This document shows, in pieces, positions 1 to 64,000 of a DNA stretch of 64,000 nt. Numbering within the stretch: position 1 is the stretch's first letter; each line of letters begins with the position of its first letter. The stretch spans positions 21,970 through 85,969 of the forward strand of contig JAIEFR010000002.1 of assembly GCA_029066845.1 (NCBI GenBank), given 5' to 3'. A program made the position numbers and the translations under genes. The notes below the pieces were generated by a model. That model was not told the DNA's origin. It saw nothing but the letters and a program-made list of their open reading frames with translations, and did not search any database. This DNA comes from Clostridia bacterium (GTDB lineage: Bacteria > Bacillota > Clostridia > Christensenellales > Borkfalkiaceae).

Positions 1-993
1 GAAAATTATGAGGGCAACGTGTTCTCGCCTATGGGTTGCCGTTCGTTCCTTTCACCCTGGAAGGACGAAAACGGCGAATACAAATTCGAGGGCAGGTTCA
101 ACCAGGGCGTCGTTTCTATAAATCTTCCCCAGTGCGGAATTCTTGCAAAGGGTGACGAAAAGAAATTCTGGGAGATTTTAGAGGACAGATTACAGCTCTG
201 CTACGACGCGCTTATGTGCCGTCACAACGCACTTTTAGGCACCGTTTCGGACGTTTCCCCCGTGCACTGGCAGTACGGCGCAATCGCAAGACTGGACAAG
301 GGCGAAAAGATAGACAAGTTCCTTTTCGGCGGCTATTCCTCCATATCCTTGGGATATATAGGACTCTACGAGGTGACGAAGCTTGTCAAGGGTGTTTCGC
401 ACACCACTCCCGAAGGACAAGAGTTTGCGCTTAAAGTTATGAACAGCCTGCGCGACCACTGCGAAAAGTGGAAGAAGGAAACCAACATCGGGTTCGCGCT
501 TTACGGCACTCCCGCGGAAAGCCTTTGCTACCGCTTTGCCCGCATCGATAAGGAGCGCTTCGGCACCATAAAGGACGTTACCGACAAGGGCTACTACACC
601 AACAGCTACCACGTGGACGTTCGCGAGGATATAGACGCCTTCTCCAAATTCACGTTCGAAAGCCAGTTCCAGAAGATATCTTCGGGCGGCGCGATTTCCT
701 ATGTCGAGGTTCCCAATATGAACGCCAACCTTACGGCTATGGAGGACGTGATAAAGTTTATTTACGACAATATCCAGTACGCCGAATTCAACACCAAGAG
801 CGACTATTGCCAGGTCTGCGGATTCAGCGGCGAAATTCAGATAAACGCCGACAACGAGTGGGAGTGCCCCAACTGCCACAACAAGGACCACCGCAGAATG
901 AACGTAACACGCCGCACGTGCGGTTACCTCGGCGAAAATTTCTGGAACGTCGGTAAGACCAAGGAAATCAAAGCGAGAGTGCTTCATCTGTAA
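1..993 (+). CDS. nrdD: Anaerobic ribonucleoside-triphosphate reductase, C-terminal part (5' truncated by window)
   Basis: Large subunit of class III ribonucleotide reductase, which reduces ribonucleoside triphosphates to deoxynucleotides without oxygen using a glycyl radical. The frame is open from base 1, so the gene starts outside the window; about 330 C-terminal residues are present. Near the C-terminus there is a zinc-binding pair of CxxC motifs (YCQVC and ECPNC) followed by the glycyl-radical loop RTCGYLGENFW; the radical glycine is the codon at 922-924. Both are hallmarks of NrdD. The activase gene nrdG follows 54 bases downstream, as is usual. A strong hairpin separates the two. Identification is firm; only the N-terminus (ATP-cone and most of the barrel) is unseen. 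Confidence 0.96.
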   Translation, partial: ENYEGNVFSPMGCRSFLSPWKDENGEYKFEGRFNQGVVSINLPQCGILAKGDEKKFWEILEDRLQLCYDALMCRHNALLGTVSDVSPVHWQYGAIARLDKGEKIDKFLFGGYSSISLGYIGLYEVTKLVKGVSHTTPEGQEFALKVMNSLRDHCEKWKKETNIGFALYGTPAESLCYRFARIDKERFGTIKDVTDKGYYTNSYHVDVREDIDAFSKFTFESQFQKISSGGAISYVEVPNMNANLTAMEDVIKFIYDNIQYAEFNTKSDYCQVCGFSGEIQINADNEWECPNCHNKDHRRMNVTRRTCGYLGENFWNVGKTKEIKARVLHL

Positions 994-1004
994 TTAAAAC
1001 GCGC

Positions 1005-1029
1005 GACTGCAAGCTCTCCGCTTGCAGTC
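1005..1029 (+). terminator. Hairpin between nrdD and nrdG
   Basis: A perfect 10-bp inverted repeat (GACTGCAAGC / GCTTGCAGTC) with a 5-base loop lies 12 bases after the nrdD stop. It is followed by AAATTATTT rather than a clean T-run, so it is a weak or partial terminator, or an mRNA-stabilising structure that sets the nrdD:nrdG ratio. Confidence 0.4.
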
Positions 1030-1047
1030 AAATTATTTAAAACGAAT

Positions 1048-1581
1048 ATGAATTTTGCAACTATAAAATATACAGATATATCCAACGGACCGGGGGTGCG
1101 CGTCAGCCTGTACGTTTCGGGTTGCCGCAATCACTGCAAGAACTGCTTCAACCCCGAAACCTGGGACTTCAACTACGGACAGCCGTTCACCAAAGAGGTC
1201 GAGGATAAAATTATAGCGGCGATGAAGCCCGACCACATAAAGGGCTTTACCCTTCTGGGCGGCGACCCGTTCGAGCCGGAAAATTCCAAGGCGCTGGTGC
1301 CGTTTATGCAACGCTTACGCAAGATTTATCCGCACAAGTCCTTCTGGTGCTTTACGGGCTACGATTTCGAGCGCGACCTTCTGACGGGCAAGCTCGGCGA
1401 CCCCGACGACGTTATGGCGATTCTGGAAACGCTGGACGTGCTGGTGGACGGAAAGTTCGATGAAAGATTAAAGGACCTGAACCTGCGCTTTAAGGGTTCT
1501 TCCAATCAGCGCACTATCCTTGTAAAGGAATCGCTTGAAACTGACGAAGTAGTTCTGTGGGATAACGAAACACCGGTATAA
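1048..1581 (+). CDS. nrdG: Anaerobic ribonucleotide reductase activating protein (radical SAM)
   Basis: Radical SAM activase that installs the glycyl radical on NrdD. The 177-aa protein has the CxxxCxxC cluster motif at C26, C30 and C33 (GCRNHCKNC) and the following FNPETWDF segment typical of NrdG. The downstream GGDPFEPEN segment matches the SAM-binding GGxP region. Length matches the family (about 155-180 aa). The ATG at 1048 lacks a clear Shine-Dalgarno; the gene lies directly after nrdD, so translation may depend on readthrough past the hairpin. dut follows 15 bases downstream, forming a deoxynucleotide-supply cluster. Confidence 0.95.
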   Translation: MNFATIKYTDISNGPGVRVSLYVSGCRNHCKNCFNPETWDFNYGQPFTKEVEDKIIAAMKPDHIKGFTLLGGDPFEPENSKALVPFMQRLRKIYPHKSFWCFTGYDFERDLLTGKLGDPDDVMAILETLDVLVDGKFDERLKDLNLRFKGSSNQRTILVKESLETDEVVLWDNETPV

Positions 1582-1596
1582 AAAGGTAATGAACAA

Positions 1597-2034
1597 ATGA
1601 AAATCAACGTAAAGAAATTAAACGAAAAAGCAATTCTGCCCTCGTACGGCAGCGAATATGCCGCGGGCGCGGACCTGTACGCCTGCATTGACAGCGAGGT
1701 TACGGTTGCTCCGCACACGACGGTTATGATTCCCACGGGCATTGCGCTCGAGCTTCCCGTAGGATATGCGGGCTTTATCTATGCGCGCAGCGGACTTGCC
1801 TCCAAGCGCAACCTCGCCCCCGCAAACAAGGTGGGCGTTGTGGACTGCGACTACCGCGGCGAGGTTAAAGTTGCTCTGCACAACCACGGCGAAACCGCGC
1901 AGGTTGTGGCGGTCGGCGAAAGGGTTGCACAGCTGGTAGTTGCGCCCTATATCACGGCGCAGTTCGAGGAGGCGGAGGAGCTTTCCTCCACGGTGCGCGG
2001 CGCGGGCGGCTTCGGCTCTACGGGCACAAAGTAA
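1597..2034 (+). CDS. dut: dUTP diphosphatase (trimeric dUTPase)
   Basis: Hydrolyses dUTP to dUMP and pyrophosphate, keeping uracil out of DNA and feeding dTMP synthesis. The 145-aa protein shows all five trimeric dUTPase motifs in order: AAGADLYA (22-29), RSGLA (64-68), GVVDCDYRGE (80-89, with the catalytic Asp), GERVAQLV (107-114) and the flexible arm GAGGFGSTG (135-143). The length is normal. An ATG nine bases upstream runs straight into a stop, so 1597 is the start; AAGG lies just ahead. It sits with nrdDG, consistent with a nucleotide-metabolism operon, and is closed by a terminator. Confidence 0.96.
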   Translation: MKINVKKLNEKAILPSYGSEYAAGADLYACIDSEVTVAPHTTVMIPTGIALELPVGYAGFIYARSGLASKRNLAPANKVGVVDCDYRGEVKVALHNHGETAQVVAVGERVAQLVVAPYITAQFEEAEELSSTVRGAGGFGSTGTK

Positions 2035-2044
2035 ATAATATACG

Positions 2045-2087
2045 GGCGGCAATTCCCGAAAAAGGGACTGCCGCCGTTTGTTTTTTT
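2045..2087 (+). terminator. Rho-independent terminator after dut
   Basis: GGCGGCA at 2045-2051 pairs with TGCCGCC at 2069-2075, with inner TCCC/GGGA pairing; a T-rich tract (TTTGTTTTTTT) ends at 2087. The Shine-Dalgarno of the next gene follows at once, so some readthrough may supply the ROK kinase mRNA. Confidence 0.85.
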
Positions 2088-2099
2088 GCAAGGAGTAAT

Positions 2100-3032
2100 A
2101 TGAAGTATTATCTCGGTATAGATATAGGCGGCACGTTCGTAAAGGGCGTGCTGGTTGACGAAAGCGGCAAGGTGATAGCCGACGGCAAGACGCCCACGGG
2201 CTGTGCGGACGGCGGCGACGTTATGTGCGCGAATATTGCCGCGCTGTGCGCGCAGCTGCAAAGCGATGCGGCGGTCAAGGCGTGCGCGGCGGGGGTAGGC
2301 TGCGCGGGTATGATTTCGGACGACGGCACCGTGCTGTTCGCGGGCAACCTGGGCTTAAAGAACTATCCGCTTGCGGACAAGCTTTCGGCGTTGACGGGAC
2401 TGCCCGTAAAGGTGACAAACGACGCCAACGCGGCGGCTCTGGGCGAGGCGGCGTACGGCGCGGGCAGGGACTATCCGGACAGCATTTTCATAACGCTCGG
2501 CACTGGCGTGGGCGGCGGAATAATAATAGACGGCAAGCTCTTTCAGGGCGGCAAAAACGTCGGCGCGGAGATAGGGCATATGGTCATTGTGCACGGCGGC
2601 GAAAAGTGCACCTGCGGCAGAAAGGGCTGTTTCGAGGCGTACTCCTCGGCTACCGCGCTTATCAAATTCACGCGCAGCGCTATGGAGGAGGACCGCTCCT
2701 CGGCAATGTGGAAAACCTGTACGCCCGACACCGTTACGGGCAGGACGGCGTTCGATTACGCGGACTGCGACGACGCGGCGAAAAGAGTGGTGGACGGATA
2801 CATCTACAACCTTGCGTGCGGCATTATAAACCTTGCAAACGTGTTCCGTCCGCAGGCGGTAATTCTGGGCGGCGGTGTTGCCGAGCAGGGCGAAAGGCTG
2901 ATTGCGCCATTGCAGGAGCGGCTTGACGCAAAGATTTTCGGCGGGCAGGGTTACGCGCCCGTAAAGATAGTCAAGGCGACGCTGGGCAACCTTGCAGGCG
3001 CGCTGGGCGCGGCAAAGCTGGTCATCGGCTGA
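2100..3032 (+). CDS. ROK family sugar kinase (glucokinase-like)
   Basis: ATP-dependent hexose kinase of the ROK family, most like clostridial glucokinases acting on cytosolic glucose. The 310-aa protein has the phosphate-binding loop DIGGT at 8-12, the catalytic NDAN at 107-110 (base D108), the GTGVGGG loop near 134-140, and the ROK zinc site made of H160 and the CTCGRKGC cysteines at C170, C172 and C177 followed by E179. Length is as expected. AAGGAG sits ahead of the ATG at 2100. Substrate cannot be fixed: N-acetylhexosamine or fructose kinases share these motifs. No own promoter was recognised. Confidence 0.88.
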   Translation: MKYYLGIDIGGTFVKGVLVDESGKVIADGKTPTGCADGGDVMCANIAALCAQLQSDAAVKACAAGVGCAGMISDDGTVLFAGNLGLKNYPLADKLSALTGLPVKVTNDANAAALGEAAYGAGRDYPDSIFITLGTGVGGGIIIDGKLFQGGKNVGAEIGHMVIVHGGEKCTCGRKGCFEAYSSATALIKFTRSAMEEDRSSAMWKTCTPDTVTGRTAFDYADCDDAAKRVVDGYIYNLACGIINLANVFRPQAVILGGGVAEQGERLIAPLQERLDAKIFGGQGYAPVKIVKATLGNLAGALGAAKLVIG

Positions 3033-3069
3033 GCATTTTTCAAGGGCTTGCGCCATAGAATATTAAACT

Positions 3070-4380
3070 ATGGCGGACAAGAAAAAGAACAACTTATTTG
3101 CGGCTGTCGGCGCGGCAACGGGGCTGGGCAACGCGTTCAGATTTCCCGCGCTGTGCGTAAGCTACGGCGCGGCTTTCGTATTTGCATATGCCGCGGCTCT
3201 CGCGCTGGTCTGTTTTCCGCTTCTGTGCGCGGAACTGCACTTCGGCAGGCGTGCGGGCAATATGCGGCGCGCAAGGCTGTGGGCGTTCGTTATGCGCGTT
3301 GCGGCGGCAAATTCGGCGTTGATAGCGCTATATTACGCGGTCATTGCCTCAAAACTCGGCTCCGCGTGCCTGTCCTTCGCCTGCTTTGCAGTGCCTGAGG
3401 CGGAATTGTCCACCGTGTTTTTCATAGTGACTGCCGTGCTCGTTACGGCGGTTGTCTTTATTTTGCTGAGCCGCGGACAGAGGGCTCTTGCCGTTTCGGG
3501 CAGGCTGTCCGTCGTGCTTTCGCTTGCTATGTTCTGCTTTCTGGCGGTAAAGGGCATATCGCGCGGCGGCGCGTTTTCGTCGCTCGATTTTTCGGCATTG
3601 CTAGGCGGTTCCATATGGGCGGACGCGCTCGGTCAGGCGCTTCTTGCTCTGTCGCTTGCCGCGGGGGTAATGCCGTCGTTCGCACGTGTGCAGGGGGAGG
3701 ACTTTTCCGTGCCGCGCACGGCGTTTATAATAGTCGCCGCAAACTTCGCGGGCTGTCTGCTCGCGCTGTTTTCAACGCTGCCCTTCGTTTCGTACTTTCC
3801 GCAGACGGACGGAATAAACTGCGCGCTTACGGTCTATCCGCAGGTGGTCGCCGCGGTTGCAAAAAGTCGGATAGGCGCGCGCGTTTTCGGCACGCTCGTC
3901 TATGCCGTGCTCACGGTGGTGGCGGTGCACTCGCTCGCTTCGCTCGCTACCCCCGCAATAACCATTGCGCGCAAAAGATTCGCATACGCCCCCGCAATTT
4001 TCTGCATTGCTTCCGCGCTGTTACTGCCGCTGTTTACGTCGTGCGGGTTGAAGGCGCTGTCGGCGTGCGACAGGGCGGCGTGCTCGGTTTCCGCAATTCT
4101 CATTGCGTTTGCGGAATGCCTGTTTTTCGCCTCGCAGAGGGATATAAAGGGGGCAAACAAGCTGTTTATGCGCTATTTATGTCCGCTTGCCTGCGGCTCG
4201 CTGGCTCTGTTCTCGCTGTGCTCGGCGCGGTTCGGCTGTTTTCCGCCCTTTGCCGCGGCGTGCGCGTTCGTTGCCCTGGCGGCGGTGTGGGGGTGCGGCG
4301 CGCTTCCTCAATTGACTTATTTTTCAAAACGCGTTAAAATATTGCGTAAGATAAAATCACCATATGAAAAAGACTCTTAA
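3070..4380 (+). CDS. Neurotransmitter:sodium symporter (NSS/SNF) family-like transporter
   Basis: Polytopic membrane protein of 436 aa with about 11 hydrophobic segments. The first segment reads GAATGLGNAFRFPALC, closely matching the signature of LeuT-type Na+:amino-acid symporters (GLGNxWRFP with the unwound TM1 ion-binding site), and TM2 ends with ELHFGRR like the family E(F/L)xxGR. Later helices are divergent, so substrate and coupling ion are unknown; an amino acid is the family expectation. No Shine-Dalgarno precedes the ATG. The 3' end contains a promoter for the ABC exporter and overlaps that gene by 17 bases. Confidence 0.72.
   Translation: MADKKKNNLFAAVGAATGLGNAFRFPALCVSYGAAFVFAYAAALALVCFPLLCAELHFGRRAGNMRRARLWAFVMRVAAANSALIALYYAVIASKLGSACLSFACFAVPEAELSTVFFIVTAVLVTAVVFILLSRGQRALAVSGRLSVVLSLAMFCFLAVKGISRGGAFSSLDFSALLGGSIWADALGQALLALSLAAGVMPSFARVQGEDFSVPRTAFIIVAANFAGCLLALFSTLPFVSYFPQTDGINCALTVYPQVVAAVAKSRIGARVFGTLVYAVLTVVAVHSLASLATPAITIARKRFAYAPAIFCIASALLLPLFTSCGLKALSACDRAACSVSAILIAFAECLFFASQRDIKGANKLFMRYLCPLACGSLALFSLCSARFGCFPPFAAACAFVALAAVWGCGALPQLTYFSKRVKILRKIKSPYEKDS
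4312..4340 (+). promoter_or_regulatory. SigA-type promoter for the ABC exporter pair
   Basis: TTGACT at 4312-4317 and TAAAAT at 4335-4340, spacer 17 bp. It lies inside the last codons of the NSS gene, giving a predicted 5' UTR of only about 17 bases before the ATG at 4364. Confidence 0.6.
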
Positions 4381-6061
4381 GTACTTAAAACCGTATTCGG
4401 GAATAGTCGCCTGGGGGCTGGTGTTCAAGTTTATCGGCAGCGTTGCCGAGCTCTTTCTGCCCCTCGTTCTCGATTACATAATAGACGAAGTCGTGCCCGT
4501 AAAGGATACGAAGATGATGATAATTCTCGGCGTTGCAATGCTCGGGCTGTCTTTCATCGCGCTGTTCGGCAACATTATCGCAAACCGCTTTGCCGCCCAT
4601 TCGTCGGGAAATATGACGCGCGACCTCCGTTACGATTTATTCAAAAAGACAAGCTCCCTCAAAAGCTCGCAGGTGGACGCCTTCACCTTGCCGTCCCTCG
4701 TTTCGCGCCTTACAAGCGACACGTACTACGTCAACCAGGCGGTTGCGCGTTCCCTGCGCCTCGGCGTGCGCGCGCCCATATTGCTTATCGGCGGCGTAAT
4801 ACTCACCTTCATACTCGACTGGCGGCTTGCGCTTGTACTGCTTGCCTGCGTTCCGCTTGTAAGCATAGCCGTGGTTATAATCACCAAAAAGAGCGTGCCT
4901 ATGTACACGACCGTACAGCAGAGCGGCGACGCGGCGGTGCGCTCTATGCAGGAAAATATTTCGGGCGTGCGCGTCATAAAGGCACTATCAAAGACGGACT
5001 ACGAAGTCGAAAAATTCGGCGCGGTCAACGATAAGCTCACCGCCGACGAATACAAAACCAATAAAATCACCTCGCTCACCAATCCGCTTGCAACCCTCGT
5101 TTTAAGCCTGGGGCTTGTCGGGGTGATTGCGGCGGGCGCATATCTCTCGGCGGAAGCGGGCACTGTGCTCGCCTTTCTTTCGTTCTTCACGCTTATTTTA
5201 AACGCGATGCTGGGCATTTCGAAAATCTTCGTTACGCTCTCGCGCGGCGTGGCTTCGGCGGAGCGCATTGAGTGCGTTCTGGCAACCGATGAGAGAATGG
5301 AAGTAACCGACCGCCCCGACGGCGACCACGAATACAAAATCGAGTTTAAGGACGTCAGCTTTTCCTACAACGGCAAGGAAAACAATCTGGAAGGCGTTTC
5401 GTTTAAAGTAAAGGCGGGGCAGACCGTGGGCGTAATCGGCGGCACGGGCAGCGGCAAGACCACTCTGATAAATCTTTTAATGCGCTTTTACGACGTCGGC
5501 AGCGGCGCGGTTTTCGTGGACGGAAAGGACGTGCGCTCTGTGGACGGCGGCGCGCTCCGTTCGCAGTTCGGCGCAGCTTTTCAGAACGACTTTTTAATCG
5601 CCTCCACGGTGCGCGAAAATATCGACTATTTCAGAGGGCTTAGCGAGGACGACGTTTCAAAGGCGGTCAGGTGCTCGTGCGCGGACGACTTCATCGAAGG
5701 GCTGGAAGGCGGACTCGATTTCGTGCTGGCGCAAAAGGGCGCAAACCTTTCGGGCGGACAGAAGCAGAGGCTGCTGATTGCCCGCGCGCTTGCCGGCAAC
5801 CCCGACATACTCGTGCTGGACGACAGCTCCTCCGCGCTCGACTACGCCACCGACGCGCGGCTGAGAAAGGGGCTCAAAGAATACTATCCCGACTGCACCA
5901 AGTTCATCGTCGCGCAGAGGGTTAGTGCGGTAAGGCACGCGGATATTATCCTGGTTATGGACGACGGCAGGGCGGTAGGCACGGGCACGCACGAACAGCT
6001 AATGGAGAGCTGCGAGGAATACCGCCAGATATGTACCGTTCAGTCAGGGGGTGATTTATGA
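4364..6061 (+). CDS. ABC exporter half-transporter (ATPase site with degenerate Walker B)
   Basis: Type IV ABC exporter subunit of 565 aa: six-helix membrane domain to about residue 310, then a nucleotide-binding domain with Walker A GGTGSGKTT near 359, a canonical signature LSGGQ near 462, and Walker B ending VLDDSSSALD. The Walker B catalytic glutamate is replaced by aspartate, the usual mark of the degenerate half of heterodimeric exporters. The next gene starts within its stop codon (ATGA), and carries the complementary defect, so the two should form one exporter. Substrates in such pairs are usually drugs, lipids or peptides; none can be assigned here. Confidence 0.9.
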   Translation: MKKTLKYLKPYSGIVAWGLVFKFIGSVAELFLPLVLDYIIDEVVPVKDTKMMIILGVAMLGLSFIALFGNIIANRFAAHSSGNMTRDLRYDLFKKTSSLKSSQVDAFTLPSLVSRLTSDTYYVNQAVARSLRLGVRAPILLIGGVILTFILDWRLALVLLACVPLVSIAVVIITKKSVPMYTTVQQSGDAAVRSMQENISGVRVIKALSKTDYEVEKFGAVNDKLTADEYKTNKITSLTNPLATLVLSLGLVGVIAAGAYLSAEAGTVLAFLSFFTLILNAMLGISKIFVTLSRGVASAERIECVLATDERMEVTDRPDGDHEYKIEFKDVSFSYNGKENNLEGVSFKVKAGQTVGVIGGTGSGKTTLINLLMRFYDVGSGAVFVDGKDVRSVDGGALRSQFGAAFQNDFLIASTVRENIDYFRGLSEDDVSKAVRCSCADDFIEGLEGGLDFVLAQKGANLSGGQKQRLLIARALAGNPDILVLDDSSSALDYATDARLRKGLKEYYPDCTKFIVAQRVSAVRHADIILVMDDGRAVGTGTHEQLMESCEEYRQICTVQSGGDL

Positions 6062-7857
6062 AAGAGCCCCGTATGAATCTTAACGACAGGCGTTCGTTCG
6101 CACGCAAAAAGGTCAACGTTAAATACACGCTGTCGCGGCTGTTCGGCTACCTGAAGCCGTCGCTTCCGCTGTTTATAATCGTCTTTCTCGGCAACATACT
6201 TTCAATCGTTCTGTCGCTGCTGGGCCCGTACATATGCGGTCTTGCCATAGGCGAAATAAAGACCGACGGCACCACCGATTTCAACGCGATAATTTACTAT
6301 TGCGTACTGCTGGTTGCGGTATATATCGCCTCCGAAGTAATAAACTACGCCACCACGGTGGGTATGGCGTACGTTGCGCGCAGGATGACAAACAAGATGC
6401 GCGGCGACCTGTTCAAGCGGCTTGTCAATCTGCCGGTAGGCTATTTCGATACCCGTCAGGCGGGCGACGTCATTTCAGTCCTTTCATACGATATAGATAC
6501 GGTAGGTACATCGCTTGCAAACGACGTGGTGCTGGTGCTGAAGAGCGCGGTGCAGATAATAGGCTCGCTGGTGATGATGCTGGTAATTGCCGCACCCCTC
6601 GTCGCGGTGTTCGTCGTCACCATTCCGCTGTCGCTCATCATAACGCGCATAATCACAAAAAAGGTTCAGCCGCTCTACCGCAGGCGTTCGGCTAAGCTGG
6701 GCGAGCTCAACGGCTTTGCGGAGGAAGTGCTCACGGGTCAGAAGACCACCAAGGCGTACAACAGGGAGGAGGAAATTCTGTCCCGCTTCGGCGAGAAGAA
6801 CGAGGCGGCTAACGATGCCTATACCAGGGCGGAATATCTCGGCACCATTTCGGGACCGAGCGTCAACTTAGTCAACAACCTTTCGCTTACGTTCATAAGC
6901 GTGCTTGGCGCAATGATGTACGCGTTCGGCTGGGGCGGAGTGGGCATAAGTCAGATAACATCGTTCGTGCTCTACTCGCGCAAATTCTCGGGACCCATAA
7001 ACGAAATTGCAAACGTAATAGGCGAATTCCAGTCGTCCATAGCCGCGGCGGAAAGGGTGTTCACCGTGCTGGACGAAAAGGAAGAGGTGCTGGAAGAGGA
7101 GGGCGCGGCAGCGCTTACAAACGTGCGCGGCGACGTCGCCTTAAAGGGCGTAACCTTCGGATATTTGCCCGATAAGCCCGTATTGAAGGACTTTACGCTC
7201 AATGCAAACGGCGGCGACGTCATAGCCATAGTCGGGCGTACGGGCGCGGGTAAGACGACGGTTATCAATCTTTTAATGCGTTTTTACGACGCAGACGAGG
7301 GCGCGGTCACGGTGGACGGCAGGGATATAAAGAGCTTCACGCGTTCCTCGCTGCGCAGCGCCTTTACAATGGTGTTGCAGGACACCTGGCTGTTTGCGGG
7401 CACGGTGTACGAAAATATCGCCTACGGCTCGGAGGGCGCAACGCGCGAACGTGTGGAGGAGGTCTGCAAGCGCGCAAAAATACATTCCTTTATCACGCGC
7501 CTGCCGCAGGGCTACGACACCTATCTTTCGGACAACGCCGTCAACATATCCAAGGGGCAGAAACAGCTTCTCACCATTGCGCGCGCAATGCTTTCGCCCG
7601 CGCCTATGCTCATTCTGGACGAGGCGACTTCCAACGTCGATACGCGCACGGAGCGCATTATACAGTCTGCAATGACCGAGCTTATGCGCGGCAAGACCTG
7701 CTTTGTAATCGCGCACAGACTGTCCACCATACGCAACGCGGACAAAATACTCGTCGTAGAGGACGGCAGGGTAATCGAGCAGGGAAAGCACGAGGAGCTG
7801 ATGGCGCGCGGCGGCGCGTACTGCAGGCTTTATAACAGCCAGTTCGAAAGTTATTGA
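6058..7857 (+). CDS. ABC exporter half-transporter (canonical Walker B, degenerate signature)
   Basis: Partner of the preceding subunit, 599 aa, translationally coupled by a 4-base ATGA overlap with GGGGGTG as ribosome site. After a six-helix membrane domain the ATPase domain has Walker A GRTGAGKTT near 393 and an intact Walker B LILDEATSNVD, but the signature reads ISKGQ instead of LSGGQ. Combined with the partner, one composite ATP site is fully canonical (this Walker A/B plus the partner's LSGGQ) and the other is degenerate, as known for TM287/288 and BmrCD. The extra N-terminal 30 residues are basic and cytosolic. Confidence 0.9.
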   Translation: MKEPRMNLNDRRSFARKKVNVKYTLSRLFGYLKPSLPLFIIVFLGNILSIVLSLLGPYICGLAIGEIKTDGTTDFNAIIYYCVLLVAVYIASEVINYATTVGMAYVARRMTNKMRGDLFKRLVNLPVGYFDTRQAGDVISVLSYDIDTVGTSLANDVVLVLKSAVQIIGSLVMMLVIAAPLVAVFVVTIPLSLIITRIITKKVQPLYRRRSAKLGELNGFAEEVLTGQKTTKAYNREEEILSRFGEKNEAANDAYTRAEYLGTISGPSVNLVNNLSLTFISVLGAMMYAFGWGGVGISQITSFVLYSRKFSGPINEIANVIGEFQSSIAAAERVFTVLDEKEEVLEEEGAAALTNVRGDVALKGVTFGYLPDKPVLKDFTLNANGGDVIAIVGRTGAGKTTVINLLMRFYDADEGAVTVDGRDIKSFTRSSLRSAFTMVLQDTWLFAGTVYENIAYGSEGATRERVEEVCKRAKIHSFITRLPQGYDTYLSDNAVNISKGQKQLLTIARAMLSPAPMLILDEATSNVDTRTERIIQSAMTELMRGKTCFVIAHRLSTIRNADKILVVEDGRVIEQGKHEELMARGGAYCRLYNSQFESY

Positions 7858-7895
7858 AAATTTTTTCCATTCTTCGACATTTTACCTCAATCGTC

Positions 7896-7925
7896 TTGCA
7901 TTTTGCGGGGCATTTGTGATAAAAT
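7896..7925 (+). promoter_or_regulatory. Promoter of the hydrogenase operon
   Basis: TTGCAT at 7896-7901 and TAAAAT at 7920-7925, spacer 18 bp, 32 bases ahead of the first hydrogenase gene, whose ribosome site is TAGGAG. No riboswitch-like structure is seen in the short leader. Confidence 0.6.
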
Positions 7926-7957
7926 CAAAAGGTAAGATTTTATGTAGGAGTTAACGT

Positions 7958-8446
7958 ATGTCACAGACCAATTTTAACGGAACGGGCGAACAGGAAAAGG
8001 CTCTGCGCGAGTGCATTGCAAAGCACAAGAGCGAGCGCGGCTGTCTTATGCCCATTTTGCACGAAGCACAGGAAATTTACGGCTATCTTCCCGCTGAGGT
8101 TCAGCAGCTCATCGCGGAGGAGCTCAACATTCCCCTGTCGGAAGTTTACGGCGTAGCCACTTTCTACACGCAGTTTTCCCTTCAACCCAAGGGCAAACAC
8201 CGCATCAGCGTGTGCCTTGGTACGGCTTGCTACGTAAAGGGCTCGGATAAAATCCTTGCCGCGGTGGAGAGGGAACTCAGAATCTCCTGCGGCGAATGTA
8301 CCCCCGACGGCAGATTTTCAATCGACAGCTGCCGTTGCGTAGGCGCGTGCGGACTTGCACCCGTAATGATCGTTGACGACGACGTTTACGGCAGGCTTAC
8401 CGAAAAGGACGTGCCCGAAATACTCGAAAAATATATGCAGGATTAA
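7958..8446 (+). CDS. hydC: [FeFe] hydrogenase subunit HydC, NuoE-like [2Fe-2S] protein
   Basis: Small subunit of the cytosolic NAD-linked [FeFe] hydrogenase, homologous to NuoE of complex I. The 162-aa protein has an N-terminal helical bundle and a thioredoxin-like domain with the [2Fe-2S] ligands C86, C91, C127 and C131 (C-x4-C and C-x3-C: VCLGTAC and CRCVGAC). This spacing is the family signature. It is the first gene of a three-gene operon with the NuoF-like and catalytic subunits, only 11 bases from the next gene. In bifurcating hydrogenases this subunit relays electrons next to the flavin subunit. Confidence 0.93.
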   Translation: MSQTNFNGTGEQEKALRECIAKHKSERGCLMPILHEAQEIYGYLPAEVQQLIAEELNIPLSEVYGVATFYTQFSLQPKGKHRISVCLGTACYVKGSDKILAAVERELRISCGECTPDGRFSIDSCRCVGACGLAPVMIVDDDVYGRLTEKDVPEILEKYMQD

Positions 8447-8457
8447 GAGGTGGAAAG

Positions 8458-10350
8458 ATGACCGTTAAAGAACTGGAAGAGAGAGCGGCCCGTAAAGCCG
8501 ACCTCGTAAAAGTAAGAAAGATTATAAGAGAGCAGGCTGAAAAGCTTGCCGAAAACACAAGCTACCGCAAGCAGGTTCTTGTCTGCGGCGGTACCGGCTG
8601 TACTTCTTCGAGCTCGCTCAAAGTTATCGAGCAGCTTGAAGCAAGCTTTAAGGAACTGGGCATCGACGACGTTTTAATCGTCAAGACGGGCTGTTTCGGT
8701 CTGTGCGCGCTCGGTCCCATAATGATAGTTTATCCCGAGGGTGCGTTCTATTCGCAGATGACCCCCGAGCACGCAAAGACGGTTGCCGAAAAGCACCTCG
8801 TCAAGGGCGGCGATATAGTTAAGGAACTGCTCTATGCAGGCACCGTTCACGAGGACGGAAGCGTTATTCCCTTCTCGGAAATTCCTTTCTATAAACACCA
8901 GATGCGTATCGCGCTTAGAAACTGCGGCGTAATCGCGGCGGAGGATATAGACGAGGCGCTTGCCGCGGGCGACTATCAGGCATTAAAGAAAGTGCTGTTC
9001 GAAATGACGCCCGACCAGGTTATCGAAACCGTTCTGGCTTCGGGACTCCGCGGACGCGGCGGCGCAGGCTTCCCCACGGGACGCAAGTGGGCGTTTACCA
9101 AGGCTTCGGTAAGCGACGTGAAATACGTCTGCTGTAACGCCGACGAGGGCGACCCCGGCGCGTTTATGGACAGGTCGGTTCTGGAAGGCGACCCCCACAC
9201 CGTGCTCGAAGCAATGACCATAGCGGGCTATGCGATAGGCGCGCATCAGGGCTACATATACGTCCGTGCGGAATATCCTATCGCCGTAGAAAGACTTAAC
9301 ATAGCAATCAAGCAGGCGAGAGAGGCGGGCTTGCTCGGCAAGGATATTCTGGGCAGCGGCTTCGATTTCGACATCGACATCCGTCTTGGCGCGGGCGCGT
9401 TCGTCTGCGGCGAGGAAACGGCGCTTATGCGCAGTATCGAAGGCGGCAGAGGCGAACCCCGTCCCCGTCCTCCTTTCCCCGCAGTCAAGGGACTTTTCGA
9501 TAAGCCTACGCTTTTGAATAACGTTGAAACGTGGGCAAACATTTCGCCCATCATCTTGAACGGCGCGGAGTGGTTTGCAAGCATCGGCACCGAAAAGAGC
9601 AAGGGTACCAAGGTTTTTGCGCTCGGCGGAAAGATTAACAACGTAGGTCTTGTGGAAGTGCCTATGGGCACCAAGCTCTCCACCATAATCGACGAAGTGG
9701 GTGGCGGTATACCCAACGGCAAAAAATTCAAGGCGGCTCAGACGGGCGGTCCCTCGGGCGGCTGTATCCCCGCGAAGTATATCGACATTCAGATGGATTT
9801 CGACAACCTCGTTGCAATCGGCTCTATGATGGGCTCGGGCGGACTTATCGTAATGGACGAGGACACCTGTATGGTGGACATCGCGAAGTTCTATCTTGAA
9901 TTCACCGCGGACGAGAGCTGCGGCAAGTGCGTGCCCTGCCGTATCGGCACCAAGCGTATGTTGGAGCTTCTCACCAAGATTACCGACGGTAACGGCGAAG
10001 ACAGCGACCTTGAAAACATCAAGGAAATCGCCGACCATATGAAGAGCTCCTCGCTGTGCGCGCTCGGACAGTCTGCGCCCAACCCCATACTGTCAACGCT
10101 TGCACATTTCGAGGACGAATATATCGCGCATATTCACGACAAGCACTGCCCCGCGGGCGTGTGCAAATCGCTTCTCAACTACTATATCGACCCCGACAAG
10201 TGCCGCGGCTGTACGCTGTGCGCACGCAACTGCCCCGCAGGCGCAATCAGCGGCGCGGTCAAGAACCCGCACGAAATCGACCTTAAGAAGTGCATAAAGT
10301 GCGGTCAGTGTATTGCGCACTGCAAGTTCAACGCAATCGAGAAGAGATAA
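8458..10350 (+). CDS. hydB: [FeFe] hydrogenase subunit HydB, NuoF-like flavoprotein
   Basis: NADH-binding FMN subunit, 630 aa. Domains in order: thioredoxin-like [2Fe-2S] domain (C43, C48, C79, C83), NuoF Rossmann/FMN region with GLRGRGGAGFPTG and the ADEGDPGAF loop, SLBB domain, the [4Fe-4S] motif ESCGKCVPCR near residue 485, and a C-terminal two-cluster ferredoxin (CRGCTLCARNC and CIKCGQCIAHC). This architecture is that of HydB/HndC in trimeric electron-bifurcating hydrogenases, which couple H2 to NAD(H) and ferredoxin. Ribosome site GAGGTGG precedes the ATG. Whether it bifurcates or simply uses NADH cannot be told from sequence. Confidence 0.95.
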   Translation: MTVKELEERAARKADLVKVRKIIREQAEKLAENTSYRKQVLVCGGTGCTSSSSLKVIEQLEASFKELGIDDVLIVKTGCFGLCALGPIMIVYPEGAFYSQMTPEHAKTVAEKHLVKGGDIVKELLYAGTVHEDGSVIPFSEIPFYKHQMRIALRNCGVIAAEDIDEALAAGDYQALKKVLFEMTPDQVIETVLASGLRGRGGAGFPTGRKWAFTKASVSDVKYVCCNADEGDPGAFMDRSVLEGDPHTVLEAMTIAGYAIGAHQGYIYVRAEYPIAVERLNIAIKQAREAGLLGKDILGSGFDFDIDIRLGAGAFVCGEETALMRSIEGGRGEPRPRPPFPAVKGLFDKPTLLNNVETWANISPIILNGAEWFASIGTEKSKGTKVFALGGKINNVGLVEVPMGTKLSTIIDEVGGGIPNGKKFKAAQTGGPSGGCIPAKYIDIQMDFDNLVAIGSMMGSGGLIVMDEDTCMVDIAKFYLEFTADESCGKCVPCRIGTKRMLELLTKITDGNGEDSDLENIKEIADHMKSSSLCALGQSAPNPILSTLAHFEDEYIAHIHDKHCPAGVCKSLLNYYIDPDKCRGCTLCARNCPAGAISGAVKNPHEIDLKKCIKCGQCIAHCKFNAIEKR

Positions 10351-10365
10351 GGGAGGAAGAGTGTA

Positions 10366-12081
10366 ATGGTAAATTTAAAAATTAACGGCATTGCGGTAAG
10401 CGTGCCCGAAGGTTCGACAATATTGCAGGCGGCAAAGCTCGCCAACGTGCGTATTCCCACCCTGTGCTATTTAAAGGAAATTCAGTGCATCGGTTCCTGC
10501 CGTATGTGCCTTGTAGAAGCAACGGGCGCAAGGGGACTTGTAGCCGCGTGCGTCTATCCCGTATCGGAGGGAATGGAAGTCAGGACTAATACCCCCAAGG
10601 TAAGAAAGTCCAGAAAGACCACTTTGGAGCTTATCCTTTCCACGCATAAAAAGAAGTGCTTATCCTGCGTGCGCTCTATGAATTGCGAGTTGCAGAAGCT
10701 CGCTCTGGAGTATAACGCGGAAGAGGACAAGTTCGGCACCGACCACGACATAAAGCCTATCGACGACCTTTCGCCGTCGGTTGTGCGCGACAATTCCAAG
10801 TGCATAATGTGTACGCGCTGCGTTGCGGCTTGCGAAAAGCAGACAATTGGCGCAATCGGTCCCAAGAACAGGGGCTATGCAAAGACTATCGGCTCTCCGT
10901 TCGACGTTTCGCTGGCGCATACCACCTGCGTAAACTGCGGTCAGTGCGTAGTTGCCTGCCCCGTAGGCGCGCTGTATGAAAAGAGCTCGGTTGCCGACGT
11001 ATGGGGCGCAATCGTAGACCCCAACAAGAAGGTAGTATTCTTTACGGCTCCTTCCGTAAGGGCAACCCTGGGCGAGGCGTTCGGTCTGCCCGTGGGCACC
11101 AACGTGGAAGGCAAAATGGTCACGGCTATAAAGCAGCTGGGCGACGTGGAGTGCTTCAATATGGACACCACCGCCGACCTCACCATAATGGAGGAGGCGA
11201 ACGAGCTGCTTGCACGCTTGAAGAACGGCGGCAAGACGCCTATGTTCACAAGCTGCTGCCCCGGCTGGATAAAATTCTGCGAGCATTACTATCCCGAATT
11301 CTTACCCAACCTTTCCACCTGCAAATCGCCGCAGGAAATGTTCTCGGCGCTGCTTAAAACCTACTACTGCAAGAAGAACGGCATAGACCCCAAAAATCTG
11401 TACGTCGTTTCGGTTATCCCCTGCACGGCTAAGAAGTTCGAGGTAACGAGGGAGGAGCTGGGCAATTATACGGACAGCGCAATCACCACGCGCGAGCTTG
11501 CCAAGATGATAAAGGAAGCGGGCATCGACTTTGCAAACCTTCCCGATACGCCTTACGACGATCCGTTCGGTCTGGCTTCGGGCGCGGGCGCAATCTTCGG
11601 CGCGACCGGCGGCGTTATGGAAGCTGCGCTCAGAACGGCGGCTATGGCGCTCGGCGACGGCGATAAACCCATCGTGTTCAACGAGGTACGCGGAACGCAG
11701 GGCCTGAAGGAAGCAACCTACACGCTCGGCGGCAAGACCGTAAAGGTTGCCGTTGCAAGCGGACTTGCCAACGCAAGAAAGATTTTAGACGGCTTGAAGA
11801 GCGGCGAAAAGGATTACACCTTCGTCGAGATTATGGCTTGCCCCGGCGGCTGCGTAAACGGCGGCGGACAGCCCTACGTTCACGACGAGGTGCGCAATTC
11901 CGTAGACCTCAAAACGCTGCGCGCGCAGGCGCTTTACGATTACGATTCGGACAACAAAGTACGCTGCTCGCACGATAACGCCACGGTTACGGCATTGTAT
12001 AAGGAATTCTTCGGAGAGCCCAACAGCCACAAGGCGCACGAACTTTTGCATACAACCTATGTAGAAAGACCTAAATACTAA
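10366..12081 (+). CDS. hydA: [FeFe] hydrogenase catalytic subunit HydA
   Basis: Catalytic subunit, 571 aa, producing or consuming H2 at the H-cluster. N-terminal [2Fe-2S] plant-type ferredoxin domain (cysteines at 34, 45, 48 and 62), a His-Cys cluster segment (HKKKCLSCVRSMNC, 94-107), two [4Fe-4S] clusters (146-156 and 188-198), then the H domain: L1 TSCCPGW (295-301), L2 IPCTAKKFE (351-359) and L3 EIMACPGGC (488-496). The L2 motif usually reads MPC; here Met is Ile. The short C-terminal small-subunit domain follows. GGGAGG precedes the ATG. Maturases HydEFG are not in this window. The operon ends at a strong terminator. Confidence 0.96.
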   Translation: MVNLKINGIAVSVPEGSTILQAAKLANVRIPTLCYLKEIQCIGSCRMCLVEATGARGLVAACVYPVSEGMEVRTNTPKVRKSRKTTLELILSTHKKKCLSCVRSMNCELQKLALEYNAEEDKFGTDHDIKPIDDLSPSVVRDNSKCIMCTRCVAACEKQTIGAIGPKNRGYAKTIGSPFDVSLAHTTCVNCGQCVVACPVGALYEKSSVADVWGAIVDPNKKVVFFTAPSVRATLGEAFGLPVGTNVEGKMVTAIKQLGDVECFNMDTTADLTIMEEANELLARLKNGGKTPMFTSCCPGWIKFCEHYYPEFLPNLSTCKSPQEMFSALLKTYYCKKNGIDPKNLYVVSVIPCTAKKFEVTREELGNYTDSAITTRELAKMIKEAGIDFANLPDTPYDDPFGLASGAGAIFGATGGVMEAALRTAAMALGDGDKPIVFNEVRGTQGLKEATYTLGGKTVKVAVASGLANARKILDGLKSGEKDYTFVEIMACPGGCVNGGGQPYVHDEVRNSVDLKTLRAQALYDYDSDNKVRCSHDNATVTALYKEFFGEPNSHKAHELLHTTYVERPKY

Positions 12082-12094
12082 GTCAATAAAGAAC

Positions 12095-12122
12095 AAGCGC
12101 CGCGCATAATTGCGCGGCGCTT
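12095..12122. terminator. Bidirectional terminator between hydA and hxlR-type gene
   Basis: AAGCGCCGCGCA (12095-12106) pairs perfectly with TGCGCGGCGCTT (12111-12122), loop TAAT. T-rich sequence follows on the plus strand and on the minus strand the stem is followed by a TTC-TTTATT tract, so it can serve both convergent genes. Confidence 0.8.
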
Positions 12123-12135
12123 CTATTTAATCACG

Positions 12136-12462
12136 TCAAAGATTGTTTTTATAGTCGGTGCCCCATTCCAACATAGCGTCGAGTATGGGCTTTAACGATT
12201 TGCCGATGGGCGACAGCGAGTATTCAACGCGCGGCGGCACTTCGGCAAACACTTCCCTTTCCACAAGTCCGTCGTCCTCCAAAGCGCGGAGGTTGTCGGT
12301 CAATACTTTTTTGCTTATTGCGGGAATGGACTTTATAAAATCGCCGAATCTCTGCTTTTCGTTAAAGACCAGATTGCGGATAATCAAAAGCTTCCACTTG
12401 TTGCCTATAAGCTGCACGGTGGTGGCAACGGGACATTCGGGTAATTCTTCTCTCGTCAGCAT
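12136..12462 (-). CDS. HxlR family winged-helix transcriptional regulator
   Basis: DNA-binding protein of 108 aa with the HxlR (MarR-like) winged helix: conserved CPV near the N-terminus (C10), IGNKWKLLIIRNL helix, RFGDF and the recognition helix region ISKKVLTDNLRALEDDGL, then the wing YSLSPIGKSL. In HypR and YodB a cysteine at this N-terminal position senses electrophiles or disulfide stress; C10 is the only cysteine here. It is divergent from the cupin-macrodomain-sirtuin operon with about 180 bases between, so it probably controls that operon and itself. AAGGAG precedes the ATG. Confidence 0.9.
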   Translation of the reverse strand: MLTREELPECPVATTVQLIGNKWKLLIIRNLVFNEKQRFGDFIKSIPAISKKVLTDNLRALEDDGLVEREVFAEVPPRVEYSLSPIGKSLKPILDAMLEWGTDYKNNL

Positions 12463-12494
12463 AGCGTTTAACTCCTTGTCTGTATGGTAGGGCT

Positions 12495-12523
12495 ATTATA
12501 CTAAACTCTGAAAATAAAGTCAA
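12495..12523 (-). promoter_or_regulatory. Promoter of the HxlR gene
   Basis: On the minus strand, TTGACT (12523-12518) and TATAAT (12500-12495), spacer 17 bp, about 33 bases ahead of the start codon. An adjacent dyad TAGTTT-n7-AAACTA overlaps the -35 side and could be an autoregulatory operator. Confidence 0.75.
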
Positions 12524-12573
12524 TAGTTTAAAAAAGAAACTAAGTAACAAATCTATTACCAGATAATAGAAAA

Positions 12574-12611
12574 GTAACGTTATTGCAACAATTTTTTGCC
12601 TTTGCTATACT
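12574..12611 (+). promoter_or_regulatory. Promoter and candidate operator of the cupin-macrodomain-SirTM operon
   Basis: TTGCAA at 12583-12588 and TATACT at 12606-12611, spacer 17 bp. A perfect palindrome TAACGTTA (12574-12581) abuts the -35 box, and a related AGTAAC half-site lies at 12543-12548. Such sites fit a regulator binding beside the -35, most simply the divergent HxlR protein. Confidence 0.6.
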
Positions 12612-12643
12612 TCGGGTACAAATAAAATTTCGGAGGTTTAATT

Positions 12644-12994
12644 ATGAACAATTTCAAAAAAGTAAGCGTTTCGGAGGAGGCGCGCGTAGAGCTTCACGAC
12701 CTTTTAGGTCTTACTGGTGCGGAGGTAAGCATTAACGCGCTGCCCGCGGGTGCAAGCGTGCCTTTCGTTCATTCCCACAAGCAGAACGAGGAAATTTACG
12801 CCGTGCTCGAAGGCGAGGGCAAAGCGGTTATCGACGGCGAAAGCGTTGCCTTGAAGGCGGGCGACTGGGTGAGAATCGCACCTGCGGCAAAGAGGCAGTT
12901 TTTCGCAGCGGCTGATAAGGGCATAAAGTATATCTGCATTCAGGTAAAAGCCGGCTCGTTAGAGGGCTACACTATGGGCGACGCCGTAGTTTGA
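12644..12994 (+). CDS. Small cupin-domain protein
   Basis: Single-domain cupin of 116 aa. Motif 1 is seen as HSHKQNEEIYAVLEGEG, giving possible metal ligands H43, H45 and E49/E50; the second motif (IAPAAKRQFFAA) lacks the usual histidine, so the metal site is incomplete or absent. The role is unknown; small cupins of this type can be dioxygenases, isomerases or binding proteins. It is the first gene of the operon with the macrodomain and SirTM genes (13 bases to the next), behind a promoter divergent from HxlR. GGAGG precedes the ATG. Confidence 0.8.
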   Translation: MNNFKKVSVSEEARVELHDLLGLTGAEVSINALPAGASVPFVHSHKQNEEIYAVLEGEGKAVIDGESVALKAGDWVRIAPAAKRQFFAAADKGIKYICIQVKAGSLEGYTMGDAVV

Positions 12995-13007
12995 TTTCTG
13001 CGTTTTT

Positions 13008-13775
13008 ATGGAGCAAAATCAAAGACGGGAAATTTTAATAAAAAGTCTGCTTGCGGAAAGCGATTTGCAAAACGAACTGCCCCAAGGCGAGTACGCGCAA
13101 AAGAGGTTGCTTCGCGCCCTTTTTAACGTGCGTGAGCCAAAGGCGGCAAGCAGTGAGTTTTTGCGTATTCAGGACGAATACTTGCAGGAGGAACTGCGCG
13201 GTAAAGGCATTACGGATATTGCCGACCTTTCGCCCGTTGCACCCGACGTATACCTGTGGAAAGGGGATATTACCACGCTGAAATGCGACGGAATCGTAAA
13301 CGCCGCAAACTCGCAGATGCTGGGTTGCTTCTGCCCCAACCACGGCTGTATAGACAACGCCATTCACACCTTTGCGGGCGTTCAGCTTCGCCGGGAGTGC
13401 GCGGAGATTATGCGTGCGCAGGGCAGAGAGGAAGGGACCGGGCAAGCCAAAATTACTAAGGCTTACAACCTGCCGTGCAAATACGTTCTGCACACCGTCG
13501 GTCCCATAGTTTACGGTAAACTTACCGAACGGCACGAAAACCGGCTTGCCGATTGTTACCGTTCGTGCCTGGCTCTCGCCGATAAAAACGGCTTGCAGAG
13601 CGTGGCTTTCTGCTGTATATCCACGGGCGAATTTCACTTCCCGAACGAGAAGGCGGCGGGCATTGCCGTGCGTACGGTTGAGGAATACAAGCGGCAGACG
13701 GGCAGCGCAATCAAAGTGATTTTCAACGTGTTCAAGGAGTGCGATTATGAAATCTACGCAAGATTACTCAAATGA
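13008..13775 (+). CDS. Zinc-containing macrodomain protein, ADP-ribosyl hydrolase of the SirTM-linked class
   Basis: Macrodomain protein of 255 aa with a helical N-terminal extension (1-80). The macrodomain shows KGDIT (85-89), NAANS (98-102) and the zinc-macro signature MLGCFCPNHGCIDNAIH (104-120), where C107, H112 and C114 are the likely zinc ligands, then GPIVYG and the substrate loop STGEFHFP. This subtype is found beside class M sirtuins and removes ADP-ribose from proteins (shown for staphylococcal and streptococcal homologues). The sirtuin gene starts inside its last 29 bases. No clear ribosome site precedes the ATG, suggesting coupling to the cupin gene. Confidence 0.9.
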   Translation: MEQNQRREILIKSLLAESDLQNELPQGEYAQKRLLRALFNVREPKAASSEFLRIQDEYLQEELRGKGITDIADLSPVAPDVYLWKGDITTLKCDGIVNAANSQMLGCFCPNHGCIDNAIHTFAGVQLRRECAEIMRAQGREEGTGQAKITKAYNLPCKYVLHTVGPIVYGKLTERHENRLADCYRSCLALADKNGLQSVAFCCISTGEFHFPNEKAAGIAVRTVEEYKRQTGSAIKVIFNVFKECDYEIYARLLK

Positions 13776-14592
13776 GATTGACAGGTTGAAAGCGGTTTTG
13801 AAAAGTGCGGACGCGGTTGTTATAGGCGCGGGCGCGGGGCTTTCCACGTCGGCGGGCTATACCTATTCGGGCAAGCGTTTTCACGAAAACTTTCACGACT
13901 TTGAAGTAAAGTACAATTTCCACGATATGTACACGGGCGGTTTTTATCCCTATGCCACACCCGAAGAACACTGGGCGTATTGGTCACGTAATATCCTCGT
14001 TAACCGCTATCAGGACGCGCCCAAGCCCGTATATGAACGGCTGTACGAAATTGTAAAGGATAAGGACTATTTCGTTATCACGACAAACGTAGACCATTGT
14101 TTTCAGAAGGCAGGGTTTGACAAGCGGCGGCTGTTCTATACGCAGGGCGATTACGGTTTGTTTCAGTGCTCCGTGCCGTGCCACGACAAGACCTACGACA
14201 ACGAAGAAATTGTGCGCCGTATGGTTGCCGAGCAGAGGGATATGAAAATTCCTTCGGAGCTCATTCCGCGCTGTCCCGTATGCGGCAAGCCTATGACTAC
14301 CAACCTGCGCTGCGACGATACGTTCGTGCAGGATAAAGGGTGGTATGCGGCTTGCGAACGGTACGAGAATTTTGTTAAGCAGCATAAGGATAGGCGCGTG
14401 GTCTATCTCGAACTCGGCGTGGGAGGGAATACCCCCGTGATTATCAAATATCCGTTCTGGCGGTTTACAAACGGCAACCCGAATGCGACATATGTGTGCA
14501 TTAACTTCGGCGAGGCGGTGTGCCCTTCGCAAATCGAAAAGCAATCAATCTGCATCAACGCCGATATAGGAGATATATTAGAACAAATTTAA
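13747..14592 (+). CDS. Class M sirtuin (SirTM), probable protein ADP-ribosyltransferase
   Basis: Sir2-fold protein of 281 aa with the NAD-binding loop GAGAGLS (27-33), TTNVD (N114) and, where deacylase sirtuins have the catalytic HG, the sequence TQGDYG with Q133. That His-to-Gln change, plus R188 in NLRCDD, matches the class M sirtuins, which ADP-ribosylate a lipoylated GcvH-like carrier instead of deacylating. Zinc-ribbon cysteines include C141, C145, C176 and C179. It overlaps the macrodomain gene by 29 bases, with AAGGAG ahead of the ATG. The usual partners GcvH-L and LplA2 are not in this operon, so its target is open. Confidence 0.9.
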   Translation: MKSTQDYSNEIDRLKAVLKSADAVVIGAGAGLSTSAGYTYSGKRFHENFHDFEVKYNFHDMYTGGFYPYATPEEHWAYWSRNILVNRYQDAPKPVYERLYEIVKDKDYFVITTNVDHCFQKAGFDKRRLFYTQGDYGLFQCSVPCHDKTYDNEEIVRRMVAEQRDMKIPSELIPRCPVCGKPMTTNLRCDDTFVQDKGWYAACERYENFVKQHKDRRVVYLELGVGGNTPVIIKYPFWRFTNGNPNATYVCINFGEAVCPSQIEKQSICINADIGDILEQI

Positions 14593-14600
14593 AAATAAAA

Positions 14601-14630
14601 AAACCGCCGCGGCGACTGCCGCGGCGGTTT
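14601..14630. terminator. Bidirectional terminator between SirTM and oxidoreductase genes
   Basis: AAACCGCCGCGGC (14601-14613) pairs with GCCGCGGCGGTTT (14618-14630), loop GACT, with A-tract on the left and T-rich sequence on the right; serves convergent genes. Confidence 0.85.
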
Positions 14631-14643
14631 CCATTTATTTAAT

Positions 14644-15873
14644 TTATTTACTTAACCCCTGCAAATACTCGTGCATTGCGTATGCAACGCGCTTGGACTG
14701 CTCAACCGCTTCCACGACGGTCTTCGCGCCCTTAACTACGTCGCCGCTGGCAAATACGCCCGCGCGCGTGGTTTCGCCGTTGTCGGCAATCTTTGCAAGT
14801 CCGCGCTCGTTAACTTCCAGTCCCTTGGTCTGGGTTAAAATCATATTGGAAGGTCTTTGCGAAATGCAAATCATAACGCAGTCCGCCTGGATAAGGGAGG
14901 GGGTATCGCCCGTCGAAATAATTTTGTGGTTTTCGTCGCAGACGGTGTCCACGAACATAACGCCCTCGTCGGTGATTTCCACGGGCTGCTTGTTGTAAAC
15001 GAACTCCGCGCCCTCGTACTCTGCGTACTCTTTTTCCTCGTCGCTCGCGCTGTAATTGTCCGTGCGCACCGTAATCTTAACGTCCTTAACGCCCATTCTC
15101 AGCGCCGTGCGCGCCACGTCCATTGCAACGTTGCCCGCGCCGATTATTACCATCGACTTGCCAAGCTGGTCGCGGTACGCTTCGGGCTTTTCCAGAAAGT
15201 GCACGCCGTAGTGCACGTGGCCCAGCGTTTCGCCCTTGATGTTCAGCGAGATGGGCCAAGTAACGCCCGTGCCTATGGAAATTGCTTTAAAGCCGTCGCG
15301 GAACAGCTCCTCAACGCCGAACGCCTTGCCTATAGTAACGTTGAATTTAATCTTTATGCCGAGGTGCAGCATAAGCGTCTTGTATCTGTCCACTATCGAC
15401 TTGGGCAGTCTGAATTCGGGAATGCCGAAGCGGAGGACGCCGCCTATGTCCGACTTGCTTTCGAACACGGTCACGTCGTAGCCCAGCTGCGCCATCTTTA
15501 TGGATATGGTTATGCCTGCGGGACCCGCGCCCACAACGGCAACTTTTATTCCGTTGGGCTCCGCCTTGTGCAGTTCCAGACTGTCAAGATACCTTTCGGA
15601 AATAAAGTTTTCAATCGTGGAAATTTCCACGGGCTCGCCTTTAAGACCCCTCACGCAGTGACCCTGGCACTGGTTGCCGTGGTTGCACACGATGGAGCAG
15701 ACGACGGAGAGGGGGTTGTTGTCGAACAACATTCTGCCCGCCTCGTCGATGTCGCCCTTTAAAAAGGTTTGTATAAAGTCGGGAATGGGCGTGTTGATGG
15801 GACAGCCCGTCCTGCATAAAGGTTTTTTACAGTTGAGGCATCTCTTTGCCTCCGCAATTACGTTATGTGCCAT
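14644..15873 (-). CDS. NAD(P)-dependent oxidoreductase, GltD/NfnB-like flavoprotein
   Basis: FAD-dependent oxidoreductase of 409 aa resembling the glutamate synthase small subunit. N-terminal cysteine-rich [4Fe-4S] region (CLNCKKPLCRTGC and CSIVCNHGNQCQGHC), then a first Rossmann motif VVGAGPAGI and a second IIGAGNVAMD for NAD(P)H, ending with the FAD-binding GVFASGDVVKGAKTVVEAV segment. It stands alone without a GltB large subunit or NfnA partner, so the electron acceptor is unknown; ferredoxin or another reductase are possibilities. The start codon directly abuts the stop of the HIT gene (TAA-ATG), so both are one operon. Closed by a terminator. Confidence 0.88.
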   Translation of the reverse strand: MAHNVIAEAKRCLNCKKPLCRTGCPINTPIPDFIQTFLKGDIDEAGRMLFDNNPLSVVCSIVCNHGNQCQGHCVRGLKGEPVEISTIENFISERYLDSLELHKAEPNGIKVAVVGAGPAGITISIKMAQLGYDVTVFESKSDIGGVLRFGIPEFRLPKSIVDRYKTLMLHLGIKIKFNVTIGKAFGVEELFRDGFKAISIGTGVTWPISLNIKGETLGHVHYGVHFLEKPEAYRDQLGKSMVIIGAGNVAMDVARTALRMGVKDVKITVRTDNYSASDEEKEYAEYEGAEFVYNKQPVEITDEGVMFVDTVCDENHKIISTGDTPSLIQADCVMICISQRPSNMILTQTKGLEVNERGLAKIADNGETTRAGVFASGDVVKGAKTVVEAVEQSKRVAYAMHEYLQGLSK

Positions 15874-16293
15874 TTAAAGTGCCGCCTTGATTTTTTCAAT
15901 CATCTCTTGATATTGCTCTTCGGAAAGGTAGGTCTTGCCGGGGTTCATCGTAAAGGTGCCTCCCCATTCGTCGCCGCCCTCGTACTTGGGGCAGAGGTGC
16001 ACGTGAAGGTGGCACCCCGTGTCACCGTACATTCCGTAGTTCAGCTTGCCGGGTTTGAATACCTTATGTATGGCTTTCGCCGCTCTGGTAACGTCCGCAA
16101 AGAACGCGTTTCTCTCCTCGTCGGAAATGTTTACGATTTCGCTTACGTGGTCCTTGTAGGCGACTATGCACCTGCCGGGTTTGGACTGCTCCTTGAAAAG
16201 TATGAGCTGCGAAACGTTCAAATCGCAGATTTTAATGCCGAATTTCGCGAGAGGCTCGCCGCCTACGCAGTATCCGCAATTGCAATCTTTCAT
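15874..16293 (-). CDS. HIT family nucleotide-binding protein
   Basis: Histidine-triad protein of 139 aa, cleaving nucleoside phosphoramidates or related AMP-linked substrates. The triad motif is HLHVHLCPK with H95, H97 and H99. The N-terminus has CNCGYC (C4, C6, C9), a possible metal site seen in some HIT proteins. The gene has its own promoter and an AAGGGGGC ribosome site, and it precedes the oxidoreductase in the same operon without a gap. Exact substrate unknown. Confidence 0.9.
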   Translation of the reverse strand: MKDCNCGYCVGGEPLAKFGIKICDLNVSQLILFKEQSKPGRCIVAYKDHVSEIVNISDEERNAFFADVTRAAKAIHKVFKPGKLNYGMYGDTGCHLHVHLCPKYEGGDEWGGTFTMNPGKTYLSEEQYQEMIEKIKAAL

Positions 16294-16323
16294 ATAATGC
16301 CCCCTTAATTGTTATCATTATTT

Positions 16324-16352
16324 ATTCTACCACGCAATTTTGCACTTTTCAA
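16324..16352 (-). promoter_or_regulatory. Promoter of the HIT-oxidoreductase operon
   Basis: Minus strand TTGAAA (16352-16347) and TAGAAT (16329-16324), spacer 17 bp, 30 bases ahead of the HIT start. Confidence 0.65.
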
Positions 16353-16428
16353 GACCTATCTTTTATATTTTTTGGTTTTTTCTCTATTCCTATTTAATAA
16401 ATAAATTTGAATTATTTGTGAAAAGATA

Positions 16429-16457
16429 TTGCAATTTACTGCCGTTTATGGTAAAAT
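16429..16457 (+). promoter_or_regulatory. Promoter of hppA
   Basis: TTGCAA (16429-16434) and TAAAAT (16452-16457), spacer 17 bp. The leader contains a small hairpin ATGCG/CGCAT shortly before an AAGGGG ribosome site. Confidence 0.7.
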
Positions 16458-16508
16458 TTTTTCACAATGCGATAACATTTCGCATAAAATCTACACAAGG
16501 GGAAAATT

Positions 16509-18716
16509 ATGGCTCTTGAATTACTTCTAATTCTTGTGGGCGCGGCGGTTATACTTGCCGTTGCCTGCGCCGCTCTCAACTATTTCATCACGAAAAAGTT
16601 GAAAGAGGGAACGGACAGAATGCAGGAAATCGCCGCGGCTATCCGCGTCGGTGCAAACGCATTCATTAAGTACGAGTACAAAATCGTTGCAATCATCGGT
16701 TCTGTAGTCGCGGCTCTGCTTATTGCTTTCGTAAGCTGGCAGACGGGTATCGCGTTCATTATCGGCGCGCTGATGTCTGCGGGCGCAGGCTTCGTCGGAA
16801 TGAAGATAGCAACGTACGCGAACGTTCGCGTTACCAACACGGCAAACGAAACGCGCGACACGGGCAAGACCTTGAAGACCGCTTTCAGAGGCGGCTCGGT
16901 TATGGGCCTGTGCGTGGCGGGCTTCGCGCTTTTAGGTGCGGTTGTCGTATACGCGGTGTTCGGTATCGGTTGCCATCAGATTAACGACGTAATCGGCACG
17001 ACAAAGCCCATCTGGACCAACTGGACGGGACTTGACGCAGGCTTCACTATGACTCTTTCGGGCTACGCTCTCGGCTGCTCGATAATCGCGCTTTTCAACC
17101 GCGTAGGCGGCGGTATCTACACCAAGGCTGCGGATATGGGCGCGGACCTCGTAGGTAAGACCGAAGCGCACATTCCCGAGGACGACCCCCGCAACCCCGC
17201 AACTATCGCAGATAACGTTGGCGACAACGTAGGCGACGTTGCAGGACTCGGCTCCGACCTTCTGGAATCCTTCGTAGGCGCGTTGCTTTCGGGCGTTATC
17301 CTGGGCTGCGAGCTGTACGGTCACCAGCCTGCTCTTGTAGGTCAGGTTCAGCTGTTAAAGACCTTGCTCCTGTTCCCTATGGTATTTGCGGGCTGCGGTC
17401 TTATCGGCTGCGTAATCGGCATTTTCTATCTGCTGCTTGTTCCTCTTAAAAAGAACACAAACGTACATATGCAGCTGAATATTGCCACGTGGATTTCCGC
17501 GGGCGTTTCGGTCGTCGCGTGCTTCCTGTTAAGCTTCTTTATGTTCAAGGACTTCAACGCGGATATAATGAAGACGGCGCTCGGCTTCAAGGCGGGCAAC
17601 CTCTCGCCCTGGATAGCGGCAATCCTCGGTATTGCGGCAGGCATTATAATCGGTATCATTTCCGAATACTACACCAGCTACGACTACAAGCCCACCAAGG
17701 GCATCGCAAAGTCGGCAAAGGAGGGCTCCGCGCTCACCATTACCGAGGGTATGGCAACGGGTATGATAAGCTGTATGCTTCCCGTAGTAGTGCTCGGCGT
17801 TGCAATCTACGGCTCCTATGCGGTAGCGGGTATGTACGGCGTTGCGTGCGCGGCAATCGGTATGCTTTCGTTCGTTGCGGCAACCGTATCGGTTGATACG
17901 TACGGACCTATCTCCGACAACGCGGGCGGCATTGCGGAAATGTCCTTCCTCGACCCCGAGGTTCGTGAAATCACCGACCAGCTCGACGCTGTCGGCAACA
18001 CCACGGCGGCAATCGGCAAGGGTTTTGCAATCGGCTCGGCTTCGTTTGCAACTCTGTCGCTTCTGTGCTCCTATCTGTATGCGTTCGGCGGAATAGACGC
18101 CGTTGGTATGGTTACGCTTAACATCGTAAATCCTTTGACGCTTGTCGGCGCAATCGTCGGCGCGGCAATTCCCTTTATGTTCTCGGGTATGCTTATCCAG
18201 GCTGTTGCCAAGGCTGCAAGACATATGGTAGAGGAAGTTCGCCGTCAGTTTAAGGAAATTCCCGGAATACTCGAAGGCGAGGCTAAGCCCGACTACAAGA
18301 CCTGTATCGAAATTTCTTCGCGCGGTTCCTTAAAGGAAATGAAAATTCCCTGCCTTATCGCAATAGCAATTCCCGTCGTATCCGGCTTTATCTTCGGTGC
18401 GGAATTCGTTGGCGGCTTGCTTGTCGGCGCAATCATCGCGGCAATAATGCTTGCAATCTACACCGGTAACGCTGGCGGCGCCTGGGATAACGCAAAGAAG
18501 TTTATCGAAAGCGGCGGCGTTGAAGGCGTAAAGAAGGGTGAAGAGGGTTACGACTCGGTTCACGACGCGGCTGTCGTAGGCGATACCGTAGGCGATCCTC
18601 TGAAGGATACGGTAGGACCTTCCCTCGACATTCTCATCAAGATAATGTCCACCATATCGCTGGTTATGGTTGTAGTGTTCTACAAATACAACCTGTTCTC
18701 GGTCATTATCAAGTAA
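16509..18716 (+). CDS. hppA: Membrane-bound pyrophosphatase, K+-dependent type
   Basis: Integral membrane pyrophosphatase of 735 aa with about 16 transmembrane helices; it hydrolyses cytosolic pyrophosphate and pumps H+ and/or Na+ outward. Signature acidic loops are visible: DNVGDNVGDVAG, the SDNAGGIAEM loop, and the C-terminal GDTVGDPLKDTVGPS. The K+-dependence determinant near residue 498 reads GNTTAAIGKG, with Ala where K+-independent enzymes have Lys, so potassium is probably needed. Na+ versus H+ specificity is not assigned. Single-gene unit with promoter and terminator. It would salvage energy from biosynthetic pyrophosphate in a fermenting anaerobe. Confidence 0.96.
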   Translation: MALELLLILVGAAVILAVACAALNYFITKKLKEGTDRMQEIAAAIRVGANAFIKYEYKIVAIIGSVVAALLIAFVSWQTGIAFIIGALMSAGAGFVGMKIATYANVRVTNTANETRDTGKTLKTAFRGGSVMGLCVAGFALLGAVVVYAVFGIGCHQINDVIGTTKPIWTNWTGLDAGFTMTLSGYALGCSIIALFNRVGGGIYTKAADMGADLVGKTEAHIPEDDPRNPATIADNVGDNVGDVAGLGSDLLESFVGALLSGVILGCELYGHQPALVGQVQLLKTLLLFPMVFAGCGLIGCVIGIFYLLLVPLKKNTNVHMQLNIATWISAGVSVVACFLLSFFMFKDFNADIMKTALGFKAGNLSPWIAAILGIAAGIIIGIISEYYTSYDYKPTKGIAKSAKEGSALTITEGMATGMISCMLPVVVLGVAIYGSYAVAGMYGVACAAIGMLSFVAATVSVDTYGPISDNAGGIAEMSFLDPEVREITDQLDAVGNTTAAIGKGFAIGSASFATLSLLCSYLYAFGGIDAVGMVTLNIVNPLTLVGAIVGAAIPFMFSGMLIQAVAKAARHMVEEVRRQFKEIPGILEGEAKPDYKTCIEISSRGSLKEMKIPCLIAIAIPVVSGFIFGAEFVGGLLVGAIIAAIMLAIYTGNAGGAWDNAKKFIESGGVEGVKKGEEGYDSVHDAAVVGDTVGDPLKDTVGPSLDILIKIMSTISLVMVVVFYKYNLFSVIIK

Positions 18717-18733
18717 TTTAAAATAAAAGTTCG

Positions 18734-18767
18734 ACTGCCTGCGGCATTTTGCCGCAGGCAGTTTTTA
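18734..18767 (+). terminator. Rho-independent terminator after hppA
   Basis: ACTGCCTGCGGCA (18734-18746) pairs with TGCCGCAGGCAGT (18750-18762), followed by TTTTT. Confidence 0.9.
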
Positions 18768-18788
18768 CTTAAAATTCACAAACTTGTT

Positions 18789-18817
18789 TTGACTTTTGCA
18801 CACCGGCATAATATAAT
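18789..18817 (+). promoter_or_regulatory. Promoter of the PDZ protease lipoprotein
   Basis: TTGACT (18789-18794) and TATAAT (18812-18817), spacer 17 bp; start codon 39 bases further on. Confidence 0.8.
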
Positions 18818-18855
18818 TAGTATAGGCAAAACTTAAAGGTATATAGGTTTTTATT

Positions 18856-20256
18856 ATGAAAAAGAAGATTATAGCATCTTTAGCAGCCGCCGCGGCGCTC
18901 TCGCTTGGCGTGTTTTCGGGCTGTATGTTCAGCACTTCGGTAAGCGTCACTTCAATAGAAAAGACGAGCAGCGTGGGACTGGTAGATTACTATACCGTGA
19001 CCTACTCCAACGGTACCACCTCGCAGTTCACCGTAACCAACGGCAGGGACGGCGTCAACGGTACGGACGGCAGGGACGCGCAGAGCGTCACTGCGGAAGA
19101 GGTTTACGAAACATACAAACAAGTTTACCGCGACGATGAGATGACCTTTAAGGAGTTCTGCGAAAAATATCTCACGGTCAATACCGATACCAACGCTGCG
19201 CTCAATATGGCTCTGCGTTCGTGTATGAAGGTGTACACGGCGTTCCGCGAATCGTATATGTCGTCAAAGCCCTCTATGTACTGCGGCTCGGCGGTAATCT
19301 ACAAAATGGAATCGGACTACACCTATATCCTTACCAACTACCACGTGGTGTACGACAGCAAGGCGTACGGCTCCAACAAGATAAGCACGGAAATAAGCGC
19401 ATATCTTTACGGCAGCGAGTCAAGCCCCTATCTCAACGACTACGAAACGGGCTTCGTGTACGACGATTACACAATCAAGTGCGATTATATAGGCGGCGCA
19501 ATCAATTACGACGTAGCCGTTATCAGGGCGAGTACGGCGGATATCAAAAGGATAAATCCGCAGGCAATTCCCGTATCGGTCAACTATAATTACAGCGTAG
19601 GCGACAACACCTACGCGGTGGGCAATCCCGACGACGGCGGCATAAGCGTGACCGAGGGCATCGTCAGCGTGGACAGCGACTACGTCGAGCTGTCAATCGA
19701 CGGCAACGAGCGCACGTACCGCTCCATAAGGACGGATACGGCTCTCACGCACGGCAACTCGGGCGGCGGTCTTTTCAATATGCAGGGACAGCTTATCGGG
19801 CTCAACAATGCGGGCGACGGTGAAATAACCAGTATGAACTACGCAATTCCCGCGTCCATTCTCACGGGTATAGCCGACGGCGTTATGTATTACCATTCGG
19901 CAAACGGCGCAAAGTGCACTTACAGGACCCTTCTCGGCGTAACCTCCCAGTCGGAGAATTCGCGCTACGTCTATGACGAGACTACGGGCGGCGGACATAT
20001 AGAGGAGAACGTCGTAATAAAGTCGGTCAATCAGGGCAGCCTTGCCGAGGCTCTCAAACTGGAAGTGGGAGATATTATAACGGGCGTTACTTTCAACGGC
20101 AGGAAGTATGAAATTTCCAGACAGTACCAGATTGCAGATTTGCTTTTAAACGTGCGCGCAAGCGACACTATCAAGATACACTATACGCGTAGCGGCCAGG
20201 CAAGCGAAACGAAGGAAATGGCTGTGCGCGGCTCCGATATTGACAAGATAGATTAA
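18856..20256 (+). CDS. Trypsin-like serine protease lipoprotein with PDZ domain (DegP/HtrA type)
   Basis: Surface-anchored protease of 466 aa. The signal peptide ends in the lipobox FSGC, so it should be lipidated. A short collagen-like stretch (GRDGVNGTDGRD) links to the trypsin fold with triad H163 (TNYHVV), D219 (NYDVAVI) and S302 (GNSGGG). A PDZ domain occupies about 370-460 (QGSLAEALKLEVGDII). It is probably an envelope quality-control protease. The domain order is that of HtrA, but the lipoprotein anchor replaces the usual membrane helix. Single-gene unit with its own promoter; AAAGG is a weak ribosome site. Confidence 0.9.
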   Translation: MKKKIIASLAAAAALSLGVFSGCMFSTSVSVTSIEKTSSVGLVDYYTVTYSNGTTSQFTVTNGRDGVNGTDGRDAQSVTAEEVYETYKQVYRDDEMTFKEFCEKYLTVNTDTNAALNMALRSCMKVYTAFRESYMSSKPSMYCGSAVIYKMESDYTYILTNYHVVYDSKAYGSNKISTEISAYLYGSESSPYLNDYETGFVYDDYTIKCDYIGGAINYDVAVIRASTADIKRINPQAIPVSVNYNYSVGDNTYAVGNPDDGGISVTEGIVSVDSDYVELSIDGNERTYRSIRTDTALTHGNSGGGLFNMQGQLIGLNNAGDGEITSMNYAIPASILTGIADGVMYYHSANGAKCTYRTLLGVTSQSENSRYVYDETTGGGHIEENVVIKSVNQGSLAEALKLEVGDIITGVTFNGRKYEISRQYQIADLLLNVRASDTIKIHYTRSGQASETKEMAVRGSDIDKID

Positions 20257-20257
20257 C

Positions 20258-20286
20258 TTGCCTTTCGGATAAAGATATGGTAAAAT
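20258..20286 (+). promoter_or_regulatory. Promoter of trpS
   Basis: TTGCCT (20258-20263) and TAAAAT (20281-20286), spacer 17 bp. The 40-base leader is too short for a T-box, so trpS here is not T-box controlled. Confidence 0.65.
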
Positions 20287-20325
20287 ATTCCAAAGCACCG
20301 TTTCGGGCAGAGGAGAGAAGAATAT

Positions 20326-21327
20326 ATGGAAGAAAATAAAAAGACCCTGTATTCGGCTATTCAGCCAACCAACAGCCTAACCATAGGCAACTATATCGGC
20401 ACGCTGAAAAGCTGGGCCTCCTACCAGAACGACTACAACTGCGTTTTCGCAATGGCGGATATGCACGCTATCACCGTGCGCCAGCTGCCCGCGCAGCTCC
20501 GCGCCAACACGCTTGCGCTTGCCGCGCTGTTCATTGCCTGCGGCGTAGACCCGAGCAAGTGCACCTTCTACGTGCAGTCGCACGTGCCCTGCCACGCCGA
20601 AATGTGCTGGGCGCTCAACTCGCTTACATACGTGGGCGAAATGGAGCGTATGACGCAGTTTAAGGATAAGTCCAAACGTCACGCCGACAACATCAATATG
20701 GGGCTTATGGACTACCCCGTGCTTATGGCGGCGGACATTCTTTTATATCAGACGGACGTCGTACCCGTTGGGCTCGACCAGAGGCAACATCTGGAAATTA
20801 CGCGCGATATAGCAATCCGTTTCAACAACGCATATTCGCCCACGTTTACCGTACCCGAGGGCATATACGCCAAGGTGGGCGCAAAGATCTGCGACCTTCT
20901 GGACCCTTCCAAGAAGATGAGCAAGTCGGCGGAAAATCCCAACGGTTCGATATTTATGACCGACGACAGGGACACCGTCATAAGAAAGTTCAAGCGCGCC
21001 GTCACCGACAGCGACAACGCCGTTATATACGACCCAGAAAACAAGCCCGGCGTGAGCAACCTGCTTGCCATATACACCGCATTCTCCGGCAAGAGTATGC
21101 AGGAGGCGGAAAGGGAGTTTGCCGGCAAGGGCTACGGCGATTTCAAGCTTGCAGTCGGCGAAACGGTTGCCGATAAGCTTGCGCCCGTACAGGCGGAGCA
21201 GAAGCGCATTTTAGACGACAAGGCGTACTTGCAGGGCGTTCTTGCAGAGGGCGCGGGCAAGGCTTACGGAATTGCAAGAAAGACGCTTTCCAAGGTCTAC
21301 AAAAAGATAGGATTCTTTCAGGCGTAA
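20326..21327 (+). CDS. trpS: Tryptophan--tRNA ligase
   Basis: Class I aminoacyl-tRNA synthetase charging tRNA-Trp, 333 aa, standard size. The HIGH-type motif is TNSLTIGNY near residues 16-24, and the KMSKS loop is KKMSKSAEN near 202. The GLDQRQHLEITRDIA segment forms the tryptophan/ATP site. Its stop codon overlaps the start of the DUF5685 gene (TAATG), so the two genes are coupled. A clear promoter stands upstream. Confidence 0.97.
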   Translation: MEENKKTLYSAIQPTNSLTIGNYIGTLKSWASYQNDYNCVFAMADMHAITVRQLPAQLRANTLALAALFIACGVDPSKCTFYVQSHVPCHAEMCWALNSLTYVGEMERMTQFKDKSKRHADNINMGLMDYPVLMAADILLYQTDVVPVGLDQRQHLEITRDIAIRFNNAYSPTFTVPEGIYAKVGAKICDLLDPSKKMSKSAENPNGSIFMTDDRDTVIRKFKRAVTDSDNAVIYDPENKPGVSNLLAIYTAFSGKSMQEAEREFAGKGYGDFKLAVGETVADKLAPVQAEQKRILDDKAYLQGVLAEGAGKAYGIARKTLSKVYKKIGFFQA

Positions 21328-22208
21328 TGTTCGGATATATCAACCCCGACAGTCCTTATCTGTTTAAAAAGGACGAAACTTTATACCAGGCTATTTATTG
21401 CGGAATGTGCAAGTCGATAGGCGAGGGGTGCGGCAGCTTTTCCAAGTCCGCGCTCACCTACGATATGGCGTTTATGTCCGCTTTGCTGCACAATATCGCC
21501 AACTGCGACGTAAAGATAGAAAAACGCCGCTGCGGACTGCATTTAATCAAACGCCGCTTTATGGCAAAGCCCGACAATATCTCGGTGCTTTTGGGGTGCG
21601 TCAACACCGCGCTTGCCTACTATAAGTTGCTGGATGATAAGATCGACGGCGACAGAAAGGGCGCGCTTGCGTTTATGTACAAAAGGGGTTTTAAGCGCAC
21701 GCTCAAACGCCACCCGCAGGTTGCTCAAATTATACAAAAGCATATGCAGGCACAGCGCGAACTCGAAAAGGCGAATTGCACGATAATAGACCAGGCGTGC
21801 GAGCCTACCGCGTTTATGATTAAGGAGCTTTCCACCTACGCGCTGAGCGAATACGCTACGGCGGCAACCGAAGCGCTTTGCTACGATATAGGCAAGTGGG
21901 TATATCTTGCCGACGCGCTGGACGACTACGACAAGGACGTTAAAAAGGGGCGCTATAACGTGCTGTATAACGCCTTCGGTTGTACGACCAAGGCGGAGGC
22001 GGTTAATAAGTGCGGCGAGGAAATCGACTTCATTTTCAATACGCTGTTCGCCGATATGCGCCTGCAGCTTTCGAATATAAAATTTTATTTCAATCACGAC
22101 TTGACGGATAATATAATATTGAGGGGTATTCCGCTGAAAACCCGACGGCTGGTGCACGGCAAATGCGGAGAAGGTAAGAAAAAGGACGATGAACAAACGC
22201 AATCTTGA
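21327..22208 (+). CDS. DUF5685 family protein
   Basis: Cytosolic protein of 293 aa beginning MFGYINPDSPYL with IYCGMCKSIG soon after, the conserved cysteine pair of the DUF5685 family found widely in Clostridia. The DALDDYDKDVKKGRYN segment in the middle is acidic and conserved-looking, perhaps a metal or prenyl-phosphate-like site. No function is known. It is coupled to trpS upstream by a 1-base overlap and to the J-like gene downstream by a 20-base overlap, a pairing that suggests the two unknowns work together. Confidence 0.75.
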   Translation: MFGYINPDSPYLFKKDETLYQAIYCGMCKSIGEGCGSFSKSALTYDMAFMSALLHNIANCDVKIEKRRCGLHLIKRRFMAKPDNISVLLGCVNTALAYYKLLDDKIDGDRKGALAFMYKRGFKRTLKRHPQVAQIIQKHMQAQRELEKANCTIIDQACEPTAFMIKELSTYALSEYATAATEALCYDIGKWVYLADALDDYDKDVKKGRYNVLYNAFGCTTKAEAVNKCGEEIDFIFNTLFADMRLQLSNIKFYFNHDLTDNIILRGIPLKTRRLVHGKCGEGKKKDDEQTQS

Positions 22209-22818
22209 AATTTTGGGACTAACCGAGGGGGCGACCGCAGAACAGATTGAGGAGGCTTATTCCGCACTCCGCGCAAAGCTTCTTGAAGACAGGTTCTTAG
22301 AGGGCGAGGCTGGCAACGAAGCCGCCAGAATGCTGACTAAAATACAGGTCGCGCACGACGAACTTCTTGCCGAAATCGCACAGCTGGAAAACGGCTCGCG
22401 AGAGAGCGACGGTTCCGCCTTTGCTCACGTGGAGGAGCTTATCAGGGCGGGCGACCTGCAGGAAGCACAGCGCGCTCTGGACGACTTCAACGAGCGCGGC
22501 GCGCAGTGGCACTACCTTCAGTCGGTGGTGTTCTACCGCAAGAACTGGGTCAACGAAAGTAAGAAGCAGCTTGAAATCGCAATGCGTTTGGACGGCGAAA
22601 ACGAAAAGTATAAGGAAGCCTACGTCAAGCTCAACGAAAAGATTGCCTACGACGCATCCAAGCCCGGCGCAAACGGCGAGGGCGAAAGCGTGTATAAGGG
22701 GCAGGATATGAACTCCTATTCCGACAACCAGATGGGCGGAAGCTTCTGTTCCTACTGCGTGGAGTGCTGTGCGCTCAACGCGTGCATCAATTGCCTATGT
22801 AATGGGTGTTGTCATTAA
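22189..22818 (+). CDS. Degenerate J-domain protein with TPR-like region and Cys-rich tail
   Basis: Protein of 209 aa. The first 60 residues follow the J-domain helix pattern (LEILGLTEGATAEQIEEAYSAL) but lack the HPD tripeptide, so it should not stimulate DnaK in the usual way. Residues 85-155 look like TPR helices (QEAQRALDDFNERGAQWHYL). The tail is strikingly cysteine-rich, with eight cysteines after residue 180 (CSYCVECC and CINCLCNGCC). Such tails may bind metal. AAAGGAC precedes the ATG, within the end of the DUF5685 gene. Confidence 0.65.
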   Translation: MNKRNLEILGLTEGATAEQIEEAYSALRAKLLEDRFLEGEAGNEAARMLTKIQVAHDELLAEIAQLENGSRESDGSAFAHVEELIRAGDLQEAQRALDDFNERGAQWHYLQSVVFYRKNWVNESKKQLEIAMRLDGENEKYKEAYVKLNEKIAYDASKPGANGEGESVYKGQDMNSYSDNQMGGSFCSYCVECCALNACINCLCNGCCH

Positions 22819-22821
22819 CTT

Positions 22822-22939
22822 CTTGGTTAATAAGCGGCGCATTTCTGCGTTGCGGTGCGGCAACCCTCAGTCATTTACTTCATTGTAAACTCCTTCGGGT
22901 TTTCCTCCCGCGCCTTGAACTACTTGCTTCTTAACCGAG
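22822..22939. repeat. Repeat-like element with imperfect terminal inverted repeats
   Basis: The non-coding stretch between two genes is bounded by CTTGGTTAATAAGC (22822-22835) and GCTTCTTAACCGAG (22926-22939), which are inverted repeats matching at 12 of 14 positions. The interior has a C/T-rich segment (CTCCTTCGGGTTTTCCTCCC) and no open frame. It looks like a small miniature or REP-type element, but copy number cannot be judged from one window. Confidence 0.4.
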
Positions 22940-22954
22940 TGATGGGTGGTGTAT

Positions 22955-23512
22955 ATGCCTAAAAATAACCGTTTCAATTCTTTCGAAATTGCGCTTTCGG
23001 GCATATCGTGCGCGGTGGCGGTGCTCTTTCTCGCGCTCGGCATACTCAGCGGCTGGCTGCTTGCAACGGGCTATTTTATAGGCGTGGTGGCGCTTATGGT
23101 GCCCCTTTCCAAAAAGTTTTATAAGGGCGGTTTTCTCGCCTATGCGGGCACTTGCGTGCTCACGGTTATTATGGGCGCGGCGGCAAAGTTCTGGGACCTC
23201 GTGCCCTTTATTATGTTTTTCGGACTGCACCCGTTAATCAACGCGCTTATAGATAAAAGCAAGTTTAATAAATGGATATTCTTGCCCGCAAAGGCGCTGT
23301 GGTTCGACGCAATGCTTATCGTCGGGTACTATCTCGTGTTCGGCGGAGCTATGGGCGGCACGCTGCTTCCCGAAAACGTTTACGAAACTATAAACAGATA
23401 TTTCTTCCTGCTGGTTTTCACCGTCGGCACGTTCGTAGGGGTGATATACGACCTTCTCGCGTCGCGCTGTCAGCTCGCGGTCAACGCCGTAGTTGCGCGC
23501 ATCAGGAAATAA
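22955..23512 (+). CDS. Small polytopic membrane protein, unknown function
   Basis: About 185 aa with five or six hydrophobic segments and short loops. It begins MPKNNRFNSFEIALSGISCAV and the overall pattern is reminiscent of small bacterial substrate-binding membrane subunits, but no family was recognised. ATG at 22955 is chosen because GGGTGG lies five bases ahead; GTG codons at 22946 and 22949 are alternatives. It sits just after the inverted-repeat element and 11 bases ahead of rlmD. Confidence 0.6.
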   Translation: MPKNNRFNSFEIALSGISCAVAVLFLALGILSGWLLATGYFIGVVALMVPLSKKFYKGGFLAYAGTCVLTVIMGAAAKFWDLVPFIMFFGLHPLINALIDKSKFNKWIFLPAKALWFDAMLIVGYYLVFGGAMGGTLLPENVYETINRYFFLLVFTVGTFVGVIYDLLASRCQLAVNAVVARIRK

Positions 23513-23523
23513 ACGGATAATCT

Positions 23524-24927
23524 ATGGAAAAGAATAAGGAATACGTAGGGGAAGTCCTCTCTCTCGGCAGCGAGGGGGAGGGCGTTATAAAATGGGAGGA
23601 CTGCACCGCGTTCGTGCCCTTTTGCCTTGTCGGCGAAAAGGTGTCTTTCAAGGCGCTCAAAGTTTCGGGCAAGGTAGCTTACGGCAAGCTTACCGAGGTG
23701 CACAGCCTTTCGCCCGAAAGGGTAGAGCCCGTCTGCCCGCATTTCGAAAAGTGCGGCGGCTGTCAGTTGCAGCATTCGTCTTACTCCGCCCAGCTCGACT
23801 TCAAAAGACAGCTGGTGCAAAACTGCCTTAAAAAAATCGGCGGGCTGGACGTCGATGTCAATCAAACGGTATCGGGCGATAAGCAGTACGGCTATCGCAA
23901 CAAGCTTGCCCTGCCTGTCGGAGTGGACGGCGAGGGCAACACGGTCACGGGCTTTTTCGCGCCCCGTTCGCACCGCATTGTGCCCATAAATTCCTGCGCG
24001 CTCCAAGCCGAATGGTCGGGCGCGCTCATCGCCGCGCTCACGGACTTTATGAAGGAGGCGGGGCTTACCGGGTATGACGAACGCACCCAGTCGGGCGATA
24101 TCCGTCACCTTGTCGCGCGTGAAGTGGACGGCAGCCTGGTAATTACCGTGGTGGCAACCTCGCGCATAGATACGGAAAAATTTGCCGATGCGCTGGCGAG
24201 CAATTTCAAAAGCTTTACCCTGTGGTTGAACGTAAACAGAGCGAAAAGTAACGTGATTTTCGGCAAAGAGTGGCATATATGCAGCGGGGAAGGCTATTTT
24301 ACGGGCGAGGACGAGGGCATTAAGTTCAAGGCTGGCGCAAATACGTTTTTGCAAGTCAACGACGGAGTGCGCAAGCTTTTGTACCGTGCCGTCATCGACG
24401 CGGTTAAGGACAAGGATACCGTTGCGGTCGATTTGTACAGCGGCGGCGGTCTGCTCACCGCTATGCTGGCAAAGGCGTGCCGCGCAGCCTACGGAATAGA
24501 AATAGTGCCCGAAGCTGTTGCGTGCGCGGACGAGCTCAAAGAGCTCAACGGACTGTCGGACAGAATGTTCAATTACTGCGGCGCGGTGGAGGATAAGATT
24601 GACGAGGTTTTTGCTCTCAGCGCGGGATATAAGCGCGCAATCGTGTGCGACCCGCCGCGCAAGGGTATGGAACGGTCGGTCATAAAAGCCGTGCTCGCAA
24701 GCGGAGCTGACAAGGTGGTGCTGGTTTCCTGCAACCCCGCAACGCTGGCGCGCGACCTGGGACTTCTGTGCGGCAGCCTGAAGGAGACGGACGGTCAGAT
24801 AGTCAAAAATCCGTCCTATTCGCCCGAAAGTATGAGCGGTTTTTACCGCATATCTTCCGTCACCCCGTTCGATATGTTCCCCCAGACCAAACACGTCGAA
24901 ACGCTGGTTGTACTTTCAAGAAATTAA
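23524..24927 (+). CDS. 23S rRNA (uracil-C5)-methyltransferase, RlmD/RlmCD (TrmA-type)
   Basis: SAM-dependent RNA methyltransferase of 467 aa. An N-terminal TRAM domain (1-60) is followed by the [4Fe-4S] cysteines in CPHFEKCGGCQ, a central RNA-binding region, and a Rossmann fold with DLYSGGGLLTAMLA for SAM. CDPPRKGM and VSCNPATLARDL carry motifs IV and the catalytic cysteine. The target is probably U1939 (and possibly U747) of 23S rRNA. Firmicutes often have more than one paralogue, so the exact uridine is uncertain. Confidence 0.92.
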   Translation: MEKNKEYVGEVLSLGSEGEGVIKWEDCTAFVPFCLVGEKVSFKALKVSGKVAYGKLTEVHSLSPERVEPVCPHFEKCGGCQLQHSSYSAQLDFKRQLVQNCLKKIGGLDVDVNQTVSGDKQYGYRNKLALPVGVDGEGNTVTGFFAPRSHRIVPINSCALQAEWSGALIAALTDFMKEAGLTGYDERTQSGDIRHLVAREVDGSLVITVVATSRIDTEKFADALASNFKSFTLWLNVNRAKSNVIFGKEWHICSGEGYFTGEDEGIKFKAGANTFLQVNDGVRKLLYRAVIDAVKDKDTVAVDLYSGGGLLTAMLAKACRAAYGIEIVPEAVACADELKELNGLSDRMFNYCGAVEDKIDEVFALSAGYKRAIVCDPPRKGMERSVIKAVLASGADKVVLVSCNPATLARDLGLLCGSLKETDGQIVKNPSYSPESMSGFYRISSVTPFDMFPQTKHVETLVVLSRN

Positions 24928-24946
24928 TTTTAAGGAGGAATAATAT

Positions 24947-25288
24947 ATGCCTTTTATCGACAACAAAGTGACCGTAAAACTTACGGAAGAGAAGAAGGAA
25001 AAAATCAAGCAAAAGCTTGGCAGGGCGGTATCGCTTCTTCACAAGAGCGAGACCTATTTGATGGTGGGATTTCAGGACGGCTACGATTTGTATCTGGGCG
25101 GCAAAAGACTGGCAAACGGCGCTTACGTTGAAGTGAGTCTTTTCGGCAGTGCGTCGTCTTCCGATTATTCCAAGATGACGGGAGAGATATGCCGCATTCT
25201 TTCGGAGGAAGCTGGCATTCCTGCCGAATGCGTATACGTCACCTATCACGGATTGGAGGACTGGGGCTGGAACGGCTCGAACTTCTGA
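24947..25288 (+). CDS. MIF/phenylpyruvate tautomerase-like protein
   Basis: Protein of 113 aa starting MPFIDNKVTVKL; removal of Met would expose the N-terminal proline that acts as the catalytic base in the tautomerase superfamily. The length and the late segment VYVTYHGLEDWGWNGSNF match the macrophage migration inhibitory factor (MIF) branch. Bacterial MIF-like proteins have weak keto-enol tautomerase activity and no settled role. TAAGGAGG gives an excellent ribosome site; the gene follows rlmD by 19 bases. Confidence 0.85.
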   Translation: MPFIDNKVTVKLTEEKKEKIKQKLGRAVSLLHKSETYLMVGFQDGYDLYLGGKRLANGAYVEVSLFGSASSSDYSKMTGEICRILSEEAGIPAECVYVTYHGLEDWGWNGSNF

Positions 25289-25348
25289 CGCGCGGGGCTT
25301 ATAGCACCTTAGCCGTATATAATTTGCGATATTGCCCACACTGTTTGT

Positions 25349-25513
25349 ATGGGTAAGAAGAACAGCAAAAAGATTATAAACGAGGTTTTCGAGGGCGGAG
25401 CAAGCGCCAACGAGTGCACTGGGGCGTTACAGAAGATTTCTGTTGACCCCGAAGAGGTGGCGCGCTTCCACGCCGAATACGTCGGTGAAAAGAAGAGTAA
25501 AGTAGATAACTGA
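25349..25513 (+). CDS. Small hypothetical protein, 54 aa
   Basis: Open frame of 54 codons starting ATG at 25349, ending TGA at 25511-25513 and followed at once by a strong terminator, which supports it being a real gene end. The product is charged and helical, beginning MGKKNSKKIINEVFEGGAS and with a central SVDPEEVARFHAEYVGEKK. A TATAAT sits at 25318-25323 but no good -35 or Shine-Dalgarno was found, so expression may depend on the upstream gene. No family recognised. Confidence 0.55.
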   Translation: MGKKNSKKIINEVFEGGASANECTGALQKISVDPEEVARFHAEYVGEKKSKVDN

Positions 25514-25523
25514 ATAAAAAAAC

Positions 25524-25550
25524 AAGGGACGGCAAAGTTTGCCGTCCCTT
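25524..25550. terminator. Bidirectional terminator between convergent genes
   Basis: AAGGGACGGCA (25524-25534) pairs with TGCCGTCCCTT (25540-25550), followed by TTTGATTT; A-tract on the left allows use on the minus strand for the membrane-protein pair. Confidence 0.9.
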
Positions 25551-25565
25551 TTGATTTGGTACGTA

Positions 25566-26186
25566 TCAGTTCAGAATACCCGACGAAATATAAAAGCTTT
25601 TCGCTCTGTCCTTGACGGGGGTGCCGCTAACAACTACGGGGTACTCCTTGGTCTTTCCGTGAACGTTGCTGACGAATTTAACGCTATCCGCTTCGCCGCG
25701 CTTAGCGGCAAGGTAGTAATAATCGTAAACGTAGTCCCTTATACATTTGACGATATATCCGCACACGCTCGTAAACGACTTTACGGGGGCGAGGTCGAAT
25801 TGCACGTAGCCGCCGCGCTCCGCACGCATAAGCACAAGGTTGTCGCCCGCAACCGAAAGTATGAGGTTTGCCGTGCGTTCGCCCTGCAAAAGCTTGCTGC
25901 CCTCAAAGCCCTCCGCAACGTAGCGGTGCATAGTTTCGCGGTAGCCCTTGCGCACCTTCAGTTCCCAGACAAGAATGAATATCAGATATGCGGGAATGAT
26001 GGCAAGCAGCACGTAGAACAATATTACCGTCCAGTCCGTATAACCGCGCCGCGTAATGGTGGAAAGCCATATGGCAATCACCGCGCACGCCACGGTAACT
26101 ACGCACATCACGATGTTGGTGATAAGCGAAACTCTCTGCAACTTTTTAAAGGTTGACTGCATTTCGGGTGCGGATAAGTCAATCAT
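25566..26186 (-). CDS. Two-helix membrane protein, paralogue of the upstream gene
   Basis: 206-aa protein with two N-terminal transmembrane helices (about 20-45 and 53-75) and a cytosolic domain of mixed strands (LILSVAGDNLVLMRAERGGYVQFDLAPVKSFTS). No known family was recognised. It shares layout and spaced similarity with the 224-aa gene upstream: both have two helices, a GYxxxI strand, an FDL segment followed by a helix ending in YY, and a C-terminal (I/K)xxGxxN. The genes overlap by 8 bases, suggesting a tandem duplication whose products form a hetero-oligomer. Confidence 0.65.
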   Translation of the reverse strand: MIDLSAPEMQSTFKKLQRVSLITNIVMCVVTVACAVIAIWLSTITRRGYTDWTVILFYVLLAIIPAYLIFILVWELKVRKGYRETMHRYVAEGFEGSKLLQGERTANLILSVAGDNLVLMRAERGGYVQFDLAPVKSFTSVCGYIVKCIRDYVYDYYYLAAKRGEADSVKFVSNVHGKTKEYPVVVSGTPVKDRAKSFYISSGILN

Positions 26187-26853
26187 TTATAAGCCCTCTT
26201 TTAATAAAGTAATTGTTTCCCGCGGCGACGGGCTTGCCGTCCGCAACGAGAATTATTTTGCGCGGCGCGCCGCCCGTATCGTCGGTTACCGTCACGCCGT
26301 CTGCATTCAGTCTTTGCGCGTTTACAAGGTAGTAAGCCTGCAAAAATTGCAAAAGCTTTTCGCCCGCGGAGGAGTAAACCGACGGCGCGGTTTTGAGTGC
26401 GGACAAATCGAAAGATATTTCCGCTCCGCCGTCAGCAACCGAATTGCCGTTTTTGAAGGAGGCGGGGGAAATGATAATTTCGCCCGTATAGCCCTCGCGC
26501 GACAGCGTTAAAACGTCGCCCGAGTAGTTGACGGTGAAGCGGATATCGTTTCCCTTTAAGATATCCTCTCTGTCATAAAACGCTTCGGCAATAGTTTTGC
26601 AAACCAGATGATTTAGCTCTTTGCCGGGTTTGGCGCCGAAAAAAATCAGGAAGAAAACGAACGACAGCACCGCCATTATATAGACGCACAGAAATGCCAG
26701 ATACAATTCCCAATTGCTTTCGGCGTATTTGGAACAAGTCGCAATAATTACGCCGTATATTATCAGAGCGACAAAGAACATTATGCTTGTGCACCTGTAT
26801 ATTCTGCGCCGCTCCAATGCGGTGGTCGTTTTGGCGCCGTCGAACTTAATCAT
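26179..26853 (-). CDS. Two-helix membrane protein, paralogue of the downstream gene
   Basis: 224-aa protein with two transmembrane helices (about 22-45 and 50-72) and a soluble domain including VLTLSREGYTGEIIISP and EISFDLSALKTAPS. It matches the downstream gene in architecture. The promoter is so close to the ATG (9 bases from the end of the -10) that the transcript should be leaderless or nearly so, and no Shine-Dalgarno is present. Function unknown. Confidence 0.65.
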   Translation of the reverse strand: MIKFDGAKTTTALERRRIYRCTSIMFFVALIIYGVIIATCSKYAESNWELYLAFLCVYIMAVLSFVFFLIFFGAKPGKELNHLVCKTIAEAFYDREDILKGNDIRFTVNYSGDVLTLSREGYTGEIIISPASFKNGNSVADGGAEISFDLSALKTAPSVYSSAGEKLLQFLQAYYLVNAQRLNADGVTVTDDTGGAPRKIILVADGKPVAAGNNYFIKRGLIND

Positions 26854-26862
26854 CTTATTTGT

Positions 26863-26892
26863 ATAATATACCAGGCTGGGGTTTTAAGTCAA
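26863..26892 (-). promoter_or_regulatory. Promoter of the membrane-protein pair, near-leaderless
   Basis: Minus strand TTGACT (26892-26887) and TATTAT (26868-26863), spacer 18 bp; TATATT two bases upstream gives a 16-bp alternative. Predicted start of transcription falls within about 3 bases of the ATG at 26853. Confidence 0.6.
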
Positions 26893-26903
26893 GTTAAACG
26901 CAA

Positions 26904-26935
26904 TGCCGTCCGCGCGAAAATTCGCGCGGACGGCA
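26904..26935 (-). terminator. Terminator of the 31-aa ORF unit
   Basis: Perfect 15-bp stem (TGCCGTCCGCGCGAA with its complement) and a 2-base loop. On the minus strand it lies 40 bases after the small ORF stop and ahead of the next promoter; the downstream tract is TTGCGTTT, only moderately T-rich. Confidence 0.7.
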
Positions 26936-26976
26936 CCTTATTCTCTCATATCATACTTTTCTTTTGTGTCCGACGA

Positions 26977-27072
26977 TTATCTTGCGCAGGACAGGACAAC
27001 GTAGGAAAGTGCGTTTACACCCAGCTCCTCGTTTTCCTCTTGCAGATAGTTCAGACTATCGTAAATAAACAT
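26977..27072 (-). CDS. 31-aa small protein in its own transcription unit
   Basis: Minus-strand ORF of 31 codons with ATG at 27072-27070 and TAA at 26979-26977. It begins MFIYDSLNYLQEENEELGVN and ends ALSYVVLSCAR with a single cysteine. GGGAGG lies 8 bases ahead of the ATG. A textbook promoter (TTGACT, 17 bp, TATACT) stands about 95 bases upstream and a strong hairpin follows, so the unit is complete. The 90-base leader has two hairpins (TCAGG/CCTGA and a GCGGCTTATC stem). No known family recognised; it could be a regulatory or stress peptide, or the translated part of a small RNA. Confidence 0.6.
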   Translation of the reverse strand: MFIYDSLNYLQEENEELGVNALSYVVLSCAR

Positions 27073-27169
27073 ATATCTTACCTCCCGTAAGTTTTTGCGG
27101 CGCTTATCTTTTCCGATAAGCCGCTTTGTTTTTTAATTTTGCAGTCAGGTTTTTTCCTGATTTGCAAGC

Positions 27170-27198
27170 AGTATAGCACTTTAAAAAATGTCAGTCAA
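27170..27198 (-). promoter_or_regulatory. Strong promoter of the 31-aa ORF unit
   Basis: Minus strand TTGACT (27198-27193) and TATACT (27175-27170), spacer exactly 17 bp. The sequence upstream of the -35 is almost pure A/T with A-tracts, like an UP element, pointing to high expression. Confidence 0.85.
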
Positions 27199-27365
27199 TA
27201 ACATTTTTAAAAAATTAAAAATTTTTAAAACTGTTAGTTTGTAACATATCTATATGAAAATAACTATAAAATATGTTATATTTTCTGATAATTTTTTAAT
27301 GAGTGTGATAAATTATCAAAATTCACAAAATTTTATAGTTTTTAACACGGTTTGGGCAGCTAAGC
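27199..27365. other. AT-rich intergenic stretch, no gene seen
   Basis: About 167 bases of very A/T-rich DNA between the small-ORF promoter and the M23 terminator. It contains A- and T-tracts but no convincing ORF with a ribosome site and no stable hairpin. It probably serves as the upstream region of the small-ORF promoter. Confidence 0.5.
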
Positions 27366-27403
27366 AAAAAGCCCCGCAGAGCAATCGCTTTACGGGGCTT
27401 TTT
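27366..27403 (-). terminator. Terminator after the M23 peptidase gene
   Basis: AAAAAGCCCCG pairs with CGGGGCTTTTT across a 16-base loop containing an internal AGCG/CGCT match; T-tract on both strands. Confidence 0.75.
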
Positions 27404-27441
27404 ATAGGGGGAGGGATAATCAACTTTCCGAGTATTTCAAA

Positions 27442-28125
27442 TTACTTTTCGGCAATGTCGAGGAACTTGGCGGGGTCCTTCTTTTCGCCGTTCTCGATTA
27501 CTTCGAAGTGCAGATGCGCTTCCTGCTTGAACTCCGCGCCCTCGGGCTCGGAAACGGTGCCTATCTGGTCGCCGCGCTTAATGTTGTCGCCCTTTTTCAG
27601 ACCTTCCTTAAGGTCGATATAGGAGTATACCGTCTTTAAGCCGTTCGCGTGCTGGATGGTGACGGTGGTGCCGTCAAGCTTGTCGTCCACAACGATATCG
27701 GAAACCGTACCGTCAAGGCAGGCAACTACTGCGGTACCCGCGGTTGCAGCCATATCCAGACCGGTGTGGAAGTGCCAGTGCCCCAGGGAAACGTCCTTAC
27801 CGAAGTCGAATACGTTGATAACGTTCGGATTCGATACGGGCAAAGCAAACGTCGTTTCGTTGCCGGTGGGCTTATCGGGCTCGTTGGGCTTGCCGGGGTC
27901 TTCGGTGTGACCGGGATCTTCGGTGTTGCCGGGGTTGTCCGTATTGCCGGGATTGCTGGGCTTGGGTTTGTCCAGAACGTCGTCTATAGTGATGTCGCTC
28001 CTGAACCAGTCGTTCGCCGCAAACACAACCGTTACGGTTATAGCCGCAACTACCAGAATGCACGCTGCCAAAATCAGATATCTGAATAAGAGTTTCTTCT
28101 TACGTGTTTTCTTTTCTTCGCTCAT
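27442..28125 (-). CDS. M23 family peptidoglycan endopeptidase, SpoIIQ-like
   Basis: Single-pass membrane protein of 227 aa: basic N-terminus, transmembrane helix at about 13-36, a flexible Pro/Asn/Thr-rich linker of near-repeats (NPGNTEDPGHTEDP, 58-87), then a LytM/M23 domain. Both zinc motifs are intact: H120-x3-D124 (HTGLD) and H204-L-H206 (HLHFEV). So it should be active, unlike B. subtilis SpoIIQ. The topology is that of clostridial SpoIIQ, which keeps the HxxxD histidine. The neighbouring small membrane protein shares a DNA box in its upstream region, suggesting shared control. AAAAGGAGAT precedes the ATG. Confidence 0.8.
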   Translation of the reverse strand: MSEEKKTRKKKLLFRYLILAACILVVAAITVTVVFAANDWFRSDITIDDVLDKPKPSNPGNTDNPGNTEDPGHTEDPGKPNEPDKPTGNETTFALPVSNPNVINVFDFGKDVSLGHWHFHTGLDMAATAGTAVVACLDGTVSDIVVDDKLDGTTVTIQHANGLKTVYSYIDLKEGLKKGDNIKRGDQIGTVSEPEGAEFKQEAHLHFEVIENGEKKDPAKFLDIAEK

Positions 28126-28151
28126 TTTTTTATCTCCTTTTAAAATTTAAT

Positions 28152-28172
28152 TTATTTTCAGCTTGTGGCTTG
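28152..28172 (-). promoter_or_regulatory. Conserved upstream box of the M23 gene
   Basis: On the minus strand CAAGCCACAAGCTGAAAATAA ends 26 bases ahead of the ATG. It matches 17 of 21 positions of a box upstream of the next gene, and the core is a partial dyad (AGC...GCT). Probably a promoter element or operator common to both genes. Confidence 0.45.
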
Positions 28173-28220
28173 ATTATTGCCTTTACTTCAAATCTTATAC
28201 AAAGCCGTTCAAAATTTTTT

Positions 28221-28655
28221 TCAGTACCCGCCGAATATGATGGGGGAGGCTACCGTAACGCCGCTTTCCTTTACGCATACGTGCAGGTTTACCGTTTTGC
28301 CGTACAGCGTGACGGAGTAGGGCAGGCGCGCACTGCAATAATAATTGACGCTGTCGCTCATCTCCTCGGTAAAGAGTATTTCACCGCCAACGCTTTCGAT
28401 AAAGGACTGTACGTCAAGCGAGGAAAAAGTCGCGCTCTCTCCGCATACGCCGCTGAGCGTAAGCCGTTTTAAAGCGGCGGTGTCGCGGTCTGCGTCAACC
28501 ACGCGACAGTTTTTGGAGGTGTCGCCCAGGTAGAAGCAATAGCTGTCGCCGCCGTTGAAAGCCAGCCTTTGCGGAAGGACTATAAGCGATAGCAATAGGA
28601 TAAACGCCGCTGCCAAAGTCACAACTATAACTGTTGCCGTGCGCATTTTCCGCAT
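28221..28655 (-). CDS. Small membrane-anchored protein, possibly YwmB-like
   Basis: 144-aa protein with a signal anchor (MRKMRTATVIVVTLAAAFILL) and an extracytoplasmic domain ending GVTVASPIIFGGY. The domain includes FIESVGGEILFTEEMSDSVNYYCS, a pattern resembling the short YwmB-like proteins that sit near spoIID and spoIIQ in Firmicutes; this match is from memory and weak. Two or three cysteines lie outside the membrane. GGGAGGG precedes the ATG. It is upstream of the M23 gene on the same strand, 95 bases apart, and shares its upstream box. Confidence 0.55.
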   Translation of the reverse strand: MRKMRTATVIVVTLAAAFILLLSLIVLPQRLAFNGGDSYCFYLGDTSKNCRVVDADRDTAALKRLTLSGVCGESATFSSLDVQSFIESVGGEILFTEEMSDSVNYYCSARLPYSVTLYGKTVNLHVCVKESGVTVASPIIFGGY

Positions 28656-28687
28656 AAAAAAGCCCTCCCGTAAGATTTACGAAAGGG

Positions 28688-28708
28688 TTATTGCCAGCCT
28701 GTGGCTTA
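28688..28708 (-). promoter_or_regulatory. Conserved upstream box of the 144-aa membrane protein gene
   Basis: On the minus strand TAAGCCACAGGCTGGCAATAA, 32 bases ahead of the ATG; core dyad AGCC-ACA-GGCT. Pair of the box at 28152-28172. In both copies an AATA lies about 17 bases before the AATAA, spacing like a promoter with non-SigA elements. Confidence 0.45.
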
Positions 28709-28795
28709 TTTATTCACAATGTTTTAAAATATGTTTTGCTGTGACAGGCAGGGGTTACGAAAAGCAATTAAAGGACTTGCCCGCGGGGCACCCGC

Positions 28796-28993
28796 CTACC
28801 TGCAACCGCCGCAAGTCTTGCAGTTGCCGCTGCACTTTTTACTCTGCTTGCCCGTAGCGGTGTACATCTCGCCGCAGAAAGAGCGTTCCGCCGCGGCGCC
28901 GCAGTCTGGGCACTTCACATCGTCGGTATATTTCTTTACCAGTTCTTCGAATTGTTTACCGCACTTGGGACAGCGGTATTGTAAAAGCGGCAT
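28796..28993 (-). CDS. FmdB family zinc-ribbon protein
   Basis: 65-aa protein starting MPLLQYRCPKCGKQFEEL, the classic FmdB/CxxC regulatory-type zinc ribbon, with the second knuckle CPDCG. The tail adds a cysteine-rich CSGNCKTCGGC segment. The start at 28993 is one base after the corA stop codon, with AGGAAG inside the end of corA, so translation is coupled to corA. A longer frame upstream has no support. The role in this family is unknown; the name comes from a formamidase regulator. Confidence 0.85.
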   Translation of the reverse strand: MPLLQYRCPKCGKQFEELVKKYTDDVKCPDCGAAAERSFCGEMYTATGKQSKKCSGNCKTCGGCR

Positions 28994-28994
28994 C

Positions 28995-29987
28995 TTATTT
29001 TTTCTTCCTGTTCTTTTTCTGCCTTTTGGCTCTGCGCTTTGCAATCGGCTTGGATTTGAGCATTATCACCGCTATTGCCGCCGTCAGGGCGAGCGCGCAC
29101 GCAATTACCACCCAGAACCATACGGTAGAGGTTTCGCCGTGGAACGCCTGAAAGGGCACGGGCATATTCATACCCCAGAAGCCTGCAATCATAGTGGGAA
29201 TGGCAAGCAGAATGGTGATAATGGTCAGCTTCTTCATCGAGTCGTTGGCGTTGTTGGATATTACCGAGCCGTAAGCGTCCATCGAAACGGTGAGCGTGTC
29301 TTTATAGATTTTACACATTTCAATCGCCTGGTTGCATTCGATAACGAGGTCGTCGTAAATGTCGGCGTAGTCCTCGTACGCGGTCACGTGCCCGACCTTG
29401 GCAAGCTTTTCGTGCACCTTGGCGTTGGAGTTCAATGAAGTCGAAAAGTATACAAGCGAATTTTCAAGCTCCAGAAGCTGCAAAATGTCGTCGTTTTTCA
29501 GCTTGTTGCCCAGCTCCGCCTGTACGCGCTGGCTGCGCCTGTCAATCTGTTTAAGGCAGTACAGAAAGCGCTTTGCGTTGCCCAGCATAAAGTTCAAGAT
29601 GAACTGCACGGGGTCGTCGCACCTTACCTTTGTGCGCCCCGAGATAAAGTCCTTTAAAACGGGGTTGCCCTTTAAGCAGACCGTCATAATACAGTTCTTA
29701 TTGTATATGACCGCAAGGGGGAGTGTGGAGTAGGAGTCGCCCGCGTCGCTTTCCTCTATGATGGGACAGTCAACGACAAACAGCGAACAGCCCTCGTCGA
29801 ACTCCGTACGCGCCCTTTCCTCTTCGTCGAGGGCGGCTTTAATCATATCCTCGGGAATGCCCGTCTGCGCGGCAACCTTTTCAACCTCGCCGTCGGTGGG
29901 ACTGACCATATCTACCCAGCAGAGGGGCGTGAAATCTTCGCACTGCGTAAGCGCGGCGTTCTCGCCCGCATTAAAGTATTTAACCAT
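28995..29987 (-). CDS. corA: CorA family divalent cation transporter
   Basis: Magnesium (or cobalt/nickel) channel of 330 aa: large cytosolic alpha/beta domain, long stalk helix and two C-terminal membrane helices. The signature GMN is present in FWGMNMPVPF, followed by a second helix and a basic tail (RRAKRQKKNRKKK). GAGGTG precedes the ATG at 29987. The leader is unusual: a short translated ORF, a repeated ACTTCCG element and an intrinsic terminator whose T-tract runs directly into the ribosome site. This points to transcription attenuation of corA and fmdB. Confidence 0.93.
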   Translation of the reverse strand: MVKYFNAGENAALTQCEDFTPLCWVDMVSPTDGEVEKVAAQTGIPEDMIKAALDEEERARTEFDEGCSLFVVDCPIIEESDAGDSYSTLPLAVIYNKNCIMTVCLKGNPVLKDFISGRTKVRCDDPVQFILNFMLGNAKRFLYCLKQIDRRSQRVQAELGNKLKNDDILQLLELENSLVYFSTSLNSNAKVHEKLAKVGHVTAYEDYADIYDDLVIECNQAIEMCKIYKDTLTVSMDAYGSVISNNANDSMKKLTIITILLAIPTMIAGFWGMNMPVPFQAFHGETSTVWFWVVIACALALTAAIAVIMLKSKPIAKRRAKRQKKNRKKK

Positions 29988-29997
29988 AATTCACCTC

Positions 29998-30067
29998 AAA
30001 AAAAACCGTGCGGAAGTATACTCCCGCACGCAATACAAGGCAAATTGTGGTTTGCTGAATCGGAAGT
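29998..30067 (-). promoter_or_regulatory. Attenuator of corA: terminator with competing upstream repeat
   Basis: Minus strand: terminator stem CGTGCGG / CCGCACG (30030-30007) with extra CGGGAGT/ACTTCCG pairing, followed by eight T (30005-29998) and then the corA ribosome site. The 3' arm sequence ACTTCCG (30017-30011) is duplicated upstream at 30067-30061, three bases after the leader ORF stop. The upstream copy can pair with the 5' arm CGGGAGT (30026-30020; 7 bp, one G-U) and would block the terminator. Confidence 0.65.
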
Positions 30068-30070
30068 TAC

Positions 30071-30109
30071 TTACTCTTTTAAATTAAGTATAGATGGATA
30101 ACTGTCCAT
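30071..30109 (-). CDS. Leader peptide of corA (12 aa)
   Basis: ATG at 30109-30107, product MDSYPSILNLKE, TAA at 30073-30071. GAGGGG lies 4 bases ahead. It begins about 25 bases after the predicted transcription start. The stop is three bases from the ACTTCCG repeat, so a ribosome finishing the ORF would cover that repeat and let the terminator form, while stalling or absence of translation would free it. This is the geometry of classical attenuators; the signal (Mg2+, charged tRNA or other) is unknown. Confidence 0.55.
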   Translation of the reverse strand: MDSYPSILNLKE

Positions 30110-30140
30110 AATACCCCTCGAAATTAACTTTCTAATAATC

Positions 30141-30169
30141 ATTATAATCTATATTTTCCGCGTTTGCAA
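30141..30169 (-). promoter_or_regulatory. Promoter of the corA leader transcript
   Basis: Minus strand TTGCAA (30169-30164) and TATAAT (30146-30141), spacer 17 bp. Leader length to corA is about 147 bases. No M-box (ykoK) consensus was recognised. Confidence 0.75.
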
Positions 30170-30192
30170 CTAATTTTTACGGCAAAAGAAAA

Positions 30193-30219
30193 GCCGCCGC
30201 GCACGGTGTGCGCGGCGGC
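30193..30219 (-). terminator. Terminator after the M1 peptidase gene
   Basis: GCCGCCGCGCAC pairs perfectly with GTGCGCGGCGGC (12 bp, 3-base loop); on the minus strand it is followed by TTTTCTTTT. Confidence 0.9.
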
Positions 30220-30245
30220 GTATATACGCGGTTTATGCGGTTTTA

Positions 30246-31688
30246 TCAGATGACGACCTTGCCTTCTATGTAGCTATTGAATATACCCTCTACGTCGTGC
30301 AGCGCGGTGAAGTGGGAGATGAGCTCCTCGGGCGTAGCAATCTTGAAGCAGTTCGCCTCGAAATAGCTTTTCAGCGCGGAGAAGAATTTCTTGTCGCCCA
30401 TAGCCGTGCGCACCGATTCGCACATAAGTATGCCCTTGTTGTAGGCGATATTTATATATTCGTAATCGCTTGCAAAGTCCTTGAGATTTCTCGTCATAGC
30501 GGTGTCCGCCTTGCCGAAAATCTGGTTGTATACCGAATAGTACGCCCTGTAAGCCTTTATCGCCGAGCCGAGTGCGCCCGTCCTCGTAAAGCCGTAGGCG
30601 GGGTAGTTTTCAAAGAAGCATACCGTGGAGTAATCGGCAAGCCCCTCGTCCTGCCAGGCGCAGTTGACCTGATCGCTGCCCACCATTGCGTACCACCACT
30701 GGTGCGCGTTTTCGTGCGCTATGGTATATATGGCGTCGGATTCCTCCAGCTCGCTGTTTATCATAGTCAGCGCGGGATATTCCATACCGCTCACAGAAAG
30801 GGGGGTGAACACGACGGACAGGGTGGGATAGGCGTACTTCCCGAAGGTTTCCGTAAAGTATTCCAGGCTCTCGCACGCGGCGTCGAGCTGGCGTTTGGGC
30901 TGGGCTTCGCCGCAGTAATATAAGGTCACTTCGCAGCCCGCGCTCTCGCGCTTTATCGTCTTGAAATCGTCGGATAAAACGGCGGCAAAGTCACGCGCGT
31001 TTTTCAGCTCGTAGCGCGTCGTGCAAACCTCGCCCGCGGCATTGCTTTCAACCTCCTTTCCGCTGGTAGCCGCCGTATATTCCTTGGGTAAGGTCAGCGT
31101 AACGTCGTAATCGGCACATTCCGAAACGAACGGGTCGCCGCAGCTGTAGTAGGGGTTGCATATAAAACCTTCCTGCGAATAGGTGCATAACGTCGGGTAG
31201 AAATTGCCCAGGTTAACCGTGCTTTCGGTCACGCCCGTGCGGTGGTTTACCTGCGCCAGAGTGAGCGTATAGGTTATGGTCACTTTCACCGTATCGTCGG
31301 GATATACGGGCTCGTTTAAGGTCACGTTGAGGATATTTTCGTCCTCGCCGGTCACTTCCCAGCTTGCGCAGCCTTCAACCTTTTCAACGCTCTGTCCGCC
31401 GTAGCTCGCGCCCGCATAGTAAGCCTTTGCGTCCGCTTCGGTAAGGGGCTTATACTGTGCGCCCTCCCTGTAAGCGTTGCCCCAGAGGTTGAACTGCAGA
31501 TCGCGGATTTCGTTATTCGTGGAGTTGAAATAGGTAAAGTCCGCCGTGCCTTTAACGGTACGTTCGTTTTGGTCGTAAGTCGCCGTTATGACGTACTTGG
31601 ACCTGTCTGTTTGCTGCTTGTGGCAGGCTGCCAGAGGTAGTGCGGCAAGGGTGAGCGCCGCCGCTGCAAAAATCGCTAACTTTTTCAT
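30246..31688 (-). CDS. M1 family metallopeptidase lipoprotein
   Basis: Secreted, lipid-anchored aminopeptidase-type protein of 480 aa. The signal peptide ends in lipobox PLAAC. An N-terminal beta saddle (30-220) precedes a thermolysin-like domain with zinc motif HENAHQWW (near residue 325) and the downstream glutamate in WQDEGLADYS, giving the HExxH-x18-E arrangement. VSGMEYPALTMI is the family GxMEN-like substrate segment, but with GMEYP, as in many bacterial M1 lipoproteins; peptide-terminus specificity is therefore less certain. Likely role: peptide processing at the surface. Own terminator; no convincing promoter found. Confidence 0.88.
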   Translation of the reverse strand: MKKLAIFAAAALTLAALPLAACHKQQTDRSKYVITATYDQNERTVKGTADFTYFNSTNNEIRDLQFNLWGNAYREGAQYKPLTEADAKAYYAGASYGGQSVEKVEGCASWEVTGEDENILNVTLNEPVYPDDTVKVTITYTLTLAQVNHRTGVTESTVNLGNFYPTLCTYSQEGFICNPYYSCGDPFVSECADYDVTLTLPKEYTAATSGKEVESNAAGEVCTTRYELKNARDFAAVLSDDFKTIKRESAGCEVTLYYCGEAQPKRQLDAACESLEYFTETFGKYAYPTLSVVFTPLSVSGMEYPALTMINSELEESDAIYTIAHENAHQWWYAMVGSDQVNCAWQDEGLADYSTVCFFENYPAYGFTRTGALGSAIKAYRAYYSVYNQIFGKADTAMTRNLKDFASDYEYINIAYNKGILMCESVRTAMGDKKFFSALKSYFEANCFKIATPEELISHFTALHDVEGIFNSYIEGKVVI

Positions 31689-31771
31689 AGTTTTAAGTTA
31701 TGTCGTCACCCGCGCGGATAGAACGCCAAAATGTAACTTTTTTCGCACTTGAAAAATAGTATGTAGGGTAT

Positions 31772-32434
31772 ATGAAAATTTGCGTGGTAACGGACAGACG
31801 AAAACAACTCTCCGTGCGCCTGCCTCCCTGCGACGTCGTGTTGTTCGGGTTCGGCACGCTCGGTTTGGTCGATTACGAAAGCGAGCTCAGCGGCAAGACC
31901 GAAAAATTCGAAACGGCGGCAAAGCTTTCGCACGCCGCGCACTGCGGCGTGCTGTGCGGCTGCATAACCGACAGCCGCGGGCTTATGCGCAAGTCGGTTG
32001 CCGTGGCTTCCAACGGTAAGCTTCTGGGCATAACCGATATGCTCAATGTTCTGGACGGGGAGGAGTACAAGAGCGGCGCAAACGTGGGAGTATATACTAT
32101 AGGCGGCTACAAGGTGGGACTGTGTATCGACAACGATTTATATTTTCCCGACTGCGTAAAGACGTGCGCAATGTGCGGCTGCAATCTGCTTGTAGTGCAC
32201 GCCGAGGACGTCACCGACGGAATACCGCCCCTGCTCATTCGCGCGTACGCATATCTTTACGGTATGCCAGTCGTATTGTGCGCGGGCGGCACCGCGTATT
32301 TTGCCGACGTGTCGGGGGTGATAGCAAGCTCCAACCAGGACGTGGCGGTGTTCGAAACGTCGCCCAAAAACTGCTACCGCAAGGTTACTACGCGCGTGCG
32401 CGGGCTTTTTACCGATTCAACCGCCGACTTCTGA
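31772..32434 (+). CDS. Nitrilase-fold protein with missing catalytic triad
   Basis: 220-aa protein that aligns with carbon-nitrogen hydrolases: start MKICVVTDR, a middle GYKVGLCIDNDLYFPD (113-127) matching the nucleophile-elbow consensus GxxICYDxxFPE, then LLVVHAEDV and an RAYAYLYGMPVVLC helix. The cysteine position is D120, the Glu position in the first strand (DVVLFGFG) is not acidic, and the Lys position near 90 is Met, so all three catalytic residues are absent. It is therefore likely a pseudoenzyme with a binding role. It sits just upstream of yicC. GTAGGG is the ribosome site. Confidence 0.65.
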   Translation: MKICVVTDRRKQLSVRLPPCDVVLFGFGTLGLVDYESELSGKTEKFETAAKLSHAAHCGVLCGCITDSRGLMRKSVAVASNGKLLGITDMLNVLDGEEYKSGANVGVYTIGGYKVGLCIDNDLYFPDCVKTCAMCGCNLLVVHAEDVTDGIPPLLIRAYAYLYGMPVVLCAGGTAYFADVSGVIASSNQDVAVFETSPKNCYRKVTTRVRGLFTDSTADF

Positions 32435-32463
32435 GCGGACGGCGAAATATTGCTTGTAATCGC

Positions 32464-32492
32464 TTGTTTTTTTTGGGGCATTATTGTATAAT
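32464..32492 (+). promoter_or_regulatory. Promoter of the yicC-gmk-rpoZ operon
   Basis: TTGTTT (32464-32469) and TATAAT (32487-32492), spacer 17 bp, 35 bases ahead of the yicC start. Confidence 0.75.
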
Positions 32493-32527
32493 GTAAAAGC
32501 AAAATTATCGTTCGGAGCAAACAGGCT

Positions 32528-33403
32528 ATGTTCAGTATGACGGGCTACGGCAGAGGCGAATATAAAGAGGGCGGGCTGGAAATAACCGCAGAGATAAAAA
32601 CGGTCAACAACCGCTATCTGGATATTTCGGTAAAGTGCCCCAAAATTTTAACCGCGTGCGAGGAGATTATCCGCTCGCTCATAAGGGAAAAACTTACGCG
32701 CGGACACGCCGACGTCTTTATATCCGTGACGGACAAGCGCGAGAGGGCTAAGAGCCTTTACCTCGATATAGAGGCGGCGCGCGCGTACGTCGAGAGCGCA
32801 AAGGCAATCAAAGCCGCCTTTCCCGAGCTTGCGGACGACTTCACCGTATCCTCGCTTATGAGGCAGAGCGACGTTCTCAGACAGGAGGAGGTCAACTCCG
32901 CGGACGACCAGCTTATAGATGGCTTGAAAGCCGCGCTTAACTGCGCGCTGGACAAGCTGAACGCAATGCGCGAGGTGGAGGGCAAAAAGCTTTCCGCGGA
33001 TATGCTGGCAAGAGTGGACACCATAGAAAAATCGGTCAAAAAGGTTGCCGAGCGCGCGCCGCTCGTCGCCGCCGATTACAAAAAGAGGCTGGAAGAAAAG
33101 ATACGGCTGTATACCCAGAACGTCAACCCCGACGAGGGCAGACTGCTCACCGAGGTGGCGGTGTTTGCCGACAAGAGCAACATCGACGAGGAGCTTACCC
33201 GTCTCGGCTCGCACATCGCGCAGTTCAGGGAGATTGCAAAGGAAAAGCTGGTGGGCAGAAAGCTGGACTTTCTCGTTCAGGAATTCAACAGGGAAACCAA
33301 CACAATTTGCTCCAAGTCCAACGACATTACGATAACCAAGCTCGGACTTGAATTAAAGAACGAAATAGAAAAAATAAGGGAACAGGTGCAGAACGTTGAG
33401 TAA
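32528..33403 (+). CDS. yicC: YicC/YloC family endoribonuclease
   Basis: 291-aa protein opening MFSMTGYGRGEY, the invariant family start, with the C-terminal REIAKEKLVGRKLDFLVQEFNRETNTICSK segment carrying the conserved EFNRExNT motif. E. coli YicC is an endoribonuclease linked to small-RNA decay, and the B. subtilis homologue YloC is also an RNase. The order yicC, gmk, rpoZ, priA, def, fmt is the standard Firmicutes arrangement, though remA, often between yicC and gmk, is absent. CGGAG precedes the ATG. Confidence 0.93.
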   Translation: MFSMTGYGRGEYKEGGLEITAEIKTVNNRYLDISVKCPKILTACEEIIRSLIREKLTRGHADVFISVTDKRERAKSLYLDIEAARAYVESAKAIKAAFPELADDFTVSSLMRQSDVLRQEEVNSADDQLIDGLKAALNCALDKLNAMREVEGKKLSADMLARVDTIEKSVKKVAERAPLVAADYKKRLEEKIRLYTQNVNPDEGRLLTEVAVFADKSNIDEELTRLGSHIAQFREIAKEKLVGRKLDFLVQEFNRETNTICSKSNDITITKLGLELKNEIEKIREQVQNVE

Positions 33404-33950
33404 GGGTAAATTACTTGTAATAAGCGGACCTTCGGGTGTAGGCAAGGGCACGATAGTAAAGGAGCTTTTAAAGCTACGCCCCAACGCTTCGCTGTCCGTA
33501 TCCTGCACCACGCGCGCGCCCAGACCGGGGGAAACCGAAGGAGAAAGCTATTTCTTCCTTACGAAGGACGCGTTTGAAAAGACGATAGCCGAGGGCGGCT
33601 TTCTGGAATATTCGGAGCATTTCGACAACTACTACGGCACGCCCAAAGCGTTCGTGGAAAGCAAGCTTAAAAGCGGCGACGTCATTCTGGAAATAGAGGT
33701 GGACGGCGCGCTCAACGTAAAGAGGGTTATGCCTCAGGCCGTGCTCATAATGATTGCCCCTCCCGATATGCAAACGCTTTACGCGCGGTTGAAGGGGCGC
33801 GGCACCGAGGGGGAGGACGTAATCAGCCGAAGAATGGACAGGGCGGACTACGAGCTGGGCAAAAGACCTCTTTACGACTACGTGATAATAAACGACGACC
33901 TGCAGACTGCGGTCAGGGAAGTTATGCAAATTTTGGAAAAGGAGAACTGA
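33396..33950 (+). CDS. gmk: Guanylate kinase
   Basis: Phosphorylates GMP/dGMP to GDP/dGDP with ATP. 184 aa with the P-loop GPSGVGKGT at 9-17 and the GMP-binding TTRAPRPGE and GESYFF segments. The start is TTG at 33396, overlapping the yicC end by 8 bases, with AGGGAACAGG upstream; the next Met would cut into the P-loop region. rpoZ follows after 6 bases. Confidence 0.96.
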   Translation: MSKGKLLVISGPSGVGKGTIVKELLKLRPNASLSVSCTTRAPRPGETEGESYFFLTKDAFEKTIAEGGFLEYSEHFDNYYGTPKAFVESKLKSGDVILEIEVDGALNVKRVMPQAVLIMIAPPDMQTLYARLKGRGTEGEDVISRRMDRADYELGKRPLYDYVIINDDLQTAVREVMQILEKEN

Positions 33951-33956
33951 TATATT

Positions 33957-34178
33957 ATGATTAACGTACCTGCGGTAGACAACCTTATCGACAAGCTCGG
34001 ACACGACGGTCAGCCCGCTTCACGCTACGAACTGTGCGTAGTCGTGGCAAAGCGCGCGCGTCAGCTCATAGAGCGCAACAGCGTAAACAACGTCAACGAA
34101 AATCCCGGCAAGCTTAAAGAGATTGCGCTTGCGTGCGAGGAAATCGAGGACGGAAAAATCAAGTCGGTAAAGGACTGA
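33957..34178 (+). CDS. rpoZ: RNA polymerase omega subunit
   Basis: Small subunit aiding RNA polymerase assembly, 73 aa. The sequence has the omega pattern NLIDKLGHDGQPASRYELCVVVAKRARQL, in which the second helix carries the conserved VxxxxRARQ. AAGGAG precedes the ATG. It follows gmk directly as in most bacteria. Two palindromes separate it from priA. Confidence 0.95.
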   Translation: MINVPAVDNLIDKLGHDGQPASRYELCVVVAKRARQLIERNSVNNVNENPGKLKEIALACEEIEDGKIKSVKD

Positions 34179-34189
34179 TTAAATTTACG

Positions 34190-34257
34190 CGCGTAATATT
34201 ACGCGGTGCAAAAGAAGACGACTTTTAAATATTTCGGCGATACCATCGCCGAAATAT
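34190..34257. repeat. Two strong palindromes between rpoZ and priA
   Basis: CGCGTAATATTACGCG (34190-34205) is a perfect 16-base palindrome. ATATTTCGGCGA (34229-34240) pairs perfectly with TCGCCGAAATAT (34246-34257) over a 5-base loop. The second could act as a weak terminator, but no long T-run follows; either could also be a protein-binding dyad. Confidence 0.55.
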
Positions 34258-34276
34258 ATTTATACGGTTAAAAACA

Positions 34277-36445
34277 ATGTTCGCGCAAGTCATAGTAGAC
34301 ATAGCCCACTCTCAGGTGGACAAGGTTTTCGAATATTCCTGTCCGCCCGAAACTAAGGTGGGGTGCAGGGTAAAGGTGCCGTTCGGCGGCAGAATTATCG
34401 AGGGGTTCGTCATCGGATTGAGCGAGACCTCTGCCTTTGCCGCGGAAAAAATCAAGCCCGTCACCTCTGTCTACGACGAACTCCCCGCGCTCGTTCCCGA
34501 ATGCTTTTCGCTTATGGAAAATATTGCGGAGCGTTACCGCGTGCCCAAAGCCGCGTCGCTCCGTCTGTTTCTTCCGTCCGAAATGCGCCTTGGCAAGGTC
34601 AACGAAACGTATATAAAGAGAATTAAGTTTACGGGTGTCGAGCCGAGCCTTTCCAAAGCCGCCAAAAAGCAGACAGAGGCGCTGGCGGAGTTAAAGGAAA
34701 AGGGCGACTGCGAGTACGTGCCGTTGACAAAGAAATACGGAAGCGGCGCCGTCAACGCCCTGGTTGAAAAGGGCGCGGCGGAAATTTATAAGGTCAAGCG
34801 CAACCGCACCCCCGCGTATGCGGAGGGCGACACAAGCGTAAAAGTGCTTACGCCCGACCAGCGCGGCGCGGTGGAGTATATCGAAAATTCCCCCTTCCGC
34901 GTCAACCTCATACACGGCGTTACGGGCAGCGGCAAAACCGAAATTTATCTGAACATAATCGCCGACAAATTAAGGGAGGGCAAGAGCGCGATTTTCCTCG
35001 TGCCCGAAATATCCTTAACGCCGCAGATGCTTGCCCAGCTCCGTGCGCGGTTCGGCGGTCAGGCGGCAATACTGCACAGCGGACTCTCCGCGGGCGAACG
35101 CTTCGACGAATGGTGGCGGCTGCGCTCGGGCGAAGCCAAAATCGCGATAGGCGCGCGCTCTGCAATCTTCGCTCCGCTCGAAAATATCGGAGCGATAATA
35201 ATAGACGAGGAGCACGATTCTTCCTACCGTTCGGAGACCGCTCCCAGGTATTCAACGGTGGATATTGCCCGTTTAAGGGCGGAATATAACGGCTGCAAGC
35301 TCATTTTGGGCAGCGCAACGCCGTCGGTTGAAAGCTATATAGAGGCAACCGAGGGGCGGTACGGTCTGGTCACTTTGACGGAGAGAATAAACGGCAGACC
35401 GCTTCCCGAAATAATAATCGCCGATATGCGCAAGGAGGTCAAAAGGGGCAACCCTTCCAACCTGTCGCGCGCATTGAGGGAGGAGCTTGACGAAACGCTT
35501 TCTAAGGGCAACCAGGCGATAATATTCATCAACCGCCGCGGCTATTCGCAGACGGTTATATGCACCGACTGCGGCTACGTTGCCAAGTGCGAAAACTGCG
35601 ACGTTTCGCTTACGTACCACAGCGAGGAGAACTGCCTGAAGTGCCACTACTGCGGCGCTAAATATCATATGCTTTCCGCCTGCCCACAGTGCAAGGGCAC
35701 GCATTTAAGATACAGCGGCACGGGCACGCAGAGGGTGGTTGAGGAGCTTTCGCGGCTGTTCCCGTCGGCGCGCATTATACGAATGGATAACGACACCGTT
35801 TCGGGCAAGGACGGGCACTATAAGATATTGAAGCAGTTTGCCGAAAAGAAGGCGGATATACTGGTGGGAACGCAGATGATTGCCAAGGGGCACGACTTCC
35901 CCGCGGTCACTCTCGTCGGTATTCTGGACGCAGATATGAGTTTGCATTTTTCGGACTACCGCAGCGGCGAGCGTACCTTTCAGCTGATAACGCAGGTCGC
36001 CGGCAGAAGCGGCAGGGCGGGTGATAAGGGCAAGGTTGTGTTGCAGACGTACTCGCCCGAAAATTACATACTGCGCTTTGCCGTGCAGTACGACTACAAG
36101 AGCTTTTTCGAAAACGAAGTCAAGATGCGCAAGGCGGCGCTCTATCCGCCGTACTCGCTTATATGCCGCGTAATGGTGGTTGCCGAAAAGGACGACAAGG
36201 CGCTGGAAGCGTTGAAGAACGTCTTCTTTGCAATCGATGAAATCAGGGCGGAGGACAGCGGCGACTTTATCTTTTTCAACAAGATGCACTCGCCTATAAA
36301 GCGCATACAGAACAAGGTGCGCTATCAGGTTCTCGCCCGTCTGCGCAGTCAGAAGCATTTAAAGCAAATCTACGATATTGCGGTGGAGTGCACCACGCCC
36401 GACGCGCTCGTGTACGTCGAGGAAAACCCCGCAAATTTGTCTTAG
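34277..36445 (+). CDS. priA: Primosomal protein N' (PriA helicase)
   Basis: Replication-restart DNA helicase of 722 aa. N-terminal DNA-binding domains (start MFAQVIVDIAHSQVDKVFEYSCP), then superfamily 2 helicase motifs: Walker A GVTGSGKTEIY near 213-223, DEEH, and GTQMIAKGHDFP in the second lobe. Zinc cysteines appear as CTDCGYVAKCENCD and CLKCHYCGAKY...CPQC. All motifs intact and length normal. No Shine-Dalgarno precedes the ATG; the preceding palindromes may affect its expression. def follows 16 bases downstream. Confidence 0.96.
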   Translation: MFAQVIVDIAHSQVDKVFEYSCPPETKVGCRVKVPFGGRIIEGFVIGLSETSAFAAEKIKPVTSVYDELPALVPECFSLMENIAERYRVPKAASLRLFLPSEMRLGKVNETYIKRIKFTGVEPSLSKAAKKQTEALAELKEKGDCEYVPLTKKYGSGAVNALVEKGAAEIYKVKRNRTPAYAEGDTSVKVLTPDQRGAVEYIENSPFRVNLIHGVTGSGKTEIYLNIIADKLREGKSAIFLVPEISLTPQMLAQLRARFGGQAAILHSGLSAGERFDEWWRLRSGEAKIAIGARSAIFAPLENIGAIIIDEEHDSSYRSETAPRYSTVDIARLRAEYNGCKLILGSATPSVESYIEATEGRYGLVTLTERINGRPLPEIIIADMRKEVKRGNPSNLSRALREELDETLSKGNQAIIFINRRGYSQTVICTDCGYVAKCENCDVSLTYHSEENCLKCHYCGAKYHMLSACPQCKGTHLRYSGTGTQRVVEELSRLFPSARIIRMDNDTVSGKDGHYKILKQFAEKKADILVGTQMIAKGHDFPAVTLVGILDADMSLHFSDYRSGERTFQLITQVAGRSGRAGDKGKVVLQTYSPENYILRFAVQYDYKSFFENEVKMRKAALYPPYSLICRVMVVAEKDDKALEALKNVFFAIDEIRAEDSGDFIFFNKMHSPIKRIQNKVRYQVLARLRSQKHLKQIYDIAVECTTPDALVYVEENPANLS

Positions 36446-36461
36446 TCAAAAGGAGAAATAT

Positions 36462-36914
36462 ATGCCATACAGATACGTTGTACAAGTCGGTGACGAGGTA
36501 TTGAGGAAGAAGTGCGAAGAGGTGAGAAAATTCGACGGCGACCTTGCCGCGCTTCTGGACGATATGAAGACGACGGTGCGCCAGGAGGACGGCGCAGGTC
36601 TTGCCGCGCCGCAGATAGGCGTAAGCATAAGGGCGGTGGTAATCGACCTGGACGAGGGATACTTCGAAATGATTAACCCCAAAATACTCTCCGTCAAGGG
36701 CGAGCAGAGGGGTGAAGAGGGCTGCCTTTCCGTCAAGGGCAAGAGCGGCATAGTCACTCGTCCCAACAAGGTCAAGGCGGAATACCGCGACCGCACGGGC
36801 AAGAAGCACACCGTCACCGGCACGGGACTTTTCGCGCGCTGTATGTGCCACGAGTTCGACCACCTGGACGGCATCTTATATATCGACAGGGCGGAAGAGG
36901 TTTTCGATAAATGA
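36462..36914 (+). CDS. def: Peptide deformylase
   Basis: Removes the formyl group from nascent N-terminal Met. 150 aa with the three motifs GAGLAAPQIG (44-53), EGCLS (86-90, metal ligand C88) and HEFDH (130-134, two His ligands and catalytic E131). The start at 36462 is set by AGGAGA eight bases ahead; a longer frame would run into priA. It overlaps fmt by four bases (ATGA), the usual pairing of formylation and deformylation genes. Confidence 0.97.
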   Translation: MPYRYVVQVGDEVLRKKCEEVRKFDGDLAALLDDMKTTVRQEDGAGLAAPQIGVSIRAVVIDLDEGYFEMINPKILSVKGEQRGEEGCLSVKGKSGIVTRPNKVKAEYRDRTGKKHTVTGTGLFARCMCHEFDHLDGILYIDRAEEVFDK

Positions 36915-37825
36915 AGCTTGTCTATGCGGGTTCGCCCGAATACGCCGTACAGCCCCTGCGCGCTCTCGTAGAGTCGGGCAGGGAAATAGTTGCGGTAATA
37001 ACTCAGCCGGACAAGCCCACGGGCAGAAAGCGCATTCTTACGCCTACGCCTGTCAAGGCTTACGCGCAAAGTCTGGGCATACCCGTGCTGGACTATCCCA
37101 AAATAAGGGAGCACGCGGCGGAGCTTGCCGCACTCGGCGCGGATATAATGTTTACCTGCGCCTACGGTCAGCTTCTTTCGCAGGACGTGCTGAACGCCTT
37201 CCCCAAGGGCGTGTATAACTTGCACGCCTCGCTGCTGCCCGAGTTCCGCGGTGCAAGCCCCATTCAGTCGGCAATACTGTCGGGTTGCGAATATACGGGT
37301 GTGACCGTTATGAAAACCGAGCTTGCCCTCGATTGCGGCGGCATACTGCTTGTCAAACGCTGTGCGGTGGGCGATATGACGTGCGGCGAGCTTTCGAACG
37401 AGCTTTCAGCTCTCTCGGCGCAGGCGGTTGTGGAGGCGGCGGATATTCTGGAACGCGGGGACGAAAACCTGCTTGTTCAGGACGAGGCGCGCGCAACCTA
37501 CTGCAAAAAGATTTCCAAGGACGACGCTCGCGTTGACTTCGGGGCAGGCGCAAAGGTTGTTGCAAATCTAATCAACGCAATGAGCCCTTCGCCCGCGGCG
37601 TTTGCATATCTCAACGGCAACCCCGTCAACTTACTAAAAGCCGTGCCGTGCGACGGCGCGGGGGAGTGCGGCGTCGTGCTCTCCGCGGATAAGCGCGGAA
37701 TAGTCGTCGCGTGTGCGGACGGCGCGGTCAATATAAGCGTCATACAGTTTGCGGGCGGCAAGCCCCTTGCGGCGGCTGACGCGGTGAACGGCAGAAAAAT
37801 CAAGGCGGGCGACAGGTTTGACTAA
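36911..37825 (+). CDS. fmt: Methionyl-tRNA formyltransferase
   Basis: Transfers a formyl group from 10-formyl-THF to Met-tRNAi. 304 aa: MKLVYAGSPEYAV start, PDKPTGRKR, and the catalytic region YNLHASLLPEFRGASPI with the conserved Asn, His and (further on) Asp of the SLLPxxRG formyltransferase fold; C-terminal OB domain from about 205. Coupled to def by ATGA and to rsmB by an 8-base overlap. Confidence 0.97.
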   Translation: MKLVYAGSPEYAVQPLRALVESGREIVAVITQPDKPTGRKRILTPTPVKAYAQSLGIPVLDYPKIREHAAELAALGADIMFTCAYGQLLSQDVLNAFPKGVYNLHASLLPEFRGASPIQSAILSGCEYTGVTVMKTELALDCGGILLVKRCAVGDMTCGELSNELSALSAQAVVEAADILERGDENLLVQDEARATYCKKISKDDARVDFGAGAKVVANLINAMSPSPAAFAYLNGNPVNLLKAVPCDGAGECGVVLSADKRGIVVACADGAVNISVIQFAGGKPLAAADAVNGRKIKAGDRFD

Positions 37826-39038
37826 TCCGCTTACAGACCCCTATCTGGTGCTTACAAAGGTATATTCCGGGGGCAAATTTCTAAAACAGGCAATATCCGA
37901 AACGCCGGTCGAGCCTATAAACGCCGCTCGTACGGTGAAAATCTGCTACGGCGTTCTCGACAGGGATATATATTTAAACTACATAATATCCGCCAATGTG
38001 CAGAGCGCGCCCAAGGCGGCGGTCAGGCTCATTTTAAAGATTGCGCTGTATATGCTGGAATTTATGGGCAAGCACGACTATATGGTTGTGGACTGCGCGG
38101 TGGAGCTTTGCAAGAAGCTGGGCAAGGGCGGCGCGGCGGGATTTATCAACGGATTTCTGCGCTCCTACAAAGTGCCCGAACTTCCCGAAAATCCTACCGA
38201 AGCGCTTTCGGTAAAGTGCTCGGCTCCGCTGTGGCTGACCAAGAAAATCAAGCGCAGCTATAAGGCTGAGGCGGAACAGATTCTGTCTGCGCAGAGCTTG
38301 GGGCAATGCGTGCGCTTTGTGCGCGGCGATGAAAATTATCTGGGCGCACAGCACGTACAAACGCCGTTCGAGGGCGTATGTATCTTTCCCAACTTTCAGC
38401 GCGACGAGGGCTTTTTTGCAGGCGACTACACATTCCAGTCGGTTGGCTCGGTTGCAATCTGCGCGGCAATATCTCCGTGTGAAAAGCTTCTGGACGCGTG
38501 CGCAGCTCCGGGTGGCAAGTCGGTTTTGCTTGCGGGCAAGTGCGGGAGTGTGACCGCGTGCGAAATTCATCCCCACCGCAAAAAGCTTATTGAAGAATAC
38601 GCTGCGAGAATGGGAACGCAAAACGTCACCGCAACGGTTGCGGACAGCTCGTTTTTTAACCCGCAATTCGAAAACGCTTTCGACGCGGTGCTGGTTGACG
38701 CGCCCTGTTCCGGCACGGGAGTAATCGCCGAAAATCCCGACATAAAATTGAACCGCAGGGAGGAGGATATTGCCTCGCTTGCGGATGTGCAGTCGCGCAT
38801 ACTTTCAAACTGCGCGCGCTACGTCAAGTCTGGCGGCAGACTGTACTACTCAACCTGTTCGGTACTGCCCGAAGAAAACGACAGTATAGCGGTATCCTTT
38901 CTGGAAGGGCACACGGACTTCGAGCTGGAAGTGCCGTCGTCGCCGCTCGAACACAGGCGCACAAACTACGGCTTGCAGTTCCTGCCGCATATCTCGCTCG
39001 GCGCGGGTTTTTATCTGACGGCGTTCAGGAGAAAGTAA
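37818..39038 (+). CDS. rsmB: 16S rRNA m5C methyltransferase RsmB (NusB domain fusion)
   Basis: SAM-dependent methyltransferase of 406 aa modifying C967 of 16S rRNA in the family. Residues 1-135 form a NusB-like helical domain; the rest is a Rossmann methyltransferase with DACAAPGGKSVLLAG, VDAPCSGTGVIAENPD (cysteine of motif IV) and YSTCSVLPEEN (catalytic cysteine of motif VI). Start is TTG at 37818 inside the end of fmt, with GCGACAGG ahead. Ends in TAATG coupling to the next gene. Confidence 0.93.
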   Translation: MTNPLTDPYLVLTKVYSGGKFLKQAISETPVEPINAARTVKICYGVLDRDIYLNYIISANVQSAPKAAVRLILKIALYMLEFMGKHDYMVVDCAVELCKKLGKGGAAGFINGFLRSYKVPELPENPTEALSVKCSAPLWLTKKIKRSYKAEAEQILSAQSLGQCVRFVRGDENYLGAQHVQTPFEGVCIFPNFQRDEGFFAGDYTFQSVGSVAICAAISPCEKLLDACAAPGGKSVLLAGKCGSVTACEIHPHRKKLIEEYAARMGTQNVTATVADSSFFNPQFENAFDAVLVDAPCSGTGVIAENPDIKLNRREEDIASLADVQSRILSNCARYVKSGGRLYYSTCSVLPEENDSIAVSFLEGHTDFELEVPSSPLEHRRTNYGLQFLPHISLGAGFYLTAFRRK

Positions 39039-40012
39039 TGAAAAAATCACGGAAGAATTATATTGAAAGCTGCGAGGTTTCCGAAGTAAGGGAAGTCGTT
39101 CTCGGCGGATATAAACAGAAAATCGCAATAGAGGGTAAAAAGAAAGATTTGCCCGTAGTCATCTGTCTGCACGGCGGACCCGGCTCGCCCGTGCCCTTTT
39201 CGGTGGGGTGTCGTGGACTCTTCCCCGAATGGACGGACGAGGCGATTATGGTTTACTGGGACCAGCTCGGCTGCGGTTGCAACAATCACAGAATCGACGA
39301 CAGTTTCAAAGTTGAAAATTTCGTGGATATGACGTGCGATCTCGTTTCCGAAATTAAGGAGAGGTTTCCCGGAAACAAGCTGTTTTTATTCGGCGTAAGC
39401 TGGGGCAGTATTCTGGCGCTCCACGCGGCTCAGCGCGTCAGCGAAAAGATTGACGGGATATTCGTCTACGGACAGGTTTTAAAAAATCTTTTCTTCAACG
39501 GCGAGGTGGAAGCTGCTTTTGACGGCGCTCCGCAAAAAGCAAAGCAATGCGCGTTAAAAATTTTAGAAAAGGGTACGGATTGCGATTACGCGGTTCTAGA
39601 TAAAAATCTCAGAAAGCTTCATAAACTTTTAAGAAAATATACGAACGCGTTTACCAACAGAAACGCAGCCCCTGCGCCCATCGGCGCGATAATTAAAGGA
39701 CTTCTCACAAGTCCCGATTATTCTTTCAAAGATTTCAAGGCGGTGGTGAGGAATGGGTACAGATTCAACAAAACTCTTTTGCTGGACCATCTCAATACCG
39801 ACTTGACGCCTCTGCTTTCCGAAGTGAAGGTCAGATACGTTATGTTGCAGGGCGATACGGACATTATAACGTCAACGAAGAACGTACTGGAAGCCGTTGA
39901 AAAGTGCGGCAACGAAAACGTGTCCGTCAGAGTAATAAAGGATGCGGGACATCTGCCCTCGGCAGCGGCTATGAACGAGTGCTTCAACACTCTCTTGCAA
40001 ATTATACAATGA
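39038..40012 (+). CDS. Alpha/beta hydrolase, proline iminopeptidase-like
   Basis: 324-aa alpha/beta hydrolase with oxyanion motif HGGPGSP near 47, nucleophile elbow GVSWGS, acid in LQGDTDIIT and catalytic His in DAGHLPS. HGGPG and the cap layout resemble the S33 prolyl aminopeptidase group, but substrate is unknown. It sits between rsmB and rlmN, which are normally adjacent, coupled by TAATG and by ATGA overlaps. Its DNA looks more A/T-rich than the neighbours, suggesting a later insertion into the operon. Confidence 0.8.
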   Translation: MKKSRKNYIESCEVSEVREVVLGGYKQKIAIEGKKKDLPVVICLHGGPGSPVPFSVGCRGLFPEWTDEAIMVYWDQLGCGCNNHRIDDSFKVENFVDMTCDLVSEIKERFPGNKLFLFGVSWGSILALHAAQRVSEKIDGIFVYGQVLKNLFFNGEVEAAFDGAPQKAKQCALKILEKGTDCDYAVLDKNLRKLHKLLRKYTNAFTNRNAAPAPIGAIIKGLLTSPDYSFKDFKAVVRNGYRFNKTLLLDHLNTDLTPLLSEVKVRYVMLQGDTDIITSTKNVLEAVEKCGNENVSVRVIKDAGHLPSAAAMNECFNTLLQIIQ

Positions 40013-41043
40013 AAAGAATAATTCAGGATTTGAATTACAACCAAATATGCGAGCTTGTAGTTTTGCTCGGTCAGCCCAAGTTCCGCGCAAAGCAGCTGTT
40101 TTTGGGAATTGCGCAGGGCAAAAAAATCAGCGAAATTTCCGTGCTTCCGCAGTCCTTCCGCGAACAGCTTCTGAGTGATTTCGAGGACTGCCCCGTGGAA
40201 ATAATCAAAACGCTGAAAAGCGAGGACGGCACCGAGAAATATCTGTTCCGCCTTGCCGACGGCAACGTTATAGAGGGCGTTTTAATGCGCTACAAGTACG
40301 GCAACACGCAGTGCGTTTCCACGCAGGTCGGCTGCCGTATGGGCTGCAAATTCTGCGCAAGCACGCTGGGCGGCAGAGTGCGCGATTTGACATCGGGAGA
40401 AATTCTTTCCCAGGTGCTCACGGTCAACGCGCTGCACGCGCAGGGCAAGGAAAGGGGCGTAACCAACATAGTTTTGATGGGCAGCGGCGAACCTCTGGAC
40501 AATTACCAAAACGTCGTTGAGTTCTTAAAAAACGTGACCGCGCAGGAGGGAATTAACATTTCGGCGCGTAATATATCGCTTTCAACCTGCGGTCTGGCGG
40601 ACAGAATGCGCGATCTCGCCGACGAGGGGATACCCGTAAATCTTACCGTTTCCCTGCATTCGACCAACGATGCGGAGCGCACACGCACGATGCCCATTGC
40701 CAACAAGTGGACGATTGCCGAGGTGCTGGATGCCTGCGCATATTACTTCGAAAAGACGGGCAGAAGGTACATATTCGAGTACGCGCTGATTGCGGGCGAA
40801 AACTGCGACGAGCGGCACGCCGACGAGCTTATAGCGCTGTTGAAGGGCAAGCCCTGCCACGTCAATTTAATAAGGTTGAACGAGGTAAAGGAAAGGAGTC
40901 TTGCCGCCGCCGACGAAAAGCAGGCTTACAGGTTTTTGGGCTTGCTTGAAAAGGGCGGACTTTCTGCGACGCTCAGGCGCAGGACGGGCGCGGACATTGG
41001 CGGCGCGTGCGGTCAATTAAGAGCATCTTATCTCGATACATAA
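40009..41043 (+). CDS. rlmN: Dual-specificity rRNA/tRNA A-C2 methyltransferase RlmN (radical SAM)
   Basis: Methylates A2503 of 23S rRNA and A37 of some tRNAs. 344 aa from the ATG at 40009, which overlaps the hydrolase stop (ATGA). The radical SAM cluster is CRMGCKFC (C109, C113, C116); GSGEPLDN and the C-terminal GGACGQLR cysteine, the methyl-carrying partner, are present. A longer upstream frame exists inside the hydrolase but has no support. Followed directly by rpe rather than the stp-prkC-rsgA genes common in Firmicutes. Confidence 0.95.
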   Translation: MKRIIQDLNYNQICELVVLLGQPKFRAKQLFLGIAQGKKISEISVLPQSFREQLLSDFEDCPVEIIKTLKSEDGTEKYLFRLADGNVIEGVLMRYKYGNTQCVSTQVGCRMGCKFCASTLGGRVRDLTSGEILSQVLTVNALHAQGKERGVTNIVLMGSGEPLDNYQNVVEFLKNVTAQEGINISARNISLSTCGLADRMRDLADEGIPVNLTVSLHSTNDAERTRTMPIANKWTIAEVLDACAYYFEKTGRRYIFEYALIAGENCDERHADELIALLKGKPCHVNLIRLNEVKERSLAAADEKQAYRFLGLLEKGGLSATLRRRTGADIGGACGQLRASYLDT

Positions 41044-41065
41044 TCAAAAATAAGGATAAACACAT

Positions 41066-41740
41066 ATGTCAAAAGTTAAAGTAGCACCTTCTATTTTATC
41101 CGCCGATTTTTCGGCGATGGGGCAGGCGGTTAAAGCCGTGGAGGCGGCGGGCGCCGACCTGATACACTGCGACGTTATGGACGGCAGCTTCGTTGCGCCC
41201 ATAACATTCGGCGGTCAGATGGTAAAGAACATACGCAAGCTTACCGCCCTGCCGCTGGACGTGCACCTTATGATAGAGCACCCCCAGACGCAGATAAAGT
41301 TTTTTGCGGACGCGGGCGCGGATATAATAACCGTGCACTACGAGGCGTGCAAGAAAATTTCCGACGGCTATTTAAGGGAAACCTTGCAGCTCATCAAATC
41401 GCACGGCGTAAAGTGTGGCGCGGTAATCAATCCCGACACGCCTGCGGAGCGTATATACGACGTAATCCATTTGTGCGATATGGTGCTTGTAATGTCGGTG
41501 TTCCCCGGCTACGGCGGACAGAAATTTATACCTTCCGCACTGGAAAACGTGAAAAAGGTGCGCGAATATGCCGCGAATATCGGCAAAAGCGGACTTGAAA
41601 TAGAAATTGACGGCGGAGTGACTGCGGACAACGCGGAGCTCATCCGTCAGGCGGGCGCAACCGTACTTGTCGCGGGTTCGGCTGTGTTCGGCGCAAACGA
41701 TATGCACGCGGCAATAGAGAATATAAGAGGTGTAAAATGA
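41066..41740 (+). CDS. rpe: Ribulose-phosphate 3-epimerase
   Basis: Interconverts ribulose-5-phosphate and xylulose-5-phosphate in the pentose phosphate pathway. 224-aa TIM barrel with APSILSADFS at the start, HCDVMDGSFVAPITFG, DVHLMIEHP and EIDGGVTADNA; metal ligands (two His, two Asp) are all present. AAGGAT precedes the ATG and thiN overlaps by four bases. Confidence 0.97.
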   Translation: MSKVKVAPSILSADFSAMGQAVKAVEAAGADLIHCDVMDGSFVAPITFGGQMVKNIRKLTALPLDVHLMIEHPQTQIKFFADAGADIITVHYEACKKISDGYLRETLQLIKSHGVKCGAVINPDTPAERIYDVIHLCDMVLVMSVFPGYGGQKFIPSALENVKKVREYAANIGKSGLEIEIDGGVTADNAELIRQAGATVLVAGSAVFGANDMHAAIENIRGVK

Positions 41741-42345
41741 GAGGAATACTGCTTTTAAACGGACAGCCGTACAGAGGAGAAATCAATACGCAGAACGCTT
41801 TCGTCGTCTGCTGCGACGGGGCTTACGAATGGGCCAAGGACAAGGTGAGAATAGATAAAAACGTGGGTGATTACGACAGCCTTCCCTACGTTCCCAATCC
41901 GCCCCCTTCCAAGATATATCCCGCCGAAAAGAATTTTACCGACGGCGAAATCGCAATGAACGCTCTGTTCGAGAGGGGCGTGGACACGATAGAAATTTAC
42001 GGAGGCGGCGGTGGCAGGGAGGACCACTTCCTTGGCAACCTGCACCTTTTATATCTGGCGCACGCGCGCGACGTAAGCGCGCAGTTCATTACCGAAACCT
42101 CGGTAATATTCCCCGGCAACGGCAAGGTGACGTTAAAGGGCGCGAAGGGCGCAACCTTTTCGGTGTTGCCTTTTGGCGGACCTGTGCATATAATAAAAAG
42201 TACAGGGTGCAAGTACGCCTATCCCGAAGTTATAGGCTACGGCGAGTGCCGCGGTATTTCCAACGTCGTCGTAAGCGACGAAGCGTGCGTGGATATTGAC
42301 GTTAACGACTGTGCCCTGATTATCGTAAACAGGGGTAAAGTATGA
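41737..42345 (+). CDS. thiN: Thiamine diphosphokinase
   Basis: Converts thiamine to thiamine diphosphate using ATP. 202 aa with DGAYEW, GDYDSLP, FTDGEIAMNAL and GGGGGREDHFLGNLHLL, the four TPK motifs in order. AGAGGTG precedes the ATG, which overlaps rpe by ATGA. Order rpe-thiN-spoVM matches B. subtilis, and the SpoVM-like ATG overlaps this stop codon. Confidence 0.93.
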   Translation: MRGILLLNGQPYRGEINTQNAFVVCCDGAYEWAKDKVRIDKNVGDYDSLPYVPNPPPSKIYPAEKNFTDGEIAMNALFERGVDTIEIYGGGGGREDHFLGNLHLLYLAHARDVSAQFITETSVIFPGNGKVTLKGAKGATFSVLPFGGPVHIIKSTGCKYAYPEVIGYGECRGISNVVVSDEACVDIDVNDCALIIVNRGKV

Positions 42346-42410
42346 CCATAATATGCATTAAACCGCCAAAGCCTTTAAGGAAAATTTTAAAGTTGATATG
42401 CCGCAGATAA
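42342..42410 (+). CDS. spoVM: Stage V sporulation protein SpoVM-like, 22 aa
   Basis: Tiny amphipathic peptide beginning MTIICIKPPKPLRKIL and ending LKLICRR. It overlaps the thiN stop by four bases (ATGA) with AGGGG six bases ahead. In B. subtilis the 26-aa SpoVM, which marks the forespore membrane by its curvature and recruits SpoIVA, lies exactly between thiN and rpmB and shares the IK-x-PK-x-L-x-x-I spacing (two prolines conserved in place here). Position plus pattern make the call; the overlap with the next gene in another frame (12 bases) is unusual but possible. Confidence 0.7.
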   Translation: MTIICIKPPKPLRKILKLICRR

Positions 42411-43348
42411 AATACGCCGATATGCACTGCGACACCGTAACCGTCTGCTGCGACGCGGGCGGAAACCCGGACGGTTTTTGCGGTCAGATAAATTTGAAGA
42501 AATTGCGTGAAGGCGGCTGCTCGGCGCAGTGCTTTGCAATCTTTACGGAAGGTAAAAACGCCGCCGCGGACTTTAATAGGTACGCGGCGTTTTATAGTGG
42601 GCAATTTGCAAATAACCCGCTCATATTGCCCGTTCAAAGCTATTCCGACCTGCAAAAGGCGCAGGAGGAAGGCAGGATTGCCGCAATACTCACGGTTGAA
42701 AACCTCGGTTTTACGGGCGGCGATTTAAGCGTTATTCCCGAGCTTAAAAGGGCGGGCGTACATATGGCTTCGCTCGTGTGGAACAACGCCAACTGCTTCG
42801 CATATCCCAACCTGATTTTCGAGGGCGGCAAGCCGCTGTTTGAGGCAAGGGAAAAGCGTGGACTGACCGACTTGGGAAAGGACGCCGTGCGCGCTCTCAA
42901 CGAAAATAAAATCATTGTGGATATTTCCCACCTGTCGGACGGCGGAGCGGACGACGTTTTGAATATTTCAAATGCGCCCGTCGTTGCAAGCCATTCCAAT
43001 AGCGCCGCAGTGTGCAACGTCTGCCGCAACCTTACCGATAGCCAGCTTAAAAAAATAGCCGAAGGCGGAGGCGTTGCGGGACTGAATTTCTGCCGCGATT
43101 TTGTGGGCGGCGAGAGCGCGTTCGAAAGCCTTTGCCGGCACTTAAAGCATATGATAAAGGTCGGCGGTGAGGACCTGCCCGCGCTGGGCAGCGATTTCGA
43201 CGGCATACCGCCTTATGACGAGATAAGCGGCTGCGAAAAGGTGCAGAGCCTTCTGGAATACTTTGCGCGCAGCGGAATTTCTCCGCGCGTGCTCGACAAG
43301 GTGGCCTACGGCAATTTTGCAAGGGTTTTTAAGGAAGTAGTCGGATAA
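42398..43348 (+). CDS. Membrane dipeptidase family (M19) protein
   Basis: 316-aa TIM-barrel metallodipeptidase of the renal dipeptidase family. Zinc sites are visible as MHCDT (HxD), the bridging Glu in LTVENLGF, ISHLSDGG and VASHSN; GSDFDG is near the end. The family cleaves dipeptides, including D-containing ones, in the cytosol or outside; no signal peptide here, so it is probably cytosolic. ATG at 42398 overlaps the spoVM frame; AGGAAAA is distant (about 14 bases). Confidence 0.9.
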   Translation: MPQIKYADMHCDTVTVCCDAGGNPDGFCGQINLKKLREGGCSAQCFAIFTEGKNAAADFNRYAAFYSGQFANNPLILPVQSYSDLQKAQEEGRIAAILTVENLGFTGGDLSVIPELKRAGVHMASLVWNNANCFAYPNLIFEGGKPLFEAREKRGLTDLGKDAVRALNENKIIVDISHLSDGGADDVLNISNAPVVASHSNSAAVCNVCRNLTDSQLKKIAEGGGVAGLNFCRDFVGGESAFESLCRHLKHMIKVGGEDLPALGSDFDGIPPYDEISGCEKVQSLLEYFARSGISPRVLDKVAYGNFARVFKEVVG

Positions 43349-43351
43349 TAA

Positions 43352-43380
43352 TTGCAAATTGCGCGGCGGTGTGATAATAT
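43352..43380 (+). promoter_or_regulatory. Promoter of the LRR lipoprotein, near-leaderless
   Basis: TTGCAA (43352-43357) and TAATAT (43375-43380), spacer 17 bp. The ATG at 43390 is 9 bases after the -10, so the mRNA should have no more than about 3 untranslated bases; no Shine-Dalgarno is present. Confidence 0.65.
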
Positions 43381-43389
43381 ATTTACGTT

Positions 43390-44190
43390 ATGAAAAAGTT
43401 TGCTGTTGCCGCTGTATCGGCGGCGTGTATGCTTTCGGCAGTCGTTTTCGGCGGCTGTCAATCGGGCGAGGCGACGGTTGACTACCGTCTGTCCGAGGAC
43501 GGAACGCACTACATAGTTGCGCAGGTCACGGGTGATTTACGCGCGCTCACCGAATACGACGTGCCCTCAACCTACTGCGCGGAGGAGGGCGGACAAGCTC
43601 TGCCCGTCACCGAGATAGGCGACGACGCGTTTATGGGTTGCTCTCGCCTTGCAAAAGTCACCATTCCCGACACGGTTACGCGCATAGGCGCGCGCGCGTT
43701 CGCAAGGTGCGCGTTCACTTCTTTCGAAATACCCGAAAGCGTGACTGCAATCGAGACCAGAGCGTTTTTCGACTGCGGCTATTTGAAGGAAATAACGATT
43801 CCGCAAAGCGTCAAGTCGCTGGGCGAGATGGCGTTTTACAGCTGTACCTCGCTTGAAAAGGCGTACATAAAGGCGGATATAGAAACTCTGGAAGCGTACA
43901 CCTTTTACAACAGCGTATACGGGCAGGGGCAGAACGTCTTTTACAGCACCAGTCTTACCAAGGTGTACCTTTCCGCGTCTATAAAAAGAATTCATCTCTC
44001 CGCGCTTGCGGGCAATCTTATAACCGATATTTATTATGCCGGCAGCGAGGAGGAGTGGAACGAACTGTATTTCTACGATATGGTTCCCAAGACGGTGGAC
44101 GGCAAGGAAACCGAGGAGAAGGAAGAAAAGAGGTACGATAAAAAGGACGTCGTTGGAACGACGCAGTTGCATTTCAATTCGGAATTTTAA
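43390..44190 (+). CDS. Leucine-rich repeat (BspA-like) lipoprotein
   Basis: 266-aa surface protein with lipobox FGGC and four to five BspA/TpLRR repeats between about 75 and 190, each of the form AFxxCxxLxxxxIPxxVxxIGxxAF (for example VTIPDTVTRIGARAF). Such repeats mediate adhesion or ligand binding in gut and oral bacteria. The C-terminus is charged (KETEEKEEKRYDKKD). Promoter lies so close that the mRNA looks leaderless. Ends at a bidirectional terminator shared with rpmB. Confidence 0.85.
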   Translation: MKKFAVAAVSAACMLSAVVFGGCQSGEATVDYRLSEDGTHYIVAQVTGDLRALTEYDVPSTYCAEEGGQALPVTEIGDDAFMGCSRLAKVTIPDTVTRIGARAFARCAFTSFEIPESVTAIETRAFFDCGYLKEITIPQSVKSLGEMAFYSCTSLEKAYIKADIETLEAYTFYNSVYGQGQNVFYSTSLTKVYLSASIKRIHLSALAGNLITDIYYAGSEEEWNELYFYDMVPKTVDGKETEEKEEKRYDKKDVVGTTQLHFNSEF

Positions 44191-44200
44191 ATTGAATATG

Positions 44201-44240
44201 AAAAGTGCCGTGCGCTCAATCCGAGCACACGGCACTTTTT
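44201..44240. terminator. Bidirectional terminator between LRR gene and rpmB
   Basis: AAAAGTGCCGTG pairs with CACGGCACTTTT (with GCTC/GAGC inside), A-tract and T-tract on both sides. Confidence 0.9.
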
Positions 44241-44256
44241 TACTTTCAAATTGAAT

Positions 44257-44442
44257 TTACGCTCTATCCACGGTTTTAAGGCATCTCGTGCAAACGTAAT
44301 CGTTTACGGTCTTGCCTTCCGCATTAACGTAGGAAACTTTCTGAACGTTTGCTTTAAACGTTCTTCTCGTTCTTCTCTTGGAGTGGCTGACGTTGTTACC
44401 AGTCGTCTGACCCTTACCGCATACGCTACATACTCTGGACAT
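44257..44442 (-). CDS. rpmB: Ribosomal protein bL28
   Basis: 61-aa large-subunit protein starting MSRVCSVCGKGQTTGNNVSHS, with VCTRCL near the end forming the zinc-type CxxC pairs of the C+ variant. ATG at 44442 is set by GGGAGG eight bases upstream; the longer frame has no ribosome site. It is on the minus strand, opposite to the surrounding operons; in B. subtilis rpmB also lies divergent from the yloU-yloV genes. Confidence 0.97.
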   Translation of the reverse strand: MSRVCSVCGKGQTTGNNVSHSKRRTRRTFKANVQKVSYVNAEGKTVNDYVCTRCLKTVDRA

Positions 44443-44522
44443 TTTATTTTTCCTCCCGCAAAGGTAATTTCTCTTAATTTTTAAGGTTAAAAATAACGCC
44501 GCATTTGTCATACAGCTCATCT

Positions 44523-44551
44523 ATCATATCACGGCGTTTAAAAAAAATCAA
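44523..44551 (-). promoter_or_regulatory. Promoter of rpmB
   Basis: Minus strand TTGATT (44551-44546) and TATGAT (44528-44523), spacer 17 bp. The leader to ATG is about 75 bases. Confidence 0.65.
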
Positions 44552-44645
44552 ACAAAAACGCGCATAACGATTAAATTTTTTTAACTTTATTCAAAATAAG
44601 TTTGAACGAATACGAATAAAATGCAACAAAATATATGGAAAGTGC

Positions 44646-44674
44646 TTGCCAAAACTTTAAAAACAGTTTAAAAT
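44646..44674 (+). promoter_or_regulatory. Promoter of asp23-fakA-recG
   Basis: TTGCCA (44646-44651) and TAAAAT (44669-44674), spacer 17 bp. The roughly 100-base leader contains a GGGC-GCACA-GCCC hairpin and a GGAAGG ribosome site. The rest of the interval 44552-44645 is AT-rich with nothing recognised. Confidence 0.65.
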
Positions 44675-44779
44675 CTATTTGTATAGCTTTAATTTTTCGG
44701 CAACAGGGCGCACAGCCCGAGGATTCGTTCGTCTGTTTTTCAAAGCGTTTGAAGAATAAACAACGGGAAGGATATTTTT

Positions 44780-45127
44780 ATGTCTGTTAATACCAGCAAC
44801 GTATACGGTAAAATCTCCATATCGGATTTAGCCATAGCAAAGGTGGCGGCAAACGCTGCCCTCGAATGCTACGGCATCGTTGATACCGTTTCGCGCCGCG
44901 TTACGGATACCGTGTCGGAATTATTGAAAAGACAGTCGGGTAAGGGCGTAAAGGTCGTTACCAACGGCGACAGAATTTACATTGACGTATACGTTATTAT
45001 TAAATACGGCGTATCCATCAACGCGGTTGCCGAGAGTCTTAAAGAAGGAATTAAATACAAGGTTGAAAAGTTTACGGGTATGATTGTGGACACCGTAAAC
45101 GTCAACATCATAGGAGTTAAACTTTAA
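44780..45127 (+). CDS. Asp23/Gls24 family protein
   Basis: 115-aa protein of the Asp23/Gls24 (YloU) family, starting VNTSNVYGKISISDLAIAKVA and with GVKVVTNGDRIYIDVYVIIKYGVSINAVAESL, the family pattern. These proteins associate with the membrane or envelope stress response; YloU sits upstream of yloV (fakA) in many Firmicutes, as here. Confidence 0.9.
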   Translation: MSVNTSNVYGKISISDLAIAKVAANAALECYGIVDTVSRRVTDTVSELLKRQSGKGVKVVTNGDRIYIDVYVIIKYGVSINAVAESLKEGIKYKVEKFTGMIVDTVNVNIIGVKL

Positions 45128-45153
45128 ATTGCGGGTTTAACTCCCTTTTGCGT

Positions 45154-45188
45154 GCGGAAAAGTAGTTTCCGCTTTTAAATGTTTTTAA
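45154..45188 (+). terminator. Internal hairpin and T-rich tract between asp23 and fakA
   Basis: GCGGAAA pairs with TTTCCGC around AGTAG (45154-45172), followed by TTTTAAATGTTTTT; likely an attenuating terminator within the operon. Confidence 0.6.
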
Positions 45189-45197
45189 GGAGTAAAA

Positions 45198-46847
45198 ATG
45201 CAGAAAACACTCAACAGCACCGAATTCCGCAAGATGGTTGCTTCCGGTGCAAGAATGCTAGAAATAAACAGGGCTGATATAGACGCAAAGAACGTCTTCC
45301 CCGTTCCCGACGGTGACACGGGTACCAATATGTCGCTCACCCTTCAGTCGGCGGTAAAGGAGATGAACGCGTGTTCCTCCAACCGCTTCCAGGAAATATG
45401 CGACGCCGTTTCCAAGGGCGCGCTGCGCGGCGCAAGAGGCAACTCGGGCGTAATTACCTCCCAGATTTTCAGGGGTATTTGCTCGGTCATAAAGGACTGT
45501 AATCAGAATTTCGATACCAAAACTTTTGCCAAGGCTCTCGAAGCGGGCACCAAGGTTGCATATTCCGCCGTATCCATTCCCAAGGAAGGCACCATTTTAA
45601 CGGTCATAAGACTTATGAGCGAGTCGGCTTCCAAGCTGGCTTCCAAAAATAAGGACTTCGTCGATTTCTTGAAGGCGTTAATCGTCGTAGGCGACGAGGC
45701 GCTTGCGCAGACCCCCGAGCTTCTTCCCGTACTTAAAAAGGCGGGAGTTGTCGATTCGGGCGGCTACGGCTTAATGGTAATTATGCGCGGCTTCCTTGCG
45801 GCGATTTCGGGCGAGGACATCGGCACCGATTCCATTCCAACCGAAGCGCAGGTCAACGAAAAGGAGCCTGACTTCGACGACAACTCCGATATAATCAATC
45901 TCGATTTGGGCGAAATCGAATTCGCTTATTGCACCGAGTTTTTCGTTATAAATTTAAAGCAGCAGACCACGCTTGCCGATATAGATAAGTTAAAGGAAAG
46001 ACTTATGAGCATTGGCGATTCGGTCATCTGTATCGGCGACCTGGAATTTATCAAGGTGCACGTTCACACCAACACGCCGGGTATCGCGCTTACGTACGCG
46101 CTGGAGCTGGGCGAGCTTGACAGACTCAAAATCGAAAATATGCTGGAAGAAAACCGCCAGCTCAAAAAGAAGCTCGAAGCCGAAAAGAAGGCTATGGGTA
46201 TGCTTGCAATCTGCGCGGGCGAGGGACTTGCCGAAATTTTCAAGGACCTTATGGTAGACAGGGTTATCGAGGGCGGTCAGACTATGAATCCCTCCGCACA
46301 GGACATTGCGGACGCCGTGCAGAAGATAAACGCGGCAAACGTTTTCGTGTTCCCCAACAACTCCAACATCATACTTGCGGCGGAGCAGGCAAAGGGACTG
46401 GTCAACAACCGCACCATTCACGTTATTCCCACCAAGAACGTGCCCCAGGGCTTTGCGGCGGCGCTTGTGTTCAACCCCGAAGCGGGCGTTCCCGAAAACA
46501 AGACCAATATGACGCACGCAATCGACAACGTTGCGGCGGGTCAGGTCACCTATGCGGTGCGTAACACCACTATGAACGGCTTCAAACTCAAAGAGGGCGA
46601 CATAATAGGTCTTAACTCCAAAAAGATTTTGGCAAAGGGCACGAACGTGGACGACACCACGCTTGACCTCATAAGAAAGATGAAGACGGCAGAACACGAA
46701 ATGATTACGCTGTACTACGGCGAGGGCGTGGACGAGGCTGCGGCGGAAGCGCTTGCGGCAAAGGTTGGCGAGGCGTTCCCCGATTGCGACGTGGATTTCC
46801 ACTACGGCGGTCAACCCGTTTACTACTATATGGTAAGCTTAGAGTAA
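45198..46847 (+). CDS. fakA: FakA/YloV family kinase with DhaL (DAK2) domain
   Basis: 549-aa kinase that phosphorylates fatty acids bound to FakB proteins in the family. N-terminal DhaL domain with ADP/Mg motif PVPDGDTGTNMSLT at 35-48 and RGARGNSGVITSQIFRG; C-terminal FakA middle and ED domains with AYCTEFFVIN and VFPNNSNIIL. Length normal. AAGGAG precedes the ATG. FakB partners are not in the window. Confidence 0.93.
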   Translation: MQKTLNSTEFRKMVASGARMLEINRADIDAKNVFPVPDGDTGTNMSLTLQSAVKEMNACSSNRFQEICDAVSKGALRGARGNSGVITSQIFRGICSVIKDCNQNFDTKTFAKALEAGTKVAYSAVSIPKEGTILTVIRLMSESASKLASKNKDFVDFLKALIVVGDEALAQTPELLPVLKKAGVVDSGGYGLMVIMRGFLAAISGEDIGTDSIPTEAQVNEKEPDFDDNSDIINLDLGEIEFAYCTEFFVINLKQQTTLADIDKLKERLMSIGDSVICIGDLEFIKVHVHTNTPGIALTYALELGELDRLKIENMLEENRQLKKKLEAEKKAMGMLAICAGEGLAEIFKDLMVDRVIEGGQTMNPSAQDIADAVQKINAANVFVFPNNSNIILAAEQAKGLVNNRTIHVIPTKNVPQGFAAALVFNPEAGVPENKTNMTHAIDNVAAGQVTYAVRNTTMNGFKLKEGDIIGLNSKKILAKGTNVDDTTLDLIRKMKTAEHEMITLYYGEGVDEAAAEALAAKVGEAFPDCDVDFHYGGQPVYYYMVSLE

Positions 46848-46894
46848 TACAGACAGACAAGGAAGGCGCAACGCCTTCCTTAAATTTTGCGGCT

Positions 46895-48901
46895 ATGAAA
46901 CTGACGGAATTGAAATACGTGTCCGAAGCGCGTGAAAAACAATTCAATAAAATGGGAGTGTTTTCGCAGGAAGATCTGGTGCGGTTGTATCCGCGCGACT
47001 TCCTCGATTTGACGCGCACAAATTCCATTTTCGAAGCCTACCACAACTCCAAAATTTTAATCGCGTGCGAGGTCCTAAACGTAGAGAACAACCGCTACGC
47101 GCGCCGCCCTTACGTCAAAGCACTGTGCCGCCAGGGGGAGGGTCTGTTCCAGGCTATATGGTTCAACCAGCCCTACGTTGCAACCAAGCTGTCCCCGGGC
47201 GAATTTCTGTTTTACGGCAGGGTGCAGAACAAGTACGGAATGGGCGCGTCGCTTGTCAATCCCACGTTTGAAAAGTGCGACAAGGTGCGCAATCTCCAGG
47301 GCATACTGCCCGTCTATCCGCTCTCGGGCACGCTCACTCAGGGCGCGGTCCGCACGGCGGTAAGGCAGGCGTTAAAGAACGTAAATATCGTCAGCGCAAT
47401 TCCTTTGCCGCTCCAACGCAAATACGGCTTGTCACCCCTCAAAGAGGCGTATGAAAAGCTTCATAATCCCCTTTCGCAGCGGGATATTGACGGGGCAAGC
47501 GAAAGAATTGCGGTTGAGGAGTACTTTTTGCTCGTTTCCGCGTTCAAGGTTATAAAGGGCGACGGCGAGATTGCAAGGCTCAATAACTACTCGGTTACCG
47601 ATGAAAATATTCGGGAGTTTTTAAGCCGTTTCCCCTTCGGATTTACCGACGGTCAGAAGAGCGCGGTCGGCGAAATTATCTCCGACTTCCGCTCGCCCAA
47701 AATTATGAACAGGCTGTTGCAGGGCGACGTCGGCTGCGGCAAAACGGCGGTTGCTATGACCGCGGTATATGCCGCATTGAAGTCGGGTTATCAGGCGGCT
47801 ATGCTTGCGCCCACCGAGGTGCTTGCGCGGCAGAATGCCGAACAGCTCAAAAAATATCTGCCCGAATATAACGTGCGCTTTCTGTCGGGCTCGACTACCG
47901 CGGCGGAAAAGCGGGAGATCAAGGCGGGACTGAAGGACGGCACGGTAAACGCCGTCTGCGGCACGCACGCCGTGTTGCAAAAGGACGTTGCTTTCAAAAA
48001 TCTATCACTTGTCGTCTGCGACGAACAGCAGCGCTTCGGCGTGGCGCAGAGGTCCGCGCTCACCGAAAAGGGCGACGGTTGCGACTGCCTGGTAATGAGC
48101 GCGACGCCCATACCCCGTACGCTGTCGCTCGTCTTCTACGGCGACCTCGACGTGACCACCATAAAGGAAAAACCGCGTTCGAGGCAGGATATATCCACTT
48201 CAATCATAAAGGAAAGCAGATATTCCGATATGCTGAACTGGATAGGCGGCGAAACAAAGCGCGGCAGGCAGGCATATTTCGTCTGCCCCAAAATAGAGGG
48301 CGACGACGAGGGTACGGTTATGTCCGTCACCGAGCTTTTGGAGGATTTACAAAAGGCGTTGCCGACGGTGCGCTTCGGGCTGCTGCACGGCAAGATGAAC
48401 GACAAGAAAAAGGACGAGGTGATGGCGGCGTTCAAAAACAAGGAGTACGACTGCCTTGTGTCCACCACGGTTATAGAGGTGGGAGTTGACGTTCCCGACG
48501 CCACCGTTATGGTCATTTACAATGCCGACAGATTCGGACTTTCGCAGCTGCACCAGCTGAGGGGGCGCGTCGGCAGGGGGAGCGTGAAGAGCTATTGCTT
48601 CCTGCTGTCCGACAACGATTCCGACATTGCCAGAGAAAGGCTTGCGGTTTTAAAGAACAATTCGGACGGCTTTGCCATTGCCGAGTTCGATTTGAAGCTG
48701 AGGGGCGGCGGCGACTTTATGGGCACGCGCCAGAGCGGAAGAATTTTAACAGAGCTTAAAAATCTGCGCTTTCCCGTTTCGGCGGTGTTCACGGCAAAGG
48801 CTATTTCGGACGACGCGTTTTCGGGCGCGTTCGATACAACCGCACTGCGCCGCGCCGCGCTGCAGAAGTACGACAGCCTGAAGGACGTAATTTTGAACTA
48901 A
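46895..48901 (+). CDS. recG: ATP-dependent DNA helicase RecG
   Basis: Branch-migration helicase for stalled forks and recombination intermediates. 668 aa from ATG 46895 (upstream extension lacks a ribosome site): wedge OB domain 1-150, Walker A GDVGCGKTAVAM, DEQQRFG as the DExH motif, and motif VI QLRGRVGRG. A GGAAGGCG/CGCCTTCC hairpin precedes the start, and the ribosome site is weak, so expression may rest on coupling. Order yloU-yloV-recG matches Firmicutes. Confidence 0.96.
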   Translation: MKLTELKYVSEAREKQFNKMGVFSQEDLVRLYPRDFLDLTRTNSIFEAYHNSKILIACEVLNVENNRYARRPYVKALCRQGEGLFQAIWFNQPYVATKLSPGEFLFYGRVQNKYGMGASLVNPTFEKCDKVRNLQGILPVYPLSGTLTQGAVRTAVRQALKNVNIVSAIPLPLQRKYGLSPLKEAYEKLHNPLSQRDIDGASERIAVEEYFLLVSAFKVIKGDGEIARLNNYSVTDENIREFLSRFPFGFTDGQKSAVGEIISDFRSPKIMNRLLQGDVGCGKTAVAMTAVYAALKSGYQAAMLAPTEVLARQNAEQLKKYLPEYNVRFLSGSTTAAEKREIKAGLKDGTVNAVCGTHAVLQKDVAFKNLSLVVCDEQQRFGVAQRSALTEKGDGCDCLVMSATPIPRTLSLVFYGDLDVTTIKEKPRSRQDISTSIIKESRYSDMLNWIGGETKRGRQAYFVCPKIEGDDEGTVMSVTELLEDLQKALPTVRFGLLHGKMNDKKKDEVMAAFKNKEYDCLVSTTVIEVGVDVPDATVMVIYNADRFGLSQLHQLRGRVGRGSVKSYCFLLSDNDSDIARERLAVLKNNSDGFAIAEFDLKLRGGGDFMGTRQSGRILTELKNLRFPVSAVFTAKAISDDAFSGAFDTTALRRAALQKYDSLKDVILN

Positions 48902-48972
48902 GCGGCGTGTCGCCGCAGCCAAGTCCTTTAATAGCTGACGGCAAGTTCAAGTTTATTACAGCAAATAGGCTA

Positions 48973-49001
48973 TTGACAAAATTCGCGGCTTTTGCTAAAA
49001 T
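48973..49001 (+). promoter_or_regulatory. Promoter of the SGNH lipoprotein
   Basis: TTGACA (48973-48978) and TAAAAT (48996-49001), spacer 17 bp; AAGGGGG ribosome site ahead of 49039. Confidence 0.8.
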
Positions 49002-49038
49002 GTTAATATAATATTTATGTAATAAAAAGGGGGAAATT

Positions 49039-50910
49039 ATGAAGATTAAAAAGGCTTTGCCCGTACTCGTTTCGCTGGTTATGGCGGGCGGTGTGCTTGC
49101 GGGCTGCGCACACACTCACACCTATTCGGATGAATGGACTAAGGCGGAGGACGGAAGCGGTCACTACCACGTTGCTACCTGCCATCCCGACGAGCACGAC
49201 GCGGTTAAAGACCACGTTTACGACAACGATGCGGACACCACTTGCAACGACTGCGGCTACGTGCGCACGGTTGAGCAGGAAACACCTACGCCGACGCCCA
49301 CCCCGACTCCTACCCCGACACCCACACCCACGCCAGAGGAGCAAATTACATATTCTCCGTTACCTGCAGACAAGAAAATTTACGTGGTCGGCGATTCTAC
49401 GGTGTGCTCGTTTACCGATGTAATGTATTTGCCTCGCTACGGCTACGGCACGCAATTGCACGAATATTTAAACGTGCAGGAAAGCCAGGTTAAAAACCTT
49501 GCACTTTCCGGAAGAAGCTCCAAGAGCTTTACATATAACTTGACTGTAGACAAAAGTAATAAAAACTCAGTTTCCGGTGATTTGTCTTGCTATGAATATT
49601 TGACGACAAATATTGCTGCGGGCGACTATCTCATTATCGGCTTCGGTCATAACGATGAAAAGAGCGACGATTCCGCGCGTTATACAACTGCTAAGGAAAC
49701 GGATACGTACACTACCGCGGGCTCTTTCCAGAAAACGCTTTACGACAATTATGTGAAAATGGCAAAGGATAAGGGAGCAACGCCTATTCTCTGTACGCCT
49801 ATTACCAGATACGACGCAAGCGGCGCATACACGGGTTCTAAGGTTCACGTAACGGCGGATGGTGACTATGCTAAAGCAATCAAAACTTTGGGCGATGCAA
49901 CCGAAACTACGGTAATTGATTTAACGGCTTTGACGGTTGCCGAGTATAAAAAGGACAATGCAGCGGCGCAGTACTATCACTCGCACGGTTCCTACGAGGG
50001 CGACCCTGTTACTGGTGACGTTACCGGTAACGAAACTCCTACGGGTAGGGACGATACGCACATTAACGAGTACGGCGCAAAAATGGTTGCTTATCAGTTT
50101 GCAAACGCACTGAAAACGACCAGCTGTACTTTGAGGTCGCACGTCAAGGAAAATATTTCTGCTCCTACGAAAGAGGTTGATTATATTGCGGCGGTTAAGC
50201 ACGCTAATTTTGTAAAGAAACCTTATAAGCCTTTTAACCCCGCAGACGCGTCTAGCAAATGGACGATTTCCGCAGAAGGCTGGTACGGCACCGTTATGGG
50301 CGAACACGGTGGCAACAGCATCGACAGTAATTACAGGGTGGAAGAGGCGGACGGTAAGTTCACCGTAGGTACGAGCGCAAAGAAGGGCAAGTTCTCAAGT
50401 AGCGCCGATGGTTTTGCTGCCGCGTTTATGCAAGTAGCAAAAGATAAAAACTTCAAGATTTCTGCTACGGCTAAGCTTACTACTGTAACGGCATCTGGCG
50501 ACAACCCCAATCAAGCGGCGTTTGGACTTATGTTGCGCGACGATATTTACAACAACGTAGCCGCTCAGGACAAATCTCTTAACAGCAATTACGTTGCCGC
50601 AGGCGTTTTTGGCGACGGCAAAAACGCAATTTTCAGCCGTAAAGATACAGTTTTAAGCACCAACGCCCGTACGGCTACTGTTTCGACAACGGCAAATTAT
50701 ACTATGTCTATCGAAAAGATAAATCAGTCTGTCACGGTTACTTTCTCGGACGGAACTAACAGCTATACCGTTAGTGATGAATTCCTTGACTTTAACTTCT
50801 GTGCGGTAGACAGCGATTATATGTATATCTGCCTGTTTGCAACGAGAGGTATAACGGCTGAATTTACCAATGTTACGTTCGAAGATAAGGGGACGAATGA
50901 AGGTGCGTAA
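49039..50910 (+). CDS. SGNH-type esterase lipoprotein with C-terminal carbohydrate-binding-like domain
   Basis: 623-aa surface protein: lipobox LAGC; a His/Cys-rich segment (30-75, CHPDEHD and CNDCGY); a Thr-Pro linker of about nine TP units; then an SGNH hydrolase with block I GDST (S120 nucleophile), block III FGHNDEK and block V DDTH (D338/H341), as in rhamnogalacturonan acetylesterases. Residues about 400-623 form a beta-rich region with GEHGGNSIDSNYRVE, LMLRDDIY and CLFATRGITAEFTNV like a laminin-G or carbohydrate-binding module. Probably deacetylates plant or host glycans at the surface. The DNA is more A/T-rich than its neighbours. Confidence 0.85.
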   Translation: MKIKKALPVLVSLVMAGGVLAGCAHTHTYSDEWTKAEDGSGHYHVATCHPDEHDAVKDHVYDNDADTTCNDCGYVRTVEQETPTPTPTPTPTPTPTPTPEEQITYSPLPADKKIYVVGDSTVCSFTDVMYLPRYGYGTQLHEYLNVQESQVKNLALSGRSSKSFTYNLTVDKSNKNSVSGDLSCYEYLTTNIAAGDYLIIGFGHNDEKSDDSARYTTAKETDTYTTAGSFQKTLYDNYVKMAKDKGATPILCTPITRYDASGAYTGSKVHVTADGDYAKAIKTLGDATETTVIDLTALTVAEYKKDNAAAQYYHSHGSYEGDPVTGDVTGNETPTGRDDTHINEYGAKMVAYQFANALKTTSCTLRSHVKENISAPTKEVDYIAAVKHANFVKKPYKPFNPADASSKWTISAEGWYGTVMGEHGGNSIDSNYRVEEADGKFTVGTSAKKGKFSSSADGFAAAFMQVAKDKNFKISATAKLTTVTASGDNPNQAAFGLMLRDDIYNNVAAQDKSLNSNYVAAGVFGDGKNAIFSRKDTVLSTNARTATVSTTANYTMSIEKINQSVTVTFSDGTNSYTVSDEFLDFNFCAVDSDYMYICLFATRGITAEFTNVTFEDKGTNEGA

Positions 50911-50934
50911 TAGTTAAATTACAATTAAAACTAC

Positions 50935-50965
50935 AAAGCGGCGGCGGAAATGCCGCCGCTTTTTC
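50935..50965 (+). terminator. Rho-independent terminator after the SGNH gene
   Basis: AAAGCGGCGGC pairs with GCCGCCGCTTT, loop GGAAAT, followed by TT. Confidence 0.85.
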
Positions 50966-51061
50966 GTGCAAAAAAACGGGCGTGAAAAATGTGATTGTTG
51001 ATAACTTTTATGTAAATTGCAAACAAAATGTATCGCCAAATAAAAAAATTGTCGAAATTAC

Positions 51062-51101
51062 TTGACACGCAGGGGGGGGGGTGTTAACATTTACGTGTCA
51101 A
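51062..51101 (+). promoter_or_regulatory. Promoter with G10 spacer inside an inverted repeat
   Basis: TTGACA (51062-51067) and TAACAT (51085-51090) with a 17-bp spacer containing ten consecutive G (51072-51081). TTGACACG (51062-51069) is the exact inverted repeat of CGTGTCAA (51094-51101), so the -35 forms one arm and the likely start site the other. A homopolymer in the spacer is the known design of phase-variable promoters: gain or loss of one G changes spacing. Confidence 0.6.
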
Positions 51102-51162
51102 TATTAATATGTTGAAATGTTGGCAATTTAAATTGAAAATTTTTTTGGAGGGTACATAAATT

Positions 51163-52926
51163 ATGAAGGCAAAGAAGATTGTTGCCGTTGTTATGGGCGC
51201 TGCGCTTGCAGGAACTCTGGCAATCGGTATGAGCGCGTGCAGCGGCGGTAAAAAGCCCGAAAACTTAAAAGAGGGCACTTTAAACATCGCAAACTACGCG
51301 AAAGAGTATGACAGCGACGGCTTCACTACTCAGTATAGCGAAAAAGGCTTTACGGGTCTTGAAAAAGTTTTGTCTATGGGTCAGGAAGACGCCGTTGACC
51401 AGCTGATCGAGGGCTATTTAGTCGTTGAAGACGGCACGGATAAGTATGCCGTTCTGGACTTATATGCAAACAAGAAAATTATCAGCGGACTTACTGGCGT
51501 TCCTCAGAACTATTCTATTGGTTATCTCAACGTGATTATGGTAGTTTATGAGGGCACGGACGAGGATCAGGTTGAAATTTATACCTACGACGGCACCAAG
51601 ATTCTTGAAAAAGCTACTTATACTCAGCAGCCTCAAATTACCAGTTCGCAGCTTTTCGTCGGCAACGATACCACAAGGTCTACGGTTTATAAGATTGAAA
51701 CCGCAAAGCTTGTAAACGACGAGGAAGAGGACGTTGAAGTATACGTAAAGGCAACCGCGGACGAGAAAACCCAGGTCTTTACATATACCGTTGTTAAAGA
51801 GTCGGATTTAAAGACCTACGCTCCCGAATACGCAGTAGGCAGCGACAAGAGCGGTCTTAAAAACCCCGTATACATCACAAGCAAGGCCAAGCCCGTAGAA
51901 GGCGAAATCAAGGATTACGAATACAGCTATATAGGCAATAAGTATACCTTCTATAAAAACGGCGCCGAAACCGGCAGCGTTGACCTTACTAACGGCGAAG
52001 TTTTGGCGGTTATGGGCAACAGCTTATATTATACCGTAAGCATTCCCGTAAGCCCCGAAGCAACCAAGGGTTACAATCTGGCGGCAATCGGCAGCAAGGT
52101 TGATTACAGCCTCTATAAGTACGATATCATCGAAAATACTACGACCGAGCTTAACTATGACGTTGTTGTAATGAATATGAAAACACTTTACAATTACGAA
52201 ACCAAGGCTTACGACGCTGCGCTGATTTCAGGTATAAAGATTTCGGACGACGGCGTTGCTTACGGCGCAGACGAGTTTACGTACGTTATCAATAACAATT
52301 TCGAGCTCTGCTACGACGTAACCGGTATGATAAGCGAAGTTCGCAGCATCGCCAGCATCGGCAATGATAAGTATCTGATTGATGATTCGGTAATCGTTGA
52401 TTCCAACCTTAACGTTTTAAGCGAAACCGACTACTACGACAATGTTTATACCAACGAAGGGCTTGTCGGCTTTGAAGCGAGCAGCAGAATCGGTTTTAAA
52501 GATTTAAACGGCAAAGTTGTTATCGCTCCCGAATATACCGGCGTATCCGGCACCCCTATATTCTACGGCGGCGTTGCATACGTGAGAAACAAGGACGGCG
52601 AGCTTGTATTCCTTAAAAAGGACGGCACCGAAACGAAAATTTCCGACCTTGAAGAGAGCTCCGACGATAAAGTCGTAAAGACCGTACAGGTTAACTTTAA
52701 CGGCACTTATTCCATAACCACCGTTACTACTCCCGATCAGGGCGATGTTACGAGAACCCGTGCTTACTATTCGTATAACGGCACGCTTCTGAAGAGCTTT
52801 GACCTTACCAAGAGTTCGGTAAGCGGACCTATGCTTAAGAACGGCAGCTACTATATCATCGAAACTACCGTAAGCGGCACCGGTACCGATATTACTTATA
52901 CCTCGACTTTATACAAGCTGGTTTAA
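51163..52926 (+). CDS. Large lipoprotein, unknown function, with WG-repeat-like segment
   Basis: 587-aa secreted protein with signal peptide and lipobox MSAC (SGGK follows). Beta-rich throughout, with repeated segments of the form KYAVLDLYANKKIISGL and IGFKDLNGKVVIAPEYTG, the latter like a single WG/KWG beta repeat; the rest suggests a propeller-like or sensor fold. No enzyme motif. GGAGGG precedes the ATG. It stands alone between two terminators, behind the promoter with a G10 spacer, so it may be expressed by only part of the population. Confidence 0.65.
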   Translation: MKAKKIVAVVMGAALAGTLAIGMSACSGGKKPENLKEGTLNIANYAKEYDSDGFTTQYSEKGFTGLEKVLSMGQEDAVDQLIEGYLVVEDGTDKYAVLDLYANKKIISGLTGVPQNYSIGYLNVIMVVYEGTDEDQVEIYTYDGTKILEKATYTQQPQITSSQLFVGNDTTRSTVYKIETAKLVNDEEEDVEVYVKATADEKTQVFTYTVVKESDLKTYAPEYAVGSDKSGLKNPVYITSKAKPVEGEIKDYEYSYIGNKYTFYKNGAETGSVDLTNGEVLAVMGNSLYYTVSIPVSPEATKGYNLAAIGSKVDYSLYKYDIIENTTTELNYDVVVMNMKTLYNYETKAYDAALISGIKISDDGVAYGADEFTYVINNNFELCYDVTGMISEVRSIASIGNDKYLIDDSVIVDSNLNVLSETDYYDNVYTNEGLVGFEASSRIGFKDLNGKVVIAPEYTGVSGTPIFYGGVAYVRNKDGELVFLKKDGTETKISDLEESSDDKVVKTVQVNFNGTYSITTVTTPDQGDVTRTRAYYSYNGTLLKSFDLTKSSVSGPMLKNGSYYIIETTVSGTGTDITYTSTLYKLV

Positions 52927-52959
52927 TAGTATTGCGTATAATATTATAAGGTAAAAGGA

Positions 52960-52993
52960 AGCCCGCGCGTTTTCAAAACGCGCGGGCTTTTTT
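52960..52993 (+). terminator. Strong terminator after the large lipoprotein
   Basis: AGCCCGCGCGTTTT pairs with AAAACGCGCGGGCT around one base, followed by a T-run. Confidence 0.95.
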
Positions 52994-53034
52994 TGCACCC
53001 TGTGGCAAGATTGTAAAAAACAGGTAAAATTTCG

Positions 53035-53063
53035 TTGACATTTGCGTTCGGGTTTGATAAAAT
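53035..53063 (+). promoter_or_regulatory. Promoter of the str operon
   Basis: TTGACA (53035-53040) and TAAAAT (53058-53063), spacer 17 bp. Leader to rpsL is about 135 bases, with TTTGCA/TGCAAA and GTGTT/AACAC hairpins. Confidence 0.85.
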
Positions 53064-53094
53064 GTCATTCGCTCACTGTTTAAGGTGGGTCTTT

Positions 53095-53187
53095 ATGTGT
53101 TGCGAAAACACGCTTTCTCCTTTGCATTTTAAGGGTAGGTGCAAAGCAAGAATATATTCCACAGGCGCGCTAAACCGCGTCGAGTAA
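53095..53187 (+). CDS. Possible upstream ORF in the rpsL leader (30 aa)
   Basis: ATG at 53095 preceded by AAGGTGG (53082-53088); 30 codons ending TAA at 53187, just before the rpsL AAGGAGG. The product begins MCCENTLSPLHFKGRCK and has three cysteines. It might be a leader peptide controlling the operon, or chance within a structured RNA. No family match. Confidence 0.25.
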   Translation: MCCENTLSPLHFKGRCKARIYSTGALNRVE

Positions 53188-53205
53188 AACAAGGAGGAAC
53201 AAGTA

Positions 53206-53580
53206 ATGCCCACAATCAACCAGCTTATCAAGCACGGCAGAGAAAAGCAGGTTTTCAAGAGCAAGTCGCCCATTTTGGACAACTGCCCCCAGAAGCGCGG
53301 CGTATGCCTTTCGGTTACGACCACCACGCCCAAGAAGCCTAACTCTGCAATCCGTAAGATCGCAAGGGTAAGACTTACCAACAAGCAGGAAGGTACTGTC
53401 TATATCCCCGGTGAAGGTCACAACCTTCAGGAGCACTCTTCCGTTCTCATCAGAGGCGGACGTGTAAAGGATCTGCCCGGCGTACGTTACCACATCGTGC
53501 GCGGCGCACTCGATACCGCAGGCGTTTCCAAGAGGAAGCAGGCGCGTTCCCGCTACGGCGCAAAGAAACCTAAGAATTAA
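53206..53580 (+). CDS. rpsL: Ribosomal protein uS12
   Basis: 124-aa decoding-centre protein starting [14 protein letters not shown], with the [14 protein letters not shown] loop and ending KKPKN. The positions where streptomycin-resistance changes arise (Lys in TTPKKPNS and in [11 protein letters not shown]) are wild-type. AAGGAGG precedes the ATG. First gene of the str operon. Confidence 0.98.
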
Positions 53581-53581
53581 G

Positions 53582-53736
53582 TTCACGCAAATCTTTTGCA
53601 ATGAACCAAAACCCCTACTTGTCGGAATATATTTTTTGTACCCTTGCCGATAAAAGTAGGCAGTATTCGCGGATACACCGCGGAGAAGATTTGCTACCCC
53701 GGAAATCTTTAACCGGAGCAAGCGATAGCTTATTTA
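53582..53736 (+). ncRNA. Structured intercistronic leader between rpsL and rpsG
   Basis: The 196-base gap can fold into successive stems: GTTCA..GCAAA/TTTGC..TGAAC (from 53581), CCTACTT-TCGG with CCGA-AAGTAGG (53614-53660), GCGG/CCGC (near 53670), AAGATTT/AAATCTT (53686-53709) and TTAAGG/CCTTAA (near 53735). No ORF or promoter was seen in it. It may be a site of autoregulation by S7. Confidence 0.45.
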
Positions 53737-53776
53737 AGGTAATCCCTTAAAAAATCAAAACAGGAGGTAAAAAATT

Positions 53777-54247
53777 ATGCCCAGAAGAGGAAACGTCCCC
53801 AAGAGAGACGTATTACCCGATCCCGTGTATAATTCCAAGGTTGTAACCAAGCTTATCAACCAGATTATGTACGACGGTAAGCGCGGCACTGCGCAGACCA
53901 TAGTTTACGACGCATTCAAAATAGCGAGCGAGAAGCTCGGACAAGACCCTATGGACGTATTCAACCAGGCAATGAACAACATTATGCCCGTGTTGGAGGT
54001 CAAGGCAAGGAGAGTCGGCGGCGCCAACTATCAGGTTCCTATGGAAATCAGACCCGAAAGACGTCAGACCCTTGCAATCCGCTGGCTTGTAATTAGCACC
54101 AGAAAACGTTCCGAAAGAGAGATGAGCGCAAAGCTCGCCGCGGAACTTATGGACGCTTACAACAACGCGGGCGGCGCGGTCAAGAAGAAGGAAGACACCC
54201 ACAGAATGGCGGAAGCGAACAAGGCGTTCGCGCACTTCCGTTTCTAA
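53777..54247 (+). CDS. rpsG: Ribosomal protein uS7
   Basis: 156-aa 16S-binding protein of the 30S head: [23 protein letters not shown] start, [16 protein letters not shown] and [11 protein letters not shown] end. AGGAGG precedes the ATG. In E. coli the same protein represses its own intercistronic region. Confidence 0.98.
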
Positions 54248-54259
54248 TCGAGGTCGGTT

Positions 54260-56368
54260 ATGGCAAGAGAATACGATTTATTGCATACAAGAAATATCGG
54301 TATTATGGCGCACATCGATGCGGGCAAAACCACTACTACCGAGAGAATACTTTACTATACGGGTATCAACCATAAGATAGGCGAAACGCACGACGGTACC
54401 GCCACGATGGACTGGATGGTACAGGAACAGGAGCGCGGTATTACCATTACGTCCGCTGCAACCACCTGCCACTGGACCAGAACGGGCAAGACCAAGGCGG
54501 ACGAGTGCCGTATCAACATTATCGATACCCCGGGACACGTTGACTTCACCGTAGAAGTTGAGCGTTCGCTGCGCGTACTTGACGGCGCGGTTGCAACCTT
54601 CTGCGCGAAGGGCGGCGTAGAGCCCCAGTCCGAAACCGTTTGGCGTCAGGCTGACAAGTACAAGGTACCCCGTATAGCTTACGTCAACAAGATGGACATC
54701 AACGGCGCAAACTTTTCAAGAGCCGTTCAGATGATGAAGGACAGGCTCAACGCCAATCCCGTGCCCATCGAGCTGCCTATCGGTAAGGAAGATACCTTCC
54801 AGGGTATTGTAGACCTTATCGAAATGAACGCGGAAATCTACGATTCCGACGACGGCAAGCAGTATCACAGAGCGGAAATTCCCGCAGATATGAAGGACGC
54901 TGCCGAGGAAGCGCATATGGCCGTTATGGAAGCGGCTGCCGAAGGCGACGACGAGCTTATGGAGAAGTTCCTCGAAACTATGGAGCTTACTCCCGAAGAA
55001 ATCCGCAAGGGTCTGCGCGCGGCTACCATAGCAATGAAGTGCACCCCCGTGCTTTGCGGTTCTTCCTATAAGAACAAGGGCGTTCAGATGCTTCTGGACG
55101 CGGTCATCGATTATCTTCCCTCTCCCGTAGACGTAGACCACGTAAAGGGCGTAAATCCCGACAGCGGCAAAGAGGAAGAGAGAAAGACCTCGGATAACGA
55201 GCCTTTCGCAGGACTTGCGTTCAAGATTGCAACCGACCCCTTCGTTGGTCGTCTTGCATATTTCAGAGCATACTCCGGCGTACTTTCCGCAGGCTCCTAC
55301 GTGTATAACTCCACGAAGGGCAAGAAAGAGCGCGTAGGCCGTCTGGTTCAGATGCACGCGAATACGCGTATGGAAATCCCCGAAATCTATTCGGGCGACA
55401 TCTGCGCAATCGTCGGCTTGAAGGACACCACCACGGGCGACACGCTGTGCGACGAAGCACATCCCATCATTCTGGAACAGATGACCTTCTCCGACCCCGT
55501 TATCCAGCTCTCTATCGAGCCCAAGACCAAGGCGGGACAGGAAAAGATGACTATGGCGCTTATCAAGCTCGCCGAGGAAGACCCCACGTTCAAGACCTAT
55601 ACGGATCAGGAAACGGGTCAGACCATTATCGCGGGTATGGGCGAACTTCACCTCGACATTATCGTTGACAGACTTCTGCGCGAATTCAAGGTTGAAGCGA
55701 ACGTAGGCGCACCCCAGGTTGCTTACAGAGAAACTTTCAGACAGGCTTGCGACGCGGAAGGTATGTACAAGCGTCAGTCGGGTGGTAAGGGTCAGTACGG
55801 TCACTGCAAACTGCACCTCATTCCCGGCGAGCCTGGTTCGGGTTACAGCTTCGAGGATATGACCGTAGGCGGCTCCATTCCCAAGGAATATATCCCCGCA
55901 ATCGACAAGGGTATTCAGGGCGCGGCTAAGAACGGCTATCTTGCAGGCTACGAAATGGTTGACTTCAAGGTGCAGGTATACGACGGAAGCTTCCACGAGG
56001 TTGACTCCTCCGAAATGGCGTTCCAGATTGCCGGTTCGATGGCGTTCAAGGACGGTATGACCAAGGCTAAGCCCGTACTTTTGGAGCCCATAATGAAGGT
56101 TGAAGTCATCGTTCCCGACGACTACTTCGGCGATATAATGGGTAACGTAACCGCACGCCGCGGCACGATTATTTCCACCGACGACAGAGCGGGCGCAAAG
56201 GTAGTGGACGCGGAAGTTCCCCTTTCGGAAATGTTCGGCTACGCAACCGACCTCCGTTCCAGGACTCAGGGACGCGGTCAGTTCACAATGCAGTTCGATC
56301 ACTATTCCGAAGTGCCTAAGAGCGTAGCGGAGAAAGTTATCGGCGAGCGCGCGAAGAAAGCGAACTAA
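54260..56368 (+). CDS. fusA: Elongation factor G
   Basis: Translocation GTPase of 702 aa. G1 [15 protein letters not shown] (17-31), G2 region [11 protein letters not shown]3 DTPGHVDF and G4 NKMD are all present, then domains II to V with the RRGTI segment and [15 protein letters not shown]. Full length. Follows rpsG after 12 bases. Confidence 0.98.
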
Positions 56369-56424
56369 GCTGAAATCAGTCGAATAATGGCGACCAAAAT
56401 TTTTAAAAACCTTCGTCAAAATAA

Positions 56425-56453
56425 TTGTGTTTTTAAAAGTTTTAATATATAAT
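56425..56453 (+). promoter_or_regulatory. Own promoter of tuf
   Basis: TTGTGT (56425-56430) and TATAAT (56448-56453), spacer 17 bp, in a T-rich region; a small ACGCC/GGCGT hairpin lies in the leader ahead of AGGAG. Confidence 0.75.
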
Positions 56454-56568
56454 AAAAACAACGCGTAAGGCGCGAATAAAAGCAGCCCCAAAAAGACGAT
56501 ATGGATAGCTGCGACGCCTGCAAAGGCGTAAGTTATCATTTTATAAAAAATAATAGGAGAAAACAAAA

Positions 56569-57783
56569 ATGGCAAAAGCTAAGTATGACAACAGCAAGCC
56601 CCACGTTAACATTGGTACTATCGGCCACGTTGACCACGGCAAGACCACTCTGACCGCAGCTATCACTATGGTAATGGCTTGCAAGGGTCAGGCAGAGAAG
56701 ATGAGATACGACGAGATCGATAAGGCTCCCGAAGAGAAAGCCCGCGGTATAACAATAAACACCGCTCACGTTGAGTATCAGACCGACAAGCGCCACTATG
56801 CGCACGTTGACTGCCCGGGACACGCAGACTACGTTAAGAATATGATTACCGGTGCCGCTCAGATGGACGGCGCAATCCTCGTAGTTGCAGCAACCGACGG
56901 TCCTATGCCCCAGACCAAGGAGCACATCCTCCTTTCCCGTCAGGTAGGCGTTCCCTACATCGTAGTATTCCTTAACAAGGTTGACCAGATGGACGACGAA
57001 GAGCTTCTTGACCTCGTTGAAATGGAAATCACCGAAACCCTGGAAAGCTACGGCTTCAAGGATTGCCCCATCATCCGCGGTTCCGCACTCAAGGCTCTTG
57101 AAAAAGCAACCAGCGGCATCCCCGATGCAGACGTTCTTGCAGCTCCCGAGTGCCAGTGCATTCTCAAGCTGATGGACACCATCGATTCCTATATCCCTAC
57201 TCCTCAGAGAGATACCGATAAGCCTTTCCTTCTTCCCGTAGAGGACGTATTCACGATTTCCGGTCGTGGTACCGTTGCTACCGGTAGAGTAGAAAGAGGC
57301 GTTGCTCACGTAGGCGATCCCGCAGAAATCATCGGACTTATCGATAAGCCCGTTGGCACGACCATCACCGGTCTGGAAATGTTCCACAAGAGCGTTGACG
57401 AAGCTATCGCAGGCTTCAACATCGGCGCACTTCTCCGTGGTATCGACAGAAAGGGTATCGAAAAGGGACAGGTTCTCGCTAAGCCCGGCACCGTTAAGAC
57501 CGCAACCAAGTTCGAAGCTCAGGTTTACGTTCTTAAGGCAGAGGAAGGCGGACGTCACACTCCTTTCTTCAACCACTATCGTCCTCAGTTCTTCATCAGA
57601 ACTACCGACGTTACCGGTTCTATCGAACTTCCCGCTGGCACCGAAATGGTTATGCCCGGCGACCACGTAACCATCACCGTAGAGCTTATCAAGCCCGTTG
57701 CGGTTGAAGAGAAGTTGAAGTTCGCTATCCGTGAAGGCGGCAGAACGGTTGGTTCGGGCGTCGTTTCCAAGATTCTCAAGTAA
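56569..57783 (+). CDS. tuf: Elongation factor Tu
   Basis: 404-aa GTPase delivering aminoacyl-tRNA. G1 [10 protein letters not shown] (19-28), G2 RGITIN, G3 DCPGHADY, G4 NKVDQ, and the domain II/III ending VVSKILK. Codon choice is the most biased of the window, as expected for very high expression. Its own promoter allows uncoupling from the str genes. Confidence 0.99.
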
Positions 57784-57805
57784 TCAACTAAACAAACAAA
57801 TAACA

Positions 57806-57836
57806 AAAGACGGCAGGTTTACTTGCCGTCTTTTTT
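57806..57836 (+). terminator. Terminator after tuf
   Basis: AAAGACGGCA pairs with TGCCGTCTTT around a 10-base loop, with a T-run following. Confidence 0.92.
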
Positions 57837-57857
57837 GTCGTTTTTTGCCGAACGATA

Positions 57858-57885
57858 TTGAATTTTCAAAATTATATATTATAAT
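57858..57885 (+). promoter_or_regulatory. Promoter of the 474-aa exported protein
   Basis: TTGAAT (57858-57863) and TATAAT (57880-57885), spacer 16 bp. Confidence 0.6.
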
Positions 57886-57929
57886 AAGTAGGAAGAGATT
57901 TTTTGCGTTTTAAATCGGGAGCGGTTGAA

Positions 57930-59354
57930 ATGAAAAAAGGTTTAACTAAAATTATTTCTGCGGTTGCTTTTTTTGCGGCGGCTTTGCCGTGCGCGGCGTC
58001 GCCCGTGCTGGCAAATTCGGGACCGAACAGCGAATACGGAATTACCGCGCAGGGCGTATTTGTCCGCAACGAGCAGAGCGTGCTTGCCGTAGAAAGCGAA
58101 AAGCTGACTTTCGATATTGTCGATATGCCCACGCTCAGTACGCTGGGGGACTATAAGTCCACCGTAACGACGGAATACAATTTTGTCAACACTTCGGCAA
58201 ACACCGTGCATACTTCTATGGCGTTCCCCTTAAAGACAAGTAAAAATTACAGGTACGGGGAGCAGGTGTTCACGCCCGAAATAAGCGTGAACGGCGTGCC
58301 TGTCGAGTGCGCGGCAAGGTATACTTATAGTACCTACACGGGTTTTGACGAAAGCGTTAAACAGATAAGCGACGCGTGGTATTCGGACGATTTCTACAGG
58401 GCGGATTTGCCCGTCACCAAATATGCGGTTTCGGTGGAACGCCCCGCGGACTATGAAAGCGTGCGTATATCCGCAAAAGTCAGGTGCGACGAAAGCAAGG
58501 CGCGCTATATCGGTTTGGGTTCCAGCCTTACGTACTATTTCGATTATTACAGAGAAGACGACCCGTTTAACGACGTCGATATGCAGGATTTATACAATTA
58601 TAGCTTTTACGTTCTGGGCGATGTCTCCGCGTTAAGCTGCGAATGGAAAACCGAGGCGGCAAATTACAGGAACAATTTTTTGACCTCCTACAAGAGGGTG
58701 GATATTCCCTGTTCCGTAACGGTGGACGGCGAAACGACTTTAAAGGAGCTTATACTTTCCAACCGCCCCGAAGACAGCGTGATAAGCGAGCTGGACTATT
58801 ATAACGCGGTTGCAAGCAATCTGTACGACGACGATTATGCGGGTTACCCTTCGCGCCTCAATTTTTACGAGGATGACGCGCTGCTATGGTATACCTACGA
58901 CGTGGAGGTGGAGCCTAACGGCAGGTTTACCAACAAAGTCACCGCGCCCATCTTCCCGACGATTGACTTCGATTACGACGCGGACGTCTGCGAATACGAA
59001 TACTATCTGTCGCCTGCCGCAAAGTGGGCAAGCTTCGGCACGCTGGAAGTGCGCGTAAATTCCAAATACTATATGTACGAGCCGCCCGCAGGGTTCGAAA
59101 AGTGCGAAGGCGGATACAAGGCGGAGTTTACCTCGCTGCCCCACGGCGAGCTTTCTTTTAGAATGAGTTCGTCCAAACACCCCAGGCTCAGGTATTCCGC
59201 GCTCATCTCGAAAATACTCGGCACGATAGGTCTGGTCTTTCTGTGCATAGTCTGTTTCGTAGTGCCGCTTGCGGTGTTTATGCCCAATATCGTCGCGGCG
59301 GTCAAAAAGCGGCGCGCGGACAGGAAGCTTGACTTTTCGTCGAGAGGGGACTAA
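57930..59354 (+). CDS. Exported protein with C-terminal membrane anchor, unknown function
   Basis: 474 aa from ATG 57930 (GGGAG ahead; the TTG upstream lacks support). Signal peptide ending LPCAASPVLANS, a large beta-rich extracellular region with VTTEYNFVNTSANTVHTSMAFPL and YGEQVFTPEISVNGVPV, then one transmembrane helix at about 430-452 and a basic cytosolic tail. The N-terminal sandwich (EYNFVNTS...FPL) resembles domains found with VIT/von Willebrand-type or DUF4424-like surface proteins, but this is only a resemblance. Function unknown. Confidence 0.65.
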   Translation: MKKGLTKIISAVAFFAAALPCAASPVLANSGPNSEYGITAQGVFVRNEQSVLAVESEKLTFDIVDMPTLSTLGDYKSTVTTEYNFVNTSANTVHTSMAFPLKTSKNYRYGEQVFTPEISVNGVPVECAARYTYSTYTGFDESVKQISDAWYSDDFYRADLPVTKYAVSVERPADYESVRISAKVRCDESKARYIGLGSSLTYYFDYYREDDPFNDVDMQDLYNYSFYVLGDVSALSCEWKTEAANYRNNFLTSYKRVDIPCSVTVDGETTLKELILSNRPEDSVISELDYYNAVASNLYDDDYAGYPSRLNFYEDDALLWYTYDVEVEPNGRFTNKVTAPIFPTIDFDYDADVCEYEYYLSPAAKWASFGTLEVRVNSKYYMYEPPAGFEKCEGGYKAEFTSLPHGELSFRMSSSKHPRLRYSALISKILGTIGLVFLCIVCFVVPLAVFMPNIVAAVKKRRADRKLDFSSRGD

Positions 59355-59407
59355 AATATCCGCATAGGGATATAAATATAGCAAAGTGTTAAAAAGGGAG
59401 TAATGAT

Positions 59408-59848
59408 ATGTATTGCAGAAAATGCGGAAAGGAAATAGACGACGAAGCCGTTGTCTGCCCTCACTGCGGAGTGCTTACGGTAAGGAACGGGTCGCCGCGC
59501 TTTTACGGTCAGCCCGTGCAATCGGTACAGTATAATAACGCGCCCGTGCAACAGCCCGCGCAGCAGCCTGTGCAGACCATCGTGCCGTATGACGACGGGC
59601 TTAAAAGCGTAAACGGACTGGGCATTGCGGGCTTCGTGGTGGGCTTGGTTTCGCTTGCGCTGGGTATCTTCTTTTGTATCCCCGCGGTGGTCGGGCTTAT
59701 CATCAGTATATTCGCTGTTATAAACAGGAAAAAGTACAGGGCGTGCAACGGACTTGCAACGGCGGGCGTGGTAATAAGCGCTGTCGCGCTTGCAGGCTGG
59801 TTCAGCTTCTTTGCCAGGTTATTTATCTGTCTGATTCTCTTTTACTGA
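59408..59848 (+). CDS. Zinc-ribbon membrane protein with DUF4190-like domain
   Basis: 146 aa: N-terminal zinc ribbon MYCRKCGKEIDDEAVVCPHCG (C3, C6, C17, C20), a flexible Gln/Pro-rich linker (VQQPAQQPVQ), and two hydrophobic segments (GIAGFVVGLVSLALGIFF and ATAGVVISAVALAGWFSFF) typical of DUF4190. Such proteins are common in Firmicutes; role unknown. AAGGGAG precedes the start region. Confidence 0.85.
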   Translation: MYCRKCGKEIDDEAVVCPHCGVLTVRNGSPRFYGQPVQSVQYNNAPVQQPAQQPVQTIVPYDDGLKSVNGLGIAGFVVGLVSLALGIFFCIPAVVGLIISIFAVINRKKYRACNGLATAGVVISAVALAGWFSFFARLFICLILFY

Positions 59849-59866
59849 TTGTATTTTGTAAATATT

Positions 59867-59895
59867 GCGGCGCGGACGATTTTCGTCCGCGCCGC
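59867..59895. terminator. Bidirectional terminator between zinc-ribbon gene and nth
   Basis: GCGGCGCGGACGA (59867-59879) pairs with TCGTCCGCGCCGC (59883-59895), 3-base loop. Confidence 0.85.
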
Positions 59896-59911
59896 TTATT
59901 TTGTTATAGGT

Positions 59912-60535
59912 TTATTTTCCGTTATAAAATTTGCAGTATTCTTTAAGGGTGCATTCCGCGCAGGCGGGGCGTTGCGAGTGGCATACGCGCCGTCCGTGGT
60001 AGATAAGCCAGTGGTGCGCCTTGGACCAGTCGGACTTGGGGATAGCCTTTTTCAATCCCTCTTCAACCTTTAAAGGGTTGTCGGCGCAGGCAAGTCCCAG
60101 ACGGTTGGAAACGCGGAAGACGTGGGTGTCCACGGCAATGGCGTCCTCGCCGAAGGCGACCGACCAGACGACGTTGGCGGTTTTCTGCCCTACGCCGGCA
60201 AGGCTTTTAAGCTCCTCGAATCCGTGCGGAACCTCGCCGCCGAATTTTTGCATAATGTCCGCCGAAGCGGAAAGTATATGCGCCGCCTTGTTGCGGTAAA
60301 AGCCGCAGGAAAAGATATACTTTTCAAGCTCCTCCTGCGAAAGGGTAAGCATTGCGGCGGGGGTATTGTGCTCCTTGAAAAGCTCCGCCGTCACCTTGTT
60401 CACGCGTTCGTCCGTGCACTGCGCCGAAAGTATAACGGCAACAAGCAGCTCGTAAGGGCTGTTGTATTTAAGCGCGGGGCGTGCGTCGGGGTAAAGGCGT
60501 GCAAGCTCTTTCAGAATTTCATCGTTTGTCTGCAT
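59912..60535 (-). CDS. nth: Endonuclease III
   Basis: DNA glycosylase/AP lyase removing oxidised pyrimidines. 207 aa with helix-hairpin-helix LAGVGQKTAN containing the nucleophile K118, catalytic D136 in VDTHVFRVSNRLG, and the [4Fe-4S] ligands C185, C192, C195 and C201 (C-x6-C-x2-C-x5-C). All catalytic residues intact. Confidence 0.97.
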   Translation of the reverse strand: MQTNDEILKELARLYPDARPALKYNSPYELLVAVILSAQCTDERVNKVTAELFKEHNTPAAMLTLSQEELEKYIFSCGFYRNKAAHILSASADIMQKFGGEVPHGFEELKSLAGVGQKTANVVWSVAFGEDAIAVDTHVFRVSNRLGLACADNPLKVEEGLKKAIPKSDWSKAHHWLIYHGRRVCHSQRPACAECTLKEYCKFYNGK

Positions 60536-60575
60536 AGCCCTATTCTAACACGAAACGCGCCGTTATTTCAAGCGG

Positions 60576-60833
60576 TTAAAAGCCCCTTATAAACATTTTT
60601 CCGCCTCTGTAATCTATGCGCATATAGCCGTAGAACGAGGAATAGTTGACGCGTGAGATGACGTTTTTCGCCCTGCTTGCCGCGTTCTGCGGAAATTTAA
60701 GCGACAGCCCGCAGCCCACGTTCGCCTCCTTGGGGGTGTTGATAAGCTGCGCGGGAATATTTAAAGCCCTCATCTTCGTAATGCAGTCAATCGCCTGAGA
60801 GCGGGAGCGAAAAACCGCCAGAATTTCAGTCAT
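60576..60833 (-). CDS. DUF3343 family protein
   Basis: 85-aa protein with LAVFRSRSQAIDCITKMRALNIPAQLINTPKEANVGCGLSLKF, the DUF3343 pattern of NTPxExxxGCG with one conserved cysteine. Known members sit beside a cysteine desulfurase-like gene and YedF in selenium/molybdenum hydroxylase clusters and may carry sulfur or selenium. Here the desulfurase-like gene is divergent and next door. Confidence 0.85.
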   Translation of the reverse strand: MTEILAVFRSRSQAIDCITKMRALNIPAQLINTPKEANVGCGLSLKFPQNAASRAKNVISRVNYSSFYGYMRIDYRGGKMFIRGF

Positions 60834-60875
60834 AATTTCATCCTTCGTTTCATAAATTATCCTACTATTATATTA

Positions 60876-60889
60876 CGCCGCAAGCGGCG
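60876..60889. promoter_or_regulatory. Palindrome in the DUF3343/desulfurase divergent region
   Basis: CGCCGC-AA-GCGGCG fills the region just upstream of a TATAAT on the minus strand (60872-60867), where a -35 would be needed; may be an operator for the divergent pair. A second hairpin CGGAAA/TTTCCG (60922-60937) lies ahead of the desulfurase gene. Confidence 0.4.
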
Positions 60890-60960
60890 ATTGTGATAAA
60901 CGCAGGAACGCCGAAATGCGACGGAAATGTGTTTCCGCCGCCACAGGGTAAGGGGGAGTT

Positions 60961-62076
60961 ATGATATATTTCGATAATGCGGCAACGGGCGGCTTCAAGC
61001 CCGACGGCGTGCTCGGCGCAACCGCCGCTGCGCTTAAAACCTGCGCCAATCCGGGCAGAAGCGGACACAAGCTTTCACTTGCCTGCGCGGAGAGAGTGTA
61101 CGAGGTGCGCAGCGCGCTCGCTTCGTTTTTCAACGCGCCCTCGCCCGACAGGGTGGTGTTCACCAAAAACTGTACCGAGGCGCTCAACATCGCCATATTC
61201 GGCACGTTGAAGGAGGGCGACAAGGTCGTATCGACAGTTGCCGAACACAATTCGGTGCTGCGCCCTCTGCATTACTTGCAGGGCAGGGGCGTAAAGGTGG
61301 AGCTTGCTCCGCTCACCGCCCACGGCGATATCGATATAACCGCGCTGATAGAGGCGGCTAACGAAGGGGCGAAGGCGGTGATAATCACCCTCGCTTCCAA
61401 CGTTACGGGTACCGCGCCCGACGTCACCAGAATACGCGCGGAAATTCCGCCCGAAACACTGCTTATATGCGACGGAGCGCAGGCGTGCGGTCACCAGAAC
61501 GTGGATATTTCCGCACTGGGTATAGACGCGCTTGCGGTGGCGGGGCACAAGGGTATGCTGGGCATACAGGGCAGCGGCGCGCTCGTCTTTTCCGAACGCT
61601 TCAACCCCTCGCCCGTAACCTTCGGCGGCACGGGCAGCGAGAGCATAAACCTGAATATGCCCGACTTTTATCCCGACAGACTGGAAAGCGGAACGCTGTC
61701 ATATCCCGCGATAGTATCGCTGGGCGAGGGCGTTCTGTATCTCAAATCGCATATGTACGAAAACCGTGACAGAACGCTCTATCTCACCGACCTTATGCTC
61801 AACGGGCTTAGCGGAATAGACGGCATCAAACTCTATTCCAAGCCCAACCACTTCGGCATAGTCGCGCTCGCGTTCGAAAAAATGCAGTCCGAAATGGCGG
61901 CGTACAGATTGTCGGAGGAGTTCTCGATTTGCGTGCGCGGCGGTCTGCACTGCGCGCCGCTTATGCACCGTGCGCTCAACTCCGACGGGCTGGTGCGCGC
62001 TTCGCTGTCTGCGTTCAATAACGAAAGAGAGGTCGATTATTTCCTGCGCGCGGCGGAAAAACTCGCTCAGGGATAA
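60961..62076 (+). CDS. Cysteine desulfurase-like class V aminotransferase (EF2568 type)
   Basis: PLP enzyme of 371 aa that would release sulfur or selenium from (seleno)cysteine as persulfide. Opening MIYFDNAATG, PLP lysine K197 in VAGHKGMLG, and the nucleophilic cysteine C331 in RGGLHCAPLMH. This subgroup (TIGR01977-like) is found with DUF3343. YedF and SelD are not in the window, so a selenium role is only suggested. GGGGGAG precedes the ATG. Confidence 0.85.
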   Translation: MIYFDNAATGGFKPDGVLGATAAALKTCANPGRSGHKLSLACAERVYEVRSALASFFNAPSPDRVVFTKNCTEALNIAIFGTLKEGDKVVSTVAEHNSVLRPLHYLQGRGVKVELAPLTAHGDIDITALIEAANEGAKAVIITLASNVTGTAPDVTRIRAEIPPETLLICDGAQACGHQNVDISALGIDALAVAGHKGMLGIQGSGALVFSERFNPSPVTFGGTGSESINLNMPDFYPDRLESGTLSYPAIVSLGEGVLYLKSHMYENRDRTLYLTDLMLNGLSGIDGIKLYSKPNHFGIVALAFEKMQSEMAAYRLSEEFSICVRGGLHCAPLMHRALNSDGLVRASLSAFNNEREVDYFLRAAEKLAQG

Positions 62077-62088
62077 ATATATATTAAG

Positions 62089-62118
62089 GTCGTCGCTTTA
62101 TAATGCGGCGGCTTTTTC
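62089..62118 (+). terminator. Terminator after the desulfurase-like gene
   Basis: GTCGTCGC pairs with GCGGCGGC (with G-U pairs) around TTTATAAT, followed by TTTTT. Confidence 0.65.
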
Positions 62119-62125
62119 ATATCCG

Positions 62126-62446
62126 TCAGATTGATTTCAGCTTTGAAATTATGCCTTTCAGCTTCTGCCGCTTAAAGCCGTCCAGAAGGGGCGCAAGCGT
62201 GTTGTAAAAATTGTCCAGGTCGGCGTTGGTCAGCGTGCCGTCGCGTTTGCCCTGCTCAGCCTGCGCAATAATGGTCTGCAATACCTGGGCTTCGCTCTTC
62301 CCCTCGAACGCCTTAGCAAGCATCGCCGCCATATTCACCGTCTGGTTGACGTTGCTGCCGCCCGAAGAGGCTGCCTTATCGGCGCCTCCCGACTTCGCGC
62401 CGGGTGCACCGGCGCCGTTTTGCGAATAACTTTTAAAGTCCTTCAT
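62126..62446 (-). CDS. Small Gly/Ala-rich hypothetical protein
   Basis: 106-aa cytosolic protein with a low-complexity N-terminus (NGAGAPGAKSGGADKAASSG), then a helical region (VNMAAMLAKAFEGKSEAQVLQTII) and a basic end. No family recognised. GGAGGG precedes the ATG. Divergent from the 109-aa gene, with both starts only 73 bases apart. Confidence 0.6.
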   Translation of the reverse strand: MKDFKSYSQNGAGAPGAKSGGADKAASSGGSNVNQTVNMAAMLAKAFEGKSEAQVLQTIIAQAEQGKRDGTLTNADLDNFYNTLAPLLDGFKRQKLKGIISKLKSI

Positions 62447-62519
62447 TCAGCCCTCCGCATATAATGGAATAAGCCGCCTAGCAACGGCTTTTATACAGTT
62501 TATGACGGAGGGTCAAATT

Positions 62520-62849
62520 ATGCAACTACTCGTTCTGGTCCTTATGCTTATGCTTTCGGGCAACAACACGAACATAAAGGAGCTTCAACCCATTCTGGAA
62601 ACTATCGGCGGACAGGAGGCTGCGGGCGCGCTTAAACAGGCGGAGGAGCTTTCTGGCGTAATATCTGCGGTGCAGTCGCTTTCGGCTATGGCTCAGCCCG
62701 CAAACGGTCACGGCAAGGCGGACGGCGCGGATAGAGGCGCGTGCGTGGAGGAGTGGACCAAGGGCGGTTATCCGCTCGCGCCCATTGCCAACATCGCCGA
62801 CGAGCGCATTACCTATTGCCTGTCGCGCTACATAGCCCTCGGCGAATAA
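62520..62849 (+). CDS. Small hypothetical protein with hydrophobic N-terminus
   Basis: 109-aa protein starting MQLLVLVLMLMLSGNNTN, a short hydrophobic stretch that could be a membrane anchor, followed by a helical region and a C-terminal WTKGGYPLAPIANIADE. GGAGGG ends 7 bases before ATG 62520, preferred over the ATG at 62502. Divergent from the Gly/Ala-rich gene, both having GGAGGG sites; may work together. Confidence 0.6.
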   Translation: MQLLVLVLMLMLSGNNTNIKELQPILETIGGQEAAGALKQAEELSGVISAVQSLSAMAQPANGHGKADGADRGACVEEWTKGGYPLAPIANIADERITYCLSRYIALGE

Positions 62850-62862
62850 TTGCAAAAGCGTA

Positions 62863-62891
62863 TTGCAAACGCCGCCCGCTTGTGATACAAT
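62863..62891 (+). promoter_or_regulatory. Promoter of the epimerase, leaderless
   Basis: TTGCAA (62863-62868) and TACAAT (62886-62891), spacer 17 bp; the ATG at 62898 is 6 bases from the -10, so the predicted start is on the ATG itself. No ribosome site. Confidence 0.65.
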
Positions 62892-62897
62892 AAACGT

Positions 62898-63683
62898 ATG
62901 AAAATAGGTATATCAACGGCGGCGCTCTTCCCCGAAAAGCACACGGAGGAAGCGGCAAGGATAATTAAATCGCTGGGCGCGGAAATCGCTGAGGTATTCT
63001 TTTCCACCTTTTACGAATACCGCCCCGAATTTTCCAAGGCGCTTGCGCCCGAGCTCAGCGGACTGGAAATAAATTCGGTGCACACTATGCCGCTCAATTT
63101 CGAGTGCAACTTTTTCAATACCACGCGCAGGGTGCGCGGCGACGGCTTTTACTGGCTGGACCAGGTTGCGCGTTCGGCGCAGCTTCTCGGTTGCCGCAAC
63201 TACACCTTTCACGGCTTCGTCAGGGCGGGCGACGGCAGGGACGATATGCGCTTTATCGGCGAGAGGTTTGCCGAAGCTCACGGCTTTGCGCGCGGCTACG
63301 GGCTGAATATGTGCATAGAGAACACCGCGCACTATGCCTACAACCGTCCCGGGTTTTTCCGCGAGTTGAAAAATTACTGCCCCGACCTTTCGGGCGTGTT
63401 TGACTTGAAGCAGGCGCGCAGAAGCGGCTATCCCTGGCAGGCGTATATCGCGGATATGGAGGGGGCTGTCGCCTACGCGCACCTTTCCGATATGGATGAG
63501 AACGGCAAGATGTGTCTTCCCGGCAAGGGTATTTACGACTTTTCGGAAATATTAAAGCGGTTAAAGGGTGCGGGCTTTGACGGCGCGTTGATTCTGGAAG
63601 CCTACCGCGGCGACTACGGCGCGTTCGAAGAGCTGAAAGAAAGCGTGGACTATTTGCGTGAACTTGCTGACAAAATTAAATAA
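62898..63683 (+). CDS. Sugar phosphate isomerase/epimerase-like TIM-barrel protein
   Basis: 261-aa AP-endonuclease-2 type TIM barrel, beginning MKIGISTAALFPEKHTEEAA, with barrel residues IEVxxFF-like AEVFFSTFY, NYTFHGFV (metal His), MCIENTAHYAY (metal Glu), GVFDLKQARRSGY (Asp) and AYAHLSDMDENG (His/Asp), ILEAY (Glu). All metal sites of this xylose-isomerase-like family look intact. Substrate unknown; usually sugar acids or inosose. Confidence 0.88.
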   Translation: MKIGISTAALFPEKHTEEAARIIKSLGAEIAEVFFSTFYEYRPEFSKALAPELSGLEINSVHTMPLNFECNFFNTTRRVRGDGFYWLDQVARSAQLLGCRNYTFHGFVRAGDGRDDMRFIGERFAEAHGFARGYGLNMCIENTAHYAYNRPGFFRELKNYCPDLSGVFDLKQARRSGYPWQAYIADMEGAVAYAHLSDMDENGKMCLPGKGIYDFSEILKRLKGAGFDGALILEAYRGDYGAFEELKESVDYLRELADKIK

Positions 63684-64000
63684 ATTTGTGAAATTATACC
63701 GTTTTGCGGTAATAATTATCACTTGTCAAAAAAGGTTGAAAAAATAAAAATAATTTTAAAAAATGCTTGACTTATAGTTTGCGTTTTGTTATCATATAAA
63801 AGCTGTCGGCTACGACAGCACGGTTTTTCTTACGGAAAACCACCCTCAACTTTAGTTGGGAAATGAAGATTGACAACTGCATAGAGAAGAAAAATAAAAC
63901 AAGTACAAAAGGCAATTTTATTTAAGATTGATTTAGGTTAATACGAAGTAGAAGTTACCAATTTTAAGGAAGCTTCCGAACTGTAGAAAAGTTAAATTAG
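63684..64000 (+). promoter_or_regulatory. Strong promoter and structured leader, probably start of an rRNA operon
   Basis: No gene is seen. TTGACT (63767-63772) and TATCAT (63790-63795) with a 17-bp spacer follow an A/T-rich region like an UP element. The transcript begins with three hairpins: GCTGTC/GACAGC (63802-63819), GGTTTTTC/GGAAAACC (63822-63841) and TCAAC/GTTGG (63846-63859), then TGACAACTGCATAGAG (63872-63887) of the kind found before rRNA genes in Firmicutes. The 16S gene would be beyond the edge. Confidence 0.45.

Follow-up and report, generated by a model that had tools for sequence, protein, structure and literature searches.

A run of ten guanines (G10) lies between the -35 and -10 elements of a lipoprotein promoter in the window, the whole 64,000-nucleotide stretch of Clostridia DNA that was analysed. 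It is probably a slippage-prone spacer within a housekeeping-type promoter that switches a surface lipoprotein gene, and one of an order-wide set. During replication, the tract would gain or lose one G, which would shift the distance between the -35 and -10 elements among 16, 17, and 18 bp. Transcription of the lipoprotein gene would then go up or down reversibly with spacer length, and the assembled G10 allele, with its 17-bp spacer, would represent the high-expression state. The window tract belongs to a set of spacer poly-G tracts found mostly before lipoprotein genes in an order of uncultured Clostridia. From the sequence we infer both the slippage at the window tract and its effect on transcription.

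The Promoter and Its Gene

The sequence-only reading of this locus had placed TTGACA, a 17-bp spacer with ten G, and TAACAT in front of a 587-aa lipoprotein gene, and direct reading confirmed this arrangement to the base. The -35 element TTGACA occupies 51062..51067 on the forward strand and was also found by promoter scan. It is followed by the 17-bp spacer CGCA-G10-TGT, in which the G10 tract, the proposed slippage site, spans 51072..51081 (forward strand; direct reading, shuffles, and recurrent architecture). The -10 element TAACAT (51085..51090, forward strand; direct reading and promoter scan) matches the consensus at 4 of 6 positions and has a TGn ahead of it at 51082-51084. This extended -10 could make a one-base change in the spacer less consequential and lower the dependence on spacing. 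Judging from the -10 position, transcription would start near 51097. In a scan of 50800-53250, the G-tract promoter scores 10/12 and ranks second behind an 11/12 promoter at 53035, and the window as a whole contains 5 occurrences of TTGACA with TANNNT at 16–18 bp compared to 0.95 expected. As at opc and porA, a homopolymer sits between the -35 and -10 elements of an otherwise good promoter.

The lipoprotein gene (51163..52926, forward strand) is preceded by the ribosome-binding site GGAGGG, read directly at 51147..51152 on the same strand. Its product has a lipobox (AIGMSAC) with Cys26, and this lipobox and signal peptide suggest a surface location. A terminator-like hairpin (~50938..50962, forward strand; direct reading and scan) at the end of the upstream SGNH-hydrolase lipoprotein gene separates the two genes, and therefore the 587-aa lipoprotein gene needs its own promoter. 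In Pfam, the protein has only a weak, sub-threshold WG-repeat match; no family was found for it in NCBIfam and no relative in the PDB, and it lacks a paralogue in its own genome. Among 60 relatives, one homologue (38%) was found, in genome G005, where the gene lies directly after recG and has neither G tract nor promoter. The SGNH-hydrolase gene, which occupies 49039-50910 of the window with recG on one side and the G-tract lipoprotein gene on the other, is missing at that place in G005. Structure prediction of the 587-aa protein from the resulting two-row alignment gave a pLDDT of 39.

The G10 tract is an outlier in its surroundings. Runs of at least 5 G or C in the window comprise 51 of length 5, one of length 6, none of lengths 7–9, and one of length 10, which makes G10 the sole such run longer than 6 and agrees with the earlier remark that no second locus of this type occurs in the window. 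Dinucleotide shuffles give 0.10 runs of at least 10 expected per window. In the 1.56-Mb genome, runs of at least 9 G are confined to contig-end junk, one family of giant proteins, and the window promoter, and the spacer G-tract pattern described below has one match.

An inverted repeat had been read as surrounding the tract. Its left arm, TTGACACG (51062..51069), and right arm, CGTGTCAA (51094..51101), which spans the predicted start site near 51097, were identified by arm comparison, carry no strand assignment, are complementary at 8 of 8 positions with 24 nt between them, and form a repeat that is unique within the genome. An 8-bp inverted repeat anywhere in this intergenic stretch is unremarkable, with 0.62 expected, but 0 of 2000 shuffles gave a repeat with its second arm matching the -35 element within 45 nt. 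The repeat as described is real. It is no shared trait of G-tract promoters, being found at only 2 of 63 others, and a role for it as a component of the recurrent mechanism was ruled out on that count. We regard it rather as a local operator candidate or as chance.

Recurrence Across the Order

The pattern TTGA-N2..11-G8-N0..9-TANNNT has 677 matches, distributed over 120 of the order's 396 genomes, compared to 26 for the reversed pattern, both counts being raised by overlapping choices of the -10 element. Some members of the order contain 10–29 matches per genome. A stricter pattern, applied to a sample of the class, was found in 4 of 19 genomes inside the order and in 2 of ~372 outside it; it requires TATAAT and so misses the window promoter itself. 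A scan of viral contigs for the promoter, whatever the length of its tract, gave no match.

The genes behind 40 of these promoters are strongly biased. Lipoproteins make up 32 of 39, a further 3 carry a signal or membrane segment, and the remaining 4 are apparently cytosolic, in a set that contains some paralogues. Behind ordinary TTGACA/TATAAT promoters, 40 of which were taken from two genomes, the corresponding figure is 4 of 33 (Fisher p=3e-9). The lipoprotein call in both sets is a crude rule of lipobox plus hydrophobicity, with a few borderline cases in each. The window gene fits this bias. An exception to the lipoprotein rule is seen in two genomes, where related cytosolic proteins lie behind G-tract promoters (L151, G081:C1; L166, G141:C18) and have in common the late motif YYDxLxRLIRxTKxKDETIAKL.

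Spacer and Tract Length

Of 148 ordinary promoters in the window genome (G000) and in G404, 121 have a 17-bp spacer. Among G-tract promoters with exact hexamers, only 1 of 37 does (p=5e-20 versus ordinary promoters), the spacers being spread over 15–19 bp, and the figure is 3 of 52 when each type of G-tract promoter is counted once. A population of slipping spacers would be expected to show such a spread, to which an optimum that differs on G-rich DNA could also contribute. The window allele, in which G10 and a fixed part of 7 add up to 17 bp, is among the few G-tract promoters at this length. Since 17 bp is the norm of the genome's ordinary promoters, the G10 allele is predicted to be ON, and the same prediction, made earlier from the locus itself, is in line with this norm.

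Tract lengths peak sharply at G9 (65 of 107). In general, a length taken from a short-read assembly can be off by one, a caveat on the switch proposal. The tract directly adjoins the -10 element in 42 of 88 promoters, and its position within the spacer otherwise varies. Closely related copies within a genome differ in some cases and agree in others. In G131, the near-identical flanks of a duplicated lipoprotein promoter enclose tracts of G11 and G12, and G127 has three paralogous lipoprotein promoters in which tracts of G8, G9, and G10 go with spacers of 17, 19, and 20 bp, respectively. In G123 three paralogues all have G9, and the tract is G8 in each of eight paralogous G421 promoters. Some tracts therefore look stable, and in G421 either G8 is stable or the copies are recent. 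The longest tract seen, TTGACA-G23-TACAAT (L230, G421:C15:9569-9603), lies beside these eight sister promoters.

Tracts also come and go: homologues of the G127 lipoprotein fetched from 19 other species have no upstream G tract, and the G005 homologue at the window locus agrees with this.

Giant Proteins With Coding G Tracts

The window genome encodes, outside the window, ~20 giant surface proteins of 1500–1950 codons, which have a G8–G12 tract at codons 9–11. They are found on contigs C7, C8, C9, C11, C12, C14, C15, C17-C22, and C24 (L081-L095, L044). The proteins start with MKMFKMTT-GGG-QALL.., and the tract is an uninterrupted G run wherever it is readable. All 19 members with a readable downstream frame have that frame intact over 1484–1941 codons. 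Of the 11 tracts that can be read confidently, 3 leave the gene in frame (C7, C17, C20) and 8 put it out of frame. The latter copies have not decayed, given that every downstream frame is intact. The proteins have conserved ends and a long hypervariable middle, and one member contains bacterial Ig-like domains (Big_3). Three further genomes of uncultured Clostridia (JAIDIR, CAMWWA, CAMWHW) contain related genes with G9–G11 tracts; the 587-aa lipoprotein was not found in them. We infer that the family undergoes phase variation of the frame-shift type, a sign that poly-G tracts are in use in the window species.

In the assembly, many contigs end at genes of this family. At two contig ends (G000:C9:237648-237733 and G000:C12:1-93), poly-G or poly-C fills the sequence in place of the tract expected for the family. 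These ends look like a dark-cycle sequencing artefact and are unusable as tract alleles.

The window promoter resembles those of the giant family in a further element. The 9-mer TTGTCGAAA (51049..51057, forward strand) lies 4 bp 5′ of the -35 element, at a spacing identical to that in the giant-family promoters, and it matches the consensus of the Spo0A box, with core TGTCGAA. Spo0A is encoded in the genome (Spo0A_C protein on C20). The pattern TTGWCGAAA-N4-TTGAMA has 12 matches in the genome and its reversed control has 0, in a comparison whose significance is post hoc, the pattern having been built once the similarity had been noticed. These matches comprise 9 giant-family promoters, several of them at contig ends, 2 copies in front of hairpins, and the window promoter. 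As a single 9-mer, TTGTCGAAA is by itself weak evidence of membership in a putative Spo0A regulon. The element was found at 1 of 57 other G-tract promoters of the order, and was thus ruled out as a general trait of these promoters. The 2 hairpin-front copies (L100, G000:C10:61-79; L104, G000:C15:130706-130724) are giant-family promoters with the box that precede hairpin-like sequences of ~100 nt, in which there is no obvious ORF and no Rfam match above threshold.

Alternative Explanations

Three other explanations of the G10 tract can be weighed against a slipping spacer. One is that the poly-G serves as a fixed element, regulatory or structural, acting either as a protein site or as stiff DNA by which promoter strength or the response to supercoiling is tuned; it would be kept in lipoprotein promoters and would not switch. 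The peak at G9, the uniform paralogues of G421 and G123, and the frequent contact of the tract with the -10 element are all in its favor. For a fixed site, however, the varied position of the tract and the spacing of 15–19 bp, compared to 17 bp in ordinary promoters, would be odd, and both the duplicated promoters that differ by one G and the G tracts that break reading frames in the same genome speak against it. We consider this explanation unlikely.

Less plausible still is a neutral homopolymer that arose by chance in an ordinary constitutive promoter. The tract is indeed the sole promoter-spacer tract of its genome, and the single homologue lacks it, but such a run is rarely expected in the shuffles, the remaining G runs of at least 9 in the genome are confined to one gene family or to contig-end junk, and the recurrence over the order and the lipoprotein bias also speak against chance. 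A sequencing or assembly artefact of the dark-cycle poly-G type, as suggested by the appearance of the ends of C9 and C12, is the most improbable of the three, given that the tract is internal and exactly within a promoter spacer, in an arrangement that recurs in more than 100 other genomes. The locus lies ~13 kb from the nearer contig end, with continuous flanks.

The reading of the tract as a switching promoter spacer is favored by the order-wide recurrence, the lipoprotein bias, the spread of spacers, the G11/G12 duplicates, and the frame-switching giant family of the same genome. Two parts of the original proposal are weaker, namely the inverted repeat and, given the extended -10, the effect of a one-base spacer change. 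The G005 homologue with neither tract nor promoter, the uniform G8 in G421, and the -10 element with its 4 of 6 consensus positions count against the switch. So does the presence of MutS and MutS2 in the genome, which rules out loss of mismatch repair as the cause of slippage. A wider proposal, to which we give an even chance, is that the order has a lipoprotein phasome based mainly on spacer poly-G, in which a genome can hold as many as 29 pattern matches. The fixed portion of each spacer would put the usual G9 off the 17-bp optimum, such that most cells express at a low level and few at a high level. To this, the window species would add its ~20 frame-switching giants, which share the Spo0A-box-like element with the window gene.

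Relation to Known Systems and Implications

To our knowledge, transcriptional switching by poly-G or poly-C is known mainly from Gram-negative mucosal pathogens. In Neisseria meningitidis, porA undergoes phase variation through a poly-G tract in its promoter spacer. For opc of the same species, a published account describes a poly-C promoter tract whose length tunes transcription (PMC6389960). The window locus is like opc and porA in that the homopolymer lies between the -35 and -10 elements of a surface-protein gene. Unlike these loci of a Gram-negative pathogen, it belongs to an order of Clostridia in which relatives have many such promoters per genome, mostly before lipoproteins, in a system whose switching is predicted from sequence.

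In Bifidobacterium breve UCC2003, an intragenic G tract acts as a pilus switch (PMC9187656). This system, too, places poly-G at surface structures and works by slippage in a Gram-positive gut commensal. However, its tract is inside the coding sequence and acts by frameshift, and it resembles the giant family and not the promoter switch. The poly-G tracts of Campylobacter and Helicobacter are likewise found mainly in coding sequence. Genomes of these genera hold numerous poly-G tracts at contingency loci in surface-associated genes (PMC6321876, PMC2823697). In the order studied here, by contrast, the tracts recur in promoter spacers, and the window genome encodes MutS.

Mechanistically, the proposal follows opc and porA; what appears to be new within the searchable literature is its setting, its scale, and its focus on lipoproteins. 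No prior report of an order-wide spacer poly-G system was found in the literature searched, a scope that leaves subscription papers and preprints outside and makes this weak evidence of novelty. If the proposed switch is real, slippage-based surface variation would be a strategy of ordinary anaerobes too, and the presence of a gene would not be sufficient to infer lipoprotein expression in these organisms. The G-tract promoters provide a ready list of candidate switch sites, which can be read directly in metagenomes.
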